This document shows positions 1 to 64,000 of a stretch of 64,000 bases of DNA, one piece after another. This stretch comes from Bullifex porci. Lineage in GTDB: Bacteria; Spirochaetota; Spirochaetia; Sphaerochaetales; Sphaerochaetaceae. The notes beneath the pieces were generated by a model. That model saw nothing but the letters and a program-made list of their open reading frames with translations. It had not been told where the DNA came from and made no database searches. Where the stretch lies: the NCBI RefSeq assembly GCF_009695635.1, contig NZ_VUNN01000001.1:124001-188000 (forward strand), written 5' to 3'. Position 1 is the first letter of the stretch; each line of letters starts with the position of its first letter. The position numbers and the translations under genes were made by a program.

Positions 1-834
1 ATAGGTGCACTATTAAACTTTATCCTTGACCCACTATTTATCTTTATTTTTAGTTGGGGCGTTAAGGGTGCAGCCCTTGCAACTTGTATCTCACAATGTG
101 TATCAGCACTATGGGTACTTAAGTTCTTAACTAGCTCTAAGCCTATATTAAAGCTTAAAAGAGAGGAAATGATTCTTGAAGCAAAGAGAGTAAAGAGTAT
201 AGTAACTCTCGGAACCTCTGGCTTTATTATGGGTGCAACAAACTCTGCAGTACAAATTGTTTGTAATAGAATGGCACTCTTATATGGTGGAGATCTTTTA
301 GTTGGTGCATTTACTATTATTAACTCTGTAAGAGAGATCTTCTCAACTCCTGTAAATGGCCTTACAAGTGCTACTAGCCCTGTAATGAGCTATAACTATG
401 GAGCTAAGCGCTTTGATAGAGTTATGAAGGCAAGTAACTTTGCTATAATGGTATCTGCGACATTTACATCTATTTTTACACTTACTATCTTGCTTTTCCC
501 GCAGATGTACATCCGCTTATTCTCAAGTGATACTCAAATGGTAGAGGTAACTACTAGGGCGTTAAGAATATATTTCTCACTCTTTGTATTTATGAGCTTC
601 CAGCAGGTTGGTCAAAGCACCTTTGTTGCACTTGGAAAAGCAAAGCAAGCAATATTCTTCTCCCTCTTTAGAAAGATAATAATTGTAGTTCCACTAACAA
701 TTATACTTCCACTCTTTATGGGTAGTGATGGTGTAGTTGCTGCAGAACCTATTAGTAACCTTGTTGGAGGTATGGCTAGCTACCTTACAATGAGATATAT
801 AACTAGTAAGGAGTTTAAGAGGGCTGCCTCTTAA
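1..834 (+). CDS. MATE family multidrug/Na+ antiporter, 5'-truncated by window edge
   Basis: The reading frame is open from base 1, so only the C-terminal ~277 residues are present; the methionine codon at 169 is internal. Residues encoded from about base 16 (NFILDPLFIF) match the loop/helix signature of the MATE exporter family, followed by further hydrophobic helices. MATE proteins export cationic drugs or metabolites in exchange for Na+ or H+; substrate cannot be told from sequence. The end overlaps the convergent cysE by 20 bases. Two other MATE genes occur in this window (29357-30745, 31932-33293), so the genome appears rich in this family. Confidence 0.9.
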   Translation: MGALLNFILDPLFIFIFSWGVKGAALATCISQCVSALWVLKFLTSSKPILKLKREEMILEAKRVKSIVTLGTSGFIMGATNSAVQIVCNRMALLYGGDLLVGAFTIINSVREIFSTPVNGLTSATSPVMSYNYGAKRFDRVMKASNFAIMVSATFTSIFTLTILLFPQMYIRLFSSDTQMVEVTTRALRIYFSLFVFMSFQQVGQSTFVALGKAKQAIFFSLFRKIIIVVPLTIILPLFMGSDGVVAAEPISNLVGGMASYLTMRYITSKEFKRAAS

Positions 835-1705
835 TTCTTTCTGTAATAATTATTTCAGGGTCTGGGATCATAACACGAGAGTTGGCTGGAATTGAGGTTT
901 TAATCCAGGTTGAGGAGCCAATTGTTGTATTGTCCCCAATTGTTATATCACCTAGTATAGTTGCATTTGCATAAATTGTTACATTGTTTCCAATAGTTGG
1001 GTGTCTTTTTGCTCCCTTTAATAGCATACCACAGCCATCCTTTGGAAAGGATAGTGCTCCTAAGGTAACACCCTGATAGATTTTAACATTGTTTCCAATA
1101 ACTGTTGTTTCACCAATTACTACACCTGTTCCATGGTCAATAAAGAAGCTTTCACCAATTTGAGCACCTGGGTGGATATCAATACCAGTTTCTCTATGCA
1201 TAAGCTCGTTCATCATTCTTGGAACTAATGGAAGCTTCTCTGTAAATAATAGATGTGCAACACGATGGACAGCTAATACCTTTAATGCTGGATAGCAGAG
1301 AATTATTTCGTGTTGGCTTCTAGCTGCTGGGTCGCCCTTAAAGCCAGCTTCAGCATCTTTTTTTATAAGTGTTCGAATATTTGGAAGCTCTGTTAATACT
1401 ATATCAACTATTTCTTCAACTCGTTTTTTAGCTTCCTCTTGGCTTAAGCCCTCATAGAGGAGAGCTAGTAGAGCCTCTTCCTCTAAGATAGATGAAAATC
1501 TTTCCATCTCGGCTTTAATAACACATTCAAGTGTTTCACAGCAACTTTCTTTAGCTCTTCCGGGAAAGAGTAGCTCCATTAGGGATTTTATTAATGTTGC
1601 TACATCCTCCATCCTAGGAAGAGCCGTTAAGCCTTGAAAGTGGTGTACTCTCTTTACTCTATCAAATGATGCTAAATAATTGCAAATATATCGCTCAACA
1701 TTCAT
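815..1705 (-). CDS. cysE: serine O-acetyltransferase
   Basis: Acetylates L-serine with acetyl-CoA to O-acetylserine, the first step of cysteine synthesis in the cytoplasm. The 296-residue protein has the helical N-terminal domain of the EpsC/SrpH long form (residues 1-165) and a left-handed beta-helix of hexapeptide repeats (about 175-280). His191 in DHGTGVVIGET and Asp176 are spaced 15 apart, as are the catalytic pair of E. coli CysE. No cysK partner lies nearby. No clear ribosome-binding site precedes the ATG at 1705. It converges on and overlaps the MATE gene. CysE is distinguished from other hexapeptide acyltransferases by this motif and the long N-terminal domain. Confidence 0.93.
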   Translation of the reverse strand: MNVERYICNYLASFDRVKRVHHFQGLTALPRMEDVATLIKSLMELLFPGRAKESCCETLECVIKAEMERFSSILEEEALLALLYEGLSQEEAKKRVEEIVDIVLTELPNIRTLIKKDAEAGFKGDPAARSQHEIILCYPALKVLAVHRVAHLLFTEKLPLVPRMMNELMHRETGIDIHPGAQIGESFFIDHGTGVVIGETTVIGNNVKIYQGVTLGALSFPKDGCGMLLKGAKRHPTIGNNVTIYANATILGDITIGDNTTIGSSTWIKTSIPANSRVMIPDPEIIITERIKRQPS

Positions 1706-1753
1706 GGACGAAATATAACACCAAAATCGAGTGAATAAAAAGAGAAAAACTAA

Positions 1754-2305
1754 TTATTCTTCTTCGTTTTCGCTTAATAGCTTGCCAACATAGTCACGAA
1801 GCTTAAATGCAACAAGTGAGCTTACTATCATTTTTAATACATCGCCAACAATAAAAGGAGTGAGTCCTCCTGCTAACGTTTGAGCAAGTGTTAGATGTCT
1901 TGAGTATCCAAGCCAGAATAAGCCAGGTATGTAAATAACTACAGTTGCTACGATAGAAACGATTAAGTAGTAGATAAAGGAGTACTTCTTATTCTTCTTA
2001 AGCATTAAGCCTGCAACTATTACAGCTGGTAGAAGACCAATTAAGTAACCACCTGTTGGTCCTGTAAGAGCTGCGATACCACCACCAGATGTAAAGATAG
2101 GTAAGCCGATGGCACCTAAGAATAGATAAACAAATACAGAGGCTGTACTAATTGAAAGAGGAAGTAGTAGTCCTGCGATCAAAGTAAAGAGTGTTTGAAG
2201 TGTGATAGGAACTGGTGGGAGAGGAATCTTGATGAAGGCTCCTACTGCAATTAGTGCTGCAAAGAGTGCGATTGTAACTGTCTTTAAAATCTTTGTTCTA
2301 TTCAT
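1754..2305 (-). CDS. bioY: biotin ECF transporter S component BioY
   Basis: BioY binds biotin in the membrane and, usually with a shared energising module (EcfA1/A2/T), imports it. The 183-residue protein is nearly all hydrophobic helices, with the family signature KIPLPPVPITLQT near the N terminus and a TGPTGGYLIG loop. No EcfA/T genes are in this window, so a distant shared module or solitary function is implied. It is divergent from birA; the BirA-type operator arm (2305-2313) covers its Shine-Dalgarno sequence and start codon, suggesting direct repression by biotin-loaded BirA. A strong GGAGG precedes the ATG at 2305. Confidence 0.95.
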   Translation of the reverse strand: MNRTKILKTVTIALFAALIAVGAFIKIPLPPVPITLQTLFTLIAGLLLPLSISTASVFVYLFLGAIGLPIFTSGGGIAALTGPTGGYLIGLLPAVIVAGLMLKKNKKYSFIYYLIVSIVATVVIYIPGLFWLGYSRHLTLAQTLAGGLTPFIVGDVLKMIVSSLVAFKLRDYVGKLLSENEEE

Positions 2306-2339
2306 TGTAAACCTCCAAAGAACGAATCAGAGTTTACAA
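2305..2339. promoter_or_regulatory. putative BirA operator between bioY and birA
   Basis: A perfect inverted repeat TTGTAAAC (2305-2312) / GTTTACAA (2332-2339) lies in the divergent intergenic region. Extended arms are TTGTAAACC and AGTTTACAA with 17 bases between. This resembles known bacterial biotin operators (TTGTAAACC-type arms). One arm overlaps the bioY ribosome-binding site and start codon. A further half-site TTTACAAAT lies at 2368-2376 just before birA, repeating 2333-2341, so birA may be autoregulated. Binding is inferred. Confidence 0.65.
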
Positions 2340-2392
2340 ATAATTGTATGTTTTGTCTATCGCCAATTTTACAAATGATTTATTATTTAGCT

Positions 2393-3328
2393 ATGTCAAC
2401 AAAAGAAGAAGTTTTAAAAATATTAGAAAACAATCGTGACAGATATATCTCCGGCGAGGAGATGGCAGAGCTCTTAAAGGTTAGTAGAGCATCTATATGG
2501 AAGGGTGTTAAGGCTCTTTGTGATAGTGGCTATGAAATTGAAGGCTTAACTAAGAAGGGGTATAAGCTAATCAGCGATGATATCATGAGTAAGGAGACTC
2601 TAGAAGGCTTAATAAAAATTCCAGTTTTTTACTATCCTGAAATTGATTCAACAAATACAGAAGCAAAGCGATTATTAAGTAGTGGAGTAAAAGCTCCATT
2701 TGTAGTTATTGCTGAGGTTCAAACAGGTGGAAGAGGTAGAAGAGGTAGAAGCTTTATTTCAAATAAATGGGGAACCTACTACTCCTTAGTTATTGAAAAT
2801 GATGATAGCTTCAATACAGAAAGTGTTACTACACGTTCCTGCTTAGGAACTGCCGATGCAATCGATAGCTTAGGCTTTAATACAAAGATAAAGTGGGTAA
2901 ATGATATTTATCTAAATAATAAAAAGTGTGTTGGAATATTAACTGAGGGTGTAATTAGCTTAGAGGAAAATAGAGTTAGTGAGGTAATAATAGGAATCGG
3001 AGTAAATTACTTAACTAAAGTCTTTCCTGATGAGTTAAAGGATATTTGTATCTCTCTCTATCCTAATGGAAATGCTCCATTGACTCGCTCTGAGTTCTTA
3101 GCTTTGCAAATTGAAAAGGTACTTTCATCTCTACATGAGGAAAACTACATTAAGCGCTACAGAGAAAAGTGCTTTGTAATTGGCTTAGATATTAATGTTA
3201 TAAAGCTCGATAGTATTAAAAAGGCTAAGTGTTTAGATGTTGATGATAATGCTCATCTTGTAGTTATGTATGAGGATGGTGAAATAGAGCACATTTCTAG
3301 TGGAGAAGTAACTATCCGTCCCTGTTGA
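2393..3328 (+). CDS. birA: bifunctional biotin--[acetyl-CoA-carboxylase] ligase / biotin operon repressor
   Basis: Activates biotin to biotinyl-5'-AMP and transfers it to biotin carboxyl carrier proteins. It is the group II form: a winged helix-turn-helix (about residues 19-60) precedes the ligase domain, so it can also act as repressor. The biotin/ATP loop GRGRRGRS is at residues 113-120 and the KWVND motif follows. An upstream in-frame ATG at 2348 would add 15 residues, but 2393 starts the HTH domain at the usual place and leaves room for the operator; neither start has a strong Shine-Dalgarno. Divergent from bioY, with a BirA-type palindrome between, which supports the repressor role. Confidence 0.93.
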   Translation: MSTKEEVLKILENNRDRYISGEEMAELLKVSRASIWKGVKALCDSGYEIEGLTKKGYKLISDDIMSKETLEGLIKIPVFYYPEIDSTNTEAKRLLSSGVKAPFVVIAEVQTGGRGRRGRSFISNKWGTYYSLVIENDDSFNTESVTTRSCLGTADAIDSLGFNTKIKWVNDIYLNNKKCVGILTEGVISLEENRVSEVIIGIGVNYLTKVFPDELKDICISLYPNGNAPLTRSEFLALQIEKVLSSLHEENYIKRYREKCFVIGLDINVIKLDSIKKAKCLDVDDNAHLVVMYEDGEIEHISSGEVTIRPC

Positions 3329-3368
3329 GAAATAAGTATTAATTTTATATATTTAGCTTGGAGTTATT

Positions 3369-5198
3369 ATGTTACAAAAAATAAAAGATCAATGGAAAGC
3401 GCTAGTTGAAAGTGAAGTTAAAGAATTAGCTTTAGAGAAGGGTGCAGACATAAGTGTAGATATTCAGGTGCTTACCCCTCCAAAGCCAGAGATGGGTGAT
3501 GTTGCATTCCCAATGTTCTCATTTGCAAAGGCCTTTAAGAGTGCTCCACCTGTTATTGCAAATGAAATTAAAGCTCGTTTAGAGAAGAGAGAAGATCTTC
3601 CTCAGGGAGAGCTTTTAGTTGCAGGTCCATATTTAAATTTAAAGTTAAATACCTCATCCTTAGCTAAGGAGCTTTATGAGAAAGTCCTCAGTGAAGGAGA
3701 GTCATTTGGTAAGAATTCATCTCTTTCTGGAAAGAAGGTTATGATTGAATTCTCATGCCCAAATACTAATAAGCCTTTACACCTTGGTCATATGAGAAAT
3801 GACTCTCTTGGTATGAGTGTATCTGAGATATTAAAGGCAAATGGTGCTGAGGTTATGAAGGTTAATTTGATTAATAACCGCGGTGTCCATATTTGTAAGA
3901 GTATGTGGGCTTATAAAACCTTCGGTGGTGATGAAACTCCTGAGTCAACAGGAGAAAAGGGTGACCACTTTGTTGGCCGCTACTATGTAAGATATGCTCA
4001 ATATGAAAAGGAGTGTGTTGAAAAGGCACTTCTTGGTCATGAAAATGATGATGAAAAGGTTAAAGAGGAAATAAAAGCAGAAGCAGTAAGCAAAGCTAAT
4101 GCAGAGCCACAGAGCATGCTTAAAAAGTGGGAGGATGGTGATAAGGAGGTCATTTCTCTTTGGGAGAAGATGAATGGCTGGACACTTGATGGCTTAGCTG
4201 AAAGCTATAAGAATATGGGTATTTCCTTTGATAAATATTACTATGAGTCAAATACCTATAAGCTTGGTAAGAGTGAAGTAATGAAGGGCTTAGATATGGG
4301 TGTTTTCTATCGTGAGACAGATGGCTCTGTCCAGGTTGATTTAACTAACATCGGTCTTGATAAAAAGGTTCTTCTTAGAAAGGATGGAACCTCAATTTAT
4401 ATTACTCAGGACCTTGGTACAGCTGTTTCAAGACATGAGGATTATCCATTTGATTCACTTATTTATGTAGTTGCTTCAGAGCAGCAATACCACTTTAAGG
4501 TACTCTTCCAGTGCTTAAAGCTATTAGGCTACACTTGGGCTGATGAGCTACACCATCTTTCATATGGTATGGTAAATCTTCCAAATGGTAGAATGAAATC
4601 TAGAGAAGGTACAGTTGTTGATGCAGATGACCTCTTAGCTAACCTTTCTGAGCTTGCAAAGGCAGAAATTATTGAAAAAGAAAGAGAGGATATGGTTGGC
4701 GATATCGATGAGACAGCAAGAAAGATTGCTCTATCAGCGCTTAACTACTATCTATTACAGGTAACACCTCAGAAGGATATGATCTTTAATCCTGCTGAAT
4801 CTATCGCATTCTCAGGAAATACTGGACCATATTTGCAGTACATGGGTGCTCGTATTTCCTCAATGCTCTCAAAGTTTGATGAGGTTAAGGATGAGTATAA
4901 GGATACTCCATTTGATCCATCACTATATACATGTGATGATGAAAAGGCACTAATCAAGCTAATTGCTTCCTTCCCAGAGGTAGTTAAAAAGGCTGGTGAG
5001 GGTTATGACCCAAGTATTATTTGTACTCTCTTATATGATATTAGTAAGACCTTTAGCCACTACTATCATGATAACCAAATCCTAAAGGCCGATAGTAAGG
5101 AGCTAGTAGTTGCAAGAATTAATCTAGTTAAGATGGTTCTTCAGGTCCTTAAGAATGCATTTAGCTTAGTTGGTATCCCATTCTTAGAGTCAATGTGA
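3369..5198 (+). CDS. argS: arginyl-tRNA synthetase
   Basis: Class I synthetase charging tRNA-Arg, 609 residues, near the family's usual length. An N-terminal Add-1 domain is followed by the catalytic core with the HIGH-type motif HLGH in NTNKPLHLGHMRN, and the KMSKS equivalent MKSRE in GRMKSREGTVVDADDLL. The C-terminal helical bundle is the anticodon-binding DALR domain. GGAG at 3360-3363 precedes the ATG. The gene ends overlapping the convergent TetR gene by 9 bases; no terminator is visible between them. Confidence 0.97.
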   Translation: MLQKIKDQWKALVESEVKELALEKGADISVDIQVLTPPKPEMGDVAFPMFSFAKAFKSAPPVIANEIKARLEKREDLPQGELLVAGPYLNLKLNTSSLAKELYEKVLSEGESFGKNSSLSGKKVMIEFSCPNTNKPLHLGHMRNDSLGMSVSEILKANGAEVMKVNLINNRGVHICKSMWAYKTFGGDETPESTGEKGDHFVGRYYVRYAQYEKECVEKALLGHENDDEKVKEEIKAEAVSKANAEPQSMLKKWEDGDKEVISLWEKMNGWTLDGLAESYKNMGISFDKYYYESNTYKLGKSEVMKGLDMGVFYRETDGSVQVDLTNIGLDKKVLLRKDGTSIYITQDLGTAVSRHEDYPFDSLIYVVASEQQYHFKVLFQCLKLLGYTWADELHHLSYGMVNLPNGRMKSREGTVVDADDLLANLSELAKAEIIEKEREDMVGDIDETARKIALSALNYYLLQVTPQKDMIFNPAESIAFSGNTGPYLQYMGARISSMLSKFDEVKDEYKDTPFDPSLYTCDDEKALIKLIASFPEVVKKAGEGYDPSIICTLLYDISKTFSHYYHDNQILKADSKELVVARINLVKMVLQVLKNAFSLVGIPFLESM

Positions 5199-5720
5199 GA
5201 ATGAAGAGATAAAGTCCTCTATAAAGCTTTCACTCTCCTCTCTTTTTAAGCTTTCCTTTGCTGAAGCAGAAAAAAGAAAGGAGAGTAATTTTTTATTAGG
5301 AAAGAAAAGCTTTTTTCTCTCAATTAGGTTCTCTATTACAGCATCGCTTTGAGCTTCGATCATTAGATCTAGTGAGTTCTTTATTTCAAAGGCTTCATCA
5401 TCGATCATATATCTTTGCTCTATAAGTGATAGATATAAGCTAAACTCCTTATCGTTATATATTTTTTCCCAGTGAGTATATACAGCAGTTAAAACTTCTG
5501 CTGAAGAGAGTGAGAAGTTAATATTAAATGTAAAGCGCGATAGTATTTTTTTTGCATTTTCATATAGTGAAAGTATTATTTCATCCTTTGATGAAAAGTA
5601 GTAGTATATTGAAGCCTTCTTTACTCCTAATTTATCAGCAAGTGTTGAGAGTGTTAGCTTTTCAAAGCCTTCTAATGAAATAATTGATATTGATGCATTT
5701 AAAATATCTATTTTAGTCAT
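5190..5720 (-). CDS. TetR/AcrR family transcriptional regulator
   Basis: A 176-residue protein with an N-terminal TetR-type helix-turn-helix (LSTLADKLGVKKASIYYYF) and a variable helical C-terminal ligand domain. TetR proteins usually repress nearby transporter or metabolic genes, but both neighbours here are housekeeping (argS, rplU), so the target is unknown. A partial palindrome at 5733-5748, just upstream of its start, may be an autoregulatory operator. No convincing Shine-Dalgarno precedes the ATG at 5720. The 3' end overlaps argS by 9 bases on the opposite strand. Confidence 0.9.
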   Translation of the reverse strand: MTKIDILNASISIISLEGFEKLTLSTLADKLGVKKASIYYYFSSKDEIILSLYENAKKILSRFTFNINFSLSSAEVLTAVYTHWEKIYNDKEFSLYLSLIEQRYMIDDEAFEIKNSLDLMIEAQSDAVIENLIERKKLFFPNKKLLSFLFSASAKESLKREESESFIEDFISSFSH

Positions 5721-5732
5721 GTTTTAATTCTA

Positions 5733-5748
5733 TCTAACGTTCGGTAGA
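5733..5748. promoter_or_regulatory. putative TetR-family operator
   Basis: TCTAACGTTCGGTAGA is an imperfect palindrome (outer arms TCTA/TAGA; central CGTTCG-type sequence) resembling operators of AcrR-like regulators. It begins 13 bases upstream of the TetR gene start. Function is inferred. Confidence 0.4.
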
Positions 5749-5866
5749 TTATCTAGTGGAAAAAAGCTTAAAAAAAGAAGTTTTTATTTTTATTCTTATT
5801 GTTTGAATTAGAAAAAATATTAATAATAGCCAAAGAAAAAACAAGAATACAGAGGATACTTTAGAT

Positions 5867-6178
5867 ATGTACGCACTCGTTGAAATTCTCGGCAAGCAGT
5901 ATAAAGCTGTTGAAGGTGAAACACTGCAGGTCGATCTTCTCTCTCTCGCAGAGGGTTCAGCTTATGAAACAGACAAGGTTCTCGCTGTTGTTGACGGTGA
6001 TAAGGCTACTTTCGGTACACCATATGTTGCTGGTGCTAAGGTAGTTGCTACAGTTGGCAGCGAAGTCAAAGGTGATAAGGTTAAGGTTTATAAGTTCCAC
6101 AGAAGAAAGGGTTACAGAAGAACTCAGGGTCACAGAGAACAATATACTTTAATTACAATCAACAAGATTGAAGGCTAA
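5867..6178 (+). CDS. rplU: 50S ribosomal protein L21
   Basis: Large-subunit ribosomal protein of 103 residues, the usual length. The sequence starts MYALVEILGKQYK and has the C-terminal basic stretch KFHRRKGYRRTQGHREQ that contacts 23S rRNA. It is followed 12 bases later by rpmA, the standard L21-L27 pair; the small ysxB-type protease gene often found between them is absent. The ~145-base leader before it may carry a promoter and autoregulatory structure, but none could be assigned with confidence. Confidence 0.97.
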   Translation: MYALVEILGKQYKAVEGETLQVDLLSLAEGSAYETDKVLAVVDGDKATFGTPYVAGAKVVATVGSEVKGDKVKVYKFHRRKGYRRTQGHREQYTLITINKIEG

Positions 6179-6190
6179 GGAGGATCTAAC

Positions 6191-6442
6191 ATGGCACATA
6201 AGAAAGGTGGTGGTTCATCACGTAACGGACGCGATTCAAACGCACAGCGTCTTGGTGTTAAGAGATTCGGTGGTCAGGATGTAAAGGCTGGTGAAATCTT
6301 AGTTAGACAGCATGGTACAAACATCCACCCAGGTCAGAATGTAGGCCTTGGTTCTGATTACACACTCTTTGCAAAGGTTGCAGGTAAGGTTGCTTATATT
6401 GAAAGAAACAACAGAAAGTATGCAACAATCGTAACTGAGTAA
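6191..6442 (+). CDS. rpmA: 50S ribosomal protein L27
   Basis: Large-subunit ribosomal protein (83 residues) whose N terminus reaches the peptidyl-transferase centre. It begins [17 protein letters not shown] directly, so no N-terminal cleavage extension of the Firmicute type is present and no Prp protease is needed. The core LGVKRFGGQ and [10 protein letters not shown] motifs are present. TAAGGAGG overlaps the rplU stop and supplies the ribosome-binding site. A strong terminator follows at 6467-6505. Confidence 0.97.
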
Positions 6443-6466
6443 TCTAGTTAGTTAACAATTATTAAT

Positions 6467-6505
6467 AACGTAGTAGTAGATTTTCCTATTACTACGTTTT
6501 TTTTT
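6467..6505 (+). terminator. rho-independent terminator of rplU-rpmA
   Basis: AACGTAGTAGTAG pairs with CTATTACTACGTT (one G-T wobble) across a short loop, followed by a run of nine T. It separates the ribosomal operon from the surface-protein promoter just downstream. Confidence 0.9.
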
Positions 6506-6526
6506 GCTAAAACGAAGTAAAAACTC

Positions 6527-6557
6527 TTGACAAAAGCATACCGGGGGGGGGTATTAC
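6527..6557 (+). promoter_or_regulatory. promoter with a nine-G tract in the -35/-10 spacer
   Basis: A consensus -35 box TTGACA (6527-6532) is followed by a 19-base spacer and a -10-like TATTAC (6552-6557). The spacer ends in nine consecutive G (6543-6551), which is extraordinary in this AT-rich sequence. Gain or loss of G by slipped-strand mispairing would change the spacer length; 17 bases would need seven G. It reads into the surface-protein operon starting at 6657. Poly-G tracts of this kind control outer-membrane protein genes in Treponema pallidum (established for TP0126 and tpr genes); its action here is inferred. Confidence 0.75.
6543..6551. repeat. homopolymeric G tract (9 G)
   Basis: Nine G in a row, the longest G or C run noticed in the window. 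It lies exactly between -35 and -10 elements, so it is a candidate contingency (phase-variation) locus. Its length may differ between cells or assemblies. Confidence 0.9.
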
Positions 6558-6656
6558 TAAACTAGGTAAAACCTTTGCCAAAGCAGATACTTAATGTATA
6601 TAGCTGTAGCCCGTAGGAGTAACATCCCACTGACTTAAATCATATATGGGGGAAGT

Positions 6657-7631
6657 ATGAAGAGAGTCATTTTACTTTTGTTTTATTTACTATTTTCATT
6701 AGCAATACTATGCGCTTCTACTGTATCCTTTGTCGTTCCAAGCAATATTAAAGCTTATTCTTATGATAAAGCTGTTAATTGCTCTATCCCTGAAAATAGA
6801 GTTGTTACAATTAATCTTACAAGCTCTGATGTAATTTACTTCACTGATAGTGATGGTAATGAGTTTTCTTCAAAAATATTTAAAACAAAAAAGAAAGCAG
6901 TTGATGCTTCCTTTAGCTGGAATATTAATAATAGTAATCTTCGTTATTCTTTAGATGGCTCAGAGCCAACTGAGATAAGTGATAATAAAGTATTACTTTC
7001 TAACTTTAAAACAAATAATTTATCTATCTTTACACTTGAAGAGCAAGGTAATGATGGTTCCTGGAATGAGAGGGGAAGAGTAGGCTTTTTGCCTGTAAAG
7101 GAAATAAATGATAAGAAGATATCCTTACGAGTTACAGCATCCCCATATAGTATAGCTATCTACGATTTTATTCATGGTCATAATATAAAGGATGCGAAGT
7201 ACCTTACTGTTACAAACTATGGCTATTCAATAGATAGTGAGCTTGGATACCAAATAAGTAAGAAAGCTTTACTTTATTTAGGTAGTGGATATGGCTACCA
7301 AATGAAGAAAGAAACAGTAATACCTTATGCCTTTAAGGTTACTTACTTTAAAGCTTATGGTGGCTTTGATTATAAGTTTTTAAACAAAAACAAAGTAACT
7401 TCATCTATTGGTATATTTGCTGGTGCCTTAATGGGTATTAATGCAAATGTTTATAGTATTAGCTCTTTACTTGGAGCTAGGCTTAGACTTGACTTAATAA
7501 TCAACTCACATCTTAGCTTTGGGCTGCAAACACGATTCATAGCATCCTATAGTAAAGCCGAAGATAAGTACTACTCATCCATGTCTTATTTTATCGACCC
7601 AATAGCACTTTCTGTAGATATAAGGTTTTAG
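6657..7631 (+). CDS. putative outer-membrane beta-barrel-like protein, exported, function unknown
   Basis: I do not recognise a named family. The 324-residue protein has a signal peptide (hydrophobic residues about 4-20, cleavage near LCAS) and an N-terminal beta-rich region (about 20-165). The C-terminal half alternates polar and hydrophobic residues with aromatic girdle residues and ends in ...LSVDIRF. A terminal Phe after alternating hydrophobics is typical of BAM-inserted barrels. A GGGGGAAG Shine-Dalgarno precedes the ATG. First gene of an operon with two large surface lipoproteins, behind the G-tract promoter, so expression is probably phase variable. It could instead be a periplasmic beta-sandwich protein. 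Confidence 0.75.
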   Translation: MKRVILLLFYLLFSLAILCASTVSFVVPSNIKAYSYDKAVNCSIPENRVVTINLTSSDVIYFTDSDGNEFSSKIFKTKKKAVDASFSWNINNSNLRYSLDGSEPTEISDNKVLLSNFKTNNLSIFTLEEQGNDGSWNERGRVGFLPVKEINDKKISLRVTASPYSIAIYDFIHGHNIKDAKYLTVTNYGYSIDSELGYQISKKALLYLGSGYGYQMKKETVIPYAFKVTYFKAYGGFDYKFLNKNKVTSSIGIFAGALMGINANVYSISSLLGARLRLDLIINSHLSFGLQTRFIASYSKAEDKYYSSMSYFIDPIALSVDIRF

Positions 7632-7643
7632 AGGGGTGTTAAG

Positions 7644-9596
7644 ATGATTAAAAAAGTACTTCTTTTACTATTATCAATTTTAATACTTTTAACTTCCTGC
7701 TCTGGAGAGCTAAACAATGTGAGTAAGGGTGAAAATGATGTTAACTACTTTATTTACCCATATTTAAAATTTACTCTCTCACCTGATAGAACCTACTATA
7801 TTGCATCGGTAGTTGAAGGTGCAAAACTCACTACTGTATCAGTTCCTGGGTATGTACATACAGACTTCGGTGCGATGCCAATTAAAGAGTTTGCAGGCTT
7901 TGAAAATATTAATGACTCAGTAAATCTTAAAGAGCTTACTCTTGATGTAAATGTAGAGAAGATTAAAGAAGGCTCCTTAGCTAAGGCAGAAAATCTAAGT
8001 ATTGTTAAAACTACTGGTGATAAGGATGGGCCTAAGTGGGCTAATCTTCCAACCTTAATGAAGAGTGGTTATCACTTTATTGGTTGGAAGGCTGGTAATA
8101 CTTTTGTTTACAATGGTATGCCAATTGATCCTAATAATAAGGATGCAGTTCCTGTTTGGGGTAAGCTAATTCATCATGCAGAAGTAAAAGCCTCATGTAC
8201 AACTAATGGTTCTATCGAATATTGGCAGTGTGATGATTGTAATAAAATCTTTACAGATAGCTATGCTCAAAACTCAGTTAATGATGTATCTGTTCCTGCT
8301 GTTGGACACTTCTATCCATTAGTATGGGTTGAGCCTACAGAACCAACTTGTCTAAGTCAAGGTAATATTGGCTATTTTAGATGTGACCGTTGTGGTGGTG
8401 CATTTAGTGATGAAAATGGAACACAAGAAATTAGCGATGTTACAATTCCTAAGGTTGATCACCATGTCTCTGATAATATACTTCATCAAAGTGAAACCCA
8501 CCACTGGTATCAGTGCATATGGTGTGGTACAGAAATTGATAAGAGCGAACACACTTGGAAGGATTGGGTAATAACAATACATGCAACACTTCACACTAAG
8601 GGTGAGAAATATCATGAGTGTAGTGTTTGTAATAAGAGAATAACAGTTGAAATTCCTGAACATGACCATATACCAGGTGTAATACTTGAAAAGCATGAGG
8701 CAACTTGTACTGAAGGTGCATACTACATAGAAAGGTGTGGAAATCCTGAGTGTGGTGAGAAAGTTCGCTTTGAAATAGAGAATGAACCAGCATTAGGCCA
8801 TATTGGTTATATAGTAAATTTTAAAGAGTCAACATGCCAGGAAGAAGGTATATTGCAGCACTTCCACTGTACACGCTGTAATCTAAACTTTGAAAATCAA
8901 TCTAGTGTAACACCTCTTAATAGTGTTGTAATTCCAAAGAAAAACCATGTCTTTAGTACAATATGGAGTTATTCTGAAACTGAACACTACCACTTATGTA
9001 TTAACTGTAATATAGCAAAGTCAAATGTTTCAAACCATGTTTATGATCAAGAAGTTACTACTACGGACTATCTAGTTTCATCAAGTACGTGTGAACATGC
9101 AAATATCTATAAATATAGTTGTATATGTGGAAAAGCCGGAAATAATACATTTACTTCAGGTGTTGTAGGAGACCATGAATACACAAAGTGTGTTTCCCTT
9201 GATTACCAATATCACCAAAAGGCTTGTAAATGGTGTGATGAAATTCTTCCTAATTCTAAGGAAAAGCATGTATTTGATGAAACAAAATGTAATAAGTGTG
9301 GCTACGAGGTAATTAATGGTTCTGGAGGCTTTACTCCAATAATAACTGACAAACGTCCACAGGCTCATCTTACTTATTCAAAAGAAGGAACAACTTTTAA
9401 TTTTACACTGGTTGATGATCGCCCAACTTATGCAATTGATGAGGTTAAATGGTATCTAGACGACAGACAGCAGGAAGAGACGGAATGGACTTTTTCTTTC
9501 ACTGCACCACATAAGATGACCTATAAGGTCCTTTGTGTTTATTCAAATGATTATGGTAAAGGTTCACAGACGATAGTTGTGAATGGAGGAATATAA
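7644..9596 (+). CDS. surface lipoprotein with about ten CxxC repeats
   Basis: A 650-residue lipoprotein (signal peptide with lipobox LTSC, Cys20). The N-terminal part resembles a leucine-rich-repeat-5 segment (around residues 75-125) and a Listeria-Bacteroides/InlB-B-type module (SGYHFIGWKAGNTF). From about 180 to 560 it has imperfect repeats with paired cysteines (CDDC, CDRC, CIWC, CSVC, CTRC, CINC, CKWC, CNKC and two variants), each accompanied by His such as GH, HxH or EHTW, suggesting metal-binding or redox knuckles. A beta-sandwich-like C-terminal domain follows (570-650). Twelve bases after the preceding gene, with GAGGGG as ribosome-binding site. Such repeats are common in gut-bacterial surface proteins; the function is unknown. 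Confidence 0.8.
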   Translation: MIKKVLLLLLSILILLTSCSGELNNVSKGENDVNYFIYPYLKFTLSPDRTYYIASVVEGAKLTTVSVPGYVHTDFGAMPIKEFAGFENINDSVNLKELTLDVNVEKIKEGSLAKAENLSIVKTTGDKDGPKWANLPTLMKSGYHFIGWKAGNTFVYNGMPIDPNNKDAVPVWGKLIHHAEVKASCTTNGSIEYWQCDDCNKIFTDSYAQNSVNDVSVPAVGHFYPLVWVEPTEPTCLSQGNIGYFRCDRCGGAFSDENGTQEISDVTIPKVDHHVSDNILHQSETHHWYQCIWCGTEIDKSEHTWKDWVITIHATLHTKGEKYHECSVCNKRITVEIPEHDHIPGVILEKHEATCTEGAYYIERCGNPECGEKVRFEIENEPALGHIGYIVNFKESTCQEEGILQHFHCTRCNLNFENQSSVTPLNSVVIPKKNHVFSTIWSYSETEHYHLCINCNIAKSNVSNHVYDQEVTTTDYLVSSSTCEHANIYKYSCICGKAGNNTFTSGVVGDHEYTKCVSLDYQYHQKACKWCDEILPNSKEKHVFDETKCNKCGYEVINGSGGFTPIITDKRPQAHLTYSKEGTTFNFTLVDDRPTYAIDEVKWYLDDRQQEETEWTFSFTAPHKMTYKVLCVYSNDYGKGSQTIVVNGGI

Positions 9597-9659
9597 CTAA
9601 GTTTTCAGTTGAGGGGATGTCATCCTCTTATGAAATAGAAATTAAAACAGGAGGATAAA

Positions 9660-12254
9660 ATGAAGAAATTATCCATTTTCTTATTAACAGTGTTGCTGAT
9701 AGCATCTCTGTTCGTATCATGTGATAACAGTCCTAAAGTGATGACTGATGAACATGTCAAAGTTACTTTTTCTGTTGAATCAGGAAGCAGGAGCCTCGGA
9801 TATGATATTGAATCAATACCAGACAGCAAGCTTCAGTGGTATTACACCGCAGAAAAGAGTAATACTAGTGATCCATTCAAATTTGGTGAAGTCGCAGATA
9901 AATCGGTTGCTCTTGGTGAGGAAATAACCTTTTCTCAGGGACTTTGGGATTTCACTTTGTACGCAAAGAGGACAGATGTTGCTGGTGAGCCGCCTATTGT
10001 ATATTACGGTACTTCATCTGACGTATTAATTACTCGTGCTGACAGTCCTGTTCCAATTTACATTCAAGTTTCTTCAAGCACTGGAGCAACTGGTACTTTA
10101 GTACTTAATAATGTAAGTATTAAAACATATGCAGGCTCAGGAACTCATGTAACATCTTCCGTTAAGGCTAACACAGCTGTCATCAAGAACTCTTCAGGAG
10201 TAATAATTGATACTTTGAATTTATCAGACGGTTCAGGAACATATAACAACTTATCTGCGGGTAACTATAGTGTAGTAGTAAAGTATTGCAATACCAATGG
10301 TAACGTTGAAAATGCTTCAGAGGAAATCTTTATTACAGTTTGGAGTGGTAGAACAACCACAATCAGTGGTAGTATTGACGAGATTACAGGAAGCGGTACA
10401 ATTGGAGCCTACTATACTGAAACTATAACCAACACAATTGATAAAAATACTATACCTGTATTTGATGCAAATGTTGCTCCTGCAAACAACGAAACTACTT
10501 CAGAAAACTCTACTACAGTAGCATTCAACGCAGGCAAATTGGTTGCCACAGATGACTCTAAAACTGTCTCTCTGGAAGTGTCTGTAAAAGATATTGAAGC
10601 GGCAGGGAGTGATAGCACATTTACAGTTGAAGGAAATCAAAGTGCTGTAGCTGGTATTTCACTGAACCTTAAAGTTGGAGAAGAAGAGAAAACTGGTGAA
10701 TTTGGTGATGCTGTAATTACTACATATATTGTAAAAGGTCTTACATCTGTTAGTGTTAAGTATAATGGAACAGACTATACAACTGAACCAGGTGAGATTC
10801 AGGTTATTAATCAAGGTGAAACACCAAATGATGTCAACAATTATTATGAATCTTATACTGGTAAACTTGTATTCACTACAAACCACTTCTCTGAGTATTA
10901 TGTAGTTTCAAATTCTGTTGATGCATTAAATGTAACAACAAATACTGCATATGCAACTTTGGCAGACGCTATTAATGCTGTTCCTGTAAATGCGAATGAA
11001 ACTACTAATATTCTAATACTAAGAGACGTAGCAAATGCCGAAGGTCTGTCTGTAGCAAGTGGTAAAAACTTTGTTGTGGATTTTAATGGTCATACCTATA
11101 CAATAGTTGGACCAGGTGCTGGTTCTACAAACACTGAAACAAATGGCTTTCAGTTTCTAAGAAACTCAACTATTACTCTGAAAAATGGAAAAATTAATCT
11201 TTCAAAAAGCAACAGAGATGTTTTAAGAGTTATCCAAAATTATGCTAATTTAACATTAGAAGATTTGGAAATTGATGCAACGAATCAGTATTATTACAAA
11301 GATTATGTTATTTCGTTCTGTTGCGGAAATAATAAAATTATAGGAAATACTTCAATATATAGCAACGCGTCTTCTTTTAATCCAGATAAGTCAGTAATCT
11401 TTGATGTGTATGATTGGGCTGATGGAGGATATCATGGTGTAAATCTTACAATAGATACAACTGGGGATATAAGAGGCGTTGTTGAAATTGATCTTGCAGA
11501 GCAAGGCGATGAATGTGGCTCATATTTCAAGCTTACTAATGGTAATGTTAATAAGGTCTCGATTACAGGTGGAATAATTAATAACCTTAATGAAATCAAC
11601 ACACCAAATATTGTGATTACTGGTGGGCAGTTCTCTACAGATCCATCACAATACGTTGATGCGTATTATACTGCAGTTGCTAATGATGGTAATACAAGCT
11701 GGACTGTAAGAAAAATGAATTACGAAGAATTAGCAAATGCCGGTTATGTAGCAAGATATTATGAATCATCATACTATAAAAGTATAACGGAAGCATTTTC
11801 TAATTATGGAAGTGGTATTCATCTTATTAACAATGCACAGGGAGCAATCAGCAGAACTGGTTATGTTCAATTATATTGTGATGATTACACCTTCGAAGGT
11901 ACTATATCCTGCACACCTACTCCAAATACTTCAGGTAATGTTAGTATCTATACTGGAACTGCAATTTTGAATAATATAGAGTGTTCATCAACCTTCTATT
12001 GTGGATCAAGCTCAAATTCACCAACTATAACTATAAAAGATGGTTCTATAAATAATTTAGAAGCTAGAAAGAATGCAAAAGTTATCATCGAGGGTGGCAC
12101 CTATACTGGTACAATAACACTAAATACTGGAGGAAATGGATCGCTAACAATTAAAGGTGGAACATTCTCAGCTGATCCAACCATTTATGTACCTGAAGGA
12201 TATGCTGCAACTTTTAATGGCCAAACTTGGGAAGTCTCCGAACAATCCAACTAA
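9660..12254 (+). CDS. large surface lipoprotein with beta-helix-like C-terminal region
   Basis: An 864-residue lipoprotein (lipobox LFVSC). Residues 30-420 are beta-rich, with a segment ending NHFSEYYVV as seen at the end of domains in many gut-bacterial surface proteins. A module near 425 (AYATLADAINAVPV) starts a right-handed beta-helix-like region with recurrent ITGG/IKGG turns. Two related repeats, GGQFSTDPSQYV and GGTFSADPTIYV, occur, the second closing the protein. Such architectures mediate adhesion or glycan contact; no catalytic residues could be assigned. Base usage is less biased to the genome's favoured codons than in neighbours, which may indicate transfer or rapid evolution. Preceded by AGGAGG; 63 bases after the CxxC lipoprotein. 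Confidence 0.8.
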   Translation: MKKLSIFLLTVLLIASLFVSCDNSPKVMTDEHVKVTFSVESGSRSLGYDIESIPDSKLQWYYTAEKSNTSDPFKFGEVADKSVALGEEITFSQGLWDFTLYAKRTDVAGEPPIVYYGTSSDVLITRADSPVPIYIQVSSSTGATGTLVLNNVSIKTYAGSGTHVTSSVKANTAVIKNSSGVIIDTLNLSDGSGTYNNLSAGNYSVVVKYCNTNGNVENASEEIFITVWSGRTTTISGSIDEITGSGTIGAYYTETITNTIDKNTIPVFDANVAPANNETTSENSTTVAFNAGKLVATDDSKTVSLEVSVKDIEAAGSDSTFTVEGNQSAVAGISLNLKVGEEEKTGEFGDAVITTYIVKGLTSVSVKYNGTDYTTEPGEIQVINQGETPNDVNNYYESYTGKLVFTTNHFSEYYVVSNSVDALNVTTNTAYATLADAINAVPVNANETTNILILRDVANAEGLSVASGKNFVVDFNGHTYTIVGPGAGSTNTETNGFQFLRNSTITLKNGKINLSKSNRDVLRVIQNYANLTLEDLEIDATNQYYYKDYVISFCCGNNKIIGNTSIYSNASSFNPDKSVIFDVYDWADGGYHGVNLTIDTTGDIRGVVEIDLAEQGDECGSYFKLTNGNVNKVSITGGIINNLNEINTPNIVITGGQFSTDPSQYVDAYYTAVANDGNTSWTVRKMNYEELANAGYVARYYESSYYKSITEAFSNYGSGIHLINNAQGAISRTGYVQLYCDDYTFEGTISCTPTPNTSGNVSIYTGTAILNNIECSSTFYCGSSSNSPTITIKDGSINNLEARKNAKVIIEGGTYTGTITLNTGGNGSLTIKGGTFSADPTIYVPEGYAATFNGQTWEVSEQSN

Positions 12255-12292
12255 TTCTTAATGTTGCCCCTCAGCATTTAGGATAAAATCTT

Positions 12293-12324
12293 TCTCCCTT
12301 GGTTTCTATGTAAGCCAAGGGAGA
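12293..12324 (+). terminator. hairpin after the surface operon
   Basis: A perfect 10-base stem TCTCCCTTGG / CCAAGGGAGA with a 12-base loop lies 39 bases after the stop codon. Only a weak T-rich tail (TTATCATCTTA) follows, so it may be a terminator or a 3'-stabilising hairpin. Confidence 0.65.
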
Positions 12325-12662
12325 TTATCATCTTAGTTAATTCTTTGGATTAATATCTCTTCATCACAACCACATATCATGTTTAAGTCACCTTGTGGGT
12401 TTAGAATTTATTCCTTATGCATAAAATTTACTTTTTGGATTAGAACTTAAATTTGAATTGTCTTTGCATTAATTGAAACAGCAATTTCTTAATTGATAGG
12501 AATATGTTAATTACAAAGAGTTTTAGTGTTTTATGAAATATAATATTCTAGATAAGGTTTTTAAGTAATTTTTTTTCTATTACTTAGGATTTATTGTTTA
12601 TTGTGAAAATAGTTTTTGTGCAAGTTTGTTGCATATATATACGGAATATTGCATAGAGATAA

Positions 12663-12692
12663 TTGAATATAAGAGTGGTTTTGTAGTATATT
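12663..12692 (+). promoter_or_regulatory. putative tctC promoter
   Basis: TTGAAT (12663-12668), 18-base spacer, TATATT (12687-12692). Transcription would start only about 15 bases before the ATG, giving a very short leader that contains the AGGGAGGT ribosome-binding site. Confidence 0.5.
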
Positions 12693-12713
12693 ATCCCCCT
12701 AGGGAGGTAAGAA

Positions 12714-13736
12714 ATGAAGAAATCACTTATCGTATTATTAACTTTATTAGTTGCACTCAGCTCCCTTTTTGCTCAAGGCGCTGCTGAAGCTGCAAATACT
12801 TATCCGGAAAAAGCTATCACCATGATTATCCCTTATGGAGCTGGTGGTACTACAGACGTATCAGGAAGAAAGTTCGCAGCTCTTCTTTCTAAGGAACTTG
12901 GCGTAGCCGTTACTGTTGTTAACCAGGGTGGTGCTTCAGGTTCTATTGGTTGTCAGGCTGCACTTGATGCAAATCCTGATGGTTATACTGTACTCTTTAC
13001 AGCTGAAAGCCTTGGAACTCAGAGAGTAATGGGCTTAACAAATCTTAGCTATGATGATTACAAAATCATTTCAACAATGGTAAATGATCCAAAGGTTCTC
13101 GTTGTTGCAAAGGATAGTAAATATAATACACTCGCAGACCTATTAGCTGACATGAAGGCTAACCCAGGTAAGATTAAGATGAGCTACACTGGACCTGGTG
13201 GATCTGGTCACGTTCAGGGACTTATCATGGAGAAGCTCGGTTACGTTCCAGCTTTAACTGCATACTCTTCAGGTGCTGATTGCTATCGTGCTGTTCTCTC
13301 TGGTGAGGTTGACTTTACTAACTCTAACATCTCAACAGTTAAGGCTTTAATCCAGAGTGGTGATTTAAAGCTCTTAGGTGTAAGCAGTAATGTAAAGCTT
13401 AGCATCTACCCAGATGCACCATTATTTGAAGAAGTAGATCCTAATGCTGCTCAGTATATGAAGAATGCTTTCACACCTCTCAACTTCCTCGTAAGCAACA
13501 AGGTAGATGATAGTGTTGTTGAAGTATTAAGAAATGCAACAAAGAAAGTTGTAGAAAGTGCTGAATGGAAGAGCTTTATTAAGGATAACGCTCTTGAAGA
13601 GCTCTATGTACAATATCCAACTGTAGAAGCTACTAAGGAGTTCTATAAGAACTGGGAAAGTATGGTAAGCTGGATGCTTTATGATGCAGGTGTAACAAAG
13701 TATTCTCCTGCTGACTTTGGTATTGCTAAACCTTGA
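12714..13736 (+). CDS. tctC: tripartite tricarboxylate transporter substrate-binding protein TctC
   Basis: Periplasmic binding protein of the Bug/TctC family (340 residues) that delivers a carboxylate, such as citrate or another organic acid, to the TctAB membrane complex. It has a signal peptide ending in SLFAQGAAEA, the family pattern IIPYGAGGTTDVSGR near residue 40, and NQGGASGSIG. It is followed by tctB and tctA, completing the transporter. A hairpin between tctC and tctB probably gives the binding protein higher expression. Substrate is not predictable because Bug proteins are functionally diverse. Confidence 0.93.
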   Translation: MKKSLIVLLTLLVALSSLFAQGAAEAANTYPEKAITMIIPYGAGGTTDVSGRKFAALLSKELGVAVTVVNQGGASGSIGCQAALDANPDGYTVLFTAESLGTQRVMGLTNLSYDDYKIISTMVNDPKVLVVAKDSKYNTLADLLADMKANPGKIKMSYTGPGGSGHVQGLIMEKLGYVPALTAYSSGADCYRAVLSGEVDFTNSNISTVKALIQSGDLKLLGVSSNVKLSIYPDAPLFEEVDPNAAQYMKNAFTPLNFLVSNKVDDSVVEVLRNATKKVVESAEWKSFIKDNALEELYVQYPTVEATKEFYKNWESMVSWMLYDAGVTKYSPADFGIAKP

Positions 13737-13756
13737 AGCTTTAGTCTTTAGCATTG

Positions 13757-13790
13757 ACCGCAGAGAAATAATAGTATCTGCGGTTAATAT
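13757..13790 (+). terminator. attenuating hairpin between tctC and tctB
   Basis: ACCGCAGA (13757-13764) pairs with TCTGCGGT (13777-13784), flanked by further A/T pairing and followed by TAATATTTTC. Probably partial termination, leaving the membrane genes at lower level. Confidence 0.65.
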
Positions 13791-13808
13791 TTTCTTTGGA
13801 GGTTTAAG

Positions 13809-14294
13809 TTGGAAGAAAAGAATAAAAAAATAAATCCAGTTCTTATTGAAGGCATCGTACTATGTGCTCTCTCTGTGCTTGGAATTATTTTTTCTATAAT
13901 TTGTCACTATGGCTTTAAGGTTGAATGGAAATTATCACCATATTTATTTCCATTATTTATTTCAATCATGCTATGTATGCTCTCTATTTCTCTCATACTT
14001 AGTAGCTTCTCAGGCCTAAAGGAAGCTAAAAGAGAGAAGGGTGATAGAAAAACATTTTTAATATTTTTATTAGAATGTGCAATTTATTTAATTGTACTAA
14101 AATATTTAGGCTTTTTAATTTCTACTATGCTTTTACTTGGTGCAATAGTTCACCTTCTTGGTGAGAAATCATGGTGGAAGATAATTTTAATAAGTGTAGT
14201 AACATCACTAATTATCTACTTCTTATTTGGTGTTTATTTGGGTGTTATGCTTCCTAAGGGTAAGCTTTTATATATGATAGGAATAAGGCTATGA
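13809..14294 (+). CDS. tctB: tripartite tricarboxylate transporter small membrane subunit TctB
   Basis: A 161-residue protein with four predicted membrane helices, the usual size and topology for TctB, the poorly conserved small permease subunit. It starts at a TTG codon with a good GGAGG 6-10 bases upstream; no nearer ATG fits. Its end overlaps tctA by four bases (ATGA), indicating translational coupling. The assignment rests mainly on topology and position between tctC and tctA. Confidence 0.88.
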   Translation: MEEKNKKINPVLIEGIVLCALSVLGIIFSIICHYGFKVEWKLSPYLFPLFISIMLCMLSISLILSSFSGLKEAKREKGDRKTFLIFLLECAIYLIVLKYLGFLISTMLLLGAIVHLLGEKSWWKIILISVVTSLIIYFLFGVYLGVMLPKGKLLYMIGIRL

Positions 14295-15778
14295 GCTTAA
14301 ATTATATGATTCATTACTTTGCAGATCCAAGATTTATATTATTAGTACTCCTTGGCTCTGTGCTTGGTCTATTTATTGGTGCTATTCCAGGTCTTTCAGT
14401 TACAATGGCTACAGCCTTATTAGTTTCTGTTACCTATTCCTGGGGAACCTCTGATGCTATGGCTATGATCATGGGTCTCTATGTAGTTGGAGTATTCTCT
14501 GGAGCTTTATCTGCAATATTAATTAATATACCAGGTGCTCCAAGCTCTGTTGTTACAGCCTTTGATGGCTATCCATTAGCAAAAAGAGGGGAAGCATATA
14601 AATCATTAAAGTATGCAACTATATACTCATTTATTGGCTCAGTATTTGGCTTTATAGCTCTTTGGCTACTATCTGGTCCTATTTCAAATATCGCTCTAAA
14701 GTTCCATCCGATTGATTACTTCCTCCTCTCATTCTTTGGACTATTAGCGGTTGGTAGCTTAACTAGTAAATCCTTTACTAAGGGGTTAATTAGCGCTGCT
14801 GTAGGCTTACTAATTGCAATGGTTGGTATGGATAGTGTTATGGGACGCCCAAGACTAACTCTTGGAATTAGAGCCTTGCAGGGTGGTATTAACGTTGTAC
14901 CAGCTCTAGTTGGATTATTTGGTATGACAGAGGTACTCTCATCTATAATGCAAAAGAAGATGGGTGCAGAGGTTAGTGAGATGAAGAATGAGAAGGTGCC
15001 TATGAAGAATATATTAAAGCACTTTCCACTCTCTATGATTTACTCTGCAATAGGAACCTTCGTTGGTGCTCTCCCAGGAGCAGGTGGCCCTGTTGCTTCC
15101 TTCTTAGCTTATTCAACAGCTCAAAAGGTTGTCAAAAAGCCTTCACGTGAGTTTTGTGATGGAGCAGTTGAAGGTATTGTAGCTAGTGAGAGTAGTAATA
15201 ATGCATGTATCGGTGGTGCTTTAATTCCTATGCTAACCTTAGCTGTTCCAGGTGATGCAGTAACAGCTATTATATTAAGTGTATTTATAGTACATGGAAT
15301 GCAGCCAGGACCACTCTTTATTAAGACTCAGCCTGATATGTTTGCATCTGTATTAGCAGGCGGCTTCTTAGGATGTGTATTTTTATTAATTCTTGGACTA
15401 TTAGTTGCTCCAAAGCTTAGTAAGCTAATTCTAGTTCCAAAGAGAATACTCCTTCCTATAGTTACTGTTCTTTGTATTATTGGTAGCTTTGCTTGTAACA
15501 ATAGAATCTTTGATGTTGTCTTAATGTTTATCTTTGGTTTAATTGGATACTTTATGAGAAAGCATGATTACCCAACAGCTCCAATGGTTCTTGCTATAGT
15601 TTTAGGCTCAATGATGGATTCTAACTTTAGAAGAACAGTATCTCTTCTTGAAAGTGAGGAGCATAAGATAGCATACCTATTCTCAAGTCCAATTACTGTT
15701 ATCCTTTTTGCAGTTACTGTGCTTACTTTAATTTTCAGTATTCCTGCAGTTCAAAGGTTATTTAAGAAGAAAAAATAA
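14291..15778 (+). CDS. tctA: tripartite tricarboxylate transporter large membrane subunit TctA
   Basis: A 495-residue polytopic protein with about 11-12 helices, the cation-coupled permease of the TTT system. The family signatures GAIPGLSVTMATALL near residue 30 and GALPGAGGPVASFLAY near residue 260 are the two inverted-repeat loops. Translationally coupled to tctB, and followed by a clear terminator at 15796-15828, so tctCBA is a complete operon. No two-component regulator (tctDE) is present. Confidence 0.95.
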   Translation: MSLNYMIHYFADPRFILLVLLGSVLGLFIGAIPGLSVTMATALLVSVTYSWGTSDAMAMIMGLYVVGVFSGALSAILINIPGAPSSVVTAFDGYPLAKRGEAYKSLKYATIYSFIGSVFGFIALWLLSGPISNIALKFHPIDYFLLSFFGLLAVGSLTSKSFTKGLISAAVGLLIAMVGMDSVMGRPRLTLGIRALQGGINVVPALVGLFGMTEVLSSIMQKKMGAEVSEMKNEKVPMKNILKHFPLSMIYSAIGTFVGALPGAGGPVASFLAYSTAQKVVKKPSREFCDGAVEGIVASESSNNACIGGALIPMLTLAVPGDAVTAIILSVFIVHGMQPGPLFIKTQPDMFASVLAGGFLGCVFLLILGLLVAPKLSKLILVPKRILLPIVTVLCIIGSFACNNRIFDVVLMFIFGLIGYFMRKHDYPTAPMVLAIVLGSMMDSNFRRTVSLLESEEHKIAYLFSSPITVILFAVTVLTLIFSIPAVQRLFKKKK

Positions 15779-15795
15779 GGGTTTTAATATTCTCT

Positions 15796-15828
15796 AAGTC
15801 ATATCAATTAGATGGTATGACTTTTTTT
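15796..15828 (+). terminator. terminator of tctCBA
   Basis: AAGTCATA (15796-15803) pairs with TATGACTT (15816-15823), then a T run. Confidence 0.85.
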
Positions 15829-15940
15829 ACAAAAAAGATAAAAAAATATCGATAAAATAGTAGTTATTTTATTCTGATAGTGATATAACATAAGTCAGCT
15901 AGTTAAAGCTAACTTATTTGTAATTTTTTGGAGGTCATGT

Positions 15941-17158
15941 ATGGCACGTTTTACATTACCAAGAGATTTATATCACGGTAAGGGTTCATTAGAAGCACTT
16001 AAGTCATTTAAAGGTGAAAGAGCAGTTATTTGTGTAGGTGGCGGCTCAATGAAGAGATTCGGTTTCTTAGATAGAGCAGTTAATTACTTAAAGGAAGCTG
16101 GAATGGAAGTAGAGCTCATTGAAGGTATTGAGCCAGATCCAAGTGTAGATACAGTAATGAAGGGCGCTGCAAAGATGCTCGAGTTCAAGCCAGACTGGAT
16201 TATTGCTATGGGCGGTGGATCTCCAATCGATGCTGCTAAGGCAATGTGGATTAAGTATGAATATCCAGAAATCACATTCGAAGAGATGTGTAAGGTATTC
16301 GGTATTCCATCACTCAGAAAGAAGGCTCACTTCTGTGCTATTTCTTCAACATCAGGTACAGCTACTGAGGTAACAGCTTTCTCAATTATTACAGATTATG
16401 CTAAGGGTATTAAGTATCCTATTGCTGACTTCGAAATTACTCCAGATGTAGCAATTGTAGACCCAGATCTCGCAGAGACAATGCCTAAGAAGCTTGTTGC
16501 TCATACAGGTATGGATGCTATGACACATGCTATAGAAGCATATGTTTCAACAGCTAACTGTGAGTTCACAGATCCTCTTGCAATCCACGCAATTGAGATG
16601 ATCCAGAACGACCTCGTTGATTCCTACAATGGTGATATGGCAGCTAGAGATAGAATGCACTATGCACAGTGTCTCGCTGGTCAGGCATTCAGTAATGCTC
16701 TTCTCGGTATTGTTCACTCAATGGCTCACAAGACTGGTGCTATCTTCCAGGATTATGGTGCACACATCATCCATGGTGCAGCTAATGCTATGTACCTTCC
16801 AAAGGTAATTGCATTCAATGCTAAGGATCCAGTTGCTAAGAAGCGCTATGGTGTAATTGCTGATTACATGAAGCTTGGTGGTAAGGATGATGATGAGAAG
16901 GTTAAGCTCTTAATCGCATACCTCAGAAAGATGAATGATGATCTTAACATCCCACACTGCATTAAGAACTATGGTGCAGACAGCTATCCATGTGAGCAGG
17001 GCTTCGTTCCAGAGAGTGTATTCCTTGAAAGAGTTGAGGATATCGCTAAGAACGCTCTCTTAGATGCTTGTACAGGTTCTAACCCACGTCAGCCAAGCCA
17101 GGAAGAGATGGTTAAGCTCCTCAAGTGCTGCTACTACGATACAGAGGTTGATTTCTAA
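15941..17158 (+). CDS. iron-containing alcohol dehydrogenase
   Basis: A 405-residue group III (Fe-type) alcohol dehydrogenase that reduces an aldehyde with NAD(P)H. The N-terminal dinucleotide fold has GGGSPIDAAKAM. The C-terminal domain carries the metal ligands in HTGMDAMTHAIEAYVS and HSMAHKTGAIF...HGAANA, which bind Fe or Zn. Strong Shine-Dalgarno (TTGGAGG) and strongly biased codons suggest high expression, as expected of a fermentative ethanol or butanol dehydrogenase. It is monocistronic, with its own terminator (17181-17202). nfnAB follow, so the two could cooperate in balancing NADH/NADPH. The exact substrate is unknown. Confidence 0.93.
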   Translation: MARFTLPRDLYHGKGSLEALKSFKGERAVICVGGGSMKRFGFLDRAVNYLKEAGMEVELIEGIEPDPSVDTVMKGAAKMLEFKPDWIIAMGGGSPIDAAKAMWIKYEYPEITFEEMCKVFGIPSLRKKAHFCAISSTSGTATEVTAFSIITDYAKGIKYPIADFEITPDVAIVDPDLAETMPKKLVAHTGMDAMTHAIEAYVSTANCEFTDPLAIHAIEMIQNDLVDSYNGDMAARDRMHYAQCLAGQAFSNALLGIVHSMAHKTGAIFQDYGAHIIHGAANAMYLPKVIAFNAKDPVAKKRYGVIADYMKLGGKDDDEKVKLLIAYLRKMNDDLNIPHCIKNYGADSYPCEQGFVPESVFLERVEDIAKNALLDACTGSNPRQPSQEEMVKLLKCCYYDTEVDF

Positions 17159-17180
17159 TAATTACCTAAATTAAAGACTT

Positions 17181-17202
17181 AAGGCGCCGTTTGGCGCCTT
17201 TT
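17181..17202 (+). terminator. terminator of the alcohol dehydrogenase gene
   Basis: AAGGCGCC-GTTT-GGCGCCTT perfect GC-rich hairpin followed by TT. Confidence 0.85.
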
Positions 17203-17280
17203 GTCAGTTTACTATTTTTATTTTTTTTGCTAAAAAATAATTACAAATTAAATATTTAACTATCAAAAGAGACGGATAAA

Positions 17281-18129
17281 ATGTACAAAATTGCAAGAAA
17301 AAAAGTATTAAATCCAACAGTAACACAGATGGAAATTGTTGCTCCTCTTGTTGCTGCTAAAGCTAAGCCAGGTCAGTTCATTATTCTTCGTGTTGATGAA
17401 GATGGTGAAAGAATCCCTCTTACAGTTGCTGGCTGCAACCAGGAAGATGGAACAGTAAAGATTATCTTCCAAATCGTTGGTGCAACTACTGCAAAGCTCA
17501 ACCAGAAGGAAGAGGGTGAGTATATCCAGGACTTCGTAGGTCCACTTGGAGTTGCTACTCATACAGAGGGTATTAAGAAGGTATGTATCATCGGTGGTGG
17601 TGTAGGTTGTGCAATTGCAATGCCTGTTGCTCAGGAATTTCACAGACTTGGTGCAGATGTTACTTCAATCATTGGTTTTAGAAATAAGGACCTCTTAATT
17701 TGTGAAGATGAATTTAGAGAGGCTTCAAATAAGCTTGTTGTTATGTCTGATGATGGTTCATATGGTAGACATGGTAATGTAACAGTTCCTCTTAAGGAAA
17801 TGCTTGAAGCTGGTGAGAAGTTCGATTTAATCATCACAATTGGACCAGTAATTATGATGAAGTTCGTAGTTGCTACAGCTAAGCCATTTGGTATTCCTGT
17901 AACAGTATCAATGAACCCAATCATGATCGATGGAACAGGTATGTGTGGTGGCTGTCGTCTTACATTAAACCAGGATGGCAAGAAGGTAACAAAGTTTGCT
18001 TGTGTTGATGGTCCTGATTTCAATGGCTACGAAGTTGACTTCGATGAAGCTATGAGCAGAGGTAGAATGTACTCTGATTTCGAACGCCATGCATATGGTG
18101 AAGCATGTAACCTATTTAAAAAAGCTTGA
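17281..18129 (+). CDS. nfnA: NADH-dependent reduced ferredoxin:NADP+ oxidoreductase subunit A (NfnA/SudB)
   Basis: Small subunit (282 residues) of the flavin-based electron-bifurcating transhydrogenase, which reversibly couples NADPH oxidation to reduction of NAD+ and ferredoxin. The FAD-binding motif RIPLT is at 44-48 and the nucleotide loop IIGGGVGC at 103-110. The C-terminal [2Fe-2S] site carries Asp217, Cys222, Cys225 and Cys241; one Asp plus three Cys ligands is the unusual pattern described for NfnA. Followed 13 bases later by nfnB. Related proteins are dihydroorotate dehydrogenase electron-transfer subunits (PyrK), but the partner gene decides for Nfn. Confidence 0.9.
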   Translation: MYKIARKKVLNPTVTQMEIVAPLVAAKAKPGQFIILRVDEDGERIPLTVAGCNQEDGTVKIIFQIVGATTAKLNQKEEGEYIQDFVGPLGVATHTEGIKKVCIIGGGVGCAIAMPVAQEFHRLGADVTSIIGFRNKDLLICEDEFREASNKLVVMSDDGSYGRHGNVTVPLKEMLEAGEKFDLIITIGPVIMMKFVVATAKPFGIPVTVSMNPIMIDGTGMCGGCRLTLNQDGKKVTKFACVDGPDFNGYEVDFDEAMSRGRMYSDFERHAYGEACNLFKKA

Positions 18130-18142
18130 GGAGATTTGAGAG

Positions 18143-19555
18143 ATGCCTATTAATCCAAAGAAACATGAGATGCCTACTCAGGCTCCAGAAGTTAGAGCTC
18201 ATAACTTTAAGGAAGTAGCTCTTGGCTATGATGTTCAGACTGCTGTAGATGAAGCAAGCAGATGTTTAAATTGTAAGAACAAGCCATGTGTACAGGGCTG
18301 TCCAGTAAATATTAGTATCCCAGAGTTTATTACACACGTAAAGAACCAGGATTTTGAAGGTGCATATGAGGTAATTACTCGTTCTTCATCTCTTCCTGCT
18401 GTTTGTGGTCGTGTATGTCCTCAGGAAACACAGTGTGAGAGTAAGTGTACTCTTGGTATTAAGTTTGAGCCAGTTGGAATTGGTCGTTTGGAGAGATTCG
18501 TTGCTGATTACCACAATGCAAATTGTAAGGCAGAGGTTCACGTTCCTGAGCAGAATGGCCATAAGGTAGCAGTTGTCGGTTCAGGTCCTTCAGGCTTAAC
18601 CTGTGCAGGTGATTTAGCTAAGAAGGGTTATAAGGTTGCTGTATTTGAAGCTCTTCATACAGCTGGTGGTGTACTTGTTTATGGTATTCCTGAGTTCCGT
18701 CTCCCAAAGTCAATCGTAGCTAAGGAAGTTGATGGCCTAAAGGCTCTTGGTGTTGATATCGACACAAACGTAGTAATTGGTAAGACTCTTACTATTGATG
18801 AGCTTTTTGGTATGGGCTATGAGGCTGTATTTGTTGGTTCAGGTGCTGGTCTTCCTAACTTCATGAACATCCCAGGTGAAGCTCTAAAGGGTGTATATTC
18901 AGCTAATGAGTTCTTAACAAGATCTAATCTTATGAAGTCTTTCAAAGATCATCCAGATACTCCTATCATGAAGGGTGGTAAGGTTGCAGTAGTTGGTGGC
19001 GGTAACGTAGCTATGGATGCTGCTAGAACAGCTTTACGTCTTGGCGCTGAAAAGGTATACATCGTTTATAGAAGATCCTTAAAGGAATTACCTGCTAGAA
19101 AGGAAGAGGTTGAGCACGCAATGGAAGAGGGTATCGACTTCAGACTTCTTAACAACCCAGTTGAGATCCTTGGCTACAACAATGCTGATGACCCACGTGA
19201 TCCAAAGAATGGCTTCGTTACTGGTATTAAGTGTATTAAGATGGAGCTTGGTGAGCCAGATGCTAAGGGTAGAAGAAGACCTGTTCCAATTGAGGGCAGT
19301 GAGTTCGTTCTCGATGTAGACACAGTTATTATGGCTATTGGTACTAGCCCAAACCCATTAATCAAGAATACAACTAAGGGCCTTGAGGTTAATGCTCATG
19401 GTGGTATCATTGTTAATGAGGATGGTCTAACTAGCCGTGAGGGTGTTTATGCAGGTGGTGATGCTGTAACAGGTGCTGCTACAGTTATTTCTGCAATGGG
19501 AGCTGGTAAGGTAGCTGCTAAGGCTATTGATGAGTTCCTCTCAAAGAAGAACTAA
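18143..19555 (+). CDS. nfnB: NADH-dependent reduced ferredoxin:NADP+ oxidoreductase subunit B (NfnB/SudA)
   Basis: Large subunit (470 residues), homologous to the glutamate synthase small chain. N-terminal cysteines Cys41/44/49/53 and Cys88/92/98/102 form two [4Fe-4S] sites. The FAD-binding GSGPSG is at 146-151, and the NADPH-binding Rossmann motif GGGNVAMDAA lies near residue 285. The bifurcating FAD is in this subunit. No glutamate synthase large chain is present and nfnA precedes directly, so NfnB is favoured over GltD. GAGGAGATTTGAGAG before the ATG supplies the ribosome-binding site. The operon ends at the terminator 19574-19603. Confidence 0.92.
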   Translation: MPINPKKHEMPTQAPEVRAHNFKEVALGYDVQTAVDEASRCLNCKNKPCVQGCPVNISIPEFITHVKNQDFEGAYEVITRSSSLPAVCGRVCPQETQCESKCTLGIKFEPVGIGRLERFVADYHNANCKAEVHVPEQNGHKVAVVGSGPSGLTCAGDLAKKGYKVAVFEALHTAGGVLVYGIPEFRLPKSIVAKEVDGLKALGVDIDTNVVIGKTLTIDELFGMGYEAVFVGSGAGLPNFMNIPGEALKGVYSANEFLTRSNLMKSFKDHPDTPIMKGGKVAVVGGGNVAMDAARTALRLGAEKVYIVYRRSLKELPARKEEVEHAMEEGIDFRLLNNPVEILGYNNADDPRDPKNGFVTGIKCIKMELGEPDAKGRRRPVPIEGSEFVLDVDTVIMAIGTSPNPLIKNTTKGLEVNAHGGIIVNEDGLTSREGVYAGGDAVTGAATVISAMGAGKVAAKAIDEFLSKKN

Positions 19556-19573
19556 TACTACTTCTTTTTAGAG

Positions 19574-19603
19574 ATGCCGGGATTATTATATTCCCGGCAT
19601 TTT
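19574..19603 (+). terminator. terminator of nfnAB
   Basis: ATGCCGGGA (19574-19582) pairs with TCCCGGCAT (19592-19600), followed by TTTT. Confidence 0.88.
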
Positions 19604-19667
19604 AAGTATGTGCTAGGAAAAGCAAAAAAAATCATATATATTTGACTATTGATTTAGGAGTTATTTA

Positions 19668-20726
19668 ATGTTTGGTTTTTCAGATGAAACTTATATCGAT
19701 GTAGCTAGTGGAAATGGTGGTGCTGGTTGCGTATCCTTTCACCGTGAGAAGTTCGTACCAAAGGGTGGTCCCGATGGGGGCGATGGAGGACGTGGAGGCG
19801 ATGTAGTTTTTGTCGTCAAAGAAAACCTGAGAACTCTTGGGCATTTAAAGATGGTCAGAACCTACAGAGCAGAAAATGGAAGAAATGGACAGGGTGATAG
19901 ATGCTTTGGTAGAGATGGTCAGGATGTCGAGATTCCAGTTCCACCTGGAACTGTTTTAAAGGACCCAGATACAGGCGAGATCATTAAGGATTTAACAGGC
20001 CTTGATAGATATGTCTTTTTAAAGGGTGGAAAGGGTGGACAGGGTAACTGGCACTTTAGAACCGCTACTCGCCAAACTCCACGCTTTGCACAGCCTGGTG
20101 AAAAGGGCGTTGAGTGTAGAGTTGGTGTTGAGCTTTTAGTAATCGCAGATATTGGCTTTGTAGGCTTTCCAAATGCAGGAAAAAGCTCTCTATTAAATCT
20201 ATTAACAAATGCTAGAAGTAAGGTTGCTGGATACCCATTTACAACAAAGATACCTCAGCTTGGTGCAATGCGCTATGATGATCAGGATATTATCCTTGCC
20301 GATATCCCTGGTATTATCGAGGGAGCTAGTGAGGGTGCTGGAATGGGCTTTAAGTTTTTACGCCACATTTCTAGAACTAAGGGCTTAGCCTTCTTAATTG
20401 ATCTATCAGATGAAAATTATTTAGATTCATATAGCATATTAACTAATGAGCTACATTCATATGCTCCAGAGCTATTGAAGAAGCCACAGGTTATTATTGC
20501 TAGTAAATATGATGAGGATAATGCTGAAAAGCGATATGAAAAGCTTCAAGAGCAATTTGGTGATAATCCAGTACATAAGCTCTCAATATATATGGATGAG
20601 ACAGTTGAAGATGTTAAGCATGCCTTTATTAAGATGGTTGCTGATTCTGGAATAAAAGAAGTTAACGATAATGGTGGTTTTACCACAAAGGTAGATAATG
20701 ATGCTTACTACAGAGATGAAGAGTAA
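19668..20726 (+). CDS. obg: GTPase Obg (CgtA), ribosome assembly
   Basis: Essential GTPase in 50S subunit maturation and stress control, 352 residues. It has the glycine-rich Obg fold (1-158, with GGPDGGDGGRGGDV), then a G domain with P-loop GFPNAGKSSLL, switch II DIPGIIEGASEGAGMG and the base-recognition region. The C-terminal OCT-like extension is short. It heads an operon with nadD, yqeK, a small lipoprotein and rsfS, a conserved association of ribosome-assembly and NAD genes. It overlaps nadD. Confidence 0.96.
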   Translation: MFGFSDETYIDVASGNGGAGCVSFHREKFVPKGGPDGGDGGRGGDVVFVVKENLRTLGHLKMVRTYRAENGRNGQGDRCFGRDGQDVEIPVPPGTVLKDPDTGEIIKDLTGLDRYVFLKGGKGGQGNWHFRTATRQTPRFAQPGEKGVECRVGVELLVIADIGFVGFPNAGKSSLLNLLTNARSKVAGYPFTTKIPQLGAMRYDDQDIILADIPGIIEGASEGAGMGFKFLRHISRTKGLAFLIDLSDENYLDSYSILTNELHSYAPELLKKPQVIIASKYDEDNAEKRYEKLQEQFGDNPVHKLSIYMDETVEDVKHAFIKMVADSGIKEVNDNGGFTTKVDNDAYYRDEE

Positions 20727-21303
20727 GACTACATGTATATTTGGTGGTACCTTTGATCCTATTCATAAGGGACATCTACATATTTTAAATCAGCTAGAGG
20801 AATTAACTCCATATGAGCGTGTAATTGTTATTCCTGCAAGAATATCTAATTTTAAGCAGGAGAGTGTACCTACACCTGCTGTTGATCGCTATAATATGGT
20901 TAAAATCGCTCTAAATGAGTATTCAACACAGCACCCAACAAGACTTGAGCTTTTAGTAAGTGATGTAGAAATTAAGCGTGGTGGTGTAAGCTATACATAT
21001 GATACTGTAGTTGATATTTTAGAGAGATATCCTGTTACTGGTAGACTTGGTCTTATAATGGGAGATGATTTACTCCCTGATCTTGATAAGTGGTATAGAA
21101 TAGATGAGCTTAAGGAGCTTGTTGATTTTATCTGCTTTACTCGAGATAAAATAGTTGCACCAAAGAGAGAAGGGTATCATATTCGTCAAATCAACACACC
21201 TGTTTATAATGCCTCTTCTACAGAGGTTCGTGGAGGTGATTTCTCATCACTAACAGAAGGAGTAAGATCATATGTCGAATCTCATGGATTATACAAAGCT
21301 TGA
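20716..21303 (+). CDS. nadD: nicotinate-nucleotide adenylyltransferase
   Basis: Adenylates nicotinate mononucleotide to deamido-NAD+, 195 residues. The class I nucleotidyltransferase motif GGTFDPIHKGHLHI is at the N terminus and a Ser/Thr-rich ISSTEVR-like motif (NASSTEVRGG) near the C terminus. The ATG at 20716 overlaps obg by 11 bases; an in-frame ATG at 20698 would lengthen the overlap to 29 bases and add six residues not typical of the family. No strong Shine-Dalgarno supports either, so translational coupling to obg is likely. Confidence 0.94.
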   Translation: MKSKTTCIFGGTFDPIHKGHLHILNQLEELTPYERVIVIPARISNFKQESVPTPAVDRYNMVKIALNEYSTQHPTRLELLVSDVEIKRGGVSYTYDTVVDILERYPVTGRLGLIMGDDLLPDLDKWYRIDELKELVDFICFTRDKIVAPKREGYHIRQINTPVYNASSTEVRGGDFSSLTEGVRSYVESHGLYKA

Positions 21304-21862
21304 AAGCGTTGTTAAAAAGCATTTAAAGCCTTCAAGGTTTGAACACTCTAAGGGAGTTGCAAAGGTTTGCTCTGAGCTCTCAACAAGATTCTTACTTGAT
21401 AAAGAGGCAGGTCTATATACAGGTATATTCCATGACTATGCTCGATATTACAGCGATAGTGAGATATTAAAGGCTTGTAGGAAGGGTGGAGTTGATATCT
21501 CAAAGGAAGAAGAGGAAAAGCCAATGCTACTTCATGGTGCTGCGGCAGCCTTAGTTATGAGAGATATCGTAGGGGACGTCCCTGATAGCTATTTAATTGC
21601 TATTAGAAACCATACACTTGGCTCAATTAATATGGGCCTTCTTGGTGCCTGCTTATATGTTGCTGATTACACAGAGCCAAATCGGAAGCACCTTGATGAT
21701 AAAGATAGAAAGGAAATCCTTTCTCTTCCAACTCTAGAAGAAATGGTATTAAATATTTTAGAGCGAGAGAAGAAATATTATAAAGAAAAGGGTATGACCT
21801 TTGCAAAGCGCACTATAGAGCTATATAATTTTCTGCTAGGTGGAGGACTTTTTAATTCTTGA
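21272..21862 (+). CDS. yqeK: YqeK-family HD-domain hydrolase (diadenosine tetraphosphatase-like)
   Basis: A 196-residue HD-domain protein with His25, His54-Asp55 (GIFHDYARY) and a later Asp, the metal ligands of the HD superfamily. YqeK proteins cleave Ap4A symmetrically and often lie next to nadD and rsfS, as here. The start at 21272 has AAGGAG ten bases upstream and overlaps nadD by 32 bases. It overlaps the following gene by four bases (TTGA). Confidence 0.92.
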   Translation: MSNLMDYTKLESVVKKHLKPSRFEHSKGVAKVCSELSTRFLLDKEAGLYTGIFHDYARYYSDSEILKACRKGGVDISKEEEEKPMLLHGAAAALVMRDIVGDVPDSYLIAIRNHTLGSINMGLLGACLYVADYTEPNRKHLDDKDRKEILSLPTLEEMVLNILEREKKYYKEKGMTFAKRTIELYNFLLGGGLFNS

Positions 21863-22401
21863 AAAAACTTATCCTCATTTTCTTATCATTACTTTTATTA
21901 CTTAGCTGTAGTGATGAGACTAAAGCTTATTATCTTGAGTCGGAAAATAATAGTGTAGCTTACTTAATAAATAGTAGGCACGCTGTTAAAATCGATATTG
22001 ATTCACAAACACTTTCCTTTCTTGAAAAGGAAAGTGGGATAAGCGGTAAGGAGCTACTTGAGGATTTCTTTGGAGTTAATGTTTTAAGCTATTCCTTTGT
22101 TTCAGAGAATTCATTTTTAGAAAGACAGCTACTATTTAATTCCTTAAAGGAAGTTACTTCCTCTCAAGATACTCTACATAGCTTTGCTGCTTTTCGTGGG
22201 GACTTGAGAAAAACCGATTTTACAGCTACAATCAACAACATCTCATCTGACTTTGATGACGTAGGACTATCGAAAAATATTAAGAAGAAAACAGCCGTAA
22301 ATGAATATCATCTAAAAAATGTTGTCTCCACAGCACATTCCTATGATGAGAATAAGAGGTTCGCAATAAAGTGGGTTGAGAATATATTGGGGAATATATG
22401 A
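21859..22401 (+). CDS. small hypothetical lipoprotein in the obg-rsfS operon
   Basis: A 180-residue predicted lipoprotein (lipobox LLLLSC, Cys17) of unknown family. It starts at TTG overlapping the yqeK stop (TTGA) and its own stop overlaps rsfS (ATGA), so it is translationally locked into the operon. The position between yqeK and rsfS is where many bacteria carry a LytR-CpsA-Psr-type gene. This protein is much shorter than that family and no LCP motif is seen. Secondary structure appears mixed alpha/beta after the lipid anchor. Confidence 0.75.
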   Translation: MKKLILIFLSLLLLLSCSDETKAYYLESENNSVAYLINSRHAVKIDIDSQTLSFLEKESGISGKELLEDFFGVNVLSYSFVSENSFLERQLLFNSLKEVTSSQDTLHSFAAFRGDLRKTDFTATINNISSDFDDVGLSKNIKKKTAVNEYHLKNVVSTAHSYDENKRFAIKWVENILGNI

Positions 22402-22733
22402 GAGATATTATAGAGAAAAAAGCTAAGGTTGTTGCCTCATTTTTAGAGGAGCATAACTGTAAGGATGTCGTAATTGTACCTCTTGAGGAGGGTGCCTTTA
22501 CCGATTGTTTTATTATTGCGACTGTAACTAGTGTCGGTCACTTAAAGGGTGTAGTTCACCAAATGTGGAGCCTTTTAAATGAGAATGGTTTAAATGTTAA
22601 TAACCGTCATAAGACTCCAGGTGAAGATGGTTGGGAACTTATCGACTGTGGTGATATCGTAATTCACCTAATGTCAGCAGAGCTAAGAGAGTTCTACTCC
22701 CTTGAAAAGCTTTGGAAAGCAAGTGAAAGATAA
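22398..22733 (+). CDS. rsfS: ribosomal silencing factor RsfS
   Basis: A 111-residue RsfS/Iojap-type protein that binds L14 on the 50S subunit and blocks 30S joining during starvation. The family core DVVIVPLEE...DCFIIATVTSVGHLKGV and the GEDGWELIDCGDIVIHLMS region are complete. It starts at ATG overlapping the upstream stop by four bases and is the last gene of the obg operon; a terminator follows. Confidence 0.95.
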   Translation: MRDIIEKKAKVVASFLEEHNCKDVVIVPLEEGAFTDCFIIATVTSVGHLKGVVHQMWSLLNENGLNVNNRHKTPGEDGWELIDCGDIVIHLMSAELREFYSLEKLWKASER

Positions 22734-22739
22734 AATATT

Positions 22740-22765
22740 GGCCGTCAATTTGACGGCCATATTTT
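22740..22765 (+). terminator. terminator of the obg-rsfS operon
   Basis: GGCCGTCA (22740-22747) pairs with TGACGGCC (22751-22758), followed by ATATTTTT. Being nearly symmetric, it probably also serves the convergent permease gene. Confidence 0.85.
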
Positions 22766-23601
22766 TAACCTTTAACTGCTCCAAGAGCAATACCATTAGT
22801 AAAGTATTTTTGGAACATAATAAATATTGTTACAATTGGTACAGCGCCTAATGTAGCACCGGCCATAATCAAACCATAGTCTGTACTTAACTCTGCTTGT
22901 AATGTTGCAATACCAAGAGAAATAGAGAGATTATTTCTACTTGTAAGCATAACAAGTTGTAAGAAATAGTCATTCCATGTATTGATGAATGTAAAGATAG
23001 CAAGTGCTCCAAATGCAGGCTTTAGCATAGGACATACAATTTGTGTAAATGTTTTTACTTCTCCTGAACCATCTATTTTTGCTGCCTCTAATAGCTCTGT
23101 TGGAATTCCTTCTGAAAACTGTTTCATTAAGAAAGTACCAAAAGGCCAACCAACGGTACCTAAAATAACTGCCCAAAGGGTATTATACAGTGATAGTGCA
23201 TTCATCATTCTAACAAGTGGAACTAAGATAACTTGCTTTGGAAGAGCCATAGCCATTACAAGAATAGAAAATATTATTTTTCTACCTGTAAATGCCTTTT
23301 TAGCAAGCACATATCCTGCCATAGAGGATGCTCCTAAAACAAGAATCATAGACATGATTGACATAAATACTGAGTTAAAGAACCAAGTCCATGCTGGTTG
23401 TTTAAAGAGTTTTTGCCAATGCATTATTGTCCAAGTCTTAGGAAACCACTCAGGTGGAATCTTATTTGGTTGAGTTTTAAAAGATCCTGTAATAATCCAA
23501 TAAAATGGGAATAAGAAAAGTAATGCGATAATAATTAATACAATAAGCGTAAAGTAGTTATAGCTCTTAGCTTTAACTTTATTCTTTTCAATTTGATTCA
23601 C
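22765..23601 (-). CDS. CUT1 carbohydrate ABC transporter permease (MalG type)
   Basis: A 278-residue inner-membrane permease with six helices and the EAA loop ELLEAAKIDGSGEVKTFTQIVCP (about residues 180-200) that docks the ATPase. It forms a heterodimer with the upstream permease. It starts 11 bases after that gene and is the last gene of the ABC operon. No ATP-binding subunit is encoded, so a shared MsiK/MalK-type ATPase elsewhere is implied. The setting next to nanA, AGE and yhcH suggests import of sialic acid or an N-acetylated hexosamine glycan. Confidence 0.92.
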   Translation of the reverse strand: MNQIEKNKVKAKSYNYFTLIVLIIIALLFLFPFYWIITGSFKTQPNKIPPEWFPKTWTIMHWQKLFKQPAWTWFFNSVFMSIMSMILVLGASSMAGYVLAKKAFTGRKIIFSILVMAMALPKQVILVPLVRMMNALSLYNTLWAVILGTVGWPFGTFLMKQFSEGIPTELLEAAKIDGSGEVKTFTQIVCPMLKPAFGALAIFTFINTWNDYFLQLVMLTSRNNLSISLGIATLQAELSTDYGLIMAGATLGAVPIVTIFIMFQKYFTNGIALGAVKG

Positions 23602-23612
23602 AACTTACCTCC

Positions 23613-24524
23613 TTATTCAGTTTTCATAGATTTAAATTGAAGTGCAGAGAATGCTGCTATTACAATTGCCAAAATAACACCCATTGCATTTGCATATCCA
23701 TAGTTATAATAAGTGAATGCCTGCTCATATAAATAATACATTACTGTAGAAGTTGAATAGGAAGGGCCACCACTTGTAAGGAGTTGGATCAAGGCGAAGC
23801 ACTGGAAGCTATTAATTGTTGTAATTACAACAATATAAAGAGTTGTTGGCATTATAGAAGGCCACTTAACTTGCCAGAAGGTTCTTAGTTTAGATGCTCC
23901 ATCTACTTCAGCAGCTTCTGTAATTGATTTATCAACATTACCTAGAGCTGCAATATAAAGAACAATTGGTTGTCCTATACTTGTTGTAAATAGAATTGTT
24001 AATATACACCAAATAGCAGTGCTTTTTTCTCCTAACCAGTCAAAACGCATGTTCTGTGGCATAAAGTTTAAAGCTTTAAGAATATAATTTAAAATTCCAT
24101 AATATGAATTAAAAATCCACTTCCATACTACAACAACAGGTACTGTACCCATTACTACAGGAAGGTAGAAAACACCTCTAAAGAAAGATGTTGTTCCCAT
24201 ACTTTTTTCATTTAGTGCAGATGCTACCCAAAGTGAGAAAATAGTAACTAAAGGTACTGATACAATTACTATTACTATGGTATTACGCATACTTCTCCAG
24301 AAAACCTTATCTGTAAAAAGTTGTAGATAGTTTTTCCCGAAGTTAAAATCAAATACACCCATTCGATAGTTAAAGAAACTTGTAAAAATTCCTATAACCA
24401 TTGGTGCTAATACAAAACAGACAAAAAATACTGCCATTGGTAATAGAAATAAATAACTAACTCTATCTATTTGACGTTGTATAGCATGGCTAACACCCAT
24501 AGTTTGTATCTTTTGCTTAGCCAT
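23613..24524 (-). CDS. CUT1 carbohydrate ABC transporter permease (MalF type)
   Basis: A 303-residue permease with six predicted helices and the EAA loop SITEAAEVDGASKLRTFWQVKWP in its C-terminal half. It pairs with the MalG-type permease 11 bases downstream and lies after the binding-protein gene, from which it is separated by a terminator (24551-24585) that probably reduces its expression. GGAGGTAAAA precedes the ATG at 24524. Specificity is inferred only from the aminosugar neighbourhood. Confidence 0.92.
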   Translation of the reverse strand: MAKQKIQTMGVSHAIQRQIDRVSYLFLLPMAVFFVCFVLAPMVIGIFTSFFNYRMGVFDFNFGKNYLQLFTDKVFWRSMRNTIVIVIVSVPLVTIFSLWVASALNEKSMGTTSFFRGVFYLPVVMGTVPVVVVWKWIFNSYYGILNYILKALNFMPQNMRFDWLGEKSTAIWCILTILFTTSIGQPIVLYIAALGNVDKSITEAAEVDGASKLRTFWQVKWPSIMPTTLYIVVITTINSFQCFALIQLLTSGGPSYSTSTVMYYLYEQAFTYYNYGYANAMGVILAIVIAAFSALQFKSMKTE

Positions 24525-24550
24525 TTTTACCTCCTTTTTTTGATTTTGGT

Positions 24551-24585
24551 AAAAAAAAACTTCCTGTCATCAATTTGACAGGAAG
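24551..24585 (-). terminator. intra-operon terminator after the sugar-binding-protein gene
   Basis: Read on the minus strand, CTTCCTGTCA pairs with TGACAGGAAG and is followed by nine T. It lies between the binding-protein gene and the permease genes, so partial readthrough would give excess binding protein. Confidence 0.88.
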
Positions 24586-24601
24586 CTTGGATTAGTTACT
24601 A

Positions 24602-25855
24602 TTATTTGTTAGCTTCTGTATCGAAGTCAGCAACTGCCTTAGCAACTGTCTTATCACCAGTTGAAACATACTGTAGCATGTTCCACCATTGAGTTCTCAT
24701 TTGAGCGAACTTAGGACGAGTGTTGTAGTAAGGACCATAGTACTTTGTCCATGAAGCGAGGAGTGCATATTCTGCATCGTTACCATAGAGGTTGCCAAAT
24801 GAAGCACGAGCAGGGAATGCTGCAGATGCTTTAACTGCATATGGACCCCAAGTTGGATCATCACAAACAAACTTTATGAATCTGATTGCTGCATCAGCTT
24901 TAGCTTGATCTTTGTTATCAAAAACACAGAAACCATTTGCGAGGTATTCAAGTTCAGGAACTCCATCCTCTGATGGGAATGGTACTGAGAACTGTGTATA
25001 AGAATCACTCTTATAGTTCTTAGCATTTGATGTTCCCCAACAAAGTGTTGAAGCGATCATTTCCTGCTGGTAAAGCTGGAGTTCGTCTGCAGCTGCAATA
25101 CCACGACCAAAATCGATAGCACCATTTTTGTAAAGACCAACTAAGAGTTCAAGAGCCTTTTTGTTACCATCTGTATTAGCTGTCCACTTTCCATCCTTAT
25201 AAATTGTTGATGAGTAAAGGTTATTAACTAATGCTCTAGTACCTTGGTCACCACCTTGGCCACCGCAATATACGTTACATCCGATGTAACCTGCTTTTCC
25301 TAAAGCTTCCATTGCTTTTGCCCAGTTTTCTGTAGTCCAAAGTCTATCACCTTCTGTATTAACATATTGCCAAGCACCAGCTTTTTCCCACATCTCTTTA
25401 TTTATGCTCATCCAGAATGGAGCTGATGAAAGAGGATACATGTAGTAGTGGTTACCATCTGTACAAGCATTAGCAAGACCACCAATATCAGCTAAATAAT
25501 CCTTTGTGAAAAGGCTATCAAGATTAACGAGTCTACCATTTGCTCCATATTCAATAATTCTACCCGGAGCATCAAAGAGAACATCAGGTGCTGCACCACC
25601 TTCAATAGCTGCTGTTAGCTTTTGAGGACCTGATGTAAAGTCGATTGTTTCGAGGTTTACTTTAACATCTGGATTTGCTGCTTCAAATGCCTCAATTAAA
25701 GCTTTCTCTGTTGCACCATTGTCAGCAAAGGTTGGGAATGCCCACCATGTGATAACAGTCTTTCCGTCACTTGAAGCTGCTTCTTTAGATCCCTGTGCAA
25801 AAAGCATTGAGAAAGAAACTAGCATTACTAATGCAAGCAGTAAAATCTTTTTCAT
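24602..25855 (-). CDS. extracellular solute-binding protein, family 1 (sugar type)
   Basis: A 417-residue periplasmic or lipid-anchored binding protein for the CUT1 transporter encoded downstream. Signal peptide ends SMLFAQGSKEA, a spirochaete-like cleavage region without a canonical lipobox Cys. The family 1 pattern VITWWAFPT and later aromatic residues suit sugar binding. Its promoter (25905-25934) overlaps a GntR-type palindrome that is also found before the epimerase and nanA genes, tying it to sialic acid/aminosugar use. The ligand itself is inferred. Confidence 0.92.
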   Translation of the reverse strand: MKKILLLALVMLVSFSMLFAQGSKEAASSDGKTVITWWAFPTFADNGATEKALIEAFEAANPDVKVNLETIDFTSGPQKLTAAIEGGAAPDVLFDAPGRIIEYGANGRLVNLDSLFTKDYLADIGGLANACTDGNHYYMYPLSSAPFWMSINKEMWEKAGAWQYVNTEGDRLWTTENWAKAMEALGKAGYIGCNVYCGGQGGDQGTRALVNNLYSSTIYKDGKWTANTDGNKKALELLVGLYKNGAIDFGRGIAAADELQLYQQEMIASTLCWGTSNAKNYKSDSYTQFSVPFPSEDGVPELEYLANGFCVFDNKDQAKADAAIRFIKFVCDDPTWGPYAVKASAAFPARASFGNLYGNDAEYALLASWTKYYGPYYNTRPKFAQMRTQWWNMLQYVSTGDKTVAKAVADFDTEANK

Positions 25856-25899
25856 AAAATCTCTCCTTTTGTTGATTTTTTCCTTTTTTATTTTACCTA

Positions 25900-25911
25900 C
25901 TTGTATACTAG
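25900..25911. promoter_or_regulatory. GntR-type operator 1 (ABC operon)
   Basis: CTTGTATACTAG, an imperfect palindrome overlapping the -10 element of the ABC transporter promoter. Shares 10 of 12 bases with the consensus CTTGTATACAAG; sister sites are at 26640-26651 and 29294-29305. Confidence 0.65.
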
Positions 25912-25934
25912 TTTGGTTTTTCTACTCCTGTCAA
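25905..25934 (-). promoter_or_regulatory. promoter of the CUT1 ABC operon
   Basis: On the minus strand TTGACA (25929-25934), 18-base spacer, TAGTAT (25905-25910). The -10 box lies inside operator 1, so repressor binding would block polymerase. Confidence 0.65.
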
Positions 25935-25959
25935 CAAATATTTTTTATTTATTTTTTTA

Positions 25960-26604
25960 TCAAGATTTTGAATCTTCTTTCAATCTATCTCTCTTCTTCC
26001 AAAGATGATTAATCATAAATGCAGTACCTTTAACGGCATCACCATACTTAAGATAGGTATAAATGAGAGCATGTTCCTCAATAGTTGAAATAATTTCATC
26101 TCTATTCATATTCTTGTAAATTAATGCAGTAGCACTATTTAGATGAAGTGTTTCATACATAGAAATTAAGATAGAATTGTTTGATAAATTAACAATTTCC
26201 TGATGAAAAGAAAAGTGTGCTTTACCATATCTTGTAAAGTCTGGACTATCTAATACTAAGCTTTCTTCCATTTCTACAAGATAAGTATTTAGCTTTGTAG
26301 TATCTGCCTTTTTCTCTGCTGCTAGACGAAAAGCTAATGCTTCTAAATAAGCTCTAATTTCTGTTATTTCGATATTTTCTTCATCAGAAAACATTTTTAC
26401 ATATGTACCAGAGTGAGCAATAATTTGAACAAGTGAGACTTGTTCTAGGCTCTTAAAGGCTTCTCTTACAGGAGTTCTTGAACAATTAAATTCTTGTGAT
26501 ATAAAATTTTCCGATAATTTATATCCAGCTGGATATTCTCCAGAAACGATTCTGTGAGTTAATGTATCTATAATAGTTTCTATTAAAGGATTATTTTTTT
26601 TCAT
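25960..26604 (-). CDS. GntR family transcriptional regulator (FCD/FadR subfamily)
   Basis: A 214-residue regulator with an N-terminal winged helix (FNCSRTPVREAFKSLEQVSLVQ) and an all-helical FCD ligand domain carrying the conserved acidic and His residues that bind a metal and a small acid. NanR-type sialic acid repressors are in this subfamily. It sits between the ABC operon and the epimerase gene, and three palindromes of the form CTTGTATACAAG occur at the three promoters of the locus. It is therefore the likely local repressor, with N-acetylneuraminate or N-acetylmannosamine as candidate inducer (inference). Confidence 0.9.
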   Translation of the reverse strand: MKKNNPLIETIIDTLTHRIVSGEYPAGYKLSENFISQEFNCSRTPVREAFKSLEQVSLVQIIAHSGTYVKMFSDEENIEITEIRAYLEALAFRLAAEKKADTTKLNTYLVEMEESLVLDSPDFTRYGKAHFSFHQEIVNLSNNSILISMYETLHLNSATALIYKNMNRDEIISTIEEHALIYTYLKYGDAVKGTAFMINHLWKKRDRLKEDSKS

Positions 26605-26639
26605 TTACTTTACCAAAAGAAATATTATTATAGAAAAAA

Positions 26640-26651
26640 CATGAATACAAG
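26640..26651. promoter_or_regulatory. GntR-type operator 2 (epimerase promoter)
   Basis: CATGAATACAAG, 10 of 12 bases matching the consensus CTTGTATACAAG. It starts seven bases after an ATTATA -10-like element (26627-26632), the same placement as at nanA, and also lies in the spacer upstream of the divergent GntR gene. Confidence 0.55.
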
Positions 26652-26679
26652 TTATAATTCCAATAAAAGGAGAGTAATT

Positions 26680-27861
26680 ATGGATTTTCTTGAGGTTAAA
26701 AAAAATTTTAGTTATGAACTAACAGAAAAAGTACTTCCATTTTGGCTTAAACATGGAATGGATAGTGTAAATGGGGGAATTTATACATGTCTTGATCGAG
26801 ATGGAACGCTATTGGATACAGATAAATCTGTATGGTTTCAAGGTAGGGCTCTTTGGACCTTTTGTGCCGCTTATGAAAAAATTGAAAAGAGAAAAGAATA
26901 TCTTGATGCTGCAACAAGTTTGGTAAAGTTTATAGATTCTCACTGTTTTGATAGTGATGGAAGAATGTTCTTTAAAGTCACTGCCGATGGAAGACCTGTT
27001 GTAAAAAGGCTTAGATATTTCTTTAGTGAAACCTTTGCAATTATCGGTTATGCCGCATATTCACGTATCACAGGTGATTTATCATATCGTGATAAAGCAT
27101 TTAAACTATTGGAGTTTGTTGAATACCTCAGAACAACAAAAGGTATCCTAATTCCAAAAGTAAATCCTGAAAATGAACCTTCCATCGCATTTGGTGGTCC
27201 AATGATTTTATTAAATGTTTTATCTGAGTTAAGACAGTCATTTCCGGAAAAAGAAGAGTGGTGTAACTCTTATATGGCAAAGCTTTTAACTGAGGTTGAA
27301 ACCTACTTTGTAAGAGATGATTTAAAATGTGTCCTAGAAATAGTTGCTCCAGATGGAAGATTTTTAAAAGAGCATTATGATGGAAGAATTATAAATCCAG
27401 GTCATGCCATTGAAGGTGCTTGGTTTATCATGAATGAGGGCTTAATTAAAAATGATGATCATTTAATTAAGCTTGGATTAAAAATGCTCGATTGGCACTG
27501 GGAAAAGGGTTGGGATAAAGAGTATGGAGGAGGAATAATTCAATATAGAGATGCTCTTGATCTCCCATTAAGCGAATACCATCAAGATATGAAGTTCTGG
27601 TGGCCTCAATGTGAAGCAGCTATTGCTACATTAATGGCATATGGTATTACCAAAGATGAAAAGTATTTATCTTGGTTTAACGAAGTTAATAAATACATTG
27701 ATGATAGATTTGTTGACAATGAATATGGAGAGTGGTATGGCTACTTCCATCGTGATGGAACATTAGCTACTAGAATTAAAGGTAATTTCTATAAAGGACC
27801 ATTCCATATTCCAAGAATGTATATGAAGTGTATAGAGTTAATTGATTATTTTAATCTTTAA
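26680..27861 (+). CDS. N-acylglucosamine 2-epimerase (AGE family)
   Basis: Interconverts N-acetylmannosamine and N-acetylglucosamine, the step after sialic acid cleavage. The 393-residue protein is an (alpha/alpha)6 barrel of normal length, with family motifs WFQGRALWTF, RLRYFFSETFAIIGY, NPGHAIEGAWF and the C-terminal MKFWWPQCEA/FHIPRMYM segments containing the catalytic His residues. The start at 26680 has AAAGGAG upstream; an earlier in-frame ATG at 26641 lies inside the operator and is rejected. It is divergent from the GntR gene. This family also contains cellobiose 2-epimerase and mannose isomerases, but the nanA/yhcH neighbours favour aminosugar use. Confidence 0.9.
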   Translation: MDFLEVKKNFSYELTEKVLPFWLKHGMDSVNGGIYTCLDRDGTLLDTDKSVWFQGRALWTFCAAYEKIEKRKEYLDAATSLVKFIDSHCFDSDGRMFFKVTADGRPVVKRLRYFFSETFAIIGYAAYSRITGDLSYRDKAFKLLEFVEYLRTTKGILIPKVNPENEPSIAFGGPMILLNVLSELRQSFPEKEEWCNSYMAKLLTEVETYFVRDDLKCVLEIVAPDGRFLKEHYDGRIINPGHAIEGAWFIMNEGLIKNDDHLIKLGLKMLDWHWEKGWDKEYGGGIIQYRDALDLPLSEYHQDMKFWWPQCEAAIATLMAYGITKDEKYLSWFNEVNKYIDDRFVDNEYGEWYGYFHRDGTLATRIKGNFYKGPFHIPRMYMKCIELIDYFNL

Positions 27862-27864
27862 ATA

Positions 27865-27886
27865 ATTGGGGGCATTTGCCCCCAAT
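27865..27886. terminator. bidirectional hairpin between the epimerase and yhcH genes
   Basis: ATTGGGGGC-ATTT-GCCCCCAAT perfect hairpin between two convergent genes. No long T run on either side, but position and GC-rich stem suggest shared termination. Confidence 0.65.
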
Positions 27887-27892
27887 GCTAAG

Positions 27893-28345
27893 TTAATACT
27901 TGATTTTAAATACTATTTTCCTGTTTTCCTTTCTGTAACCACTATCAAGACCAGGTTTATGTAATTCTCCAGGAAAAAAGATTGCAACATTACCAGTATC
28001 TAAGTATAATTTTGCAGATTCTTTTTCTATATACTTAAAAGAAATATCTTTAATTGATGGGTCTATTGTATTTAAATCCGCATCTGTATTAGACCAAAGA
28101 CATACTTCAGAGCCTGAAAGCATTACTTGGACATCAATATACTTCTTATGAAATTCATACATCATATCGTTATTTTCTGATGAAGTGTATAAATTTACCA
28201 TATAAAATACACTATCTCCAAATAATTCATATCTTCCTTCATCAAGAGATAATAGTTTACTTTGTTTAAGCTCACTACATACTAAATCAAGAAGTGGTAT
28301 TTGAGGTATATAATTTGATAATTGGTCAATGGTTGTAATAATCAT
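27893..28345 (-). CDS. YhcH/YjgK/YiaL family protein
   Basis: A 150-residue cupin-type protein of the YhcH family, which accompanies sialic acid catabolic genes and has been linked to anomer handling of aminosugars. The motif FHKKYIDVQVMLSG and the C-terminal FFPGELHKPGL supply the conserved metal-binding His/Glu residues. The ATG at 28345 is four bases past the nanA stop; longer in-frame starts would overlap nanA and exceed the usual length of about 150. Co-transcribed with nanA. Confidence 0.9.
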   Translation of the reverse strand: MIITTIDQLSNYIPQIPLLDLVCSELKQSKLLSLDEGRYELFGDSVFYMVNLYTSSENNDMMYEFHKKYIDVQVMLSGSEVCLWSNTDADLNTIDPSIKDISFKYIEKESAKLYLDTGNVAIFFPGELHKPGLDSGYRKENRKIVFKIKY

Positions 28346-28349
28346 GCGG

Positions 28350-29258
28350 TTATACCCATTTGCTAATTGCATTATCAATTAGTTCAATAGCTTCTACTAC
28401 AACACTTTCATCTTCAGGATAAAGTGGTGCAAGAGGAAGACGTACAGATCCTAAGTCTAAACCTTCACGGCGCTTTATAATTTCTTTCATTACAGCATAG
28501 AGATTACCTTTTGCTGAACACATCTTATAGATAATTCTATCAATATCTGTTTGAATATCACGAGCTTTTTCATTTTCACCATTATTAACAAATAAATCAG
28601 CTTTAATGAAAAGTTCACTCATAACAGCATAAGTACCTCCAATACCACCATCTGCACCAATTAATCGTCCTGAAACAAATTGCTCGTCAGGTCCATTGAA
28701 GACTGTAAACTCACTTCCACCATACATCTTAAACATTTGGATATCTTGGACTGGCATAGATGAGTTCTTAACACCCTGAACCATTGGGTTTTTAAGCATC
28801 TCATTAAACAAAGACATCGTTAAACTTACGCCTGCTAACTGAGGTATATTATAAATAATAAATGGTGTCTTTGGTGCAGCAGATGAAATATCATTCCAAT
28901 ACTTAGCAATAGCATGCTCTGGAAGTTTGAAATAAATAGGTGGAATAGAAGCAATAGCATCAACACCTAAACTTTCTGCGTGCTTAGCAAGTTCCATACT
29001 ATCCTTAGTATTGTTACAAGCAACGTGTGCAATTACATATAATTTTCCTCTTGCTTCTTCCATTACATTTTCAAGTACTATTTTTCTTTCTTCTACACTT
29101 TGATAGATACATTCACCAGAAGAACCTCCGACATATAGTCCATGAACTCCTTTTTTAATTAGATGCTTTGTGAACTTTCTAACCATATCTGGATTGATTT
29201 CACCATTTTTGTCGTAACATGCATAAAAAGCCGGTGCAATTCCATGAAATTTACTCAT
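28350..29258 (-). CDS. nanA: N-acetylneuraminate lyase (DHDPS/NAL family)
   Basis: Cleaves N-acetylneuraminate to N-acetylmannosamine and pyruvate in the cytoplasm. The 302-residue TIM barrel has GGSSGE at 44-49, Tyr136 in YNIPQLAGV (the NAL rather than DHDPS version) and Schiff-base Lys164 in GVKNSS, matching Tyr137/Lys165 of the E. coli enzyme. GGAGAA precedes the ATG at 29258; an upstream extension to 29300 would run through the operator and is rejected. Promoter and operator lie at 29294-29341. A kinase (nanK) and nagAB are not in this window. Confidence 0.9.
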   Translation of the reverse strand: MSKFHGIAPAFYACYDKNGEINPDMVRKFTKHLIKKGVHGLYVGGSSGECIYQSVEERKIVLENVMEEARGKLYVIAHVACNNTKDSMELAKHAESLGVDAIASIPPIYFKLPEHAIAKYWNDISSAAPKTPFIIYNIPQLAGVSLTMSLFNEMLKNPMVQGVKNSSMPVQDIQMFKMYGGSEFTVFNGPDEQFVSGRLIGADGGIGGTYAVMSELFIKADLFVNNGENEKARDIQTDIDRIIYKMCSAKGNLYAVMKEIIKRREGLDLGSVRLPLAPLYPEDESVVVEAIELIDNAISKWV

Positions 29259-29293
29259 AGTGTTCTCCTTTTTTCTTATCTGAGTTAATAAAT

Positions 29294-29305
29294 CTTGCAT
29301 ACAAG
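29294..29305. promoter_or_regulatory. GntR-type operator 3 (nanA promoter)
   Basis: CTTGCATACAAG, 11 of 12 bases matching the consensus CTTGTATACAAG, positioned eight bases downstream of the nanA -10 box. Confidence 0.65.
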
Positions 29306-29313
29306 TTTTTTAA

Positions 29314-29341
29314 ATTATAATTCATCTTTCGAATTTGTAAA
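29314..29341 (-). promoter_or_regulatory. promoter of nanA-yhcH
   Basis: On the minus strand TTTACA (29336-29341), 16-base spacer, TATAAT (29314-29319). The GntR-type operator follows immediately. Confidence 0.65.
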
Positions 29342-29356
29342 TTTATTTCTTCTAGA

Positions 29357-30745
29357 TTAAATTACTTTTTTAGTCATCCATTTGCCCTTAAGCCAGCGTG
29401 ATGAGAACATAATACTTCTAAAGCACCAGTCTATAACCATTGAGATATTAACACCAAGTAAGCCAAGACCAAAGTATTTTCCAATAATATAAGAAAGTAT
29501 TACTCTAAAGGACCACATACTTATCATAGAGATAGTCATTGTGAATCGAGCGTCCCCTGCAGCTCTTAAAAAGTTTGGTAGAGTAAATGATATTGGCCAA
29601 ATAAGAACTGTACATATTAATAAGAAGCGGTTATTAATGATGCTTATTCTCATAGCTTCCTCTGAGAGATTATAAAGTGATGATAAGAATGGAGTAGTTA
29701 CATAGAAGAAGGAGCAGGTAACTATAAACATTCCAAATACAAGTAGTAATAGGTTTCTTGCATAGTATTTAGCTGCGTCATAGCGTTTTGCTCCTACGCA
29801 CTGTCCAATTACTGTTATTGATGCCATACCAATTACTGCACCTGGAAGATTTGCAAAACCACAGATATTGTTTACTACAGCATTAGCAGCAATAGAGGCT
29901 GTTCCAAAGGAAGCGATTAATGATTGAACTAAAACCTTACCAATGTGAAACATACTATTTTCTATTCCACTAGGAAGTCCTATTCTAAGAATTCTCTTAA
30001 TCATTGAGGATGAGATTTCAAATTTAAAGAGAGAGTCTAAATGAATTGGTAGCTGCTTTTTTGAAATAGTAGTTAGCATTATTACTGCTCCTACTACTCT
30101 AGATGTGAGTGATGCGATACCAGCACCCATTGTGCCTAGCTTATAATAGTAAATAAGTAGAGCATTTCCTCCGATATTAATGATGTTCATTATAATAGAA
30201 ACATTCATTGTTATCTTGCTCTTACCCATACTTCTACAAAGTGCGTTAGCACTATTAGTTAGAGCTAAGAAGGGATATGAGATAAGTATAAAAATAAAGT
30301 ATTTTACTGCATGGTTCATTACATCATCTTCGATGTGTCCGAAGATAAGAGCTAATAGTCCTCGATTAAAGATTAATCCTATTGCAGTAATAATTATTGA
30401 AAATAGTGCAGTAATATAAACAAGCTGCTTAGCAGCCTTACATGCAGATTCCTTATCCTTTCTACCCATATATTGGCTTGCAACTACAGCACCTCCAGTT
30501 GCGAAGGCAGCAAAGAGCTGGATAAATAGTGTTGATAGTGAGTCAACGAGTGAAATACCACTTACAGCGCTTTCACCAACTGTTGCTACCATCATAGTAT
30601 CTGCCATACCAATAGTAAGAGTTAATATTTGTTCTATTAAAAGAGGCACTATTAGTGCCTTTAAAAAGCCTTTATTAAATAGGCTTGAGGTATCGATTTT
30701 ATTTTTCATTTTGCATACTTTAATACCATAGAAATAAAGTTTCAA
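29357..30745 (-). CDS. MATE family efflux transporter
   Basis: A 462-residue, 12-helix exporter of the MATE (NorM/DinF-like) family, with the duplicated six-helix halves and the early signature QILTLTIGMADTMMV. The TTG at 30745 overlaps the preceding antiporter stop (TTGA); an ATG at 30712 would remove 11 residues and fits the family equally well. Neither has a clear ribosome-binding site, so coupling supports the TTG. It is the last gene of a MATE/antiporter/MATE operon. Substrate unknown. Confidence 0.9.
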   Translation of the reverse strand: MKLYFYGIKVCKMKNKIDTSSLFNKGFLKALIVPLLIEQILTLTIGMADTMMVATVGESAVSGISLVDSLSTLFIQLFAAFATGGAVVASQYMGRKDKESACKAAKQLVYITALFSIIITAIGLIFNRGLLALIFGHIEDDVMNHAVKYFIFILISYPFLALTNSANALCRSMGKSKITMNVSIIMNIINIGGNALLIYYYKLGTMGAGIASLTSRVVGAVIMLTTISKKQLPIHLDSLFKFEISSSMIKRILRIGLPSGIENSMFHIGKVLVQSLIASFGTASIAANAVVNNICGFANLPGAVIGMASITVIGQCVGAKRYDAAKYYARNLLLLVFGMFIVTCSFFYVTTPFLSSLYNLSEEAMRISIINNRFLLICTVLIWPISFTLPNFLRAAGDARFTMTISMISMWSFRVILSYIIGKYFGLGLLGVNISMVIDWCFRSIMFSSRWLKGKWMTKKVI

Positions 30746-31929
30746 TTAGTGTTTTTGACTAAAAGCTTTTTGTATGAAATATCCATTAAAAACGCACCAA
30801 GTGGAGCTGTAATTAATATCGATAGCACTGCAATTGATAGCACTAATGAGCCACAGGATAGTCCCATCGCTAGAGGAATTCCTCCTATAGCAGCTTGTAC
30901 AGTTGCTTTAGGTATGTATGCAAATATAGTAAATAATCTTTCCTTTTTATTAAGTGGTGTAAATAGTAGTGCTAACAGAACTCCTATTGATCTTATTAAG
31001 AGTGAAATAAATAGTAGAAGTATTGCAGAGTATCCTGCATTTAATGTGTATCTAATATCAACAGCGGCTCCAATTAGAGTAAATAGAAGAGCTTGAGCTC
31101 CAAGCCATAGACGACTATGGTCCTTAGCTATTTCATTAGTTATTTCTTTGCTACTTTTTAGCTTTATAGTTGCTGCCATAGCAACTACTGCAAGTAGAGA
31201 TGAGAGTGGAAGATAAGCTTTTATTAATTCCTCTAACGCAGTAAGTGCAAATGCTAAAGCAAGCACTACTATTGTTCTTGCCTCAGAAGCCATACTATAG
31301 CTTTTAAATATCTTTGAGACTATTAAGCCAGTTAATATGCCAAGAGCTACTCCTGAAATAATAGAAATTGGAATAGAAGTAAAGGAGAGAAGATCTATAG
31401 CTCCACTTTGGTTTGCAGAAAGAAATGATGAAAATAATACTATTACAAAGATATCATCAAGTGAGGCTCCTGCTAATATCATTTCAGGAATACTCTTATC
31501 CTTTCCATACCCATTTTCTATTAGCTCTGTCATCTTTGGAATTACTACAGCAGGTGATACAGCTCCTAATACTGCTCCTAACAGAGCAGCTTCGAGCCTT
31601 GAGATATTAAATATAATAGGTGCAAAGATCGTAATTGCTATTACTTCAAAGGTAGCTGGTAAGAAGGAGAGTAGTAGTGCAGGTCTTGATGCTTTCTTTA
31701 ATGATGAAAGCTCAAGTGTTAAGCCTGCTTTTATTAATATAATTATCAAAGCAATCTTTCTTAATTCAGCTGATATATTCAAAATAGCAGGTGAGAGCAG
31801 GTTTAATGCATATGGACCTATTACTATTCCTACTAATAGCATTCCAATGATTTTTGGAAGCTGTACTTTATGAAATAGCTCTCCTACAAGTAGTGATAAT
31901 AAAAAAATTAGTGCTAATGATGAAATCAT
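30742..31929 (-). CDS. cation:proton antiporter (CPA2 family)
   Basis: A 395-residue Na+/H+ or K+/H+ exchanger domain protein with about 12 helices. It carries the paired-residue helix motif GASLDDIFVIVLF (the acidic DD of Na+/H+ exchangers) and the N-terminal KIIGMLLVGIVIGPY. It lacks the TrkA-N regulatory domain of KefB/C. The ATG at 31929 follows the upstream MATE stop at once, with GAGAG as ribosome-binding site. It is sandwiched between two MATE genes in one operon; it could help restore the ion gradient they use (inference). Confidence 0.9.
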   Translation of the reverse strand: MISSLALIFLLSLLVGELFHKVQLPKIIGMLLVGIVIGPYALNLLSPAILNISAELRKIALIIILIKAGLTLELSSLKKASRPALLLSFLPATFEVIAITIFAPIIFNISRLEAALLGAVLGAVSPAVVIPKMTELIENGYGKDKSIPEMILAGASLDDIFVIVLFSSFLSANQSGAIDLLSFTSIPISIISGVALGILTGLIVSKIFKSYSMASEARTIVVLALAFALTALEELIKAYLPLSSLLAVVAMAATIKLKSSKEITNEIAKDHSRLWLGAQALLFTLIGAAVDIRYTLNAGYSAILLLFISLLIRSIGVLLALLFTPLNKKERLFTIFAYIPKATVQAAIGGIPLAMGLSCGSLVLSIAVLSILITAPLGAFLMDISYKKLLVKNTN

Positions 31930-31931
31930 AT

Positions 31932-33293
31932 TCACTCTCTTATGGCATATTTGTTTTGCCATCTACTCCCTGAAACTCTTATTGTATAAATTAATCCTCT
32001 AAAGGCCCAATCGGAATACATAGCATACCATACACCACTTACTCCAAGCTTTAGAACTCTAATAAAGAAAAATACTAGAGCAACTCTGAATATCCACATG
32101 CTAATAATTGAAACAGCCATTGTGAACTTCACATCTCCATTAGCATTTAAAGCATTTGGGACGATAAATGCAAATGGGATAAGGAAGGTACATGCGATGA
32201 GACAAACTCTACATATAGGAATTGCTTCTAATGTTGTTGCTTCATTTAGGGCGTATATTGAAACAACCTGAGGTGTAAAGATGTACATTGGAATTGCAAA
32301 TAGCAATGTAATTATTATCGACCACAGAATAGACCATCTAACCCAATAGCGCTCCTCATCCTTTCTATTTGCTCCTGCAGACTGCCCAACTAGAGTGATT
32401 ACTGCGAGTATAAATGCATTTTGAGGTATGTTGCAGTACCCATTAAAATTACAAACAATTGCATGAATTGCTAGAGAGGAAGTTCCTAGAGCTGCTATTT
32501 GAGCTTGAACTATTAGCTTTCCAACCTGAAAAAGAGCTCCATCTAAAGCAGATGGAATAGCTATTCTAGTAATGTTCTTTACGTGCTTAAGCTCTATTTT
32601 AGTTCTTAATATACCTCTTAGTGAGCACTCTTCATCTTTTCTCATCATCAACAAGAGCATTAATAGAGCACCTATAATTCTAGAGATTAATGATGAAATA
32701 CCTGCACCTAGTGCGCCAAGACTAAATAGATGTATTAATATGTAGTTCCCACTAATATTGATTATGTTCATCAATAGCGATGATAAAAATATTCTTTTTG
32801 TTTTAGCTTCGCTTCTTGATATTGCAGTAGTTGAGTCAAAGAGCGCTAAAAATGGATATGATAGCGCGATAGGAATATAGTATAGAGCCGCATCATTAAT
32901 TACACTGCTTTCGATATCACCTAGGACGAGACCTATTATTAAATCCTTTGCTATGAGCATTATTATAGTCATAGCGATAGAGATAAGGACTGTAATAGCT
33001 GTTAAATTCTTAGCAGCGATAGAAGCATTTTTAATATCTCTTCTTCCTATGTATTGACTTACAATAACAGCTCCTCCAGTTGAGAAGGCTGAAAATAGTG
33101 TGATAAATAAATATGAAATTAAATCTACAGAGGAAACAGCAGATACAGCACTCTCTGAGTAGGAGGAGACCATTATTGTATCGGCCATTCCAATTGCGAT
33201 AGTTAAGAGCTGCTCTAAGCCCAAGGGCAGTAGTAGTGCAAAGAGCTGCTTAGTAGTAAATAGGTGACTATTACTACACCGGTCGTTACCCAT
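31932..33293 (-). CDS. MATE family efflux transporter
   Basis: A 453-residue 12-helix MATE protein, clearly paralogous to the one at 29357-30745 (both have the same N-terminal pattern QxLTxxIGMADTxMV and a C-terminal WCFRS/WAFRG-like motif). AAGGAA precedes the ATG at 33293. First gene of the three-gene operon; the following antiporter start abuts its stop. Substrate not predictable. Confidence 0.92.
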   Translation of the reverse strand: MGNDRCSNSHLFTTKQLFALLLPLGLEQLLTIAIGMADTIMVSSYSESAVSAVSSVDLISYLFITLFSAFSTGGAVIVSQYIGRRDIKNASIAAKNLTAITVLISIAMTIIMLIAKDLIIGLVLGDIESSVINDAALYYIPIALSYPFLALFDSTTAISRSEAKTKRIFLSSLLMNIINISGNYILIHLFSLGALGAGISSLISRIIGALLMLLLMMRKDEECSLRGILRTKIELKHVKNITRIAIPSALDGALFQVGKLIVQAQIAALGTSSLAIHAIVCNFNGYCNIPQNAFILAVITLVGQSAGANRKDEERYWVRWSILWSIIITLLFAIPMYIFTPQVVSIYALNEATTLEAIPICRVCLIACTFLIPFAFIVPNALNANGDVKFTMAVSIISMWIFRVALVFFFIRVLKLGVSGVWYAMYSDWAFRGLIYTIRVSGSRWQNKYAIRE

Positions 33294-33319
33294 ATTAATA
33301 TTCCTTATTTTATGCTTGA

Positions 33320-33350
33320 AATAAAATATCACAGATATGCTCTGTGATAT
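33320..33350 (-). terminator. terminator of the ABC importer operon
   Basis: On the minus strand ATATCACAGA pairs with TCTGTGATAT around a five-base loop, followed by TTTTAT. Ends the operon 36113-33359. Confidence 0.75.
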
Positions 33351-33358
33351 AGTAGGCT

Positions 33359-34147
33359 TTAGTGAGTTAGTAGCCCTTCATCTGAGGTATATTCCTTTTT
33401 ACTAAGGGATTTAAACCTCTCTATTAATATCGGTATCGTTAGATTTTTCTTTTCCTCTCCGCTAACATCCATTATGATATGACCTTCATCCATCATAATG
33501 AGCCTATTACCAAATTCAATAGCAAATTGCATATTATGTGTGACCATCATAGCAGTTAGCTTTTCTTTAGTAATGTATTGCTTAGTTAGCTCCATTACTA
33601 TTCTTGCATTCTCAGGATCAAGTGCAGCTGTATGCTCATCAAGTAGAAGTAGCCTTGGCTTACTTAGACATGCCATAATAAGTGTTAGTGCCTGTCTTTG
33701 ACCACCAGATAGAAGCCCAACGTTATCCTCTAAGCGATCACTGAGATGAATTGGCTTTAAGAGCTCTTCAAATTGAGCCTTCTTCTTATTGTTATATGAG
33801 AACTTTAACCCCTTCATACCCTTAGTTAAGGAAAGTGAAAGATTATCCTTTATAGACATATTTCCACTAGTGCCCTTTGTTGGGTCCTGGAAGATTCTTC
33901 CCATGTAGAAGGCTCTTTTATATTCCTTTTCCTTAGTAATATCCTTTGAATCGAGCTTAATTGTTCCACTTGTAACTGGGAAGGTTCCTGCGATCATATT
34001 GAAGAGAGTTGATTTACCACTACCATTTGAGCCAATTACAGAGATTACATCTCCCTCATTAACCTTAAGATTGATATCTTCTAGTGCAACCTTTTCGTTA
34101 ACAGTTCCTGGAAAGAATACCTTAGTTACGTGATTAATCTCTAACAT
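33359..34147 (-). CDS. ABC transporter ATP-binding protein (ABC_sub_bind-type importer)
   Basis: A 262-residue ATPase with Walker A GSNGSGKST, signature LLSGGQRQALTL, Walker B LLLLDEHTAAL (the Q/E position after DE is His, as in the branched-chain/TrpZ-like group) and the switch His in VTHNMQFAIEFG. Its start overlaps the permease stop (TAATG). It energises uptake of the ligand bound by the 36113-35136 product. Genes of this type are sometimes annotated for tryptophan or other amino-acid/nucleoside import. Confidence 0.92.
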   Translation of the reverse strand: MLEINHVTKVFFPGTVNEKVALEDINLKVNEGDVISVIGSNGSGKSTLFNMIAGTFPVTSGTIKLDSKDITKEKEYKRAFYMGRIFQDPTKGTSGNMSIKDNLSLSLTKGMKGLKFSYNNKKKAQFEELLKPIHLSDRLEDNVGLLSGGQRQALTLIMACLSKPRLLLLDEHTAALDPENARIVMELTKQYITKEKLTAMMVTHNMQFAIEFGNRLIMMDEGHIIMDVSGEEKKNLTIPILIERFKSLSKKEYTSDEGLLTH

Positions 34148-35070
34148 TAGTTATCCTCCTTAATTCTTAGTAGTGCCTTCTTTCTTGCATTTTCTTCAGA
34201 TGCTCTCTGTCTTGTGGATGCAATTACTAAGGAAATAATTACTAATAGACCTGTTAAAAGCTTAAAGTCATTTGGTGTAATTCCTACATAGTGTCCATAC
34301 TTTCTTCCAAAGTACATCAAGGCTTTATAAATTATTGAGCCAAGTATTACTCTAAGTGTGATAAGACTAATCTTATTTGTATTAAAGATAAATTCTCCAA
34401 GCATTATAGCTGCTAAGCCCTGGACAACCATACCTGTTCCAAGGGAGGTGTCTGCGAAGCCCTGGTATTGAGCAAGTAGGGCACCTGATAGTGCAATAAG
34501 TCCATTTGAAAGTCCAATGCCAACATACTTTAAGGTAGAAGGTGACATTCCTAAGCTTATTACAACCTGTTCATTACCACCCATTGCACCAAGTGAAATT
34601 CCTAAGTCTGAGTGGAAAAATAAATCGAGGATTATTTTTAATACAATAATTAATATAAGTGTTCCAATTAATGATGCGACCTCTGGTGATAAAAAGCTCA
34701 TCATCTTAGGCCAAACCTTATATAGTGTGTCAACCTTAATTAGTGGTAGGTTTGCTTTATTACCTAATATTCTTAAGTTTATTGAATAAAGCATAGTCAT
34801 TGTCAAAATACCAGCGAGCAAGCCTGGTATTCTTAGGTGGTTATGTATTGCGGCAGTACAAAGGCCACAAAGTACTCCTGCTAAAAAGGCAAATAGCATT
34901 GCAACAGGAATAGCTACTCCATTTACTATCATGATTGCTGCTACTGCAGCACCTGTAGAAACAGAACCGTCGCATGTTAAATCAGCTAAGTTTAGTAATC
35001 TAAAGCTTATTAGAATACCAAGGGCCATGATACTAAATATCAAGCCTTCAATAAAAATACCTTCAATCAT
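34147..35070 (-). CDS. ABC transporter permease (ABC_sub_bind-type importer)
   Basis: A 307-residue permease with about eight to nine helices, of the branched-chain/ribose-type permease superfamily (BPD_transp_2). The internal motif LADLTCDGSVSTGAAV and the later SNGLIALSGALLAQYQGFAD loop are typical. GAGGAAAGA precedes the ATG at 35070, favoured over a TTG at 35088. It follows the binding-protein gene, separated by a terminator-like hairpin, and is coupled to the ATPase gene by TAATG. Confidence 0.9.
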   Translation of the reverse strand: MIEGIFIEGLIFSIMALGILISFRLLNLADLTCDGSVSTGAAVAAIMIVNGVAIPVAMLFAFLAGVLCGLCTAAIHNHLRIPGLLAGILTMTMLYSINLRILGNKANLPLIKVDTLYKVWPKMMSFLSPEVASLIGTLILIIVLKIILDLFFHSDLGISLGAMGGNEQVVISLGMSPSTLKYVGIGLSNGLIALSGALLAQYQGFADTSLGTGMVVQGLAAIMLGEFIFNTNKISLITLRVILGSIIYKALMYFGRKYGHYVGITPNDFKLLTGLLVIISLVIASTRQRASEENARKKALLRIKEDN

Positions 35071-35086
35071 TCTTTCCTCAATTAAC

Positions 35087-35120
35087 AAAAATGAACGGGG
35101 TTGTGCCCCGTTTCATTTTT
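35087..35120 (-). terminator. intra-operon terminator after the ABC_sub_bind binding-protein gene
   Basis: ACGGGG (35095-35100) and CCCCGT (35106-35111) with flanking A/T pairing; TTTTT follows on the minus strand. Likely reduces readthrough from the binding-protein gene into the permease/ATPase genes. Confidence 0.85.
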
Positions 35121-35135
35121 ATAACACTTTACAGT

Positions 35136-36113
35136 TTATTTAATGTTTTTTCCATCCTTAATTAAGTAAGCTGCATTAGCTTTCATATCTTCAGGAATTG
35201 TAATGCCAAGCTTATCAGCTACATCAAGATTGATATAGAGCTCTAGGCTTGCTTCATCAAGAAGTGTCATACCTATTTCAGTTGGCTTTGTACCCTTGAT
35301 AACCTTCTCAATTAGCTGACCAGTTAAGAGACCACTCTTGTAGTAATCAAAGCCACCAGCTAAGAGTACATCTGTATCAAAGGAAGAGGTTGTATCTGCT
35401 GAGAATAGTGGCACCTTAGCTGCGATACATACATCTGAAAGAGCTGTGATAGCACTGATTACTGTGTTATCTGTTGCAACATACATTGCATCAACTCTAT
35501 CAATAATTGACTGTGCTGCAACTCTTACCTCTGCAGAGTTAGCTACTGCAACTGTGATAAGCTTAACTCCAGCTGCTTCAGCTGCTGCCTTCATAGCCTC
35601 CATTAGTGAGATACCGTTAGCCTCTGATGAGGTATAAACCATACCAACTGTTTTAGCACCAGTTAATTTCTCGATAAGCTCTAGGTGAGTTGCTACAGGA
35701 ACCATATCAGAAACACCACAAACAAGGTCATTACCTGTTAAGCCTGCACTTACTGGATCTGTAACTGATGAATATACTTGAAGAGTATTAGGAAGTGCAT
35801 TGAAGATTGCTTGAGCTGTTGGAGTTGCAATACCAACTGCTACATCTACCTTTTCTTCCTTGAAGAGAGCTGCGATAGAAGCACAAGTTGAGATATCACC
35901 ATTTGCATTTTCTTCCTTAATTTCATAAGGAATATCTGTTGTTGCCATGTAATCTGAAATACCCTGTGCAATAGCATCTAGTGCTGGGTGTGTTAGTAGC
36001 TTTGATACACCAATTTTATATGTTTTAGGTCCTGTTTCTTCCTTTGCACCTGAAGCAAAGATAGTTGAGACTGTTAAAAGAATTAATAAAGCAATAGTAA
36101 GTAGTTTTTTCAT
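35136..36113 (-). CDS. ABC transporter substrate-binding protein (ABC_sub_bind family)
   Basis: A 325-residue periplasmic binding protein of the ABC_sub_bind (TrpX-like) family, with two Rossmann-like lobes. The signal peptide ends TIFASGAKEETG, the same spirochaete-like pattern as the other binding proteins here. Family segments HPALDAIAQGISDYM and VGIATPTAQAIFNALP are present. GGAGGACAAAA precedes the ATG at 36113; the longer frame to 36152 lacks a good start. Ligand unknown; related systems bind tryptophan or other aromatic/small metabolites. Confidence 0.9.
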   Translation of the reverse strand: MKKLLTIALLILLTVSTIFASGAKEETGPKTYKIGVSKLLTHPALDAIAQGISDYMATTDIPYEIKEENANGDISTCASIAALFKEEKVDVAVGIATPTAQAIFNALPNTLQVYSSVTDPVSAGLTGNDLVCGVSDMVPVATHLELIEKLTGAKTVGMVYTSSEANGISLMEAMKAAAEAAGVKLITVAVANSAEVRVAAQSIIDRVDAMYVATDNTVISAITALSDVCIAAKVPLFSADTTSSFDTDVLLAGGFDYYKSGLLTGQLIEKVIKGTKPTEIGMTLLDEASLELYINLDVADKLGITIPEDMKANAAYLIKDGKNIK

Positions 36114-36249
36114 TTTTTGTCCTCCGATGTATGTTACTATACGAAGAAACATAAAAAATGTAAAGATACTATTTACAGAAACATTGGATATTTTTATAAA
36201 TAATTTTTAAAAATTATGATAACTATATTTTACATAAGAAAATAAAAAA

Positions 36250-36287
36250 GATAAAAAATTTTTAAGGAGCAACTAAATTGTTGCTCC
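36250..36287 (-). terminator. terminator after the acidic protein gene
   Basis: On the minus strand GGAGCAAC pairs with GTTGCTCC, followed by TTAAAAATTTTTTATC. Confidence 0.75.
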
Positions 36288-36296
36288 CGAGTCGAA

Positions 36297-36560
36297 TTAT
36301 TCAAAATCGAATGCTTCATCATCCTCATCTTCATAGAGAGAATCCTCGTCATCCTCTTCATCATCGTCGAAGGAAAAACCATCAGAGAATTCATCCTCGT
36401 CATCATCATCCTCAAAATCCTCTTCGCCATCCTCATCCCATGAAATAAAGTCATTTCCATATTCCTTATCATCATAGGTTTCATCTTCTTCATTATAGCT
36501 ATCGGAGAAATATCTTTCCTCCTCAAGATCTAAATCTTCATCGTCAAAACGTTTCTTCAT
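36297..36560 (-). CDS. very acidic small protein of unknown function
   Basis: An 87-residue protein of which 49 residues (56%) are Asp or Glu, with only four Lys/Arg near the start and one near the middle. Aromatic residues (Phe, Tyr, Trp) punctuate the acidic stretches. It has a good Shine-Dalgarno (GGAGGG), a stop just before a strong terminator, and a monocistronic layout, which support a real gene rather than chance. It is probably disordered and could act as a nucleic-acid mimic, chaperone or metal/cation binder; none of this is shown. The antisense and other-frame reading of the same repeat-like DNA is not a gene. Confidence 0.75.
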   Translation of the reverse strand: MKKRFDDEDLDLEEERYFSDSYNEEDETYDDKEYGNDFISWDEDGEEDFEDDDDEDEFSDGFSFDDDEEDDEDSLYEDEDDEAFDFE

Positions 36561-36670
36561 AAGCCCTCCAACATATATCCTAATTTATATAAGTATTTTG
36601 TACCACATTATTCGTCAAGAGAAATGTTAAAACATTTGAATCGTAATGCAAAAAATAGTAGTATTAGCGC

Positions 36671-37687
36671 ATGGTAAGATATATAGCACTTCCAATGGGT
36701 GAAGCTAGTGGCGTTGGACCTGAGATGATAATTAAAGCACTTCAGGTAGTAGACCATAAGGTTTATGGCGGTATAATTGTCGTAGGCGATTTAAATCTAT
36801 TTAAAAAGGTTGCACGTGATATTGAATTACCTCTACCTTTTACTGCCTATGTATCTTCTGATGAGGATTTAGCTAGTAGGCAAAAGGAGGGTGAGAATCA
36901 TATCTTTTATGATCTACAGCTAATCGATATGGATTTATTTAAGTATGGAGTTATTTCTGAAAATACAGGAAGAGCTACATATGCTTGTACAGCAAAGGCT
37001 GTACAGCTAATCCAAGATTCCTTTGCTTGCTCCCTAGTTACAGTTCCACTTGATGCTAGAGCTATTACAATGGCTGGCATAAAGGAAAATAGATACCAAA
37101 CTATGCTACCAGAATTCTGCTCTTCTGCTAGAGGACTTAACATGCTAGACTCCTCTGGTGTTAAGATATTTTCACATACACACCATGTTCCATTAAGAAA
37201 GGCCTTAGAGGATATTACCTTTGAAAAAATATTAGATACTATTATTCATGTTGATTCATTAACAACTAATGAAAGAGTATTTGATGTTGAAAAGCCTTTA
37301 GCTATTGCATCTGTAAATCCACACCATGCAGATAGTCTCTCCTATGATGATGAGGAGAGGGAGGTTTTAATCCCTGCAATAGAGGCAGCTCGAGCAATTG
37401 GAGTAAATATTGTTGGCCCAGTTAGTGGGGACCATCTTATGCATAGAGCCAAGAAGGGACTATATAGAGCTGTAATTGCTTTATTCCATGACCAAGCTCA
37501 TATCGCAGCAATGTCATTTGATTTCGAGCATACTGTAACCATTACCTGGGGTCTTCCATTTTTAGTTGTAGGTGTTGATAGAGGTGCAATGCTTGAAAGA
37601 GCTGGAAAGAATATGATGCAGCCATATAATCTTATCCAGGCTTTAAAAATTTCATATGAATATTTATTAGTAGGAGTAAATAGTTGA
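36671..37687 (+). CDS. PdxA-family dehydrogenase-like protein (divergent)
   Basis: A 338-residue member of the 4-hydroxythreonine-4-phosphate dehydrogenase family. The three metal-ligand His contexts of PdxA are retained (SHTHHVPL, VNPHHAD, LFHDQAH). The nearby substrate/NAD loops differ: GEASGVGPE replaces GDPAGIGPE, and VDRGAM replaces the usual PDHGTA. It may therefore be a paralogue acting on another substrate (as PdxA2-type enzymes do) rather than vitamin B6 synthesis. No ribosome-binding site is clear. The last four bases overlap the next gene (TTGA). Confidence 0.8.
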   Translation: MVRYIALPMGEASGVGPEMIIKALQVVDHKVYGGIIVVGDLNLFKKVARDIELPLPFTAYVSSDEDLASRQKEGENHIFYDLQLIDMDLFKYGVISENTGRATYACTAKAVQLIQDSFACSLVTVPLDARAITMAGIKENRYQTMLPEFCSSARGLNMLDSSGVKIFSHTHHVPLRKALEDITFEKILDTIIHVDSLTTNERVFDVEKPLAIASVNPHHADSLSYDDEEREVLIPAIEAARAIGVNIVGPVSGDHLMHRAKKGLYRAVIALFHDQAHIAAMSFDFEHTVTITWGLPFLVVGVDRGAMLERAGKNMMQPYNLIQALKISYEYLLVGVNS

Positions 37688-38805
37688 AAAATAAAATTTT
37701 AATTTATTTAGTTTTAGTGTTAACAATCTTATTAGCTGTTTCCTGTGCTTCAGGTATTAGTATTTACTATAACGTGCCAGCAGAGATTAATATGGGACCA
37801 TATAGAAATATAGCAGTTAGCTCAACTGTCCCATTTAAGGGAATGGCTAATCCACCATTTTTTGTTAGAGCAATTGATTTAGATGCCTTATGGGATACCT
37901 TAATAACCTCATCCTATGATGTTTCTATTAATAATAAGGTAGCTAATTATGCGACAACTAAATTAGTAAATACACTTGAGAAATCTGGTTTCTATAATGT
38001 TACAGGACCTGAAAAGACAGATGTTATTTTAAATGCATCTGTATTAGGTGTATCCTCAACAGAGGCTTTAGCTAAGAATAATATAGATGCTGTAATTATT
38101 CCAAAAATTACAAGCTTAACAATTAACGAATTTATTCAAAGCAGAAAGATTACAGAAAATGATTATAACAAGAAAGATAAGGATGGTAACCCAACCAAGG
38201 TAACTAAGATTCACTACTATCTTTATCAGAATGTTGATTTAGGCTTTTCATACACAATAATTGATGCAAAAACTCAAGCAGTTATTGCTGTAAAGAATTT
38301 TAACTCAAGTGATTCTAGAAGCTATGAGGTTGATAAATATGGCTTCCTAGCCCCAGATCCATATTACATGATTCAAACCATGATTGATTCCTATCAATAT
38401 TACATTACTAAGCAGCTAGTACCTACTACTGCAAGAAAGAATGTTTCCTTGATGGCTAATAAGCCAAAGATTAATTCTTTAGAAGCAGCATATGATGCAG
38501 CAAAGAATGGTTATACAGATAGAGCCGCTGAGCTATTTTATAAGGAATATGAAGCATCTGGTCATTTACCAAGTGGATATAATGCGGCACTATTAATTGC
38601 AGCAACTGGTAATTTAGATAAATCTATTGAGCTACTAAGAGAGCTTAGCAGAAAATATACAAGTAATGATGTTGAAAAGCTGCTATCAAACTTATTAGTA
38701 ATGAAGCAAAAGAATGATGAAGCTATGGAACAAATTGCTGGAAAGGTAAGTATTGATTACCAAAATAATACTCAAGATATATATCAAGTAATTATGGGTA
38801 ATTAA
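37684..38805 (+). CDS. lipoprotein of unknown function with TPR-like C terminus
   Basis: A 373-residue lipoprotein (lipobox AVSC) starting at TTG that overlaps the PdxA-like stop. The N-terminal ~240 residues look like an alpha/beta domain of the kind found in CsgG/TolB-N-like periplasmic lipoproteins (YRNIAVSS..., ANYATTKLVNTLEKSGFY). I did not recognise a named family with confidence; a DUF6340-like assignment is possible. Residues 255-350 carry two or three helix pairs resembling TPR units (AYDAAKNGYTDRAAELFYKEY). Followed two bases later by a 116-residue gene. Confidence 0.75.
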   Translation: MKNKILIYLVLVLTILLAVSCASGISIYYNVPAEINMGPYRNIAVSSTVPFKGMANPPFFVRAIDLDALWDTLITSSYDVSINNKVANYATTKLVNTLEKSGFYNVTGPEKTDVILNASVLGVSSTEALAKNNIDAVIIPKITSLTINEFIQSRKITENDYNKKDKDGNPTKVTKIHYYLYQNVDLGFSYTIIDAKTQAVIAVKNFNSSDSRSYEVDKYGFLAPDPYYMIQTMIDSYQYYITKQLVPTTARKNVSLMANKPKINSLEAAYDAAKNGYTDRAAELFYKEYEASGHLPSGYNAALLIAATGNLDKSIELLRELSRKYTSNDVEKLLSNLLVMKQKNDEAMEQIAGKVSIDYQNNTQDIYQVIMGN

Positions 38806-38806
38806 A

Positions 38807-39157
38807 ATGAAAAAGATAATTTTCAAAAATGATGATATTAAGTCATTAGTCGAAGGGAAGAAATGTGCAAGGCTTAGCTTTGGATTAAGTGATATAGTAT
38901 TAGAGGGAGTTTTAACAAAGCATTTTTCTCCAGCAGATACTAAGAAGGGCTTTGAGATGCTTAAAAGATATATATCCTCAAGCTCCTTTGAGGTTATAGT
39001 CTTAGATGACTTTGGCCATTCCTTAGCTTCCTCTAGCTATAAGGACGATATAATCATTTGGCTAAATGATCATCAGTGCAATGATGATTTCCCACTTTTG
39101 ATTATAACAGGTGGGGGACAGGAAGAATTACCTAACTTAATAGCAGATTATACCTAA
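38807..39157 (+). CDS. hypothetical protein, 116 residues
   Basis: No family recognised. Begins MKKIIFKNDDIKSLVEGKK; soluble alpha/beta composition with two hydrophobic strands (FEVIVLDDFG, FPLLIITGGG), which could form a small Rossmann-like fold. It is the last gene of the pdxA-like/lipoprotein operon, one base after the previous stop region, and is followed by the terminator 39227-39262. Confidence 0.65.
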   Translation: MKKIIFKNDDIKSLVEGKKCARLSFGLSDIVLEGVLTKHFSPADTKKGFEMLKRYISSSSFEVIVLDDFGHSLASSSYKDDIIIWLNDHQCNDDFPLLIITGGGQEELPNLIADYT

Positions 39158-39226
39158 AAAAGTTTAGGATAAATGGTATTAATTTTTCTTAATAATGTCC
39201 TAATAAATTTATAAATATCAAAAAAT

Positions 39227-39262
39227 GAGGGTAAATTGGTAGTTTTTACCCTCGTTTTTTTT
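39227..39262 (+). terminator. terminator after the 116-residue protein gene
   Basis: GAGGGTAAA (39227-39235) pairs with TTTACCCTC (39245-39253), then eight T. Confidence 0.9.
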
Positions 39263-39423
39263 ATTAGTTTATAGTTTTTAAGGCCATAAAATAAAGAAAA
39301 ACTGGTTTTTTCCTTTTTTCTTGAAAGTTAAAAACTAATTAAATACAATTTTCAAAGACAATAATTTTTTAATAGTAGTTTTAAATTGAGGAGCAGCTGC
39401 TCTAACAAATAAGGAGATATCAT

Positions 39424-40665
39424 ATGTTGCTGAACATGACTATTGCGAACTTTAAGTCCGTAAAGTCCCCTCAGACGATAAGCTTTGAAGCAATTAAGGA
39501 TAATCGTTTGAGTGAGAGTAAGGTTGTTAAGATTAACGAAAAGCTTAAAGCTATCAAAACTAGCGCAATTATTGGACCTAACGGTGCAGGCAAAAGCTCA
39601 TTTGTTAGAGCTTTGGAGGTTCTTAATCGTGTAGTAACTGCCGATGAAGAAAATGAAAATCCTCTAGCTGGAGCTCTTACGGGAACTGTATTTGCTTATG
39701 GCGTTGATAAAACAACACCTGCAACTATTTCTATTGATGTACTTTTGGAAAATGGTGATGGTAGTGATGAGAATCCTACTGTAATTGCTAGATATACCTT
39801 AGCAGCTAGTAAGGATAGAGTATTTGAGGAATCTCTATATCATATCTTCAATACATCTAAAAAGCTCATGTTTGAAAGAAAGTATGATGAGAGTGATAAC
39901 ACATATTCTTATCGCTATGGAAAGATGTATAGAGGTGAAAAGAAGCGTCTTGCAGCTAGAATTCCAGATTCAGCAGCTTTCCTTGGCTGGGCCGCAAAGA
40001 AGGGTGGTGAAACCTGCTCTCAGCTTTATTCTTGGTTTACTAATAGTCTTCACATATTGCCAATGGGTGTTAGTGCAGCTACTGAAAGCTATATCGCTCG
40101 TATGCTAACCCTCCATCCATCTTGGAAGGAGCAGCTTACAAACTTCTTCTGGGCAGTAGATATTACAGATATTAGAAGAGTTAATGTAAGAGATGATGGC
40201 AAGGTTGCATTTACTCACGTTTATATTAATGATAAAAAGGCAGATGGATATGCAAATCTATTCTCTCTTGAGAGCCTTTCCTTAAGACGTTTAACTTTAC
40301 TCGCTGTAGCATTCTTTGAGTGCTTTACTTCTCGTAAGACTTTAGTTATTGATGATTTTGGAATGCTTCTACATCCAGATGTTCTATGTCATCTTGTTGA
40401 GATTTTTGAAAGCTGTAATAAAGAAAGCCAAATGCTAGTTGTAGACTGTAATCCATCCTTATTAAAGGAAGGTTTATTAAGACGCGATGGTATTTGGTTT
40501 GCTCAAAAGGATCATGAATCTAGTACAACATATTTCTCACTTTCTGATTTCAAGGTTTCAAGAGGAAAGGTACAAACTAGAGAAAAGTATCTACAGGGTG
40601 CTTTTGGTGCACTACCTATCACAAGTGAGTTCTACTTTGTTGATTCAAAAGAGGAGGATAAGTAA
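39424..40665 (+). CDS. RloA/AbiLi-type AAA15-family ATPase with altered catalytic motifs
   Basis: A 413-residue ABC/SMC-like ATPase. The N terminus (MLLNMTIANFKSVK) and Walker A GPNGAGKSS (51-59) are intact. The C-terminal block RRDGIWFAQKDHESSTTYFS and the YLQGAFGALP end match the RloA/AbiLi group of anti-phage ATPases. Key residues differ: Walker B ends Asp310-Asp311 where Asp-Glu is expected, the switch region reads VDCN (340-343) instead of the His-containing form, and the signature is SLESLSLRRL (281-290) without its usual Gly. It may bind rather than hydrolyse ATP efficiently. Coupled by TAATG to the RloB-like gene. Function (phage defence or domesticated role) is inferred. Confidence 0.78.
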   Translation: MLLNMTIANFKSVKSPQTISFEAIKDNRLSESKVVKINEKLKAIKTSAIIGPNGAGKSSFVRALEVLNRVVTADEENENPLAGALTGTVFAYGVDKTTPATISIDVLLENGDGSDENPTVIARYTLAASKDRVFEESLYHIFNTSKKLMFERKYDESDNTYSYRYGKMYRGEKKRLAARIPDSAAFLGWAAKKGGETCSQLYSWFTNSLHILPMGVSAATESYIARMLTLHPSWKEQLTNFFWAVDITDIRRVNVRDDGKVAFTHVYINDKKADGYANLFSLESLSLRRLTLLAVAFFECFTSRKTLVIDDFGMLLHPDVLCHLVEIFESCNKESQMLVVDCNPSLLKEGLLRRDGIWFAQKDHESSTTYFSLSDFKVSRGKVQTREKYLQGAFGALPITSEFYFVDSKEEDK

Positions 40666-41294
40666 TGGCTACTAGAAAGAGAAGATCAACACCTTCAATG
40701 GGAACACTTTTACTTGTCACTGCTACTGAGGCAGAAGCAATTTACTTCTCTCAAATGAGAAAGGATTGTAGATATGCAAATCTTACTGTAATGCATAGTG
40801 GTGCAAAGACCCTAGCTGAGCACATTAGCTTTACTTCTAAAGCAAAGTTTAAGAATCGATTTGATGCAGCATTTGCTCTCTTTGGTTTTGATGATGTTAA
40901 TACTAATGTAGAGGAGGTTAAAAAGGCTGAGGAGGATTGTAAGAGTAAGAAGATTGGCCTTTGCTATTTTAATCCATCCTTCCACCTTTGGGTTTATCTA
41001 CACCTTGCAAAGCCAAACTCATTTATTATTTCTTCAGATGCTATGGCAAATGCTATTGCCTCTAAAATTGAAGGCTATGAAATAAGTAGTGAGTATTTAA
41101 TGACAAAGGGCCTTAACCTTCATATGCAGCTCTTCCCACGTCATGCTCAAGCAGATATTAATGCTAGAGATTACAATGTTATTGCTATGAGAGCCACAGG
41201 CTTAAAGGCAACTACTATGCCTGAATTAAATCAAAAGATAACAGAAATCTGTGGACAAGCAGATATGTCCCACAACACAAAAATATTTAAATAA
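40665..41294 (+). CDS. RloB/AbiLii-like protein with altered Toprim motifs
   Basis: A 209-residue partner of the upstream ATPase. The basic N terminus (TRKRRS), the strand-motif region VTATEAEAIYF (18-28), FGFDD (73-77) and FNPSFHLWVYLHL (102-114) line up with the RloB pattern of EGExTE, FDRDD and NPCFELWLLLHF. The NPxFxLW block is kept, but the Toprim Glu and the first Asp are replaced (Ala/Thr and Gly). The nuclease centre may thus be inactive or reshaped. The start overlaps the ATPase stop and has GAGGAGG upstream. RloB/AbiLii proteins pair with such ATPases in abortive-infection systems; here the role is open. Confidence 0.72.
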   Translation: MATRKRRSTPSMGTLLLVTATEAEAIYFSQMRKDCRYANLTVMHSGAKTLAEHISFTSKAKFKNRFDAAFALFGFDDVNTNVEEVKKAEEDCKSKKIGLCYFNPSFHLWVYLHLAKPNSFIISSDAMANAIASKIEGYEISSEYLMTKGLNLHMQLFPRHAQADINARDYNVIAMRATGLKATTMPELNQKITEICGQADMSHNTKIFK

Positions 41295-41300
41295 TTTTAT

Positions 41301-41328
41301 TTGGGCCCATTTCCTTGGGCCCTTATTA
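41301..41328 (+). terminator. hairpin after the RloAB-like pair
   Basis: GGGCCC (41303-41308) and GGGCCC (41317-41322) form a GC-rich hairpin followed by a weak TTATT tail, just after the RloB-like stop and 16 bases before the LuxR-type gene. Confidence 0.65.
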
Positions 41329-41338
41329 GGTAGGTTAA

Positions 41339-42238
41339 ATGACTTCGACATCAATACATCTTTTATTAACTATCATAGCTTTATCCATAGTATGTATGGA
41401 TTTAGCATTAGCTATAGTCTATAGCTGGTTTAAGAAAGTACCTTGGACAAAGATTTATATAGTTTTTGTTGCAAGTCTTTTAGGATGTATTGGTATGCAG
41501 ATGCTAGTATATTGGTCAGATATATCCTTTAATGGACTTACTAGCTTTGTTTTAATGACAATTTGGCGCTCTATCTTAGTCGCAGATGGTGCCTTTTTAT
41601 TAACCTTTATACCTTATTTCACAACGTGGATTATAGCTCACCCATGGAGAAATCCATATAAATCGATATTCTTCTCATGCTCCGCTATATACCTCGTTGT
41701 AGGCATAATATCAATTGTCCAGCCATATAATATGATGATTGATGTTATTGAATTTATCTTAGGTGGCTTTGTACTCTTTTTCTGTCTATTTGTACTACTT
41801 AAAAACTATAAGGGAATAGAAAATAGATGGGTTAGGCTAATTTCTAGAACAATTATTATTGCAGGCTTAATTATGATTCCAATCTCTCTATTTGGAATAT
41901 TTTTTAAAATAGTTAGAGAATCATTGTCTTCAATAATATATTTATGCTTTGGAATTATTATGCTTGTCTTCCTATTTATCGCAAATAGAAAGCACTTTGT
42001 TGAAATGAAGAGTGAGCCTGAAAAGCCAAGCATTGATGATTTTTTTGAGCATTATCACATTACAGATAGAGAGGCTGAAATAATTAAGCTAATTAAGCAG
42101 GGTAAGACTGCTAAAGAGATAGCAGCTGATTTAGATATCAGTGTTAATACTGTAAATAACCACATTGCTAATATATATTCAAAGACAGAGGTAAGGAGCC
42201 GAATCGATTTATTAAATTTATTCCAGGAGGGATGGTGA
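41339..42238 (+). CDS. membrane-bound LuxR-type transcriptional regulator
   Basis: A 299-residue protein with about seven N-terminal membrane helices (residues 5-215) and a C-terminal LuxR/GerE helix-turn-helix (about 235-299: ITDREAEIIKLIKQGKTAKEIA, then VNNHIANIYSKT). The sensor part has no recognised ligand domain. It probably controls genes in response to a membrane-sensed signal, perhaps the adjacent hydrolase, whose start overlaps its stop (TGATG). A hairpin separates it from the RloAB-like genes, so it is likely a separate unit. Confidence 0.88.
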   Translation: MTSTSIHLLLTIIALSIVCMDLALAIVYSWFKKVPWTKIYIVFVASLLGCIGMQMLVYWSDISFNGLTSFVLMTIWRSILVADGAFLLTFIPYFTTWIIAHPWRNPYKSIFFSCSAIYLVVGIISIVQPYNMMIDVIEFILGGFVLFFCLFVLLKNYKGIENRWVRLISRTIIIAGLIMIPISLFGIFFKIVRESLSSIIYLCFGIIMLVFLFIANRKHFVEMKSEPEKPSIDDFFEHYHITDREAEIIKLIKQGKTAKEIAADLDISVNTVNNHIANIYSKTEVRSRIDLLNLFQEGW

Positions 42239-43062
42239 TGGATTTTAATACTCCAGCTTGTTGGTATGAAGGAGTCTATAGAGATAAAGCAAGAGTCGTA
42301 AGTGCAGCAAGACCCTTTATGATTTGTAATAATAATAGCTCTGCAGTTTTATTAATCCATGGCTACGCAGGTTATCCTGGTGAATTAGTTCGTCCAGCAA
42401 TAGATATTGCAAAGTTTGGCTTTGATGTTTATTGTCCACGCTTACCTGGAATGGGAAGTAGTGGAAAGGATTTTTTATCATCTACTAGAGAGGATTGGAT
42501 TAAGACTATAGATAACGTACTCTCTTATTTAGATAAAAAATATAAGAGTATTTCTATTGTCTCTCACTCTATGGGAACGTTACTTGCTCTAATTGCTACT
42601 AAAAAGCATTCTATTGATAAAATTGTATTAGCAGCTCCTGCATTTAGTATGCCTCAATTGAAGAGCTATCAAATGAGACTAATATCAATTTTTAAGAAGG
42701 ATATAAAAATAGATTGGAAGCCAGATAATAGATATAAGCTTTACTATGAAAATGCTCCTTGTGATGATCTTGAGCTAGGTAAAGAGTATTGGTCTCATCT
42801 ATATCCAAAAAGATTATTAGATTTACTTGAATTAAAAAAAGAAGCTTTAAAGCTAGATAGCTTTAGCTCTAAGGTGCTTATAATAAAATGTGGAAGGGAT
42901 GTAGTAACAAGCCCAAATGGGTGTGATGATTACATACATTCCCACAATGTTAATGCGTCTATAGAGTATATAGAAAATGCAACTCATTTTGTTTATTACG
43001 ATATTGATAAGGAGGCAGAGGAAAGAGCTGTAAAGGCTACAGTTGAATTCCTTGCTAGATGA
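42238..43062 (+). CDS. alpha/beta hydrolase (monoacylglycerol lipase/carboxylesterase-like)
   Basis: A 274-residue alpha/beta hydrolase. The nucleophile elbow is SHSMGT, the oxyanion strand LLIHGYAGYPGE, the acid Asp in GRDVVTS and the catalytic His in ATHFVYYD. This layout and length fit bacterial carboxylesterases of the Est30/monoacylglycerol lipase group. AGGAGGG lies seven bases before the ATG at 42238, which overlaps the regulator stop; an in-frame ATG at 42232 is too close to the ribosome-binding site. Substrate unknown. Confidence 0.88.
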   Translation: MDFNTPACWYEGVYRDKARVVSAARPFMICNNNSSAVLLIHGYAGYPGELVRPAIDIAKFGFDVYCPRLPGMGSSGKDFLSSTREDWIKTIDNVLSYLDKKYKSISIVSHSMGTLLALIATKKHSIDKIVLAAPAFSMPQLKSYQMRLISIFKKDIKIDWKPDNRYKLYYENAPCDDLELGKEYWSHLYPKRLLDLLELKKEALKLDSFSSKVLIIKCGRDVVTSPNGCDDYIHSHNVNASIEYIENATHFVYYDIDKEAEERAVKATVEFLAR

Positions 43063-43140
43063 CCTGCTTCTAAGGTTGTATCTTTTTATCAAAGATAATA
43101 TTATAAAAACCGAAAATTTTTTTAATTAAGGAGCTTTTCG

Positions 43141-44613
43141 ATGGAAGTTCGAGTTCGCTATGCCCCGTCGCCAACTGGGTTACAGCACATCGGAGGTGTG
43201 CGTACAGCACTGTATAACTATTTCTTTGCACGTTCTATGGGCGGCAAGTTTATTCTTCGTGTAGAGGATACAGATAGAGAGAGATATACTGAGGAATCTC
43301 TTCAGGATTTATATGATACTCTTTCTTGGTTAGGAATTAAGTGGGATGAGGGTCCTGTTGTAGGTGGCCCTTGTGGTCCTTATATCCAGTCTGAAAGATT
43401 GGAGCTTTACCAAAAGTATGCTAAGAAGCTAGTTGAAGATGGTAGAGCATATTATTGTTACTGTTCCCCTGAACGTCTTGAAAAGGTTCGTCAGGAGCAG
43501 ATTGCATCAAAGAGTGAATATCAGGGATATGATAGACATTGTGCTAACCTTACTGCAGAGGAGAGAGCTGAATTAGAAAAGCAGGGAATTAAGCCTGTTA
43601 TTAGATTAAAGGTTCCAACAACTGGTAAGACAACCTTCCATGATGTTTTGATGGGTGATATCACAAGAAGAAACTGCGATGTTTCTCCAGATCCTATTCT
43701 CTTAAAGAGTGATGGATATCCTACCTATCACTTAGCAAATGTAATTGATGACCACCTTATGGGTATTACTCATATCATGAGAGCACAGGAGTGGATTCCA
43801 TCTGGACCTCTTCATATCTTACTCTACCAGGCTTTTGGCTGGGAGCCACCTGTATATTGCCATTTACCGATGGTAAAGGGTAAGGATGGTCAGAAGCTAT
43901 CTAAGAGACATGGAGACACAGCTGTTCGTGATTTCAGATTAAAGGGATATCTTCCTGAAGCAATCTTAAATTATGTTACATTAGTTGGTTGGTCCTTAGA
44001 TGGTCAAACAGAGTTCTTTACTAAAGAGGAGCTTGAGAAGTGCTTTAAGCTTGAAAATATCCACGTATCAAGTGGAACCTTTGATTATAAGAAGCTTGAT
44101 TGGTTTAATGGTCAATATATCAGAATGAAGTCTGATGAGGAGATCGTTGAATTAATTACTCCATATTTACAGAAAGCAGGGTTTATTTCAAAGGATGTAA
44201 GTGAGAGTGAAAGAGCTCTAATGCTTAGACTTGCTCCAAGCGTTAAGGAGAGAATGAAGGTTCTTTCCGATGTAGTTCCACTTTCTGCATTCCTATTTAA
44301 GGATGAACCAAATCAAGATAAGAGTGCTTATATCGCTAAGGGTATGAGTGAGGAGCAAACAGCTGAAGCATTTAAGAGGGGTGCTGAAATTATCCTTAAC
44401 AATGAAAAAGCTGGAAAGCCTTTTAGTGAGACTGAGAGTGATATTAAGAAGCTTGCAGAGGATATGGGTATTAAGATTAATGGTGTATTCCAGCCTGTAA
44501 GAGTTGCTATAACAGCATCTGCAGTTTCATTACCACTTCATGATTCTATTGCTCTCTTAGGCTTAGAAGAGACAGAGAAGAGAATCAATAGAGCACTTAA
44601 TTTATTTAATTAG
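43141..44613 (+). CDS. gltX: glutamyl-tRNA synthetase
   Basis: Class Ib synthetase, 490 residues. The N terminus VRYAPSPTGLQHIGGVRTALYN contains the HIGH variant HIGG, and KLSKRHGD is the KMSKS motif. The anticodon-binding helical domain is complete. The tRNA-Gln gene at 52905 could be charged by GlnRS or by this enzyme plus GatCAB; neither is in the window, so discrimination cannot be judged. AAGGAGC precedes the ATG. Followed 10 bases later by glyS. Confidence 0.97.
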   Translation: MEVRVRYAPSPTGLQHIGGVRTALYNYFFARSMGGKFILRVEDTDRERYTEESLQDLYDTLSWLGIKWDEGPVVGGPCGPYIQSERLELYQKYAKKLVEDGRAYYCYCSPERLEKVRQEQIASKSEYQGYDRHCANLTAEERAELEKQGIKPVIRLKVPTTGKTTFHDVLMGDITRRNCDVSPDPILLKSDGYPTYHLANVIDDHLMGITHIMRAQEWIPSGPLHILLYQAFGWEPPVYCHLPMVKGKDGQKLSKRHGDTAVRDFRLKGYLPEAILNYVTLVGWSLDGQTEFFTKEELEKCFKLENIHVSSGTFDYKKLDWFNGQYIRMKSDEEIVELITPYLQKAGFISKDVSESERALMLRLAPSVKERMKVLSDVVPLSAFLFKDEPNQDKSAYIAKGMSEEQTAEAFKRGAEIILNNEKAGKPFSETESDIKKLAEDMGIKINGVFQPVRVAITASAVSLPLHDSIALLGLEETEKRINRALNLFN

Positions 44614-44623
44614 GAGGACTAAT

Positions 44624-45961
44624 ATGTCAGAAGAAAAACAAGTTGTTACTATGGATAAGATTATTTCTCTTTGTAGAAGAAGAGGCTTTATCTTCCAGTC
44701 ATCAGAGATTTATGGTGGCCTCAATGGTGCCTATGACTACGGTCCTCTTGGTGTAGATTTAAAGAATAATATTAGAGACTTCTGGTGGAAGGAAATGACT
44801 CAGATGCACGATAATATCGTTGGTCTTGATGCTTCTATTTTAATGCACCCACGTGTTTGGGAAGCAAGTGGTCACGTTTCTAACTTCTCAGACCCAATGG
44901 TCGATTGTAAGGTTTGTAAGTCTCGTTTCCGCGCTGACCAGATTGACCTCAACGCTCCATGTCCTGTTTGTGGAAATAAGGATAGCTTTACAGAGCCAAG
45001 AAACTTCAACCTAATGTTTGAGACACACATTGGTGCAAATAAGGATAGTGCAAGTGTTGTATACCTTCGCCCTGAAACAGCTCAGGGTATATACGTTGAC
45101 TTTAAGAACGTATTACAGTCATCACGTGTAAAGATTCCATTTGGTATTGCTCAGGTTGGTAAGTCCTTTAGAAATGAGATTACAACAAAGAATTTTATTT
45201 TCCGTTCCTGTGAATTTGAACAGATGGAAATGCAGTTCTTCTGTAAGCCAGGCACAGAGGATGAGTGGTTCCCATATTGGAGAGAGCAGAGAATGAACTT
45301 CTATAAGAAGATGGGTATCCATCCAGAGCACCTCAGATGGCACCAGCATGGACCAGATGAGCTTGCCTTCTATGCTAAGGATGCATATGATATTCAGTTC
45401 CTATTCCCAATGGGCTGGCAGGAGCTTGAGGGTGTACACTCAAGAACTAACTATGACCTTACTCAGCATGAGAAGTTCAGTGGTAAGGATCTTACTTATC
45501 TCGATCCTGAGACTAACGAGAGATATATCCCATTTGTTGTTGAGACTAGTGCTGGTTTAACTCGTAATGTTCTTATGGCTCTTTCTGATGCATATGATGA
45601 GGAGAAGACTCCAGAGGGTGATGTTAGAACTGTACTTCACTTCCATCCTCAGATCGCACCAGTTAAGGTTGCTGTTCTTCCTCTTGTTAAGAAGGATGGT
45701 ATTGCAGAGTATGCTTCTAAGCTTGAGCACTCCTTAAGAGAGGACTTTGTTACCTTCTATGACCAGTCAGGTGCTGTTGGTAGAAGATATAGAAGAATGG
45801 ATGAAATTGGAACACCATATTGTATTACTGTAGATTATCAGACTCTTGAGGACCACACAGTTACAGTTCGTTTCCGTGATTCCATGCAGCAGGAAAGAGT
45901 TGCTGTAGATCAGATTGTACCATTCATTAAGAATGCTATGAAGAACTACAAGAGAGTATAA
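44624..45961 (+). CDS. glyS: glycyl-tRNA synthetase (single-chain, class II)
   Basis: A 445-residue homodimeric alpha2-type GlyRS, as in eukaryotes and some bacteria, rather than the alpha2beta2 form. Motif 1 to 3 regions are present (for example FGIAQVGKSFRNEI and the C-terminal EIGTPYCITVDYQTLEDHTVTVRFRD anticodon-binding part). A zinc-type cysteine quartet is seen (CKVC...CPVC). TAGGAGGA precedes the ATG. The middle gene of a gltX-glyS-tyrS run. Confidence 0.96.
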   Translation: MSEEKQVVTMDKIISLCRRRGFIFQSSEIYGGLNGAYDYGPLGVDLKNNIRDFWWKEMTQMHDNIVGLDASILMHPRVWEASGHVSNFSDPMVDCKVCKSRFRADQIDLNAPCPVCGNKDSFTEPRNFNLMFETHIGANKDSASVVYLRPETAQGIYVDFKNVLQSSRVKIPFGIAQVGKSFRNEITTKNFIFRSCEFEQMEMQFFCKPGTEDEWFPYWREQRMNFYKKMGIHPEHLRWHQHGPDELAFYAKDAYDIQFLFPMGWQELEGVHSRTNYDLTQHEKFSGKDLTYLDPETNERYIPFVVETSAGLTRNVLMALSDAYDEEKTPEGDVRTVLHFHPQIAPVKVAVLPLVKKDGIAEYASKLEHSLREDFVTFYDQSGAVGRRYRRMDEIGTPYCITVDYQTLEDHTVTVRFRDSMQQERVAVDQIVPFIKNAMKNYKRV

Positions 45962-45962
45962 A

Positions 45963-47210
45963 GTGAATAAAGCATTACAGACATTAATTGACCGAGAGTT
46001 TATTAAGGATTGCACTGACTTTGAGGGATTGTCAGATTTAATGGACAAGGAGAGTGTAACCTTCTATGTAGGTGTTGATCCAACTGGACCTTCGGTTCAT
46101 ATTGGCCATGTTGTGCCTTTCTTTGCTATGCATCATCTACAGGAGGCTGGACACAATCCTATCGCTCTTGTAGGTGGTGGTACTGGTTTAATTGGAGACC
46201 CATCTGGAAAGACTGAGATGAGAAAGATTCTTTCAGAGGAGACAATTGCAAGCAATGCTAAAGCAATTGGTAACCAGCTTTCTAAGATCGTTGATTTCTC
46301 TGAAAATCCAAAGCCAGGCTATGGAAAAGCTATTCAGATGAATAATGCTGATTGGCTAGTTAATCTTAATTACATCAAGTTCCTTCGTGAAATTGGTTGT
46401 CACTTCTCTGTTAATAGAATGCTTACCTTCGAGGGTGTTAAGCAGCGCTTAGAGAGAGGCTTAAGCTTTATTGAGTTTAACTACCAGCTACTCCAGAGCT
46501 ATGACTATTACATGCTCAACCAAAAAACTGGTTGTAGATTACAAATTGGTGGTGCAGATCAGTGGGGTAACATTGTAGCAGGTATCGACCTTATCCATGA
46601 TATGCAGGGCCCTCAGTGCTATGGCTTAACCTTTAACTTAATCATGAGAGCCGATGGAAAGAAGATGGGTAAGAGTGAGAAGGGTGCAATATTCCTCGAT
46701 AAGAACTTAACCTCTGTTTATGATTTCTATCAATATTGGAGAAATGTACCTGACCAGGATGTAATTAGGTTCATGAAGATTTTTACATTTATGTCTCTCG
46801 ATGAAATTGCTGAGTATGCAGATCCAAAGAGAAACATCAATGAAGCTAAGGAGCGTCTTGCATTTGAGCAAACTAAGATTGTTCATGGTGAAGAGGAAGC
46901 TATTAAAGCTCAAGAGGCTGCTAAGGCACTCTTTGCTGGTACAGGAGCTTCTAAAGAGGGTATGCCAACTGTCGAAGTAAGTAATGATGAGCTTAACAGT
47001 GGTATTGGTATTCTTTCTCTCTTTGTAAAGGCAGGCTTCTGTAAATCTAATTCTGAAGCAAGAACTATCGTTATCCAAGGTGGTGCTGAGATTAATGGAG
47101 CTAAGGTTACAGATTTCAAGTATTTAGTCTCAGATAAGGATTTAACTAGCGATAATGATATTCTCATTAAGGCTGGTAAGAAGAAGTTTGCAAGAATAAT
47201 TGTAAAATAA
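45963..47210 (+). CDS. tyrS: tyrosyl-tRNA synthetase
   Basis: Class Ic synthetase, 415 residues. HIGH motif HIGH in PSVHIGHVVPF, KMSKS variant KMGKS in GKKMGKSEKGAIF, and a C-terminal S4-like RNA-binding domain (from about residue 350, SEARTIVIQGGAEING). It starts at GTG one base after the glyS stop region, with GAGAG before it. A strong terminator follows (47216-47246), closing the three-synthetase operon. Confidence 0.97.
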   Translation: MNKALQTLIDREFIKDCTDFEGLSDLMDKESVTFYVGVDPTGPSVHIGHVVPFFAMHHLQEAGHNPIALVGGGTGLIGDPSGKTEMRKILSEETIASNAKAIGNQLSKIVDFSENPKPGYGKAIQMNNADWLVNLNYIKFLREIGCHFSVNRMLTFEGVKQRLERGLSFIEFNYQLLQSYDYYMLNQKTGCRLQIGGADQWGNIVAGIDLIHDMQGPQCYGLTFNLIMRADGKKMGKSEKGAIFLDKNLTSVYDFYQYWRNVPDQDVIRFMKIFTFMSLDEIAEYADPKRNINEAKERLAFEQTKIVHGEEEAIKAQEAAKALFAGTGASKEGMPTVEVSNDELNSGIGILSLFVKAGFCKSNSEARTIVIQGGAEINGAKVTDFKYLVSDKDLTSDNDILIKAGKKKFARIIVK

Positions 47211-47215
47211 GAGTT

Positions 47216-47246
47216 TATCCGACTTCGCTTGAGGTCGGATATATTT
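47216..47246 (+). terminator. terminator of gltX-glyS-tyrS
   Basis: TATCCGAC (47216-47223) pairs with GTCGGATA (47234-47241), followed by TATTTT. Confidence 0.88.
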
Positions 47247-47268
47247 TATCAATATATGTAAAATATAC

Positions 47269-47297
47269 TTGACAATATGTGATGTAACTCATATATT
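47269..47297 (+). promoter_or_regulatory. sigma-70 promoter of the membrane protein/XRE module
   Basis: TTGACA (47269-47274), 17-base spacer, TATATT (47292-47297): near-perfect consensus. An inverted-repeat arm (47282-47294) covers the spacer and -10. Confidence 0.8.
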
Positions 47298-47338
47298 ATG
47301 TAAATCATAAAGGATGTTAAAATGAATATGAGTTACAT
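47282..47338. promoter_or_regulatory. 13-base inverted repeat flanking the translation start
   Basis: ATGTAACTCATAT (47282-47294) is the exact reverse complement of ATATGAGTTACAT (47326-47338). The 31 bases between them hold the transcription start, ribosome-binding site (AAAGGA) and start codon (47322). Likely paired binding sites for the XRE regulator encoded downstream, or an operator loop. Confidence 0.7.
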
Positions 47339-47831
47339 AGCTGGTGTTTTAGTTGGAATTGTTATTGTTTTATTTGCTTTTTGCTTTACAAAGATATTCT
47401 TAAAGAAGAAGGGGCTTATTAAAAAAGAGTGCTACGATGAAAGACAGGAAAGAGAAAAGGGTAAAGGCTATAAGCTTGGTTTCTTTGTTGCTCTTATTTA
47501 CTATCTACTTTTAATGGTAGTTCAGCTCAGTGGTCTTGAAATCGATAATGGATTTTTTACCTTTTTAGGTATTTGCCTTTCTGTTGGAGCATTTGCAATT
47601 TACTGTATTATTAAAAATGCATATTTTGGATATAATCAAACTCCAAAGGGCGTAACAATATTACTATTCGTTATAATGCTTACAAATCTTATTCCATGTA
47701 TTACGGCATTAATTGAAGGAAAAATGCTTAGAACAACTGGTACAAATATTGTATGTGTTATTTTACTATTAAGTGTTATAGTCGCATCTATTGTAAAGAA
47801 CCATATCAATAATAAGGATAGTGAAAGGTGA
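47322..47831 (+). CDS. DUF2178-like integral membrane protein
   Basis: A 169-residue protein with about five membrane helices. The segment YDERQEREKGKGYK after the first helix matches the DERxE...KA region of DUF2178-type proteins, small membrane proteins usually encoded beside an XRE regulator. Function unknown. It starts at ATG 47322 with AAAGGA upstream, inside the loop of a 13-base inverted repeat. Its stop overlaps the XRE gene start (GTGA), so the two are translationally coupled. Confidence 0.8.
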   Translation: MNMSYIAGVLVGIVIVLFAFCFTKIFLKKKGLIKKECYDERQEREKGKGYKLGFFVALIYYLLLMVVQLSGLEIDNGFFTFLGICLSVGAFAIYCIIKNAYFGYNQTPKGVTILLFVIMLTNLIPCITALIEGKMLRTTGTNIVCVILLLSVIVASIVKNHINNKDSER

Positions 47832-48028
47832 AAAACTTAAAGATAAAGGCTGCTAGAGCTTTAAAGGATATGTCTCAAGGAGAATTAGCAGAAAAAGTTG
47901 ACGTCTCTAGACAAACTATTGTTGCTATTGAAAAGGGTGACTATAATCCTACAATTAATCTTTGTATTAGAATTTGTAAGGCTCTAGATAAGACGTTAGA
48001 TGACCTATTTTGGGAAGATGAGGCATAA
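47828..48028 (+). CDS. XRE family transcriptional regulator (66 residues)
   Basis: A single-domain lambda-repressor-like helix-turn-helix protein (GELAEKVDVSRQTIVAIEKGDYNP), of the YozG/short Cro-type kind coupled to membrane proteins. It starts at GTG overlapping the upstream stop. It probably autoregulates the two-gene unit through the 13-base inverted repeat at its promoter (inference). It ends three bases before the convergent amidohydrolase stop; a palindrome covers both stops. Confidence 0.92.
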   Translation: MKNLKIKAARALKDMSQGELAEKVDVSRQTIVAIEKGDYNPTINLCIRICKALDKTLDDLFWEDEA

Positions 48029-48037
48029 CCTCATCTT
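48015..48037. terminator. palindrome overlapping two convergent stop codons
   Basis: AAGATGAGG-CATAA-CCTCATCTT forms a perfect 9-base stem that includes the end of the XRE gene and of the amidohydrolase gene. Likely a shared bidirectional terminator; T runs are short. Confidence 0.7.
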
Positions 48038-49311
48038 CTTAAAATATCTTCCCACTGTCTATTAACATTTTTAATTACATCGTCTTCATCGATAGTTAAT
48101 AGCTTTCCATTTCTCATAAGCTCTCTACCACGACAATAAACGCTATCAATTGCTCTATCTGGTAGACTGAAAACAAGAGCTGAGAAAATATTATTTAAAG
48201 GTGTCATTTCACATATATTTTTATTTATTAAAACTATGTCTGCTTCCTTATTAACCTCTAAGGATCCTATTTTATCAGAAAGTCCTAACGCTCTTGCTCC
48301 ATTTATAGTTGCCATCTCAAGTATTTGATATGGTGTTGTTGATGCCGGTCTCATAGTTGATACAGTTGCTATCATAGCAGCAAGTCTCATCTCCTTTATC
48401 ATAGATAAATTATTGTTAGAGGAGGCTCCATCTGTACCTAAAGCAACATTTATACCCATCTCTCTATAGTGACCAATTGGACAAATACCTGAAGCAAGCT
48501 TACAGTTAGATGATGGATTATGAATAACAGAAACATTTCTCTTCTTTAATATCTCAAGCTCGTTATCATCAAAATATACACCATGTGCTAAATAGGCTGG
48601 AGCAGAGAATGCATTAATAGACTCTAAATACTCAACAGGACGAAGACCAGTTTGATTGATACAATCATCGACCTCCTTTTTAGTCTCTGAGAGATGAGTA
48701 TTCATATAAGTTTTATTTTCTAAGCAAAATTGAGCAACTCTTTCATATGTTTCCTTTGTACATGTATATATTGCATGTGGTGCTGCATGTACACTAATTA
48801 AAGGATTATTGTTAGCTGCCTTTAATATTTTAGAGTAGTTAGTCTCAATTCTTCTATTTGTCTCATCAGCATCTCCAAAGAAAGTAATACCGATACATGC
48901 TCTAATTCCTGATTGTATTACAGCTTCAACAGTCTTCCATTGCTGGAAGTACATATCAGAGAAGGTAGTAGTGCCACTCTTAATTAATTCAGCAACACCA
49001 TTTAATGAGCCATAATAAATATCTTCCTCATTTAGCTTATCTTCAATTGGAAAGATCTCAGAGAGCCAGGCTTGAAGGTTTTCCTGGCTATCCTTGTAAT
49101 TTCTCATTAAAGTCATTGCTAAGTGTGTATGAGCATTTACAAAGCCAGGTAAAGCTATATATGAGGACGCATCTACAAATTTGTCATATTCACCTTGATA
49201 TGATGGACCAACATAATATATTTTTTCATCTTCAATTACTAAGTCCCCGTGGAAGAAGTAATCTTCCTTTGTCATTGGAATAATTGTTGCATTCTTTAAA
49301 AGTGTTTTCAT
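48031..49311 (-). CDS. mtaD: amidohydrolase, probable 5-methylthioadenosine/S-adenosylhomocysteine deaminase
   Basis: A 426-residue metal-dependent deaminase (TrzN/AtzA/MtaD group). The HxH metal motif is in FVNAHTHLAMTLMRN, a later His in VSVHAAPHAIYTC, and GTDGASSNNNLSM carries the metal Asp. Members deaminate MTA, SAH or adenosine; the exact substrate is inferred. The ATG at 49311 starts at the usual beta-strand (LLKNATIIPM); the longer frame to 49335 adds nine unlikely residues. No strong ribosome-binding site. Lies downstream of the acyl-CoA ligase gene behind its terminator. Confidence 0.85.
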   Translation of the reverse strand: MKTLLKNATIIPMTKEDYFFHGDLVIEDEKIYYVGPSYQGEYDKFVDASSYIALPGFVNAHTHLAMTLMRNYKDSQENLQAWLSEIFPIEDKLNEEDIYYGSLNGVAELIKSGTTTFSDMYFQQWKTVEAVIQSGIRACIGITFFGDADETNRRIETNYSKILKAANNNPLISVHAAPHAIYTCTKETYERVAQFCLENKTYMNTHLSETKKEVDDCINQTGLRPVEYLESINAFSAPAYLAHGVYFDDNELEILKKRNVSVIHNPSSNCKLASGICPIGHYREMGINVALGTDGASSNNNLSMIKEMRLAAMIATVSTMRPASTTPYQILEMATINGARALGLSDKIGSLEVNKEADIVLINKNICEMTPLNNIFSALVFSLPDRAIDSVYCRGRELMRNGKLLTIDEDDVIKNVNRQWEDILRR

Positions 49312-49324
49312 AAGTTGAATATAT

Positions 49325-49358
49325 AAAAAAAACAAGCTCCAAACAATAGTGGAGCTTG
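49325..49358 (-). terminator. terminator of the acyl-CoA ligase gene
   Basis: On the minus strand CAAGCTCC pairs with GGAGCTTG, followed by eight T. Confidence 0.9.
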
Positions 49359-49372
49359 CTTAAGTGAATGGG

Positions 49373-51085
49373 TTATTTTACAAGATTACGTTTAATCTTC
49401 TTTGTTGTTGTCATATCCATTGGTTCATCAAGGATAGTAATCTTCTCGATCTTCTTGTAAATCATTAATGAAGCATTAACTGTCTTTACAGTCTCTTCGA
49501 TATCAGCTTTAATCTGATCCTTATCAAAGCCCTTTTCCTTGTAATAATCCTTAGATGGATAAATTACAGCTTCGATACATTCACAAGGTACATCCTTCTT
49601 CTGCTGGAAGCCTCTTACAAGAATCTGCTCGATATTAGCATAGGTTTGGAAAGCATCCTCAATTTCTTCAGGATAAACATTCTTACCACCCTCTGTTACG
49701 ATTAGGTTCTTAGCTCTACCCTTGAGGTACACATAGTTTTCACTATCCTTATAGCCAAGGTCACCTGTCTTAAGATATCCATTTTCATCAAAGAGCTCTT
49801 TAGTGTTTTCTTCATCCTTATAATAACCTAGAGTTACATTTGGTCCCTTTACTCTAATTTCACCAATTCCAGCTTCATCCTTATCTGCAATGATTAAATC
49901 CATTTGACCGAGTACTCTACCAACTGAATCAAGCTTAAAGTGCTTAATTGGATTTAGTGTTAATACAGGAGCTGTTTCTGTTAATCCGTAGCCCTGCAAA
50001 AAGTCTAAGCCAAATTGCTGGTATTGCTTAAATACTGTAGGAGATAGTGGACCTGCACCACAAATTAATATCTTTGAATGGCCAAGACCAAGGTTAGAGA
50101 GGATTTTCTTATTAAAGAAGCCCTTTAATGGAGCTGTGTGGAAATATTTCTTGAAGATACCGTTAATCCACATAAGAGCTCTGATAAGGCCATAAGTAAA
50201 TGCACCCTTATCCTTAATTTTCTTCATGATACCAGCAAGGAGCTTGTTGTAAAGAAGTGGAATACCCATAAATACTGTGACACCACCTCTCTTAAGATCG
50301 TTGATCATTAATGAAATGACAATACCATGACCAAATAGACAGCTAGCACCATGCTTTACAGTCTCTAATAATACTGTTGTACAGCAATATGAGTGGTGAA
50401 GTGGAAGAAGTGCATATAATACATCTGTTTCATCAACACCCATTCCATCTGCAACTAAGTAAACATCACTTATGATATTTCTATTAGTAAGCATTGCACC
50501 CTTTTCATTACCAGTAGTACCACTTGTAAATAGGATAGCTGCTAAATCATTTTCAGTAATTCTTACGTAATCAATGATTTTTTCTGTTTTAACTGTGAGT
50601 ACATTTTCAATGCCTTCAACCTCACCACTTAAAGAAAGCTTACCATTAATTGAATTATACCATTCGTTATCACTTGGAATCTTTGCAAAAACATCACCAT
50701 CTGTGATTAAGAATTTTGCATCAGCAAAGGCTGCAAGTTTTAGCATTCTTTCAATTGGAAGCTGTGCATCGATAGGAACTACTACAGCACCAGCGTAGTT
50801 AATAGCAAAATAAGAAACACCCCATCCAATAGAGTTCTTTCCTGTTAATACTACCTTATCACCTCTTTTAATACCTTTTTGATTTAAATAAGAAGCAACA
50901 TTCTGAATAATCTCATGAGCCTGAGTGTAGTTAAAGCTTATTTTCTTTGATTTTTCAAATACTGTAAAACATGTTCTTTCAGGAAATCTAGAGAGTGTAA
51001 TATTGAACATCTCTGTAATGGTTGGCCATTCTCCTTCAAAGAATTTTCCTTTATATGGAGCAAGCTCTTGAATTGTTTCGCTCAT
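49373..51085 (-). CDS. long-chain acyl-CoA synthetase (AMP-binding)
   Basis: A 570-residue adenylate-forming enzyme activating fatty acids to acyl-CoA (FadD-like). The P-loop ILFTSGTTGNEKGAML, the GYGLTETAPVLT core and the C-terminal hinge YLKGRAKNLIVTEGGKNVYP with its catalytic Lys domain are complete. AAAGGGAAAG precedes the ATG at 51085, which is preferred over an upstream in-frame start at 51181 that would add 32 non-family residues. Probably works in membrane lipid recycling; chain-length preference is unknown. Monocistronic. Confidence 0.9.
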   Translation of the reverse strand: MSETIQELAPYKGKFFEGEWPTITEMFNITLSRFPERTCFTVFEKSKKISFNYTQAHEIIQNVASYLNQKGIKRGDKVVLTGKNSIGWGVSYFAINYAGAVVVPIDAQLPIERMLKLAAFADAKFLITDGDVFAKIPSDNEWYNSINGKLSLSGEVEGIENVLTVKTEKIIDYVRITENDLAAILFTSGTTGNEKGAMLTNRNIISDVYLVADGMGVDETDVLYALLPLHHSYCCTTVLLETVKHGASCLFGHGIVISLMINDLKRGGVTVFMGIPLLYNKLLAGIMKKIKDKGAFTYGLIRALMWINGIFKKYFHTAPLKGFFNKKILSNLGLGHSKILICGAGPLSPTVFKQYQQFGLDFLQGYGLTETAPVLTLNPIKHFKLDSVGRVLGQMDLIIADKDEAGIGEIRVKGPNVTLGYYKDEENTKELFDENGYLKTGDLGYKDSENYVYLKGRAKNLIVTEGGKNVYPEEIEDAFQTYANIEQILVRGFQQKKDVPCECIEAVIYPSKDYYKEKGFDKDQIKADIEETVKTVNASLMIYKKIEKITILDEPMDMTTTKKIKRNLVK

Positions 51086-51220
51086 TTTCTTTCCCTTTAT
51101 ATATGATAAAGAATTACTATAGCTTGTATTCTTACAATCTAATAGAATTTTGTCAATAAAAAAATAATTCAATGTCTGCAAAGGAAAAAAATAAGTAGTG
51201 ATTATTCACTATTAGGGTAG

Positions 51221-51982
51221 TTAATCGCCTGAAAATATCCTTTTATCATTATTTAAGCACTTAATATCATCATAAATGATATGTGCACCATGCTTAATTA
51301 AGCCCTCTCTATCCTTATTACCTGTCATGAGTCCTATAATGTATCCACAGCTTCCATTCTTAGCAAAATCCATATCGCTTGTAGCATCACCAACGACAGC
51401 AACCTCCTCAGGCTTTAAATTAAAGGCATTACAAAATTGCTTAATAGCCTCTGGATTTGGTTTCTTGCGACAGTTACTTTCCTTTGATCTAAGAAATTCA
51501 ATATCATCTGTGATCCCCATCATCTTAAAGCAAACTCTTGCACTAGCTGTTGTATCATTTGTGACGATACCAATTTTAATATTGTTTTTCTTTAAGCGAT
51601 CCATTAAGTCTTGTACTGGTTTAAAATCGATTAAATCAAGCTGCTCTTTAATCATATCTGCAGGACGGAGCAAAAGCTTTTGCATCATCTTATAAAATGA
51701 AAATGGATTTACTTTGTATCTAAAACAAAATCCAAGGAGCTTGAAAAAAGCTCTTACGACCTTATGATGATTAAATACAATACCATCCTTATAGATATTG
51801 TAATTATTATCTATACCTATAATCTCATATAGCTGTGAAGTTGCTTTTTCACTATGCTCTATATTTAATGATATAAAGATGGTTTTAACAGCATTATTTA
51901 TAACTGGTGCCCATACCTGGACATAGTCATAGAGCGTTCCATCTTTATCAAATATTATTCCCTTTATATTGGTGCTAGCCAT
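51221..51982 (-). CDS. HAD-superfamily hydrolase (phosphoglycolate phosphatase-like)
   Basis: A 253-residue HAD hydrolase with motif I FDKDGTLYDY near the N terminus, a helical cap (about 25-105), motif II KIGIVTNDTTAS, Lys in KKPNPEA and the acidic motif VAVVGDATSDMDFAKNG. It hydrolyses a small phosphate ester; substrate not predictable. It is divergent from ispE, with 48 bases between the starts. Confidence 0.88.
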   Translation of the reverse strand: MASTNIKGIIFDKDGTLYDYVQVWAPVINNAVKTIFISLNIEHSEKATSQLYEIIGIDNNYNIYKDGIVFNHHKVVRAFFKLLGFCFRYKVNPFSFYKMMQKLLLRPADMIKEQLDLIDFKPVQDLMDRLKKNNIKIGIVTNDTTASARVCFKMMGITDDIEFLRSKESNCRKKPNPEAIKQFCNAFNLKPEEVAVVGDATSDMDFAKNGSCGYIIGLMTGNKDREGLIKHGAHIIYDDIKCLNNDKRIFSGD

Positions 51983-52030
51983 AGCTAAAGATTACATAAA
52001 TAATTAGCTTTGTGCTATAGTTCAAGGACT

Positions 52031-52873
52031 ATGAGTGCAATATATAATGAAAGAGCTTATGCAAAGGTTAATTTAGGTTTAAGAGTACTTCAAAAGAGAG
52101 AGGATGGTTTTCATCCTGTAAAGACAATCTTTCATAAAATCAATTTATTTGATGATATTACTTTAAAAATTAGTGATAGTAATAATTTAAAGGTTAAAAT
52201 ATTTGGAAATGAAGAGTATATTGGCTCTAATGTAGATTTAATGGAAAAAGCCTGTATCCTTTTTTCCGATAAAACGAATATTTACTTTGATATTGAAATA
52301 AAGATAGATAAAAAAATCCCATTCCAGGCAGGTCTTGGGGGTGGCTCAAGTGATTGTGCTACTGTTTTATTAACCTTAAATAAGCATTTTAATAATGTAT
52401 TAACAAAAGCAGAGCTATTAAAAATCGCATTAATGCTTGGCTCTGATGTTCCATTCTTTATTACAGGCTTTGATGCAGCGTATGGAGAAGGTAGGGGAGA
52501 GCTATTAAAGGAGGCTGAGGGAGTAAGCTATCCTATTGTAATTTTAAAGAAGAAGGGCTCCTTAGTATCAACAAAGGAAGCGTTTAAAAAGCTTGATGAG
52601 AGAAAATGTATTTCAAGCAGTTTTCCTTCATGGCCATTAAAATTAGAGCTATGGAAAAACAATTTAGTTAATGATTTTGATATTATTCAGCCAATTCGTG
52701 CAGAGGATGAGTTTAAAAAACTATCATCAAATGCTTCTTTTGATTCAACCTGTGGTAGTGGAAGCTGTCAATTTTTAGTTTTTGAAAGTGATAAGCAATT
52801 AAATAATTTCCTCTCTTTGAGGTGTAGTTATGAAATGTTAGTAACAAAGCTTCGAAAAAGCACTTTACATTAA
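52031..52873 (+). CDS. ispE: 4-diphosphocytidyl-2-C-methyl-D-erythritol kinase
   Basis: GHMP kinase of the non-mevalonate isoprenoid pathway, 280 residues, the usual length. N-terminal YAKVNLGLRV and the ATP-binding glycine loop PFQAGLGGGSSDCATVLL are present, with the C-terminal CGSGSCQF motif. The ATG at 52031 has AAGGA just upstream and begins directly at the conserved fold; an in-frame ATG at 52010 adds seven residues. It stands apart from other pathway genes. Confidence 0.95.
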   Translation: MSAIYNERAYAKVNLGLRVLQKREDGFHPVKTIFHKINLFDDITLKISDSNNLKVKIFGNEEYIGSNVDLMEKACILFSDKTNIYFDIEIKIDKKIPFQAGLGGGSSDCATVLLTLNKHFNNVLTKAELLKIALMLGSDVPFFITGFDAAYGEGRGELLKEAEGVSYPIVILKKKGSLVSTKEAFKKLDERKCISSSFPSWPLKLELWKNNLVNDFDIIQPIRAEDEFKKLSSNASFDSTCGSGSCQFLVFESDKQLNNFLSLRCSYEMLVTKLRKSTLH

Positions 52874-52904
52874 AAACTTCTTCTGATATCTTTTCATTTG
52901 AATT

Positions 52905-52976
52905 TGGGAAGTCGCCAAGAGGTTAAGGCTCTGGTTTTTGGTGCCGGCATCGTAGGTTCGAATCCTGCCTTCCCAG
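52905..52976 (+). tRNA. tRNA-Gln (anticodon TTG)
   Basis: A complete cloverleaf. Acceptor TGGGAAG pairs with CTTCCCA, D arm GCCAAGAGGTTAAGGC, anticodon arm CTGGT-TTTTGGT-GCCGG with anticodon TTG, and T arm containing GGTTCGAATCC. Discriminator G; the 3' CCA is not encoded. A terminator follows at once. Lies between ispE and rplY. Confidence 0.93.
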
Positions 52977-52982
52977 CTTATT

Positions 52983-53017
52983 GGCCCGAGCATATTGCTT
53001 TGGGCTAAATTTTTTTA
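52983..53017 (+). terminator. terminator of the tRNA-Gln gene
   Basis: GCCC-AGCA / TGCT-GGGC stem with one internal mismatch pair, followed by seven T. Confidence 0.8.
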
Positions 53018-53122
53018 TTGTAATTTTTTTTATCTTTTTGTATTATCCAATATTGTGCTTAAGCACATTAATTAATATCCATGGTAATTGGTATTTACCA
53101 ATGAGAGTATAAGGAGAAAAAA

Positions 53123-53755
53123 ATGAGCGAAGAAAAAAGCCTCCAGGCTCGCCTAAGAACTGAAGACTTCGGTTCAGCAGGTTCACGTCGTCTTGTTCGC
53201 GCAGGTTTTATCCCTGCAGTTATCTACGGAAAGCAGGAACCAATCCACGTAGTAATCAATGCAAAAGAGTTTATGATGAAGAAGCATACCTTCAGTGAAT
53301 CAACTCTTATTTCATTGAATGTTGATGGTACTGACCACAAGGTATTTGTAAAGACATATCAGGAAGATTTATTAAAGGGTATTGTTAAGCACGTTGACTT
53401 CTACGAAGTTACATTTGGTGTTCTTGTTAAGACTCACGTAAGAGTTGAACTCACAGGTACTCCTAATGGTTGTAAGGTTGGCGGTGTTCTTGATCAGGTT
53501 ATCCATGAAGTTGAAATCGAATGTTTCCCAAGACACCTCCCAGAATCAATTACAGCAGATGTTACTTCTCTTGAAATCAATGAAGGTATCAGAGTATCTG
53601 ACCTCAAAGTACCTGCAGAGATTAAGATCCTTACAGATGCTAATGCTACAGTTGCAACAGTTAAGGGTGTTAAGGAAGAAGCAGCTCCTGCTACTGATGA
53701 TGCAGCAGCTACAGCAGCTACAACAGCTACAACAGCTACAACAGAAGCAAAATAA
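53123..53755 (+). CDS. rplY: 50S ribosomal protein L25 (Ctc form)
   Basis: A 210-residue L25/TL5-type protein that binds 5S rRNA. The N-terminal L25 domain (GSAGSRRLVRAGFIPAVIYG) is followed by the Ctc extension and a low-complexity tail. The tail is encoded partly by three exact nine-base repeats (GCTACAACA, 53717-53743), giving Ala-Thr-Thr units. AAGGAGAAAA precedes the ATG. Its stop overlaps the pth start (TAATG). Confidence 0.95.
   Translation: MSEEKSLQARLRTEDFGSAGSRRLVRAGFIPAVIYGKQEPIHVVINAKEFMMKKHTFSESTLISLNVDGTDHKVFVKTYQEDLLKGIVKHVDFYEVTFGVLVKTHVRVELTGTPNGCKVGGVLDQVIHEVEIECFPRHLPESITADVTSLEINEGIRVSDLKVPAEIKILTDANATVATVKGVKEEAAPATDDAAATAATTATTATTEAK
53717..53743 (+). repeat. nine-base tandem repeat in the L25 tail
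   Basis: Three perfect GCTACAACA units, preceded by a near-copy GCTACAGCA. In frame, so copy-number change would alter only tail length. Confidence 0.85.
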
Positions 53756-54312
53756 TGTTTGTAGTATTTGGGCTAGGTAATCCTGGTCTTAAATACGAAG
53801 GGACAAGACACAATGTTGGAGTGGAAACACTTCAAAAGATGGCAGCGTACTTTCAAGTAAAATTGAAAAAGCGCTGCTTTTCTTCTTATGAAGAAGCAAT
53901 AGCTAATGAAAATATAAAGCTAGTCTTTCCCTTAACGTATATGAATAGATCAGGTAAGGTTGTAAATAGGACTGTAAAAGAATTTGATGAGCTAATTGTC
54001 ATTTGTGATCAGATGGACCTTCCTTGTGGAAAAATTAGACTTAAACGAGGCGGCTCCTCTGCTGGACACAATGGCTTAAAGAGTATGCTAGAAGCTTACC
54101 CTCAAAACTTTATTAGAATGTACATTGGAGTTGGTCGTCCTCAGGAAGGAATTAGTGTCCCAGACCATGTACTATCACGCTTTAGCGAGCAAGATAGAGC
54201 TTTGATTGAAAAAGCTGAGGATAAAGCCGCTGAGATATTAGAAAAGCTACTATGTAATGAGCAAACCTTTGCTATACTACAGGGTGAAGCTAATAGCTGG
54301 AGTTGTTCTTGA
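53755..54312 (+). CDS. pth: peptidyl-tRNA hydrolase
   Basis: Releases peptides from prematurely dropped peptidyl-tRNA. A 185-residue protein with GLGNPGLKYEGTRHNVG (catalytic His in RHNVG), the FPLTYMNRSGK motif and the GGSSAGHNGLKS loop. Starts at ATG overlapping the rplY stop. rplY-pth is a common bacterial pairing. The tilS TTG start overlaps its stop. Confidence 0.96.
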   Translation: MFVVFGLGNPGLKYEGTRHNVGVETLQKMAAYFQVKLKKRCFSSYEEAIANENIKLVFPLTYMNRSGKVVNRTVKEFDELIVICDQMDLPCGKIRLKRGGSSAGHNGLKSMLEAYPQNFIRMYIGVGRPQEGISVPDHVLSRFSEQDRALIEKAEDKAAEILEKLLCNEQTFAILQGEANSWSCS

Positions 54313-55574
54313 TTGATTTAGAATTAAAGGTCAATTCTTATTTAGAAGCATATAGAATTGCTAAAGATGAAAAAATATATGTTGCATTCAGTGGAGGCGC
54401 TGATAGTCTTGCTTTACTTGCTATTCTATCTAAAGTAATGACTACACCTCCTATTGCAGTGTATGTTGATCATAATCTAAGAAATAGAGCTGAATTAGAC
54501 CTTGAAATTCAAAGAAATATAGAAAACTGTCATAAACTTGGGTGTAAATTAATTATTCATACATTAGAGCAGGGTGAGGTTAATAAGCTTTGTAAAGCTG
54601 ATAGAATTACAGTTGAAGCTGCTGCAAGATTATTACGCTACTCCTACTTTGACTCTCTTGATTCATTTGTTGCAACTGCACATAACTATGATGACCAGGT
54701 TGAATCTGTATTTATGCGCTTATTATCTGGTTCAACATTTCAATCCTTAGCTGGGATTAGAAGAAAAAGAGGTAAATATATAAGACCACTTTTAGATATT
54801 AAAAAGAGTGATATCGAAAGCTATTGTCTTAAAAATAATCTAACTTTTTCTTATGACTCTACTAATTCTCAGCTATTTTGCTTAAGAAATAAAATTAGAC
54901 ATTTAGTAGCTCCAGCTCTTAATGATGAATTAAAGCAGTCCTTAGTAAATATTAGTAATAATATATCTGCCTTTTTAGATAGAATAAATATTTTAGCTTC
55001 AAGCAATAAGGGCTTTTATAGAACACTTGATAGAAAAGAATTTTTATCATTAATTGAGATAGAAGCTGATATTACAATTTTAAATTTTATCTCCTTTTAT
55101 ACTCAGGATAGGGTATCAAAGAGAGAGCTTGAGAGTATTAAGGACAATATTAAAAAGAAAAAAGCTATTGAAAATAATGACTATATAATTACTTGCACTG
55201 AGAGTGAAATAAGAATTTATCCTCCTAAATTCTACTATTCAGCTCGGTTAAGAGTTGATGATGAATTTATGGGGTTAAAATTCATTAAAAGCGATAGTAA
55301 GGATGCTTTAGTCCTTCCTTGTTATGATTTTATAATAAGAGTTAATGAGGAAGGTGATGAAATAGAAACTGTAAAAGCTAGGACAAAAGTAAAGGATTTA
55401 CTAAGCGCTATGAAAATACCTTACTGTTTAGTTGTTTGCTCTAAAGAAGGAATTGTTGGGGTTTTTGCAGCCTGCTTTGGCGGTAAAAATAGAATTTCTA
55501 AAGAATTTTACCTTCCTAATTATGAACAACACCAACGTTATGATGTGATTTCTTCAACGTTGCTTGAATTCTGA
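54309..55574 (+). CDS. tilS: tRNA(Ile)-lysidine synthase
   Basis: Modifies C34 of tRNA-Ile(CAU) to lysidine. About 421 residues, with the PP-loop ATP pyrophosphatase motif AFSGGADSLALL near the N terminus, the later EAAARLLRY and AHNYDDQVES motifs, and a C-terminal substrate-binding domain. The TTG at 54309 overlaps the pth stop (TTGA) and gives the usual N terminus; a TTG at 54303 is two codons longer. Followed 50 bases later by ftsH. Confidence 0.94.
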   Translation: MIDLELKVNSYLEAYRIAKDEKIYVAFSGGADSLALLAILSKVMTTPPIAVYVDHNLRNRAELDLEIQRNIENCHKLGCKLIIHTLEQGEVNKLCKADRITVEAAARLLRYSYFDSLDSFVATAHNYDDQVESVFMRLLSGSTFQSLAGIRRKRGKYIRPLLDIKKSDIESYCLKNNLTFSYDSTNSQLFCLRNKIRHLVAPALNDELKQSLVNISNNISAFLDRINILASSNKGFYRTLDRKEFLSLIEIEADITILNFISFYTQDRVSKRELESIKDNIKKKKAIENNDYIITCTESEIRIYPPKFYYSARLRVDDEFMGLKFIKSDSKDALVLPCYDFIIRVNEEGDEIETVKARTKVKDLLSAMKIPYCLVVCSKEGIVGVFAACFGGKNRISKEFYLPNYEQHQRYDVISSTLLEF

Positions 55575-55624
55575 TACATATTTCTTTATATTTAGAATAT
55601 TATTGAAATCTTATAGGAAAGCTA

Positions 55625-57607
55625 ATGGACGAAAATAAAGATAAAGAACCAATAAAGGACCAAGAGCCTAATAGTAATGGTCCTGAGAATACTCCTAAAA
55701 AGGGGTCTGACGAAAAAAAGAAAAAAGATAATGTCTATGACCAATATAAATATTGGGGTAGTGATAAAAATGATGATGGGTTTTTTAAGGGTGGCCCTAA
55801 GGGTAAGCTAACTCTTTTCATTTTTATTGCCTTAGTATTAAGCTTTGGATTTTTATTTTTCAATGAATCACGTGCTACAAAGCCACAGGAGGTAACCTAC
55901 TCCTCCTTTATTAAGGCTGTAGAAAATGGAAGCGTAATTAAAGCAGATATCAAGGATGAGGCACAGGTAACATTTACAACCTTAAATGGTACTACTGCAA
56001 TTTGTAGAATACCTTACTATGATTCAAGCCTAATGGAGCTTTTAAAGAATAATAATGTAGAGGTTGTAGGCTCTGTACAGGGTGTATCCTTCCTCTATAT
56101 ATTCTTACAGCTCTTCCCTTGGCTTATCTTTGGCTTTATTATGTTCAACCTCTATCGCCAAACAGGTGCTGCTGGTGGTAAGGGCATGATGGGCTCTCTT
56201 GGTAAGAGTAATGCTCATCAATATGGCTCAAAGGATAAAAAGGTTACATTTGCAGATGTAGCAGGCCAAAAGGAAAGTAAGTATGAGCTACAGGAGGTTG
56301 TAGAGTTCTTAAAGTCCCCTGAACGCTTTGTAAAAATCGGTGCAAGAATTCCTAAAGGTGTTTTATTAGTAGGTCCTCCAGGAACAGGTAAGACCTTACT
56401 TGCTCGTGCAGTAGCAGGTGAAGCTGGAGTTAATTTCTTCCACACCTCAGGCTCAGACTTCGTTGAGATGTTTGTAGGTATGGGTGCTGCTCGTGTTAGA
56501 GATTTATTTGAAACAGGTAGAAAGAATGCACCATGTATTCTCTTCATCGACGAGCTTGATGCTGTAGGTCGTTCTCGTGGAAGTGGACTAGGTGGTGGAC
56601 ACGATGAAAGAGAGCAAACTCTTAACCAAATACTTGTTGAGATGGATGGCTTCTCTTCAGACCCTGGTGTAATTGTAATTGCTGCAACTAACCGTCCTGA
56701 TGTACTTGACCCAGCACTACTTCGTCCAGGTCGTTTCGATCGTCAGGTAGTTGTTGATCTTCCTGATGTTCAAGAGCGATTAGATATTTTACGTATTCAC
56801 TCAAAGAAGGTTAAGAGTGAGGGTGATATAGACCTTGAAAGAATAGCTAAAGCAACACCAGGCTCCTCTGGTGCTGACTTAGCAAATCTTGTTAATGAAG
56901 CAGCTCTTTTCGCAGCTCGTGATAATAGAGAGACAGTTTCAATGGCAGATTATGAAAAGGCTAGAGATAAGATCATCCTTGGTGTTGCAAGAGAAAGCCG
57001 TTTCATGACTCAGGATGAGAAGAAAGCTACAGCCTACCATGAAGCAGGACACACCTTACTACACTACTACCTTAAGTATACAGATCCTCTCCATAAGGTT
57101 ACTATTATCCCTCATGGCAGAGCACTTGGTCTTACTATTTCACTTCCTGAAAAGGACCAGTATACACTGCGTAAGGGTTATCTCTTAGATAGAATAGTAA
57201 TTTGTATGGGTGGTTATGTTGCTGAGGATATCGTTTATGGTGAGACCACAACAGGTACAAGCAATGATATCAAGCAGGCAACAGATCTTGCACATCGTAT
57301 GGTAACAGAGTGGGGTATGAGTGACCTTGGATTCATTTCATTAGCTAGTGAGGGCGAGCCTTTATTCTTAGGTAGAGAGATTACTCAGAAGAAGGATTTC
57401 TCAGATAAGACAGCTACTAGAATTGATGAGGAGGTTCAGAAGATTCTTACCTCCTGTATGGCAACCTGCCGTGATATTCTTACAACTCATCGTGACCAGC
57501 TTGATAAGCTTACAGATGAGCTTTGTGAGAAGGAAACTCTAGATGATAGTGAAATTAGAGTTTTACTTGGTTTTGAACCACATAAAAGTGAAAGTGAGTT
57601 AGTCTGA
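55625..57607 (+). CDS. ftsH: ATP-dependent zinc metalloprotease FtsH
   Basis: A 660-residue inner-membrane AAA+ protease degrading misfolded membrane and regulatory proteins. Charged N-terminal tail (1-58), TM1 (about 61-79), extracytoplasmic domain, TM2 (about 158-180), Walker A GPPGTGKT (about 251), [23 protein letters not shown], and the zinc motif HEAGH (about 472). The unusually long, Lys/Glu-rich N-terminal tail is atypical of short-tailed homologues. Adjacent to lepA, two bases apart. Confidence 0.97.
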
Positions 57608-57609
57608 TA

Positions 57610-59421
57610 ATGGATATTAAACACAAAAGAAACTTCTGTATCATTGCTCATATTGACCATGGTAAGAGTACTCTTGCTGATAGATTCATAGAGAAAGCCC
57701 GCTTGGTAACTAGTAGAGGTCCAATGGGTACCCAGCTTCTCGATAATATGGATATCGAGAAGGAGAGGGGTATTACCATTAAAAGCCAAGCTGTAACTAT
57801 TCCTTATACAGCAGCAGATGGCCAAGAATATGAGCTAAACCTGGTTGATACTCCGGGACACGTTGACTTTACATATGAAGTAAGCCGTGCGATTTCATCA
57901 TGTGAGGGTGCTTTATTACTTATAGATGCATCACAAGGTGTAGAGGCTCAAACCTTAGCAAATCTATATCTTGCTATGGAGCATAATCTAGAGGTTATTC
58001 CTGTAATAAATAAGATTGATTTGCCTAGTGCAGATATCCCAGCGTGCTTACATCAAATTGACCATGACCTTGGCTTAGACCCTGATATGACATGCTTTGT
58101 ATCTGCAAAGACAGGTGAGGGTGTTGATAGTCTTTATGAAGCAATAGTAAAGAATATTCCTGCTCCTGAAGGAAGTGATGATAACTCACTAAAGGCATTA
58201 ATTTTTGATAGTCACTATGATCCTTATCGTGGTGTAATAGTACATTGTAGATTATTCTCAGGAACCTTAAAAACTGGTGATGAAATTAAGTTTATGCACT
58301 CTGATGCTGTATACAAGGTTGAGGATTGTGGTATTTTCCAGCTCCAGCTAGTAACTAAGGGTGAGCTTAAGGCTGGTGATGTTGGTTATTTCATTGCTGG
58401 TATTAAGACAATAAGTGATATTAGAGTTGGTGATACAGTAACTGGAATTAAAAATCCAGCTTCTGAGCCATTAGCTGGCTTTAAGGAAGTAAAGCCTGTA
58501 GTATTCTCATCTATCTACCCAGTTGATAGCAATGACTATGAGGAGCTTCAGGAAGCTATTGAAAGATTAAAGCTTAATGATGCATCCCTTGTCTATGAAA
58601 AGGATAACTCTGCAGCTCTTGGCTTTGGCTTTAGATGTGGATTCTTAGGAATGCTACACCTTGAAGTAATTCAAGAGAGAATAGAGAGAGAATTTGATTT
58701 ATCAATTGTTTTTACATCTCCATCTGTACGATATATCGTTCATATGAAGAATGGTGAAACTCTCTATATTGATAATCCTCTAGAGTATCCTGAGGTTATG
58801 AGAATTGATTATTCTGAGGAGCCTTATATACAAGCTAATATCATTACTCCAACACAATATGTTGGTCCTATTATATCTCTTTGTCTTGAAAAGAGAGGTG
58901 TTCAGAGTGCAATGAACTACCTCGATGAGAAGAGAGTTGAGCTTGTTTATGAGATGCCATTAGCAGAGGTACTATTTGATTTCTATGATCGATTAAAGAG
59001 TATTTCTCGTGGATACGCATCCTTTGACTATGAAGTCATTGGGTATAAGAAGACAGATCTAGTAAGACTCGATATTCTCGTAAACTCAGAGCCTGTTGAT
59101 GCTTTATCACAACTAGTATTTAAGGATAATGCTCAATCACGTGGTAGAATGGTTTGCGAAAGGTTAAAGGATGAAATTCCTCGTCAGCAGTTTAAGATTG
59201 CAATACAAGGTGCTATTGGAGGTAACATCATTTCTCGTGAAACTATTTCTGCATATAGAAAGGATGTAACTGCTAAGTGTTATGGTGGTGATATCTCAAG
59301 AAAGAGAAAGCTCCTTGAAAAGCAGAAGGAAGGTAAGAAGAGAATGAAGATGGTTGGTAACGTCGAAATTCCACAGCAGGCCTTCTTAGCAGTTTTAAAA
59401 ACTAACGAAGATAAGCAGTAA
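57610..59421 (+). CDS. lepA: elongation factor 4 (LepA)
   Basis: A 603-residue translational GTPase that remodels or back-translocates stalled ribosomes. G1 AHIDHGKST near residue 13, G3 DTPGH, G4 NKID, followed by domains II, III, V and the LepA-specific C-terminal domain (KRKLLEKQKEGKKRMKMVG). Starts two bases after the ftsH stop. A terminator follows (59428-59453). Confidence 0.97.
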   Translation: MDIKHKRNFCIIAHIDHGKSTLADRFIEKARLVTSRGPMGTQLLDNMDIEKERGITIKSQAVTIPYTAADGQEYELNLVDTPGHVDFTYEVSRAISSCEGALLLIDASQGVEAQTLANLYLAMEHNLEVIPVINKIDLPSADIPACLHQIDHDLGLDPDMTCFVSAKTGEGVDSLYEAIVKNIPAPEGSDDNSLKALIFDSHYDPYRGVIVHCRLFSGTLKTGDEIKFMHSDAVYKVEDCGIFQLQLVTKGELKAGDVGYFIAGIKTISDIRVGDTVTGIKNPASEPLAGFKEVKPVVFSSIYPVDSNDYEELQEAIERLKLNDASLVYEKDNSAALGFGFRCGFLGMLHLEVIQERIEREFDLSIVFTSPSVRYIVHMKNGETLYIDNPLEYPEVMRIDYSEEPYIQANIITPTQYVGPIISLCLEKRGVQSAMNYLDEKRVELVYEMPLAEVLFDFYDRLKSISRGYASFDYEVIGYKKTDLVRLDILVNSEPVDALSQLVFKDNAQSRGRMVCERLKDEIPRQQFKIAIQGAIGGNIISRETISAYRKDVTAKCYGGDISRKRKLLEKQKEGKKRMKMVGNVEIPQQAFLAVLKTNEDKQ

Positions 59422-59427
59422 ATTAAT

Positions 59428-59453
59428 GCTCCTCAGTTGAGGAGCTTATTTTT
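59428..59453 (+). terminator. terminator of the rplY-lepA operon
   Basis: GCTCCTC-AGTT-GAGGAGC hairpin then TTATTTTT. Confidence 0.9.
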
Positions 59454-59473
59454 AATAGACTTTTATTAATAAT

Positions 59474-60382
59474 TTAATATTGTTCTCTAATTACATAATC
59501 GTTTGGATTTTGAATATCAAAGCTTCCACTTTTAATCTTGATTACTGATATTTCATTTTCAGGAGTGTTTCCTGGATAAGTTTTCTCAACTACTACTTCT
59601 CCAACTTTTTCTCCTGGTAATTCAGTGGCTTCACCTGTTAGAGGGTTAGTAATTTTACTTCCTCTTTTGTATATATCAAAGGAACTACCAGCCTTAATAC
59701 CGATAGACTCTCCTCCAAAAATATACATCAGACCGTTATCAACGATTACATTCGATTGCCAAGGATTTTCATTACATTTTTCAATAATATTGTTAATCAA
59801 ACTATCAATAGCAGCTTCAATTGCTTTTATCTCTAAAGAGTTAGGATCATATCCTGAACTTTGTACAGATATACCCATTACATTTAATCCAGCAGAAGTA
59901 TTTTTAGAAGTACCTTGTCCTTCTTCTGCAAAAATAACTTGATTAGTTTCTGTATCAACTAATCTAATTGTAACAGAAGCTTCTACAGATGTAGATTGTG
60001 ATGAAAGCCCCATAAAGCTTCCGCCAGTAGTTTTGCTTGCAACTGAGTTTACTGAACCGATGAGCTTATATTGTGTATAAGTATTTCCACTAGCTGTATC
60101 AAATACTAGAAATTTTCCACTAGCCTGTAACATGTTTACTATTGTATCTTGAGCAGCCTTTGCATATGCAGCGCTATTATTAGCTGACATTTCAGTTGAA
60201 AACTCTTGAACATAGATAGACTTTTTGAGATTAGGAGCAGTGTTATCAATACTTCTGTTTATAGAGCCACCTTTTTCTGCTTTAACACTTGTTGAGGAGC
60301 TAGTAGCACAAGAAGTAAATAAAAGAATAACCGATAATAAGAGCACAAAGCTAACATTGACTTTAAATTGTGTTTTTGACAT
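59474..60382 (-). CDS. CsgG-family lipoprotein
   Basis: A 302-residue lipoprotein (lipobox FTSC) with the CsgG domain pattern: SIYVQEFSTE, a helix (AAYAKAAQDTIVNMLQAS), GKFLVFDTAS, then KLIGSVNSVASK and TIRLVDTETNQVIFAEEGQG. The C-terminal part (about 215-300) resembles a FlgT-like domain. CsgG relatives form outer-membrane channels or periplasmic assembly platforms. No curli genes are nearby, so a curli role is not supported. Divergent neighbours are lepA and ktrAB; it is monocistronic. Confidence 0.85.
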   Translation of the reverse strand: MSKTQFKVNVSFVLLLSVILLFTSCATSSSTSVKAEKGGSINRSIDNTAPNLKKSIYVQEFSTEMSANNSAAYAKAAQDTIVNMLQASGKFLVFDTASGNTYTQYKLIGSVNSVASKTTGGSFMGLSSQSTSVEASVTIRLVDTETNQVIFAEEGQGTSKNTSAGLNVMGISVQSSGYDPNSLEIKAIEAAIDSLINNIIEKCNENPWQSNVIVDNGLMYIFGGESIGIKAGSSFDIYKRGSKITNPLTGEATELPGEKVGEVVVEKTYPGNTPENEISVIKIKSGSFDIQNPNDYVIREQY

Positions 60383-60406
60383 TTTTTCACCCTCAAAAAT
60401 AGTTTT

Positions 60407-61066
60407 TTACTTTAGATGATCTTGGAAAGCTGTAATACTTTTATTAGTTCCACATATATACATACTATCTTTAGAGTAGAGCATAGTATTTGGAGTAATA
60501 TTACCTGTTGCCTTTCCATCATGTACTATTGCAATAAGGTTTAAATTATATTTTTGTCTTAAGTTAATTTCACTTACTGTCTTAGAATCGAAGATATAAG
60601 GAACCTTCATTTGGACGATTGAGAAATCATCAGAGAGAGGGAGTATATCCTCTGTTAGTGCATTTGAAACTGAGTATGCAACTCTAGTTGCGATATCAAT
60701 TTCAGGAAAGATTATTTCTGCTCCAATCTTTTCAAGAATCTTTGCATGGTCATCACTGTTGGCTTTACATATAACTCTTTTTACTCCAAGCTCTATAGCA
60801 TTTAATGCAGCTAGGATACTTGCTTCGATATCCTTACCGATACCGATTACTACAACATCTGCATCCTTTACTCCACACTCAGTTAGAGCATCCTTATTAA
60901 TGCTATTTATTATATAAACATCTGCACCAAATTTACTTATAGCTTCCAAAATTGTTTCATCTTTATCGATTGCAATTACATTTTGTCCAATCTCAAGAAG
61001 TGTTTTTGCAACCTGGAAGCCAAATCTTCCTAATCCAATAACTGCAAAAGTTCTATATTTTTTCAT
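60407..61066 (-). CDS. ktrA: Trk/Ktr potassium uptake regulatory subunit (TrkA/KtrA)
   Basis: A 219-residue cytosolic RCK protein with an NAD/ATP-binding Rossmann motif AVIGLGRFGFQVAKTL, a TrkA-N domain and a TrkA-C domain (about 140-219). One RCK unit, as in KtrA. It gates the channel encoded upstream; starts overlap by four bases (ATGA), and no c-di-AMP motif can be assigned. Confidence 0.94.
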   Translation of the reverse strand: MKKYRTFAVIGLGRFGFQVAKTLLEIGQNVIAIDKDETILEAISKFGADVYIINSINKDALTECGVKDADVVVIGIGKDIEASILAALNAIELGVKRVICKANSDDHAKILEKIGAEIIFPEIDIATRVAYSVSNALTEDILPLSDDFSIVQMKVPYIFDSKTVSEINLRQKYNLNLIAIVHDGKATGNITPNTMLYSKDSMYICGTNKSITAFQDHLK

Positions 61067-62358
61067 CCTACAATTACCTTTCCTTCAAGATATTCTATAT
61101 GCTTAGCTTCACTAGAGAAACAGCTAAGAATAGTTAAAATACCAACTCTACCTATATACATTAAGAATATAATTATTATTTTACTAGTTGCGGAGAGTAA
61201 AGATGTAATATTTTGACTTAAGCCAACTGTAGCTAGTGCGCTTACTACCTCATAAAATAGTGCTGAGAGAGGTATATCTGGTTCACTAAAGGATAAAATC
61301 ATGCATGAGAAAAAGATCATCAATACTGCAATTAAAAAGATAAAGAGGGCTTTAATCACAGTGTCCTTACTAATGTAGCGTTTAAATACGATAAAATCCT
61401 TTCCCTTTAAAAGAGAGAAGCATGAACCAAGTGCTGTAAAAAGAGTAGTTGTTTTAATACCACCACCTGTTGAACATGGGGATGCTCCAATAAACATTAA
61501 AAATATAGTTAATACATATGCTTTAGGAGTTAATATACTTTGGTCAAAGGAGCAAAAGCCCGCTGTTCTAGTAGTTACTGCTTGGAAGAAAGCTTCTAAC
61601 ACAGATAGCTTTTGAGTAATGATAAAGCCCACTGTACCTAATAGTAATAAAATAATTGTCATTAATAGTACTATTTTTGTGTGGACACTTAATCGAATTC
61701 TATGGCGCTGAGGAATTATTAACTCTTTAAGAACTAAAAAGCCTAAGCCACCAATAATAATTAAGCTTGCAACTGTAAGTAGAACTAAAGCACTATTATT
61801 GTAAGCGATTAATGAGTTACCAAATAGGTCAAAGCCTGCATTATTAAAGGCTGAAACTGCAGTAAATAGTGCAATAAATATTCCTCTATTTCCATATTGG
61901 GGAAAGAAAGCAACTGAGAGTAATATAGTTCCTAAGGCTTCACAAATAAAGGTTGAGATTAATACAAACTTAATTATTTCCTTTGTATTAGTTCTGTTAT
62001 CAACACCAAAGGATTCTCTTACTAGAAGCTTATTCTTAAATGAAAGTGTTCCATTAGTGATAGATATTAAGCTAACTAAAAGAATTGCATAACCTAGTCC
62101 TCCAATCTGGAATAGGCTCATTAGTACAATTTGACCAAACAGCGTTAGAGTTGAGCATATTTCAATTGGTGATAATCCTGTAACACACACAGCAGAGGTT
62201 GCTATAAATAAAGCATCAATTGGAGATATAGTTTTAGTAGCTGAGAAGGGAAGCATTAGAAGAAATGTCCCTAAAAGGATAATACAAAAAAATCCTAAAG
62301 CTAAAAGCAAGGATGATGGCAGCTTTTTAAGCTTTTGATGTATGTGTGAAATACCCAT
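61063..62358 (-). CDS. ktrB: Trk/Ktr potassium uptake membrane subunit (TrkH/KtrB)
   Basis: A 431-residue superfamily K+ transporter with four pore-loop repeats (for example SAVCVTGLSP, NNAGFDLFG, TRTAGFCSF, SALATVGLS), each containing the selectivity Gly, matching KtrB/TrkH. Coupled to ktrA by ATGA. It probably performs Na+-dependent or proton-driven K+ uptake (subfamily inference). Confidence 0.95.
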   Translation of the reverse strand: MGISHIHQKLKKLPSSLLLALGFFCIILLGTFLLMLPFSATKTISPIDALFIATSAVCVTGLSPIEICSTLTLFGQIVLMSLFQIGGLGYAILLVSLISITNGTLSFKNKLLVRESFGVDNRTNTKEIIKFVLISTFICEALGTILLSVAFFPQYGNRGIFIALFTAVSAFNNAGFDLFGNSLIAYNNSALVLLTVASLIIIGGLGFLVLKELIIPQRHRIRLSVHTKIVLLMTIILLLLGTVGFIITQKLSVLEAFFQAVTTRTAGFCSFDQSILTPKAYVLTIFLMFIGASPCSTGGGIKTTTLFTALGSCFSLLKGKDFIVFKRYISKDTVIKALFIFLIAVLMIFFSCMILSFSEPDIPLSALFYEVVSALATVGLSQNITSLLSATSKIIIIFLMYIGRVGILTILSCFSSEAKHIEYLEGKVIVG

Positions 62359-62402
62359 GAAAGCTATTATAGCTTTTTTTTAATTTAATGTATAAGTATT
62401 TG

Positions 62403-62430
62403 TTGTTTAAGAATGAAAAGTGCGTAAAAT
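62403..62430 (+). promoter_or_regulatory. putative galM promoter
   Basis: TTGTTT (62403-62408), 16-base spacer, TAAAAT (62425-62430), followed by the GGAGG ribosome-binding site of galM. Confidence 0.4.
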
Positions 62431-62447
62431 ATTAGTGGAGGTTAAAT

Positions 62448-63413
62448 ATGTTTGGAACACTTCAAGATAATAGAGAAGTAGAAAAAATTACTATTAAAGA
62501 TGGTAACTGTGAAGTATCAATCCTTACACTTGGCGCTATAATTCAGTCCTTTAAATATAAATTATCAGATGGATCTGTTAGAGAAATCATTTCAGGAAGT
62601 GATTACTTAGATAGCTATGTCGATGATTCAACATATAAGGGCCAGATAGTTGCTCCATTTGCTAATAGAATTAGAAACGCAACCTTTTCTATGAAAAATG
62701 AAACATATAAATTAGAAAGGAATAATGGAAAAAATAATCTTCATAGTGGTAGTGCAAATACTGGATATGATGTTTGGAATGTTTTATTCAAAACGCCTAA
62801 TGGTGTTGTATTAAATACCTCTACTAAGCATCTAGGTGGTGGTTTCCCTGGTAATATTGGTATTACTGTAAAGTACACATTATCAAATAATACACTTTCG
62901 ATTAATTATACTATGTCAGCTGATAGAGATTGTGTAATTAATCCTACTAACCACGTCTATTTTAACTTAAATGGTGAAAATAGTGATGCACGTGAACAAA
63001 GCATCATGATTGATGCAGATAGATATACAAGAACAGATGAAGATTTAATCCCTCTATCTGTTGATCCTGTTAATGAGGATTATGATTTTAGGACTATGAG
63101 GAGAATTAGAGATAGAAGAGATGGTATATATGATACCTGCTACGAGCTTAATTCTGGTAGAGCTGCTATTTTAAGAGGAGATGACCTCGAAATGACAGTT
63201 ACTACAGATAGACCTTGTATACAGCTATATACTGGAGAGTTCTTTGATTCTCGAAAGGCAAGAGGAAATGGTGGTGCGTTTGCGGCTTTAGCTCTTGAAA
63301 CTAGTTCCCACATAGATCCAATGAATTGCGATAGAATTGAGGAGGTACTGCTAAAGCATGGTGAGATTTTCAGATCCATAACCTCCTATTCTCTAAAGGA
63401 GATTAAGAAATGA
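62448..63413 (+). CDS. galM: aldose 1-epimerase
   Basis: Mutarotase interconverting alpha and beta anomers of galactose and glucose, 321 residues. The family motifs APFANRIRNATF, NNLHSG, NPTNHVYFNL (catalytic His) and the C-terminal LALETSSHIDP with the following Glu region are present. Good GGAGG at 62437. It overlaps the next gene by four bases (ATGA), so the two are translationally coupled. Confidence 0.94.
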   Translation: MFGTLQDNREVEKITIKDGNCEVSILTLGAIIQSFKYKLSDGSVREIISGSDYLDSYVDDSTYKGQIVAPFANRIRNATFSMKNETYKLERNNGKNNLHSGSANTGYDVWNVLFKTPNGVVLNTSTKHLGGGFPGNIGITVKYTLSNNTLSINYTMSADRDCVINPTNHVYFNLNGENSDAREQSIMIDADRYTRTDEDLIPLSVDPVNEDYDFRTMRRIRDRRDGIYDTCYELNSGRAAILRGDDLEMTVTTDRPCIQLYTGEFFDSRKARGNGGAFAALALETSSHIDPMNCDRIEEVLLKHGEIFRSITSYSLKEIKK

Positions 63414-64000
63414 ATGTAAAGCTCATCGGTATTACTGGTGGCTCCGGTAGTGGTAAAAGTACAGTAGTAAGAAAGATTTCAGAGGCTCATCCTGATAGTA
63501 TTTGTATTGCTCAGGATAATTACTATAAAAGTGCTTCCTTTGTAAATAACCATAATATTTTGGCGTTTAACTTTGACCATCCAGATGCCTTTGATATGGA
63601 TTTGATGGTTGAAAATCTTAAGGATCTAAAGGCTGGTAAGGCTATTGATATGCCTCAATATGACTTTGTTAAGCACCAAAGAAAGCCAGAAACAAAGCAT
63701 ATTGAGCCTAAAACAATTATAATTGTTGATGGCTTGATGGTACTTTACGATAAGAGAATTAGAGATTTACTGGATTTAAAGCTCTTTGTTGATACTCCAT
63801 CTGATATTCGCTTTGTTCGTCGTTTACAGCGTGATATTAAGGAAAGAGGTAGAACAGTTGAGTCTGTAGTTGAGCAATATATAAATGTTGTTAGACCAGG
63901 ACACTTTAACTTTATCGAGCCTTGTAAGGAATATGCTGATCTTATTATCCCTGAGGGAGGATATAATGAGCATGCATTGGATGTAATAATTAAGTACATT
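63410..64000 (+). CDS. udk: uridine kinase-like P-loop kinase, 3'-truncated by window edge
   Basis: 197 codons are present before the window ends, so this is partial. The P-loop ITGGSGSGKSTVV (residues 8-20) and the uridine kinase/PRK-like QDNYYK and FDHPDAFD segments match pyrimidine-salvage uridine kinase (UMP from uridine). The LQRDIKERGRTVESVV motif is typical of Udk. ATG at 63410 overlaps the galM stop, with AAAGGAG upstream. Confidence 0.9.
   Translation, partial: MNVKLIGITGGSGSGKSTVVRKISEAHPDSICIAQDNYYKSASFVNNHNILAFNFDHPDAFDMDLMVENLKDLKAGKAIDMPQYDFVKHQRKPETKHIEPKTIIIVDGLMVLYDKRIRDLLDLKLFVDTPSDIRFVRRLQRDIKERGRTVESVVEQYINVVRPGHFNFIEPCKEYADLIIPEGGYNEHALDVIIKYI

Follow-up and report, generated by a model that had tools for sequence, protein, structure and literature searches.

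The question raised by this locus is whether a run of nine Gs in the genome of Bullifex porci, placed between a -35 and a -10-like element, acts as a phase-variation switch over a surface operon. The window, i.e., the whole stretch of DNA that was analysed, comprises 64,000 nucleotides. The site is very probably a phase-variable sigma70-type promoter of the kind known from TP0126 and porA. Strand slippage during replication would add Gs to or remove Gs from the G9 tract, the gain or loss would alter the distance between -35 and -10 and with it the transcription of the three-gene operon, and cells of one clone would differ reversibly in their surface make-up. The benefit would presumably be surface variation inside the host. 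A preliminary description had proposed such a poly-G spacer switch for this operon, and the comparison with related genomes supports it.

Promoter and operon anatomy

The features of the locus are as follows, all on the + strand:
6467-6505: rho-independent terminator of rplU-rpmA, 13-bp stem (6467-6498) and T9 (at 6497)
6527-6532: -35 element TTGACA, perfect consensus, read directly; the same hexamer is present at 26 sites of the genus
6533-6542: non-G arm of the spacer, AAAGCATACC, 10 bp, read directly
6543-6551: G9 tract in direct contact with the -10, proposed to be the slippage (contingency) element, read directly
6552-6557: -10-like TATTAC, weak (4 of 6 positions compared with TATAAT, without the final T), read directly
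6648-6655: Shine-Dalgarno-like GGGGGAAG ahead of ORF1, read directly
6657-7631: ORF1, 324 aa, secreted, with a signal peptide and the C-terminus ...VDIRF, possibly a barrel of the outer membrane
7644-9596: ORF2, lipoprotein of 650 aa with repeated H/W/CxxC motifs (lipobox)
9660-12254: ORF3, lipoprotein of 864 aa (lipobox)

The elements named in the preliminary description, TTGACA, nine Gs, TATTAC and a spacer of 19 bp (10+9), are exact on direct reading. The homopolymer lies wholly inside the -35/-10 interval and the sites found in the genus are built alike. It is located about 40 bp downstream of the intrinsic terminator of rpmA, which isolates the switch from transcription coming from upstream, and 105 bp upstream of the first ATG (6657). 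The ten-base arm AAAGCATACC recurs in one relative, G037, ahead of G8. TATTAC is a weak -10 candidate at 19 bp, relatives mostly having TAnnnT at spacings of 13-22 bp, and it is missing the final T that is present in most of them. The poly-G promoter of the window is single-copy and the sole one of its kind in the genome. Rfam gave no match close to its threshold for the leader that follows the tract, and the folding of this leader was no better than that of shuffled sequences; as both tests were null, a riboswitch or structured leader was dropped.

The three ORFs are co-directional, separated by gaps of 12 bp (ORF1-ORF2) and 63 bp that are free of + strand terminators, and presumably form one transcript. 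The signal peptide of ORF1 and the lipoboxes of ORF2 and ORF3 mark the products as surface or secreted proteins, and the two large lipoproteins described earlier were recovered as ORF2 and ORF3. The single-sequence AlphaFold model of ORF1 has a mean pLDDT of 39.5, which is too poor to judge a barrel, and a search for a sequence relative of ORF1 in the PDB found none. Homologues of ORF1 in G008, G033 and G072 (31-39% identity) have a G-tract promoter directly upstream, with G counts and spacers that differ from those of the window, and the TTGACA G-tract promoter is absent upstream of the homologues in G004 and G029 and of a weak match in G030.

The operon is part of a segment of about 13 kb between rpmA and obgE (6443-19667), which also encodes a tripartite tricarboxylate-type transporter, an iron-type alcohol dehydrogenase and glutamate-synthase-like genes. 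In G006, rpmA is followed by a helicase-like gene in place of this segment.

Recurrence of the arrangement in relatives and beyond

Sixteen genomes of the genus were searched with TTGACA-N5-15-G7, leaving the bases after the tract unspecified and using the reversed pattern as control. The pattern was found at 26 distinct sites in 11 of the 16 genomes and the reversed pattern at none. At these unselected sites TA follows the tract at once in 25 of 26 cases and TAnnnT in 23 of 26, with spacers of 13-22 bp. In the family, the TAnnnT version was present in 44 of 139 genomes, mostly of the genera g1 and g10, with at most 13 sites each (reversed control 0); in a search unconditioned on the next bases, nine of about 160 listed sites have a base other than T after the tract. 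Across the Spirochaetota the pattern occurs in 67 of 393 genomes and 22 of 167 genera, reaching a maximum of 20 sites in G398, and the reversed pattern gave one match.

The genes downstream of the tracts were assigned by a simple rule-based signal classifier applied to the first ORF. In the genus this ORF encodes a lipoprotein at 23 of 26 sites and a protein with another signal peptide at the remaining three, so that all 26 are of the exported type; in the sister genus lipoproteins follow 62 of 69 tracts and other signal peptides four of 69. As background, the same classifier assigned three of the 55 ORFs of the window as lipoproteins, two of them in the poly-G operon. The proposed control of a surface operon is thus matched family-wide by the same architecture ahead of lipoprotein and secreted genes, and some homologues of ORF1 keep the promoter.

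On GTDB contigs at least 112 stretches from many phyla carry the pattern; among the matches listed, spacer lengths peak at 18-19 and at 16 bp, and of the 100 that were scored with the simple rules 71 have a first ORF with a signal peptide of the lipoprotein or another type. The matches include G-tract promoters of two cultured isolates from the gut, Massilimicrobiota timonensis An13 (L150) and Mediterraneibacter agrestimuris DSM 111629 (L215). TTGACA-N-G8+-TAnnnT stands ahead of signal-peptide genes in Clostridia, Bacilli, Alphaproteobacteria, Saccharibacteria and others (L138-L249). A convergent use of G-tract promoters in host-associated bacteria seems likely. The same pattern was also observed on 28 viral contigs of IMG/VR (L334-L361).

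Tract length, spacing and coding tracts

Tract lengths counted across related genomes, a part of the check named in the preliminary description, range from 7 to 17 Gs. In relatives, 13 promoter pairs with flanks of 95-100% identity were compared, mostly repeated copies within one genome or in sister species, and the number of Gs differs in eight of the 13; as most genomes are metagenome assemblies, some of these differences may be homopolymer miscounts. In G042, for example, G9 stands against G10 with all 102 flanking bases identical. Length differences between copies with identical flanks are the pattern that slippage would be expected to leave, and the tract of the window would by extension switch within its species.

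In the Spirochaetota families other than that of the window, the consensus directly behind the tract is TAwAAT, the sigma70 -10, where TA and the final T were imposed by the search and positions 3-5, as well as the lengths within wide limits, were free. In these families the G and non-G lengths of the spacer compensate (r = -0.50; permutation p = 5e-5, shuffled pairings, variance), short G tracts being combined with long non-G arms, which points to a constraint on spacing. Within the family of the window the two lengths are uncorrelated (r = -0.02) and a tight spacer optimum was dropped there for this reason. The sister genus most often has a spacing of 19 bp (10+9) and the genus of the window one of 16 bp; the 19 bp of the window therefore need not be an OFF state. 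In TP0126 of Treponema pallidum, the parallel drawn in the preliminary description, poly-G indeed lies between -35 and -10 and spacing is best at 17 bp (PMC7864442), which at the window site would mean G7. We infer that expression would be low with G9 (19 bp) and high with G7-G8 (17-18 bp).

The genome of the window also contains four other G runs of at least seven, two of them in a near-identical lipoprotein pair related to ORF3 (37% identity, E 3e-68):
L104 2741-2748 (G000:C1:87740): G8 in frame, 908 aa, ORF3 paralogue
L105 (G000:C4:5051-5057), minus strand: G7, frameshifted, stop after 45 aa, ORF3 paralogue
L102 3915-3923 (G000:C23:16914-16922): G9 close to the beginning of an ORF for a repeat protein, not in frame in the assembly
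L103 5360-5368 (G000:C12:195359-195367): G9 in frame in an ornithine-cyclodeaminase-like gene, named from sequence reading

The G8 and G7 paralogues look like a translational phase-variation pair, and the repeat-protein ORF encodes 20 aa as assembled and would be open for 870 aa with G8. As the length of such tracts decides the reading frame, the genome probably uses translational switching alongside that at the promoter. The ornithine-cyclodeaminase-like enzyme is an unexpected non-surface target of a G tract.

In the sister genus, copies that share a genome match completely or almost completely between the -35 and the codon of the lipobox cysteine and are wholly divergent thereafter; their upstream flanks and mature regions mostly resemble each other no more than unrelated sequences do (about 0.60, same alignment). 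G8, G9 and G11 occur among the cassettes of one genome. This unit looks like a module of promoter plus signal peptide joined to different lipoproteins:
L315, L317-L320 and L323 (G039); L276 and L282 (G046): cassette copies, mature proteins unrelated

Several copies are located at contig ends, which suggests recombining repeats. The promoter of the window belongs to no cassette set.

Alternative explanations and known systems

One alternative is that the tract serves a lipoprotein regulon as a fixed part of its promoters, be it as a binding site, through a G at -14 that makes an extended -10 contact or as a signal resembling a G-quadruplex, and that changes in its length are incidental. G9 is everywhere the most frequent length, in nearly all cases the tract directly adjoins the -10, and the poly-C equivalent was found in three of 393 Spirochaetota genomes compared with 67 of 393 for poly-G (the poly-C pattern being off by one spacer base); neither this position nor this strand is predicted by slippage alone. 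Lengths that span 7 to 17 and differ between copies with identical flanks, however, argue against a fixed element, as do the compensation of G and non-G lengths outside the family, which points to spacing, and the coding tracts of the same genome whose length sets the frame. We regard this explanation as unlikely. The strand bias contradicts a slippage-only view, according to which poly-C should be as frequent as poly-G. The rarity of poly-C together with the contact between tract and -10 suggests that the Gs also aid recognition, perhaps by constantly offering, like extended -10 promoters, a G at position -14, and such a contact would be compatible with slippage.

Read jointly, host-associated spirochaetes of several families and members of other phyla may share a dedicated class of G-tract promoters that forms genome-wide repertoires of switches for up to about 20 surface genes, with a functional role for the G strand and the -10 contact. 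This wider reading is tentative and we lean slightly against it. Its layout is TTGACA, an arm of 3-13 bases and a tract of G7-17 in contact with the -10, with the Gs nearly always on the same strand. If it is true, the switch would in one genus travel as the cassette from the -35 to the lipobox cysteine, and whole surface repertoires would be shuffled and independently toggled. The switch of the window also raises the mechanistic question of why the base is always G and why the tract always adjoins the -10.

A second alternative is that the promoter is a decayed, inactive relic and that the operon is transcribed from another start within the 105-bp leader. TATTAC is a poor -10, the promoter has no second copy in the genome and the leader is long, the distance from tract to start codon in relatives being usually about 20-45 bp. 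The -35 is nevertheless perfect and the G9 uninterrupted, where an unselected G9 in a genome of 36% GC should erode; G006 and G008 share long leaders, and on the + strand between tract and ORF1 no promoter-like site meeting the scan criteria is present. A relic is accordingly improbable, a shade more so than a fixed element.

G9 is the only G/C run of at least six in the 64-kb window (GC 0.358), and the whole genome of 2.42 Mb contains five G runs of at least seven. Dinucleotide shuffles gave 0.16 expected G8 matches compared with two seen, which overlap and both stem from the one G9, and three of 100 shuffles reached the observed count, so that finding G8+ somewhere in 64 kb is uncommon without being very rare. 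The G tract taken alone is just mildly improbable in 64 kb. As shuffling was indecisive for the run, the arrangement was tested instead. The improbability asserted in the preliminary description holds for the arrangement, in view of its recurrence in the genus with a reversed control of zero, and only mildly for the run by itself. A functionless chance homopolymer or assembly artefact is hardly credible, as TTGACA-N5-15-G7 recurs across the genus while its reversal gives no match, reversed controls elsewhere are near zero, and the -35, -10 and lipoprotein context returns in many genomes, single-contig chromosomes among them.

The phase-variable promoter preferred for the window site is of an already known kind; specialists would be interested rather in the strand bias, the cassette and the repertoire that extends across the family. 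Reporter or expression data stand behind the poly-G precedents TP0126 and tprL (PMC7864442) and the promoter homopolymers of porA and fetA (PMC3899988, PMC5320596). TP0126, an OmpW homologue, is likewise a spirochaete surface-protein promoter in which poly-G length sets the spacer (PMC7864442). It belongs to a different spirochaete lineage, whereas the class described here has its tract directly against a TAnnnT -10, and relatives repeat the architecture ahead of up to 20 genes per genome. The open-access literature yielded no report on phase variation in Sphaerochaeta or on this promoter class in gut spirochaetes. A switch known from a few pathogens would be extended to abundant uncultured gut spirochaetes, for which it offers a culture-free sequence signature of phase-variable surface genes and predicts mixed G counts at tens of loci per population in metagenome reads.

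The tprE, tprG, tprJ and tprL genes of T. pallidum also share variable poly-G in promoters of paralogous surface genes, and for tprE/G/J eight or fewer Gs are permissive (PMC7864442). The start of tprL is the fourth base after the tract, which places its tract outside the -35/-10 spacer, unlike here. Coding poly-G variation, as in Helicobacter canadensis and in Neisseria pilC (PMC2823697, PMC5320596), similarly relies on a slippage-prone G tract that turns genes ON or OFF; this kind is present in the ORF3 paralogues of the same genome and acts on frame, not on promoter spacing. In Neisseria meningitidis and N. gonorrhoeae, spacer homopolymers of porA (poly-T/poly-G) and fetA (poly-C) tune the transcription of outer-membrane proteins (PMC3899988, PMC5320596). 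These are few single-gene switches, in contrast to a lipoprotein repertoire with almost only poly-G. For porA the repeat has the form (T)nC(G)nT, and a similar T9G9 spacer was observed in one relative (L091 963, minus strand; G013:C1:16011).
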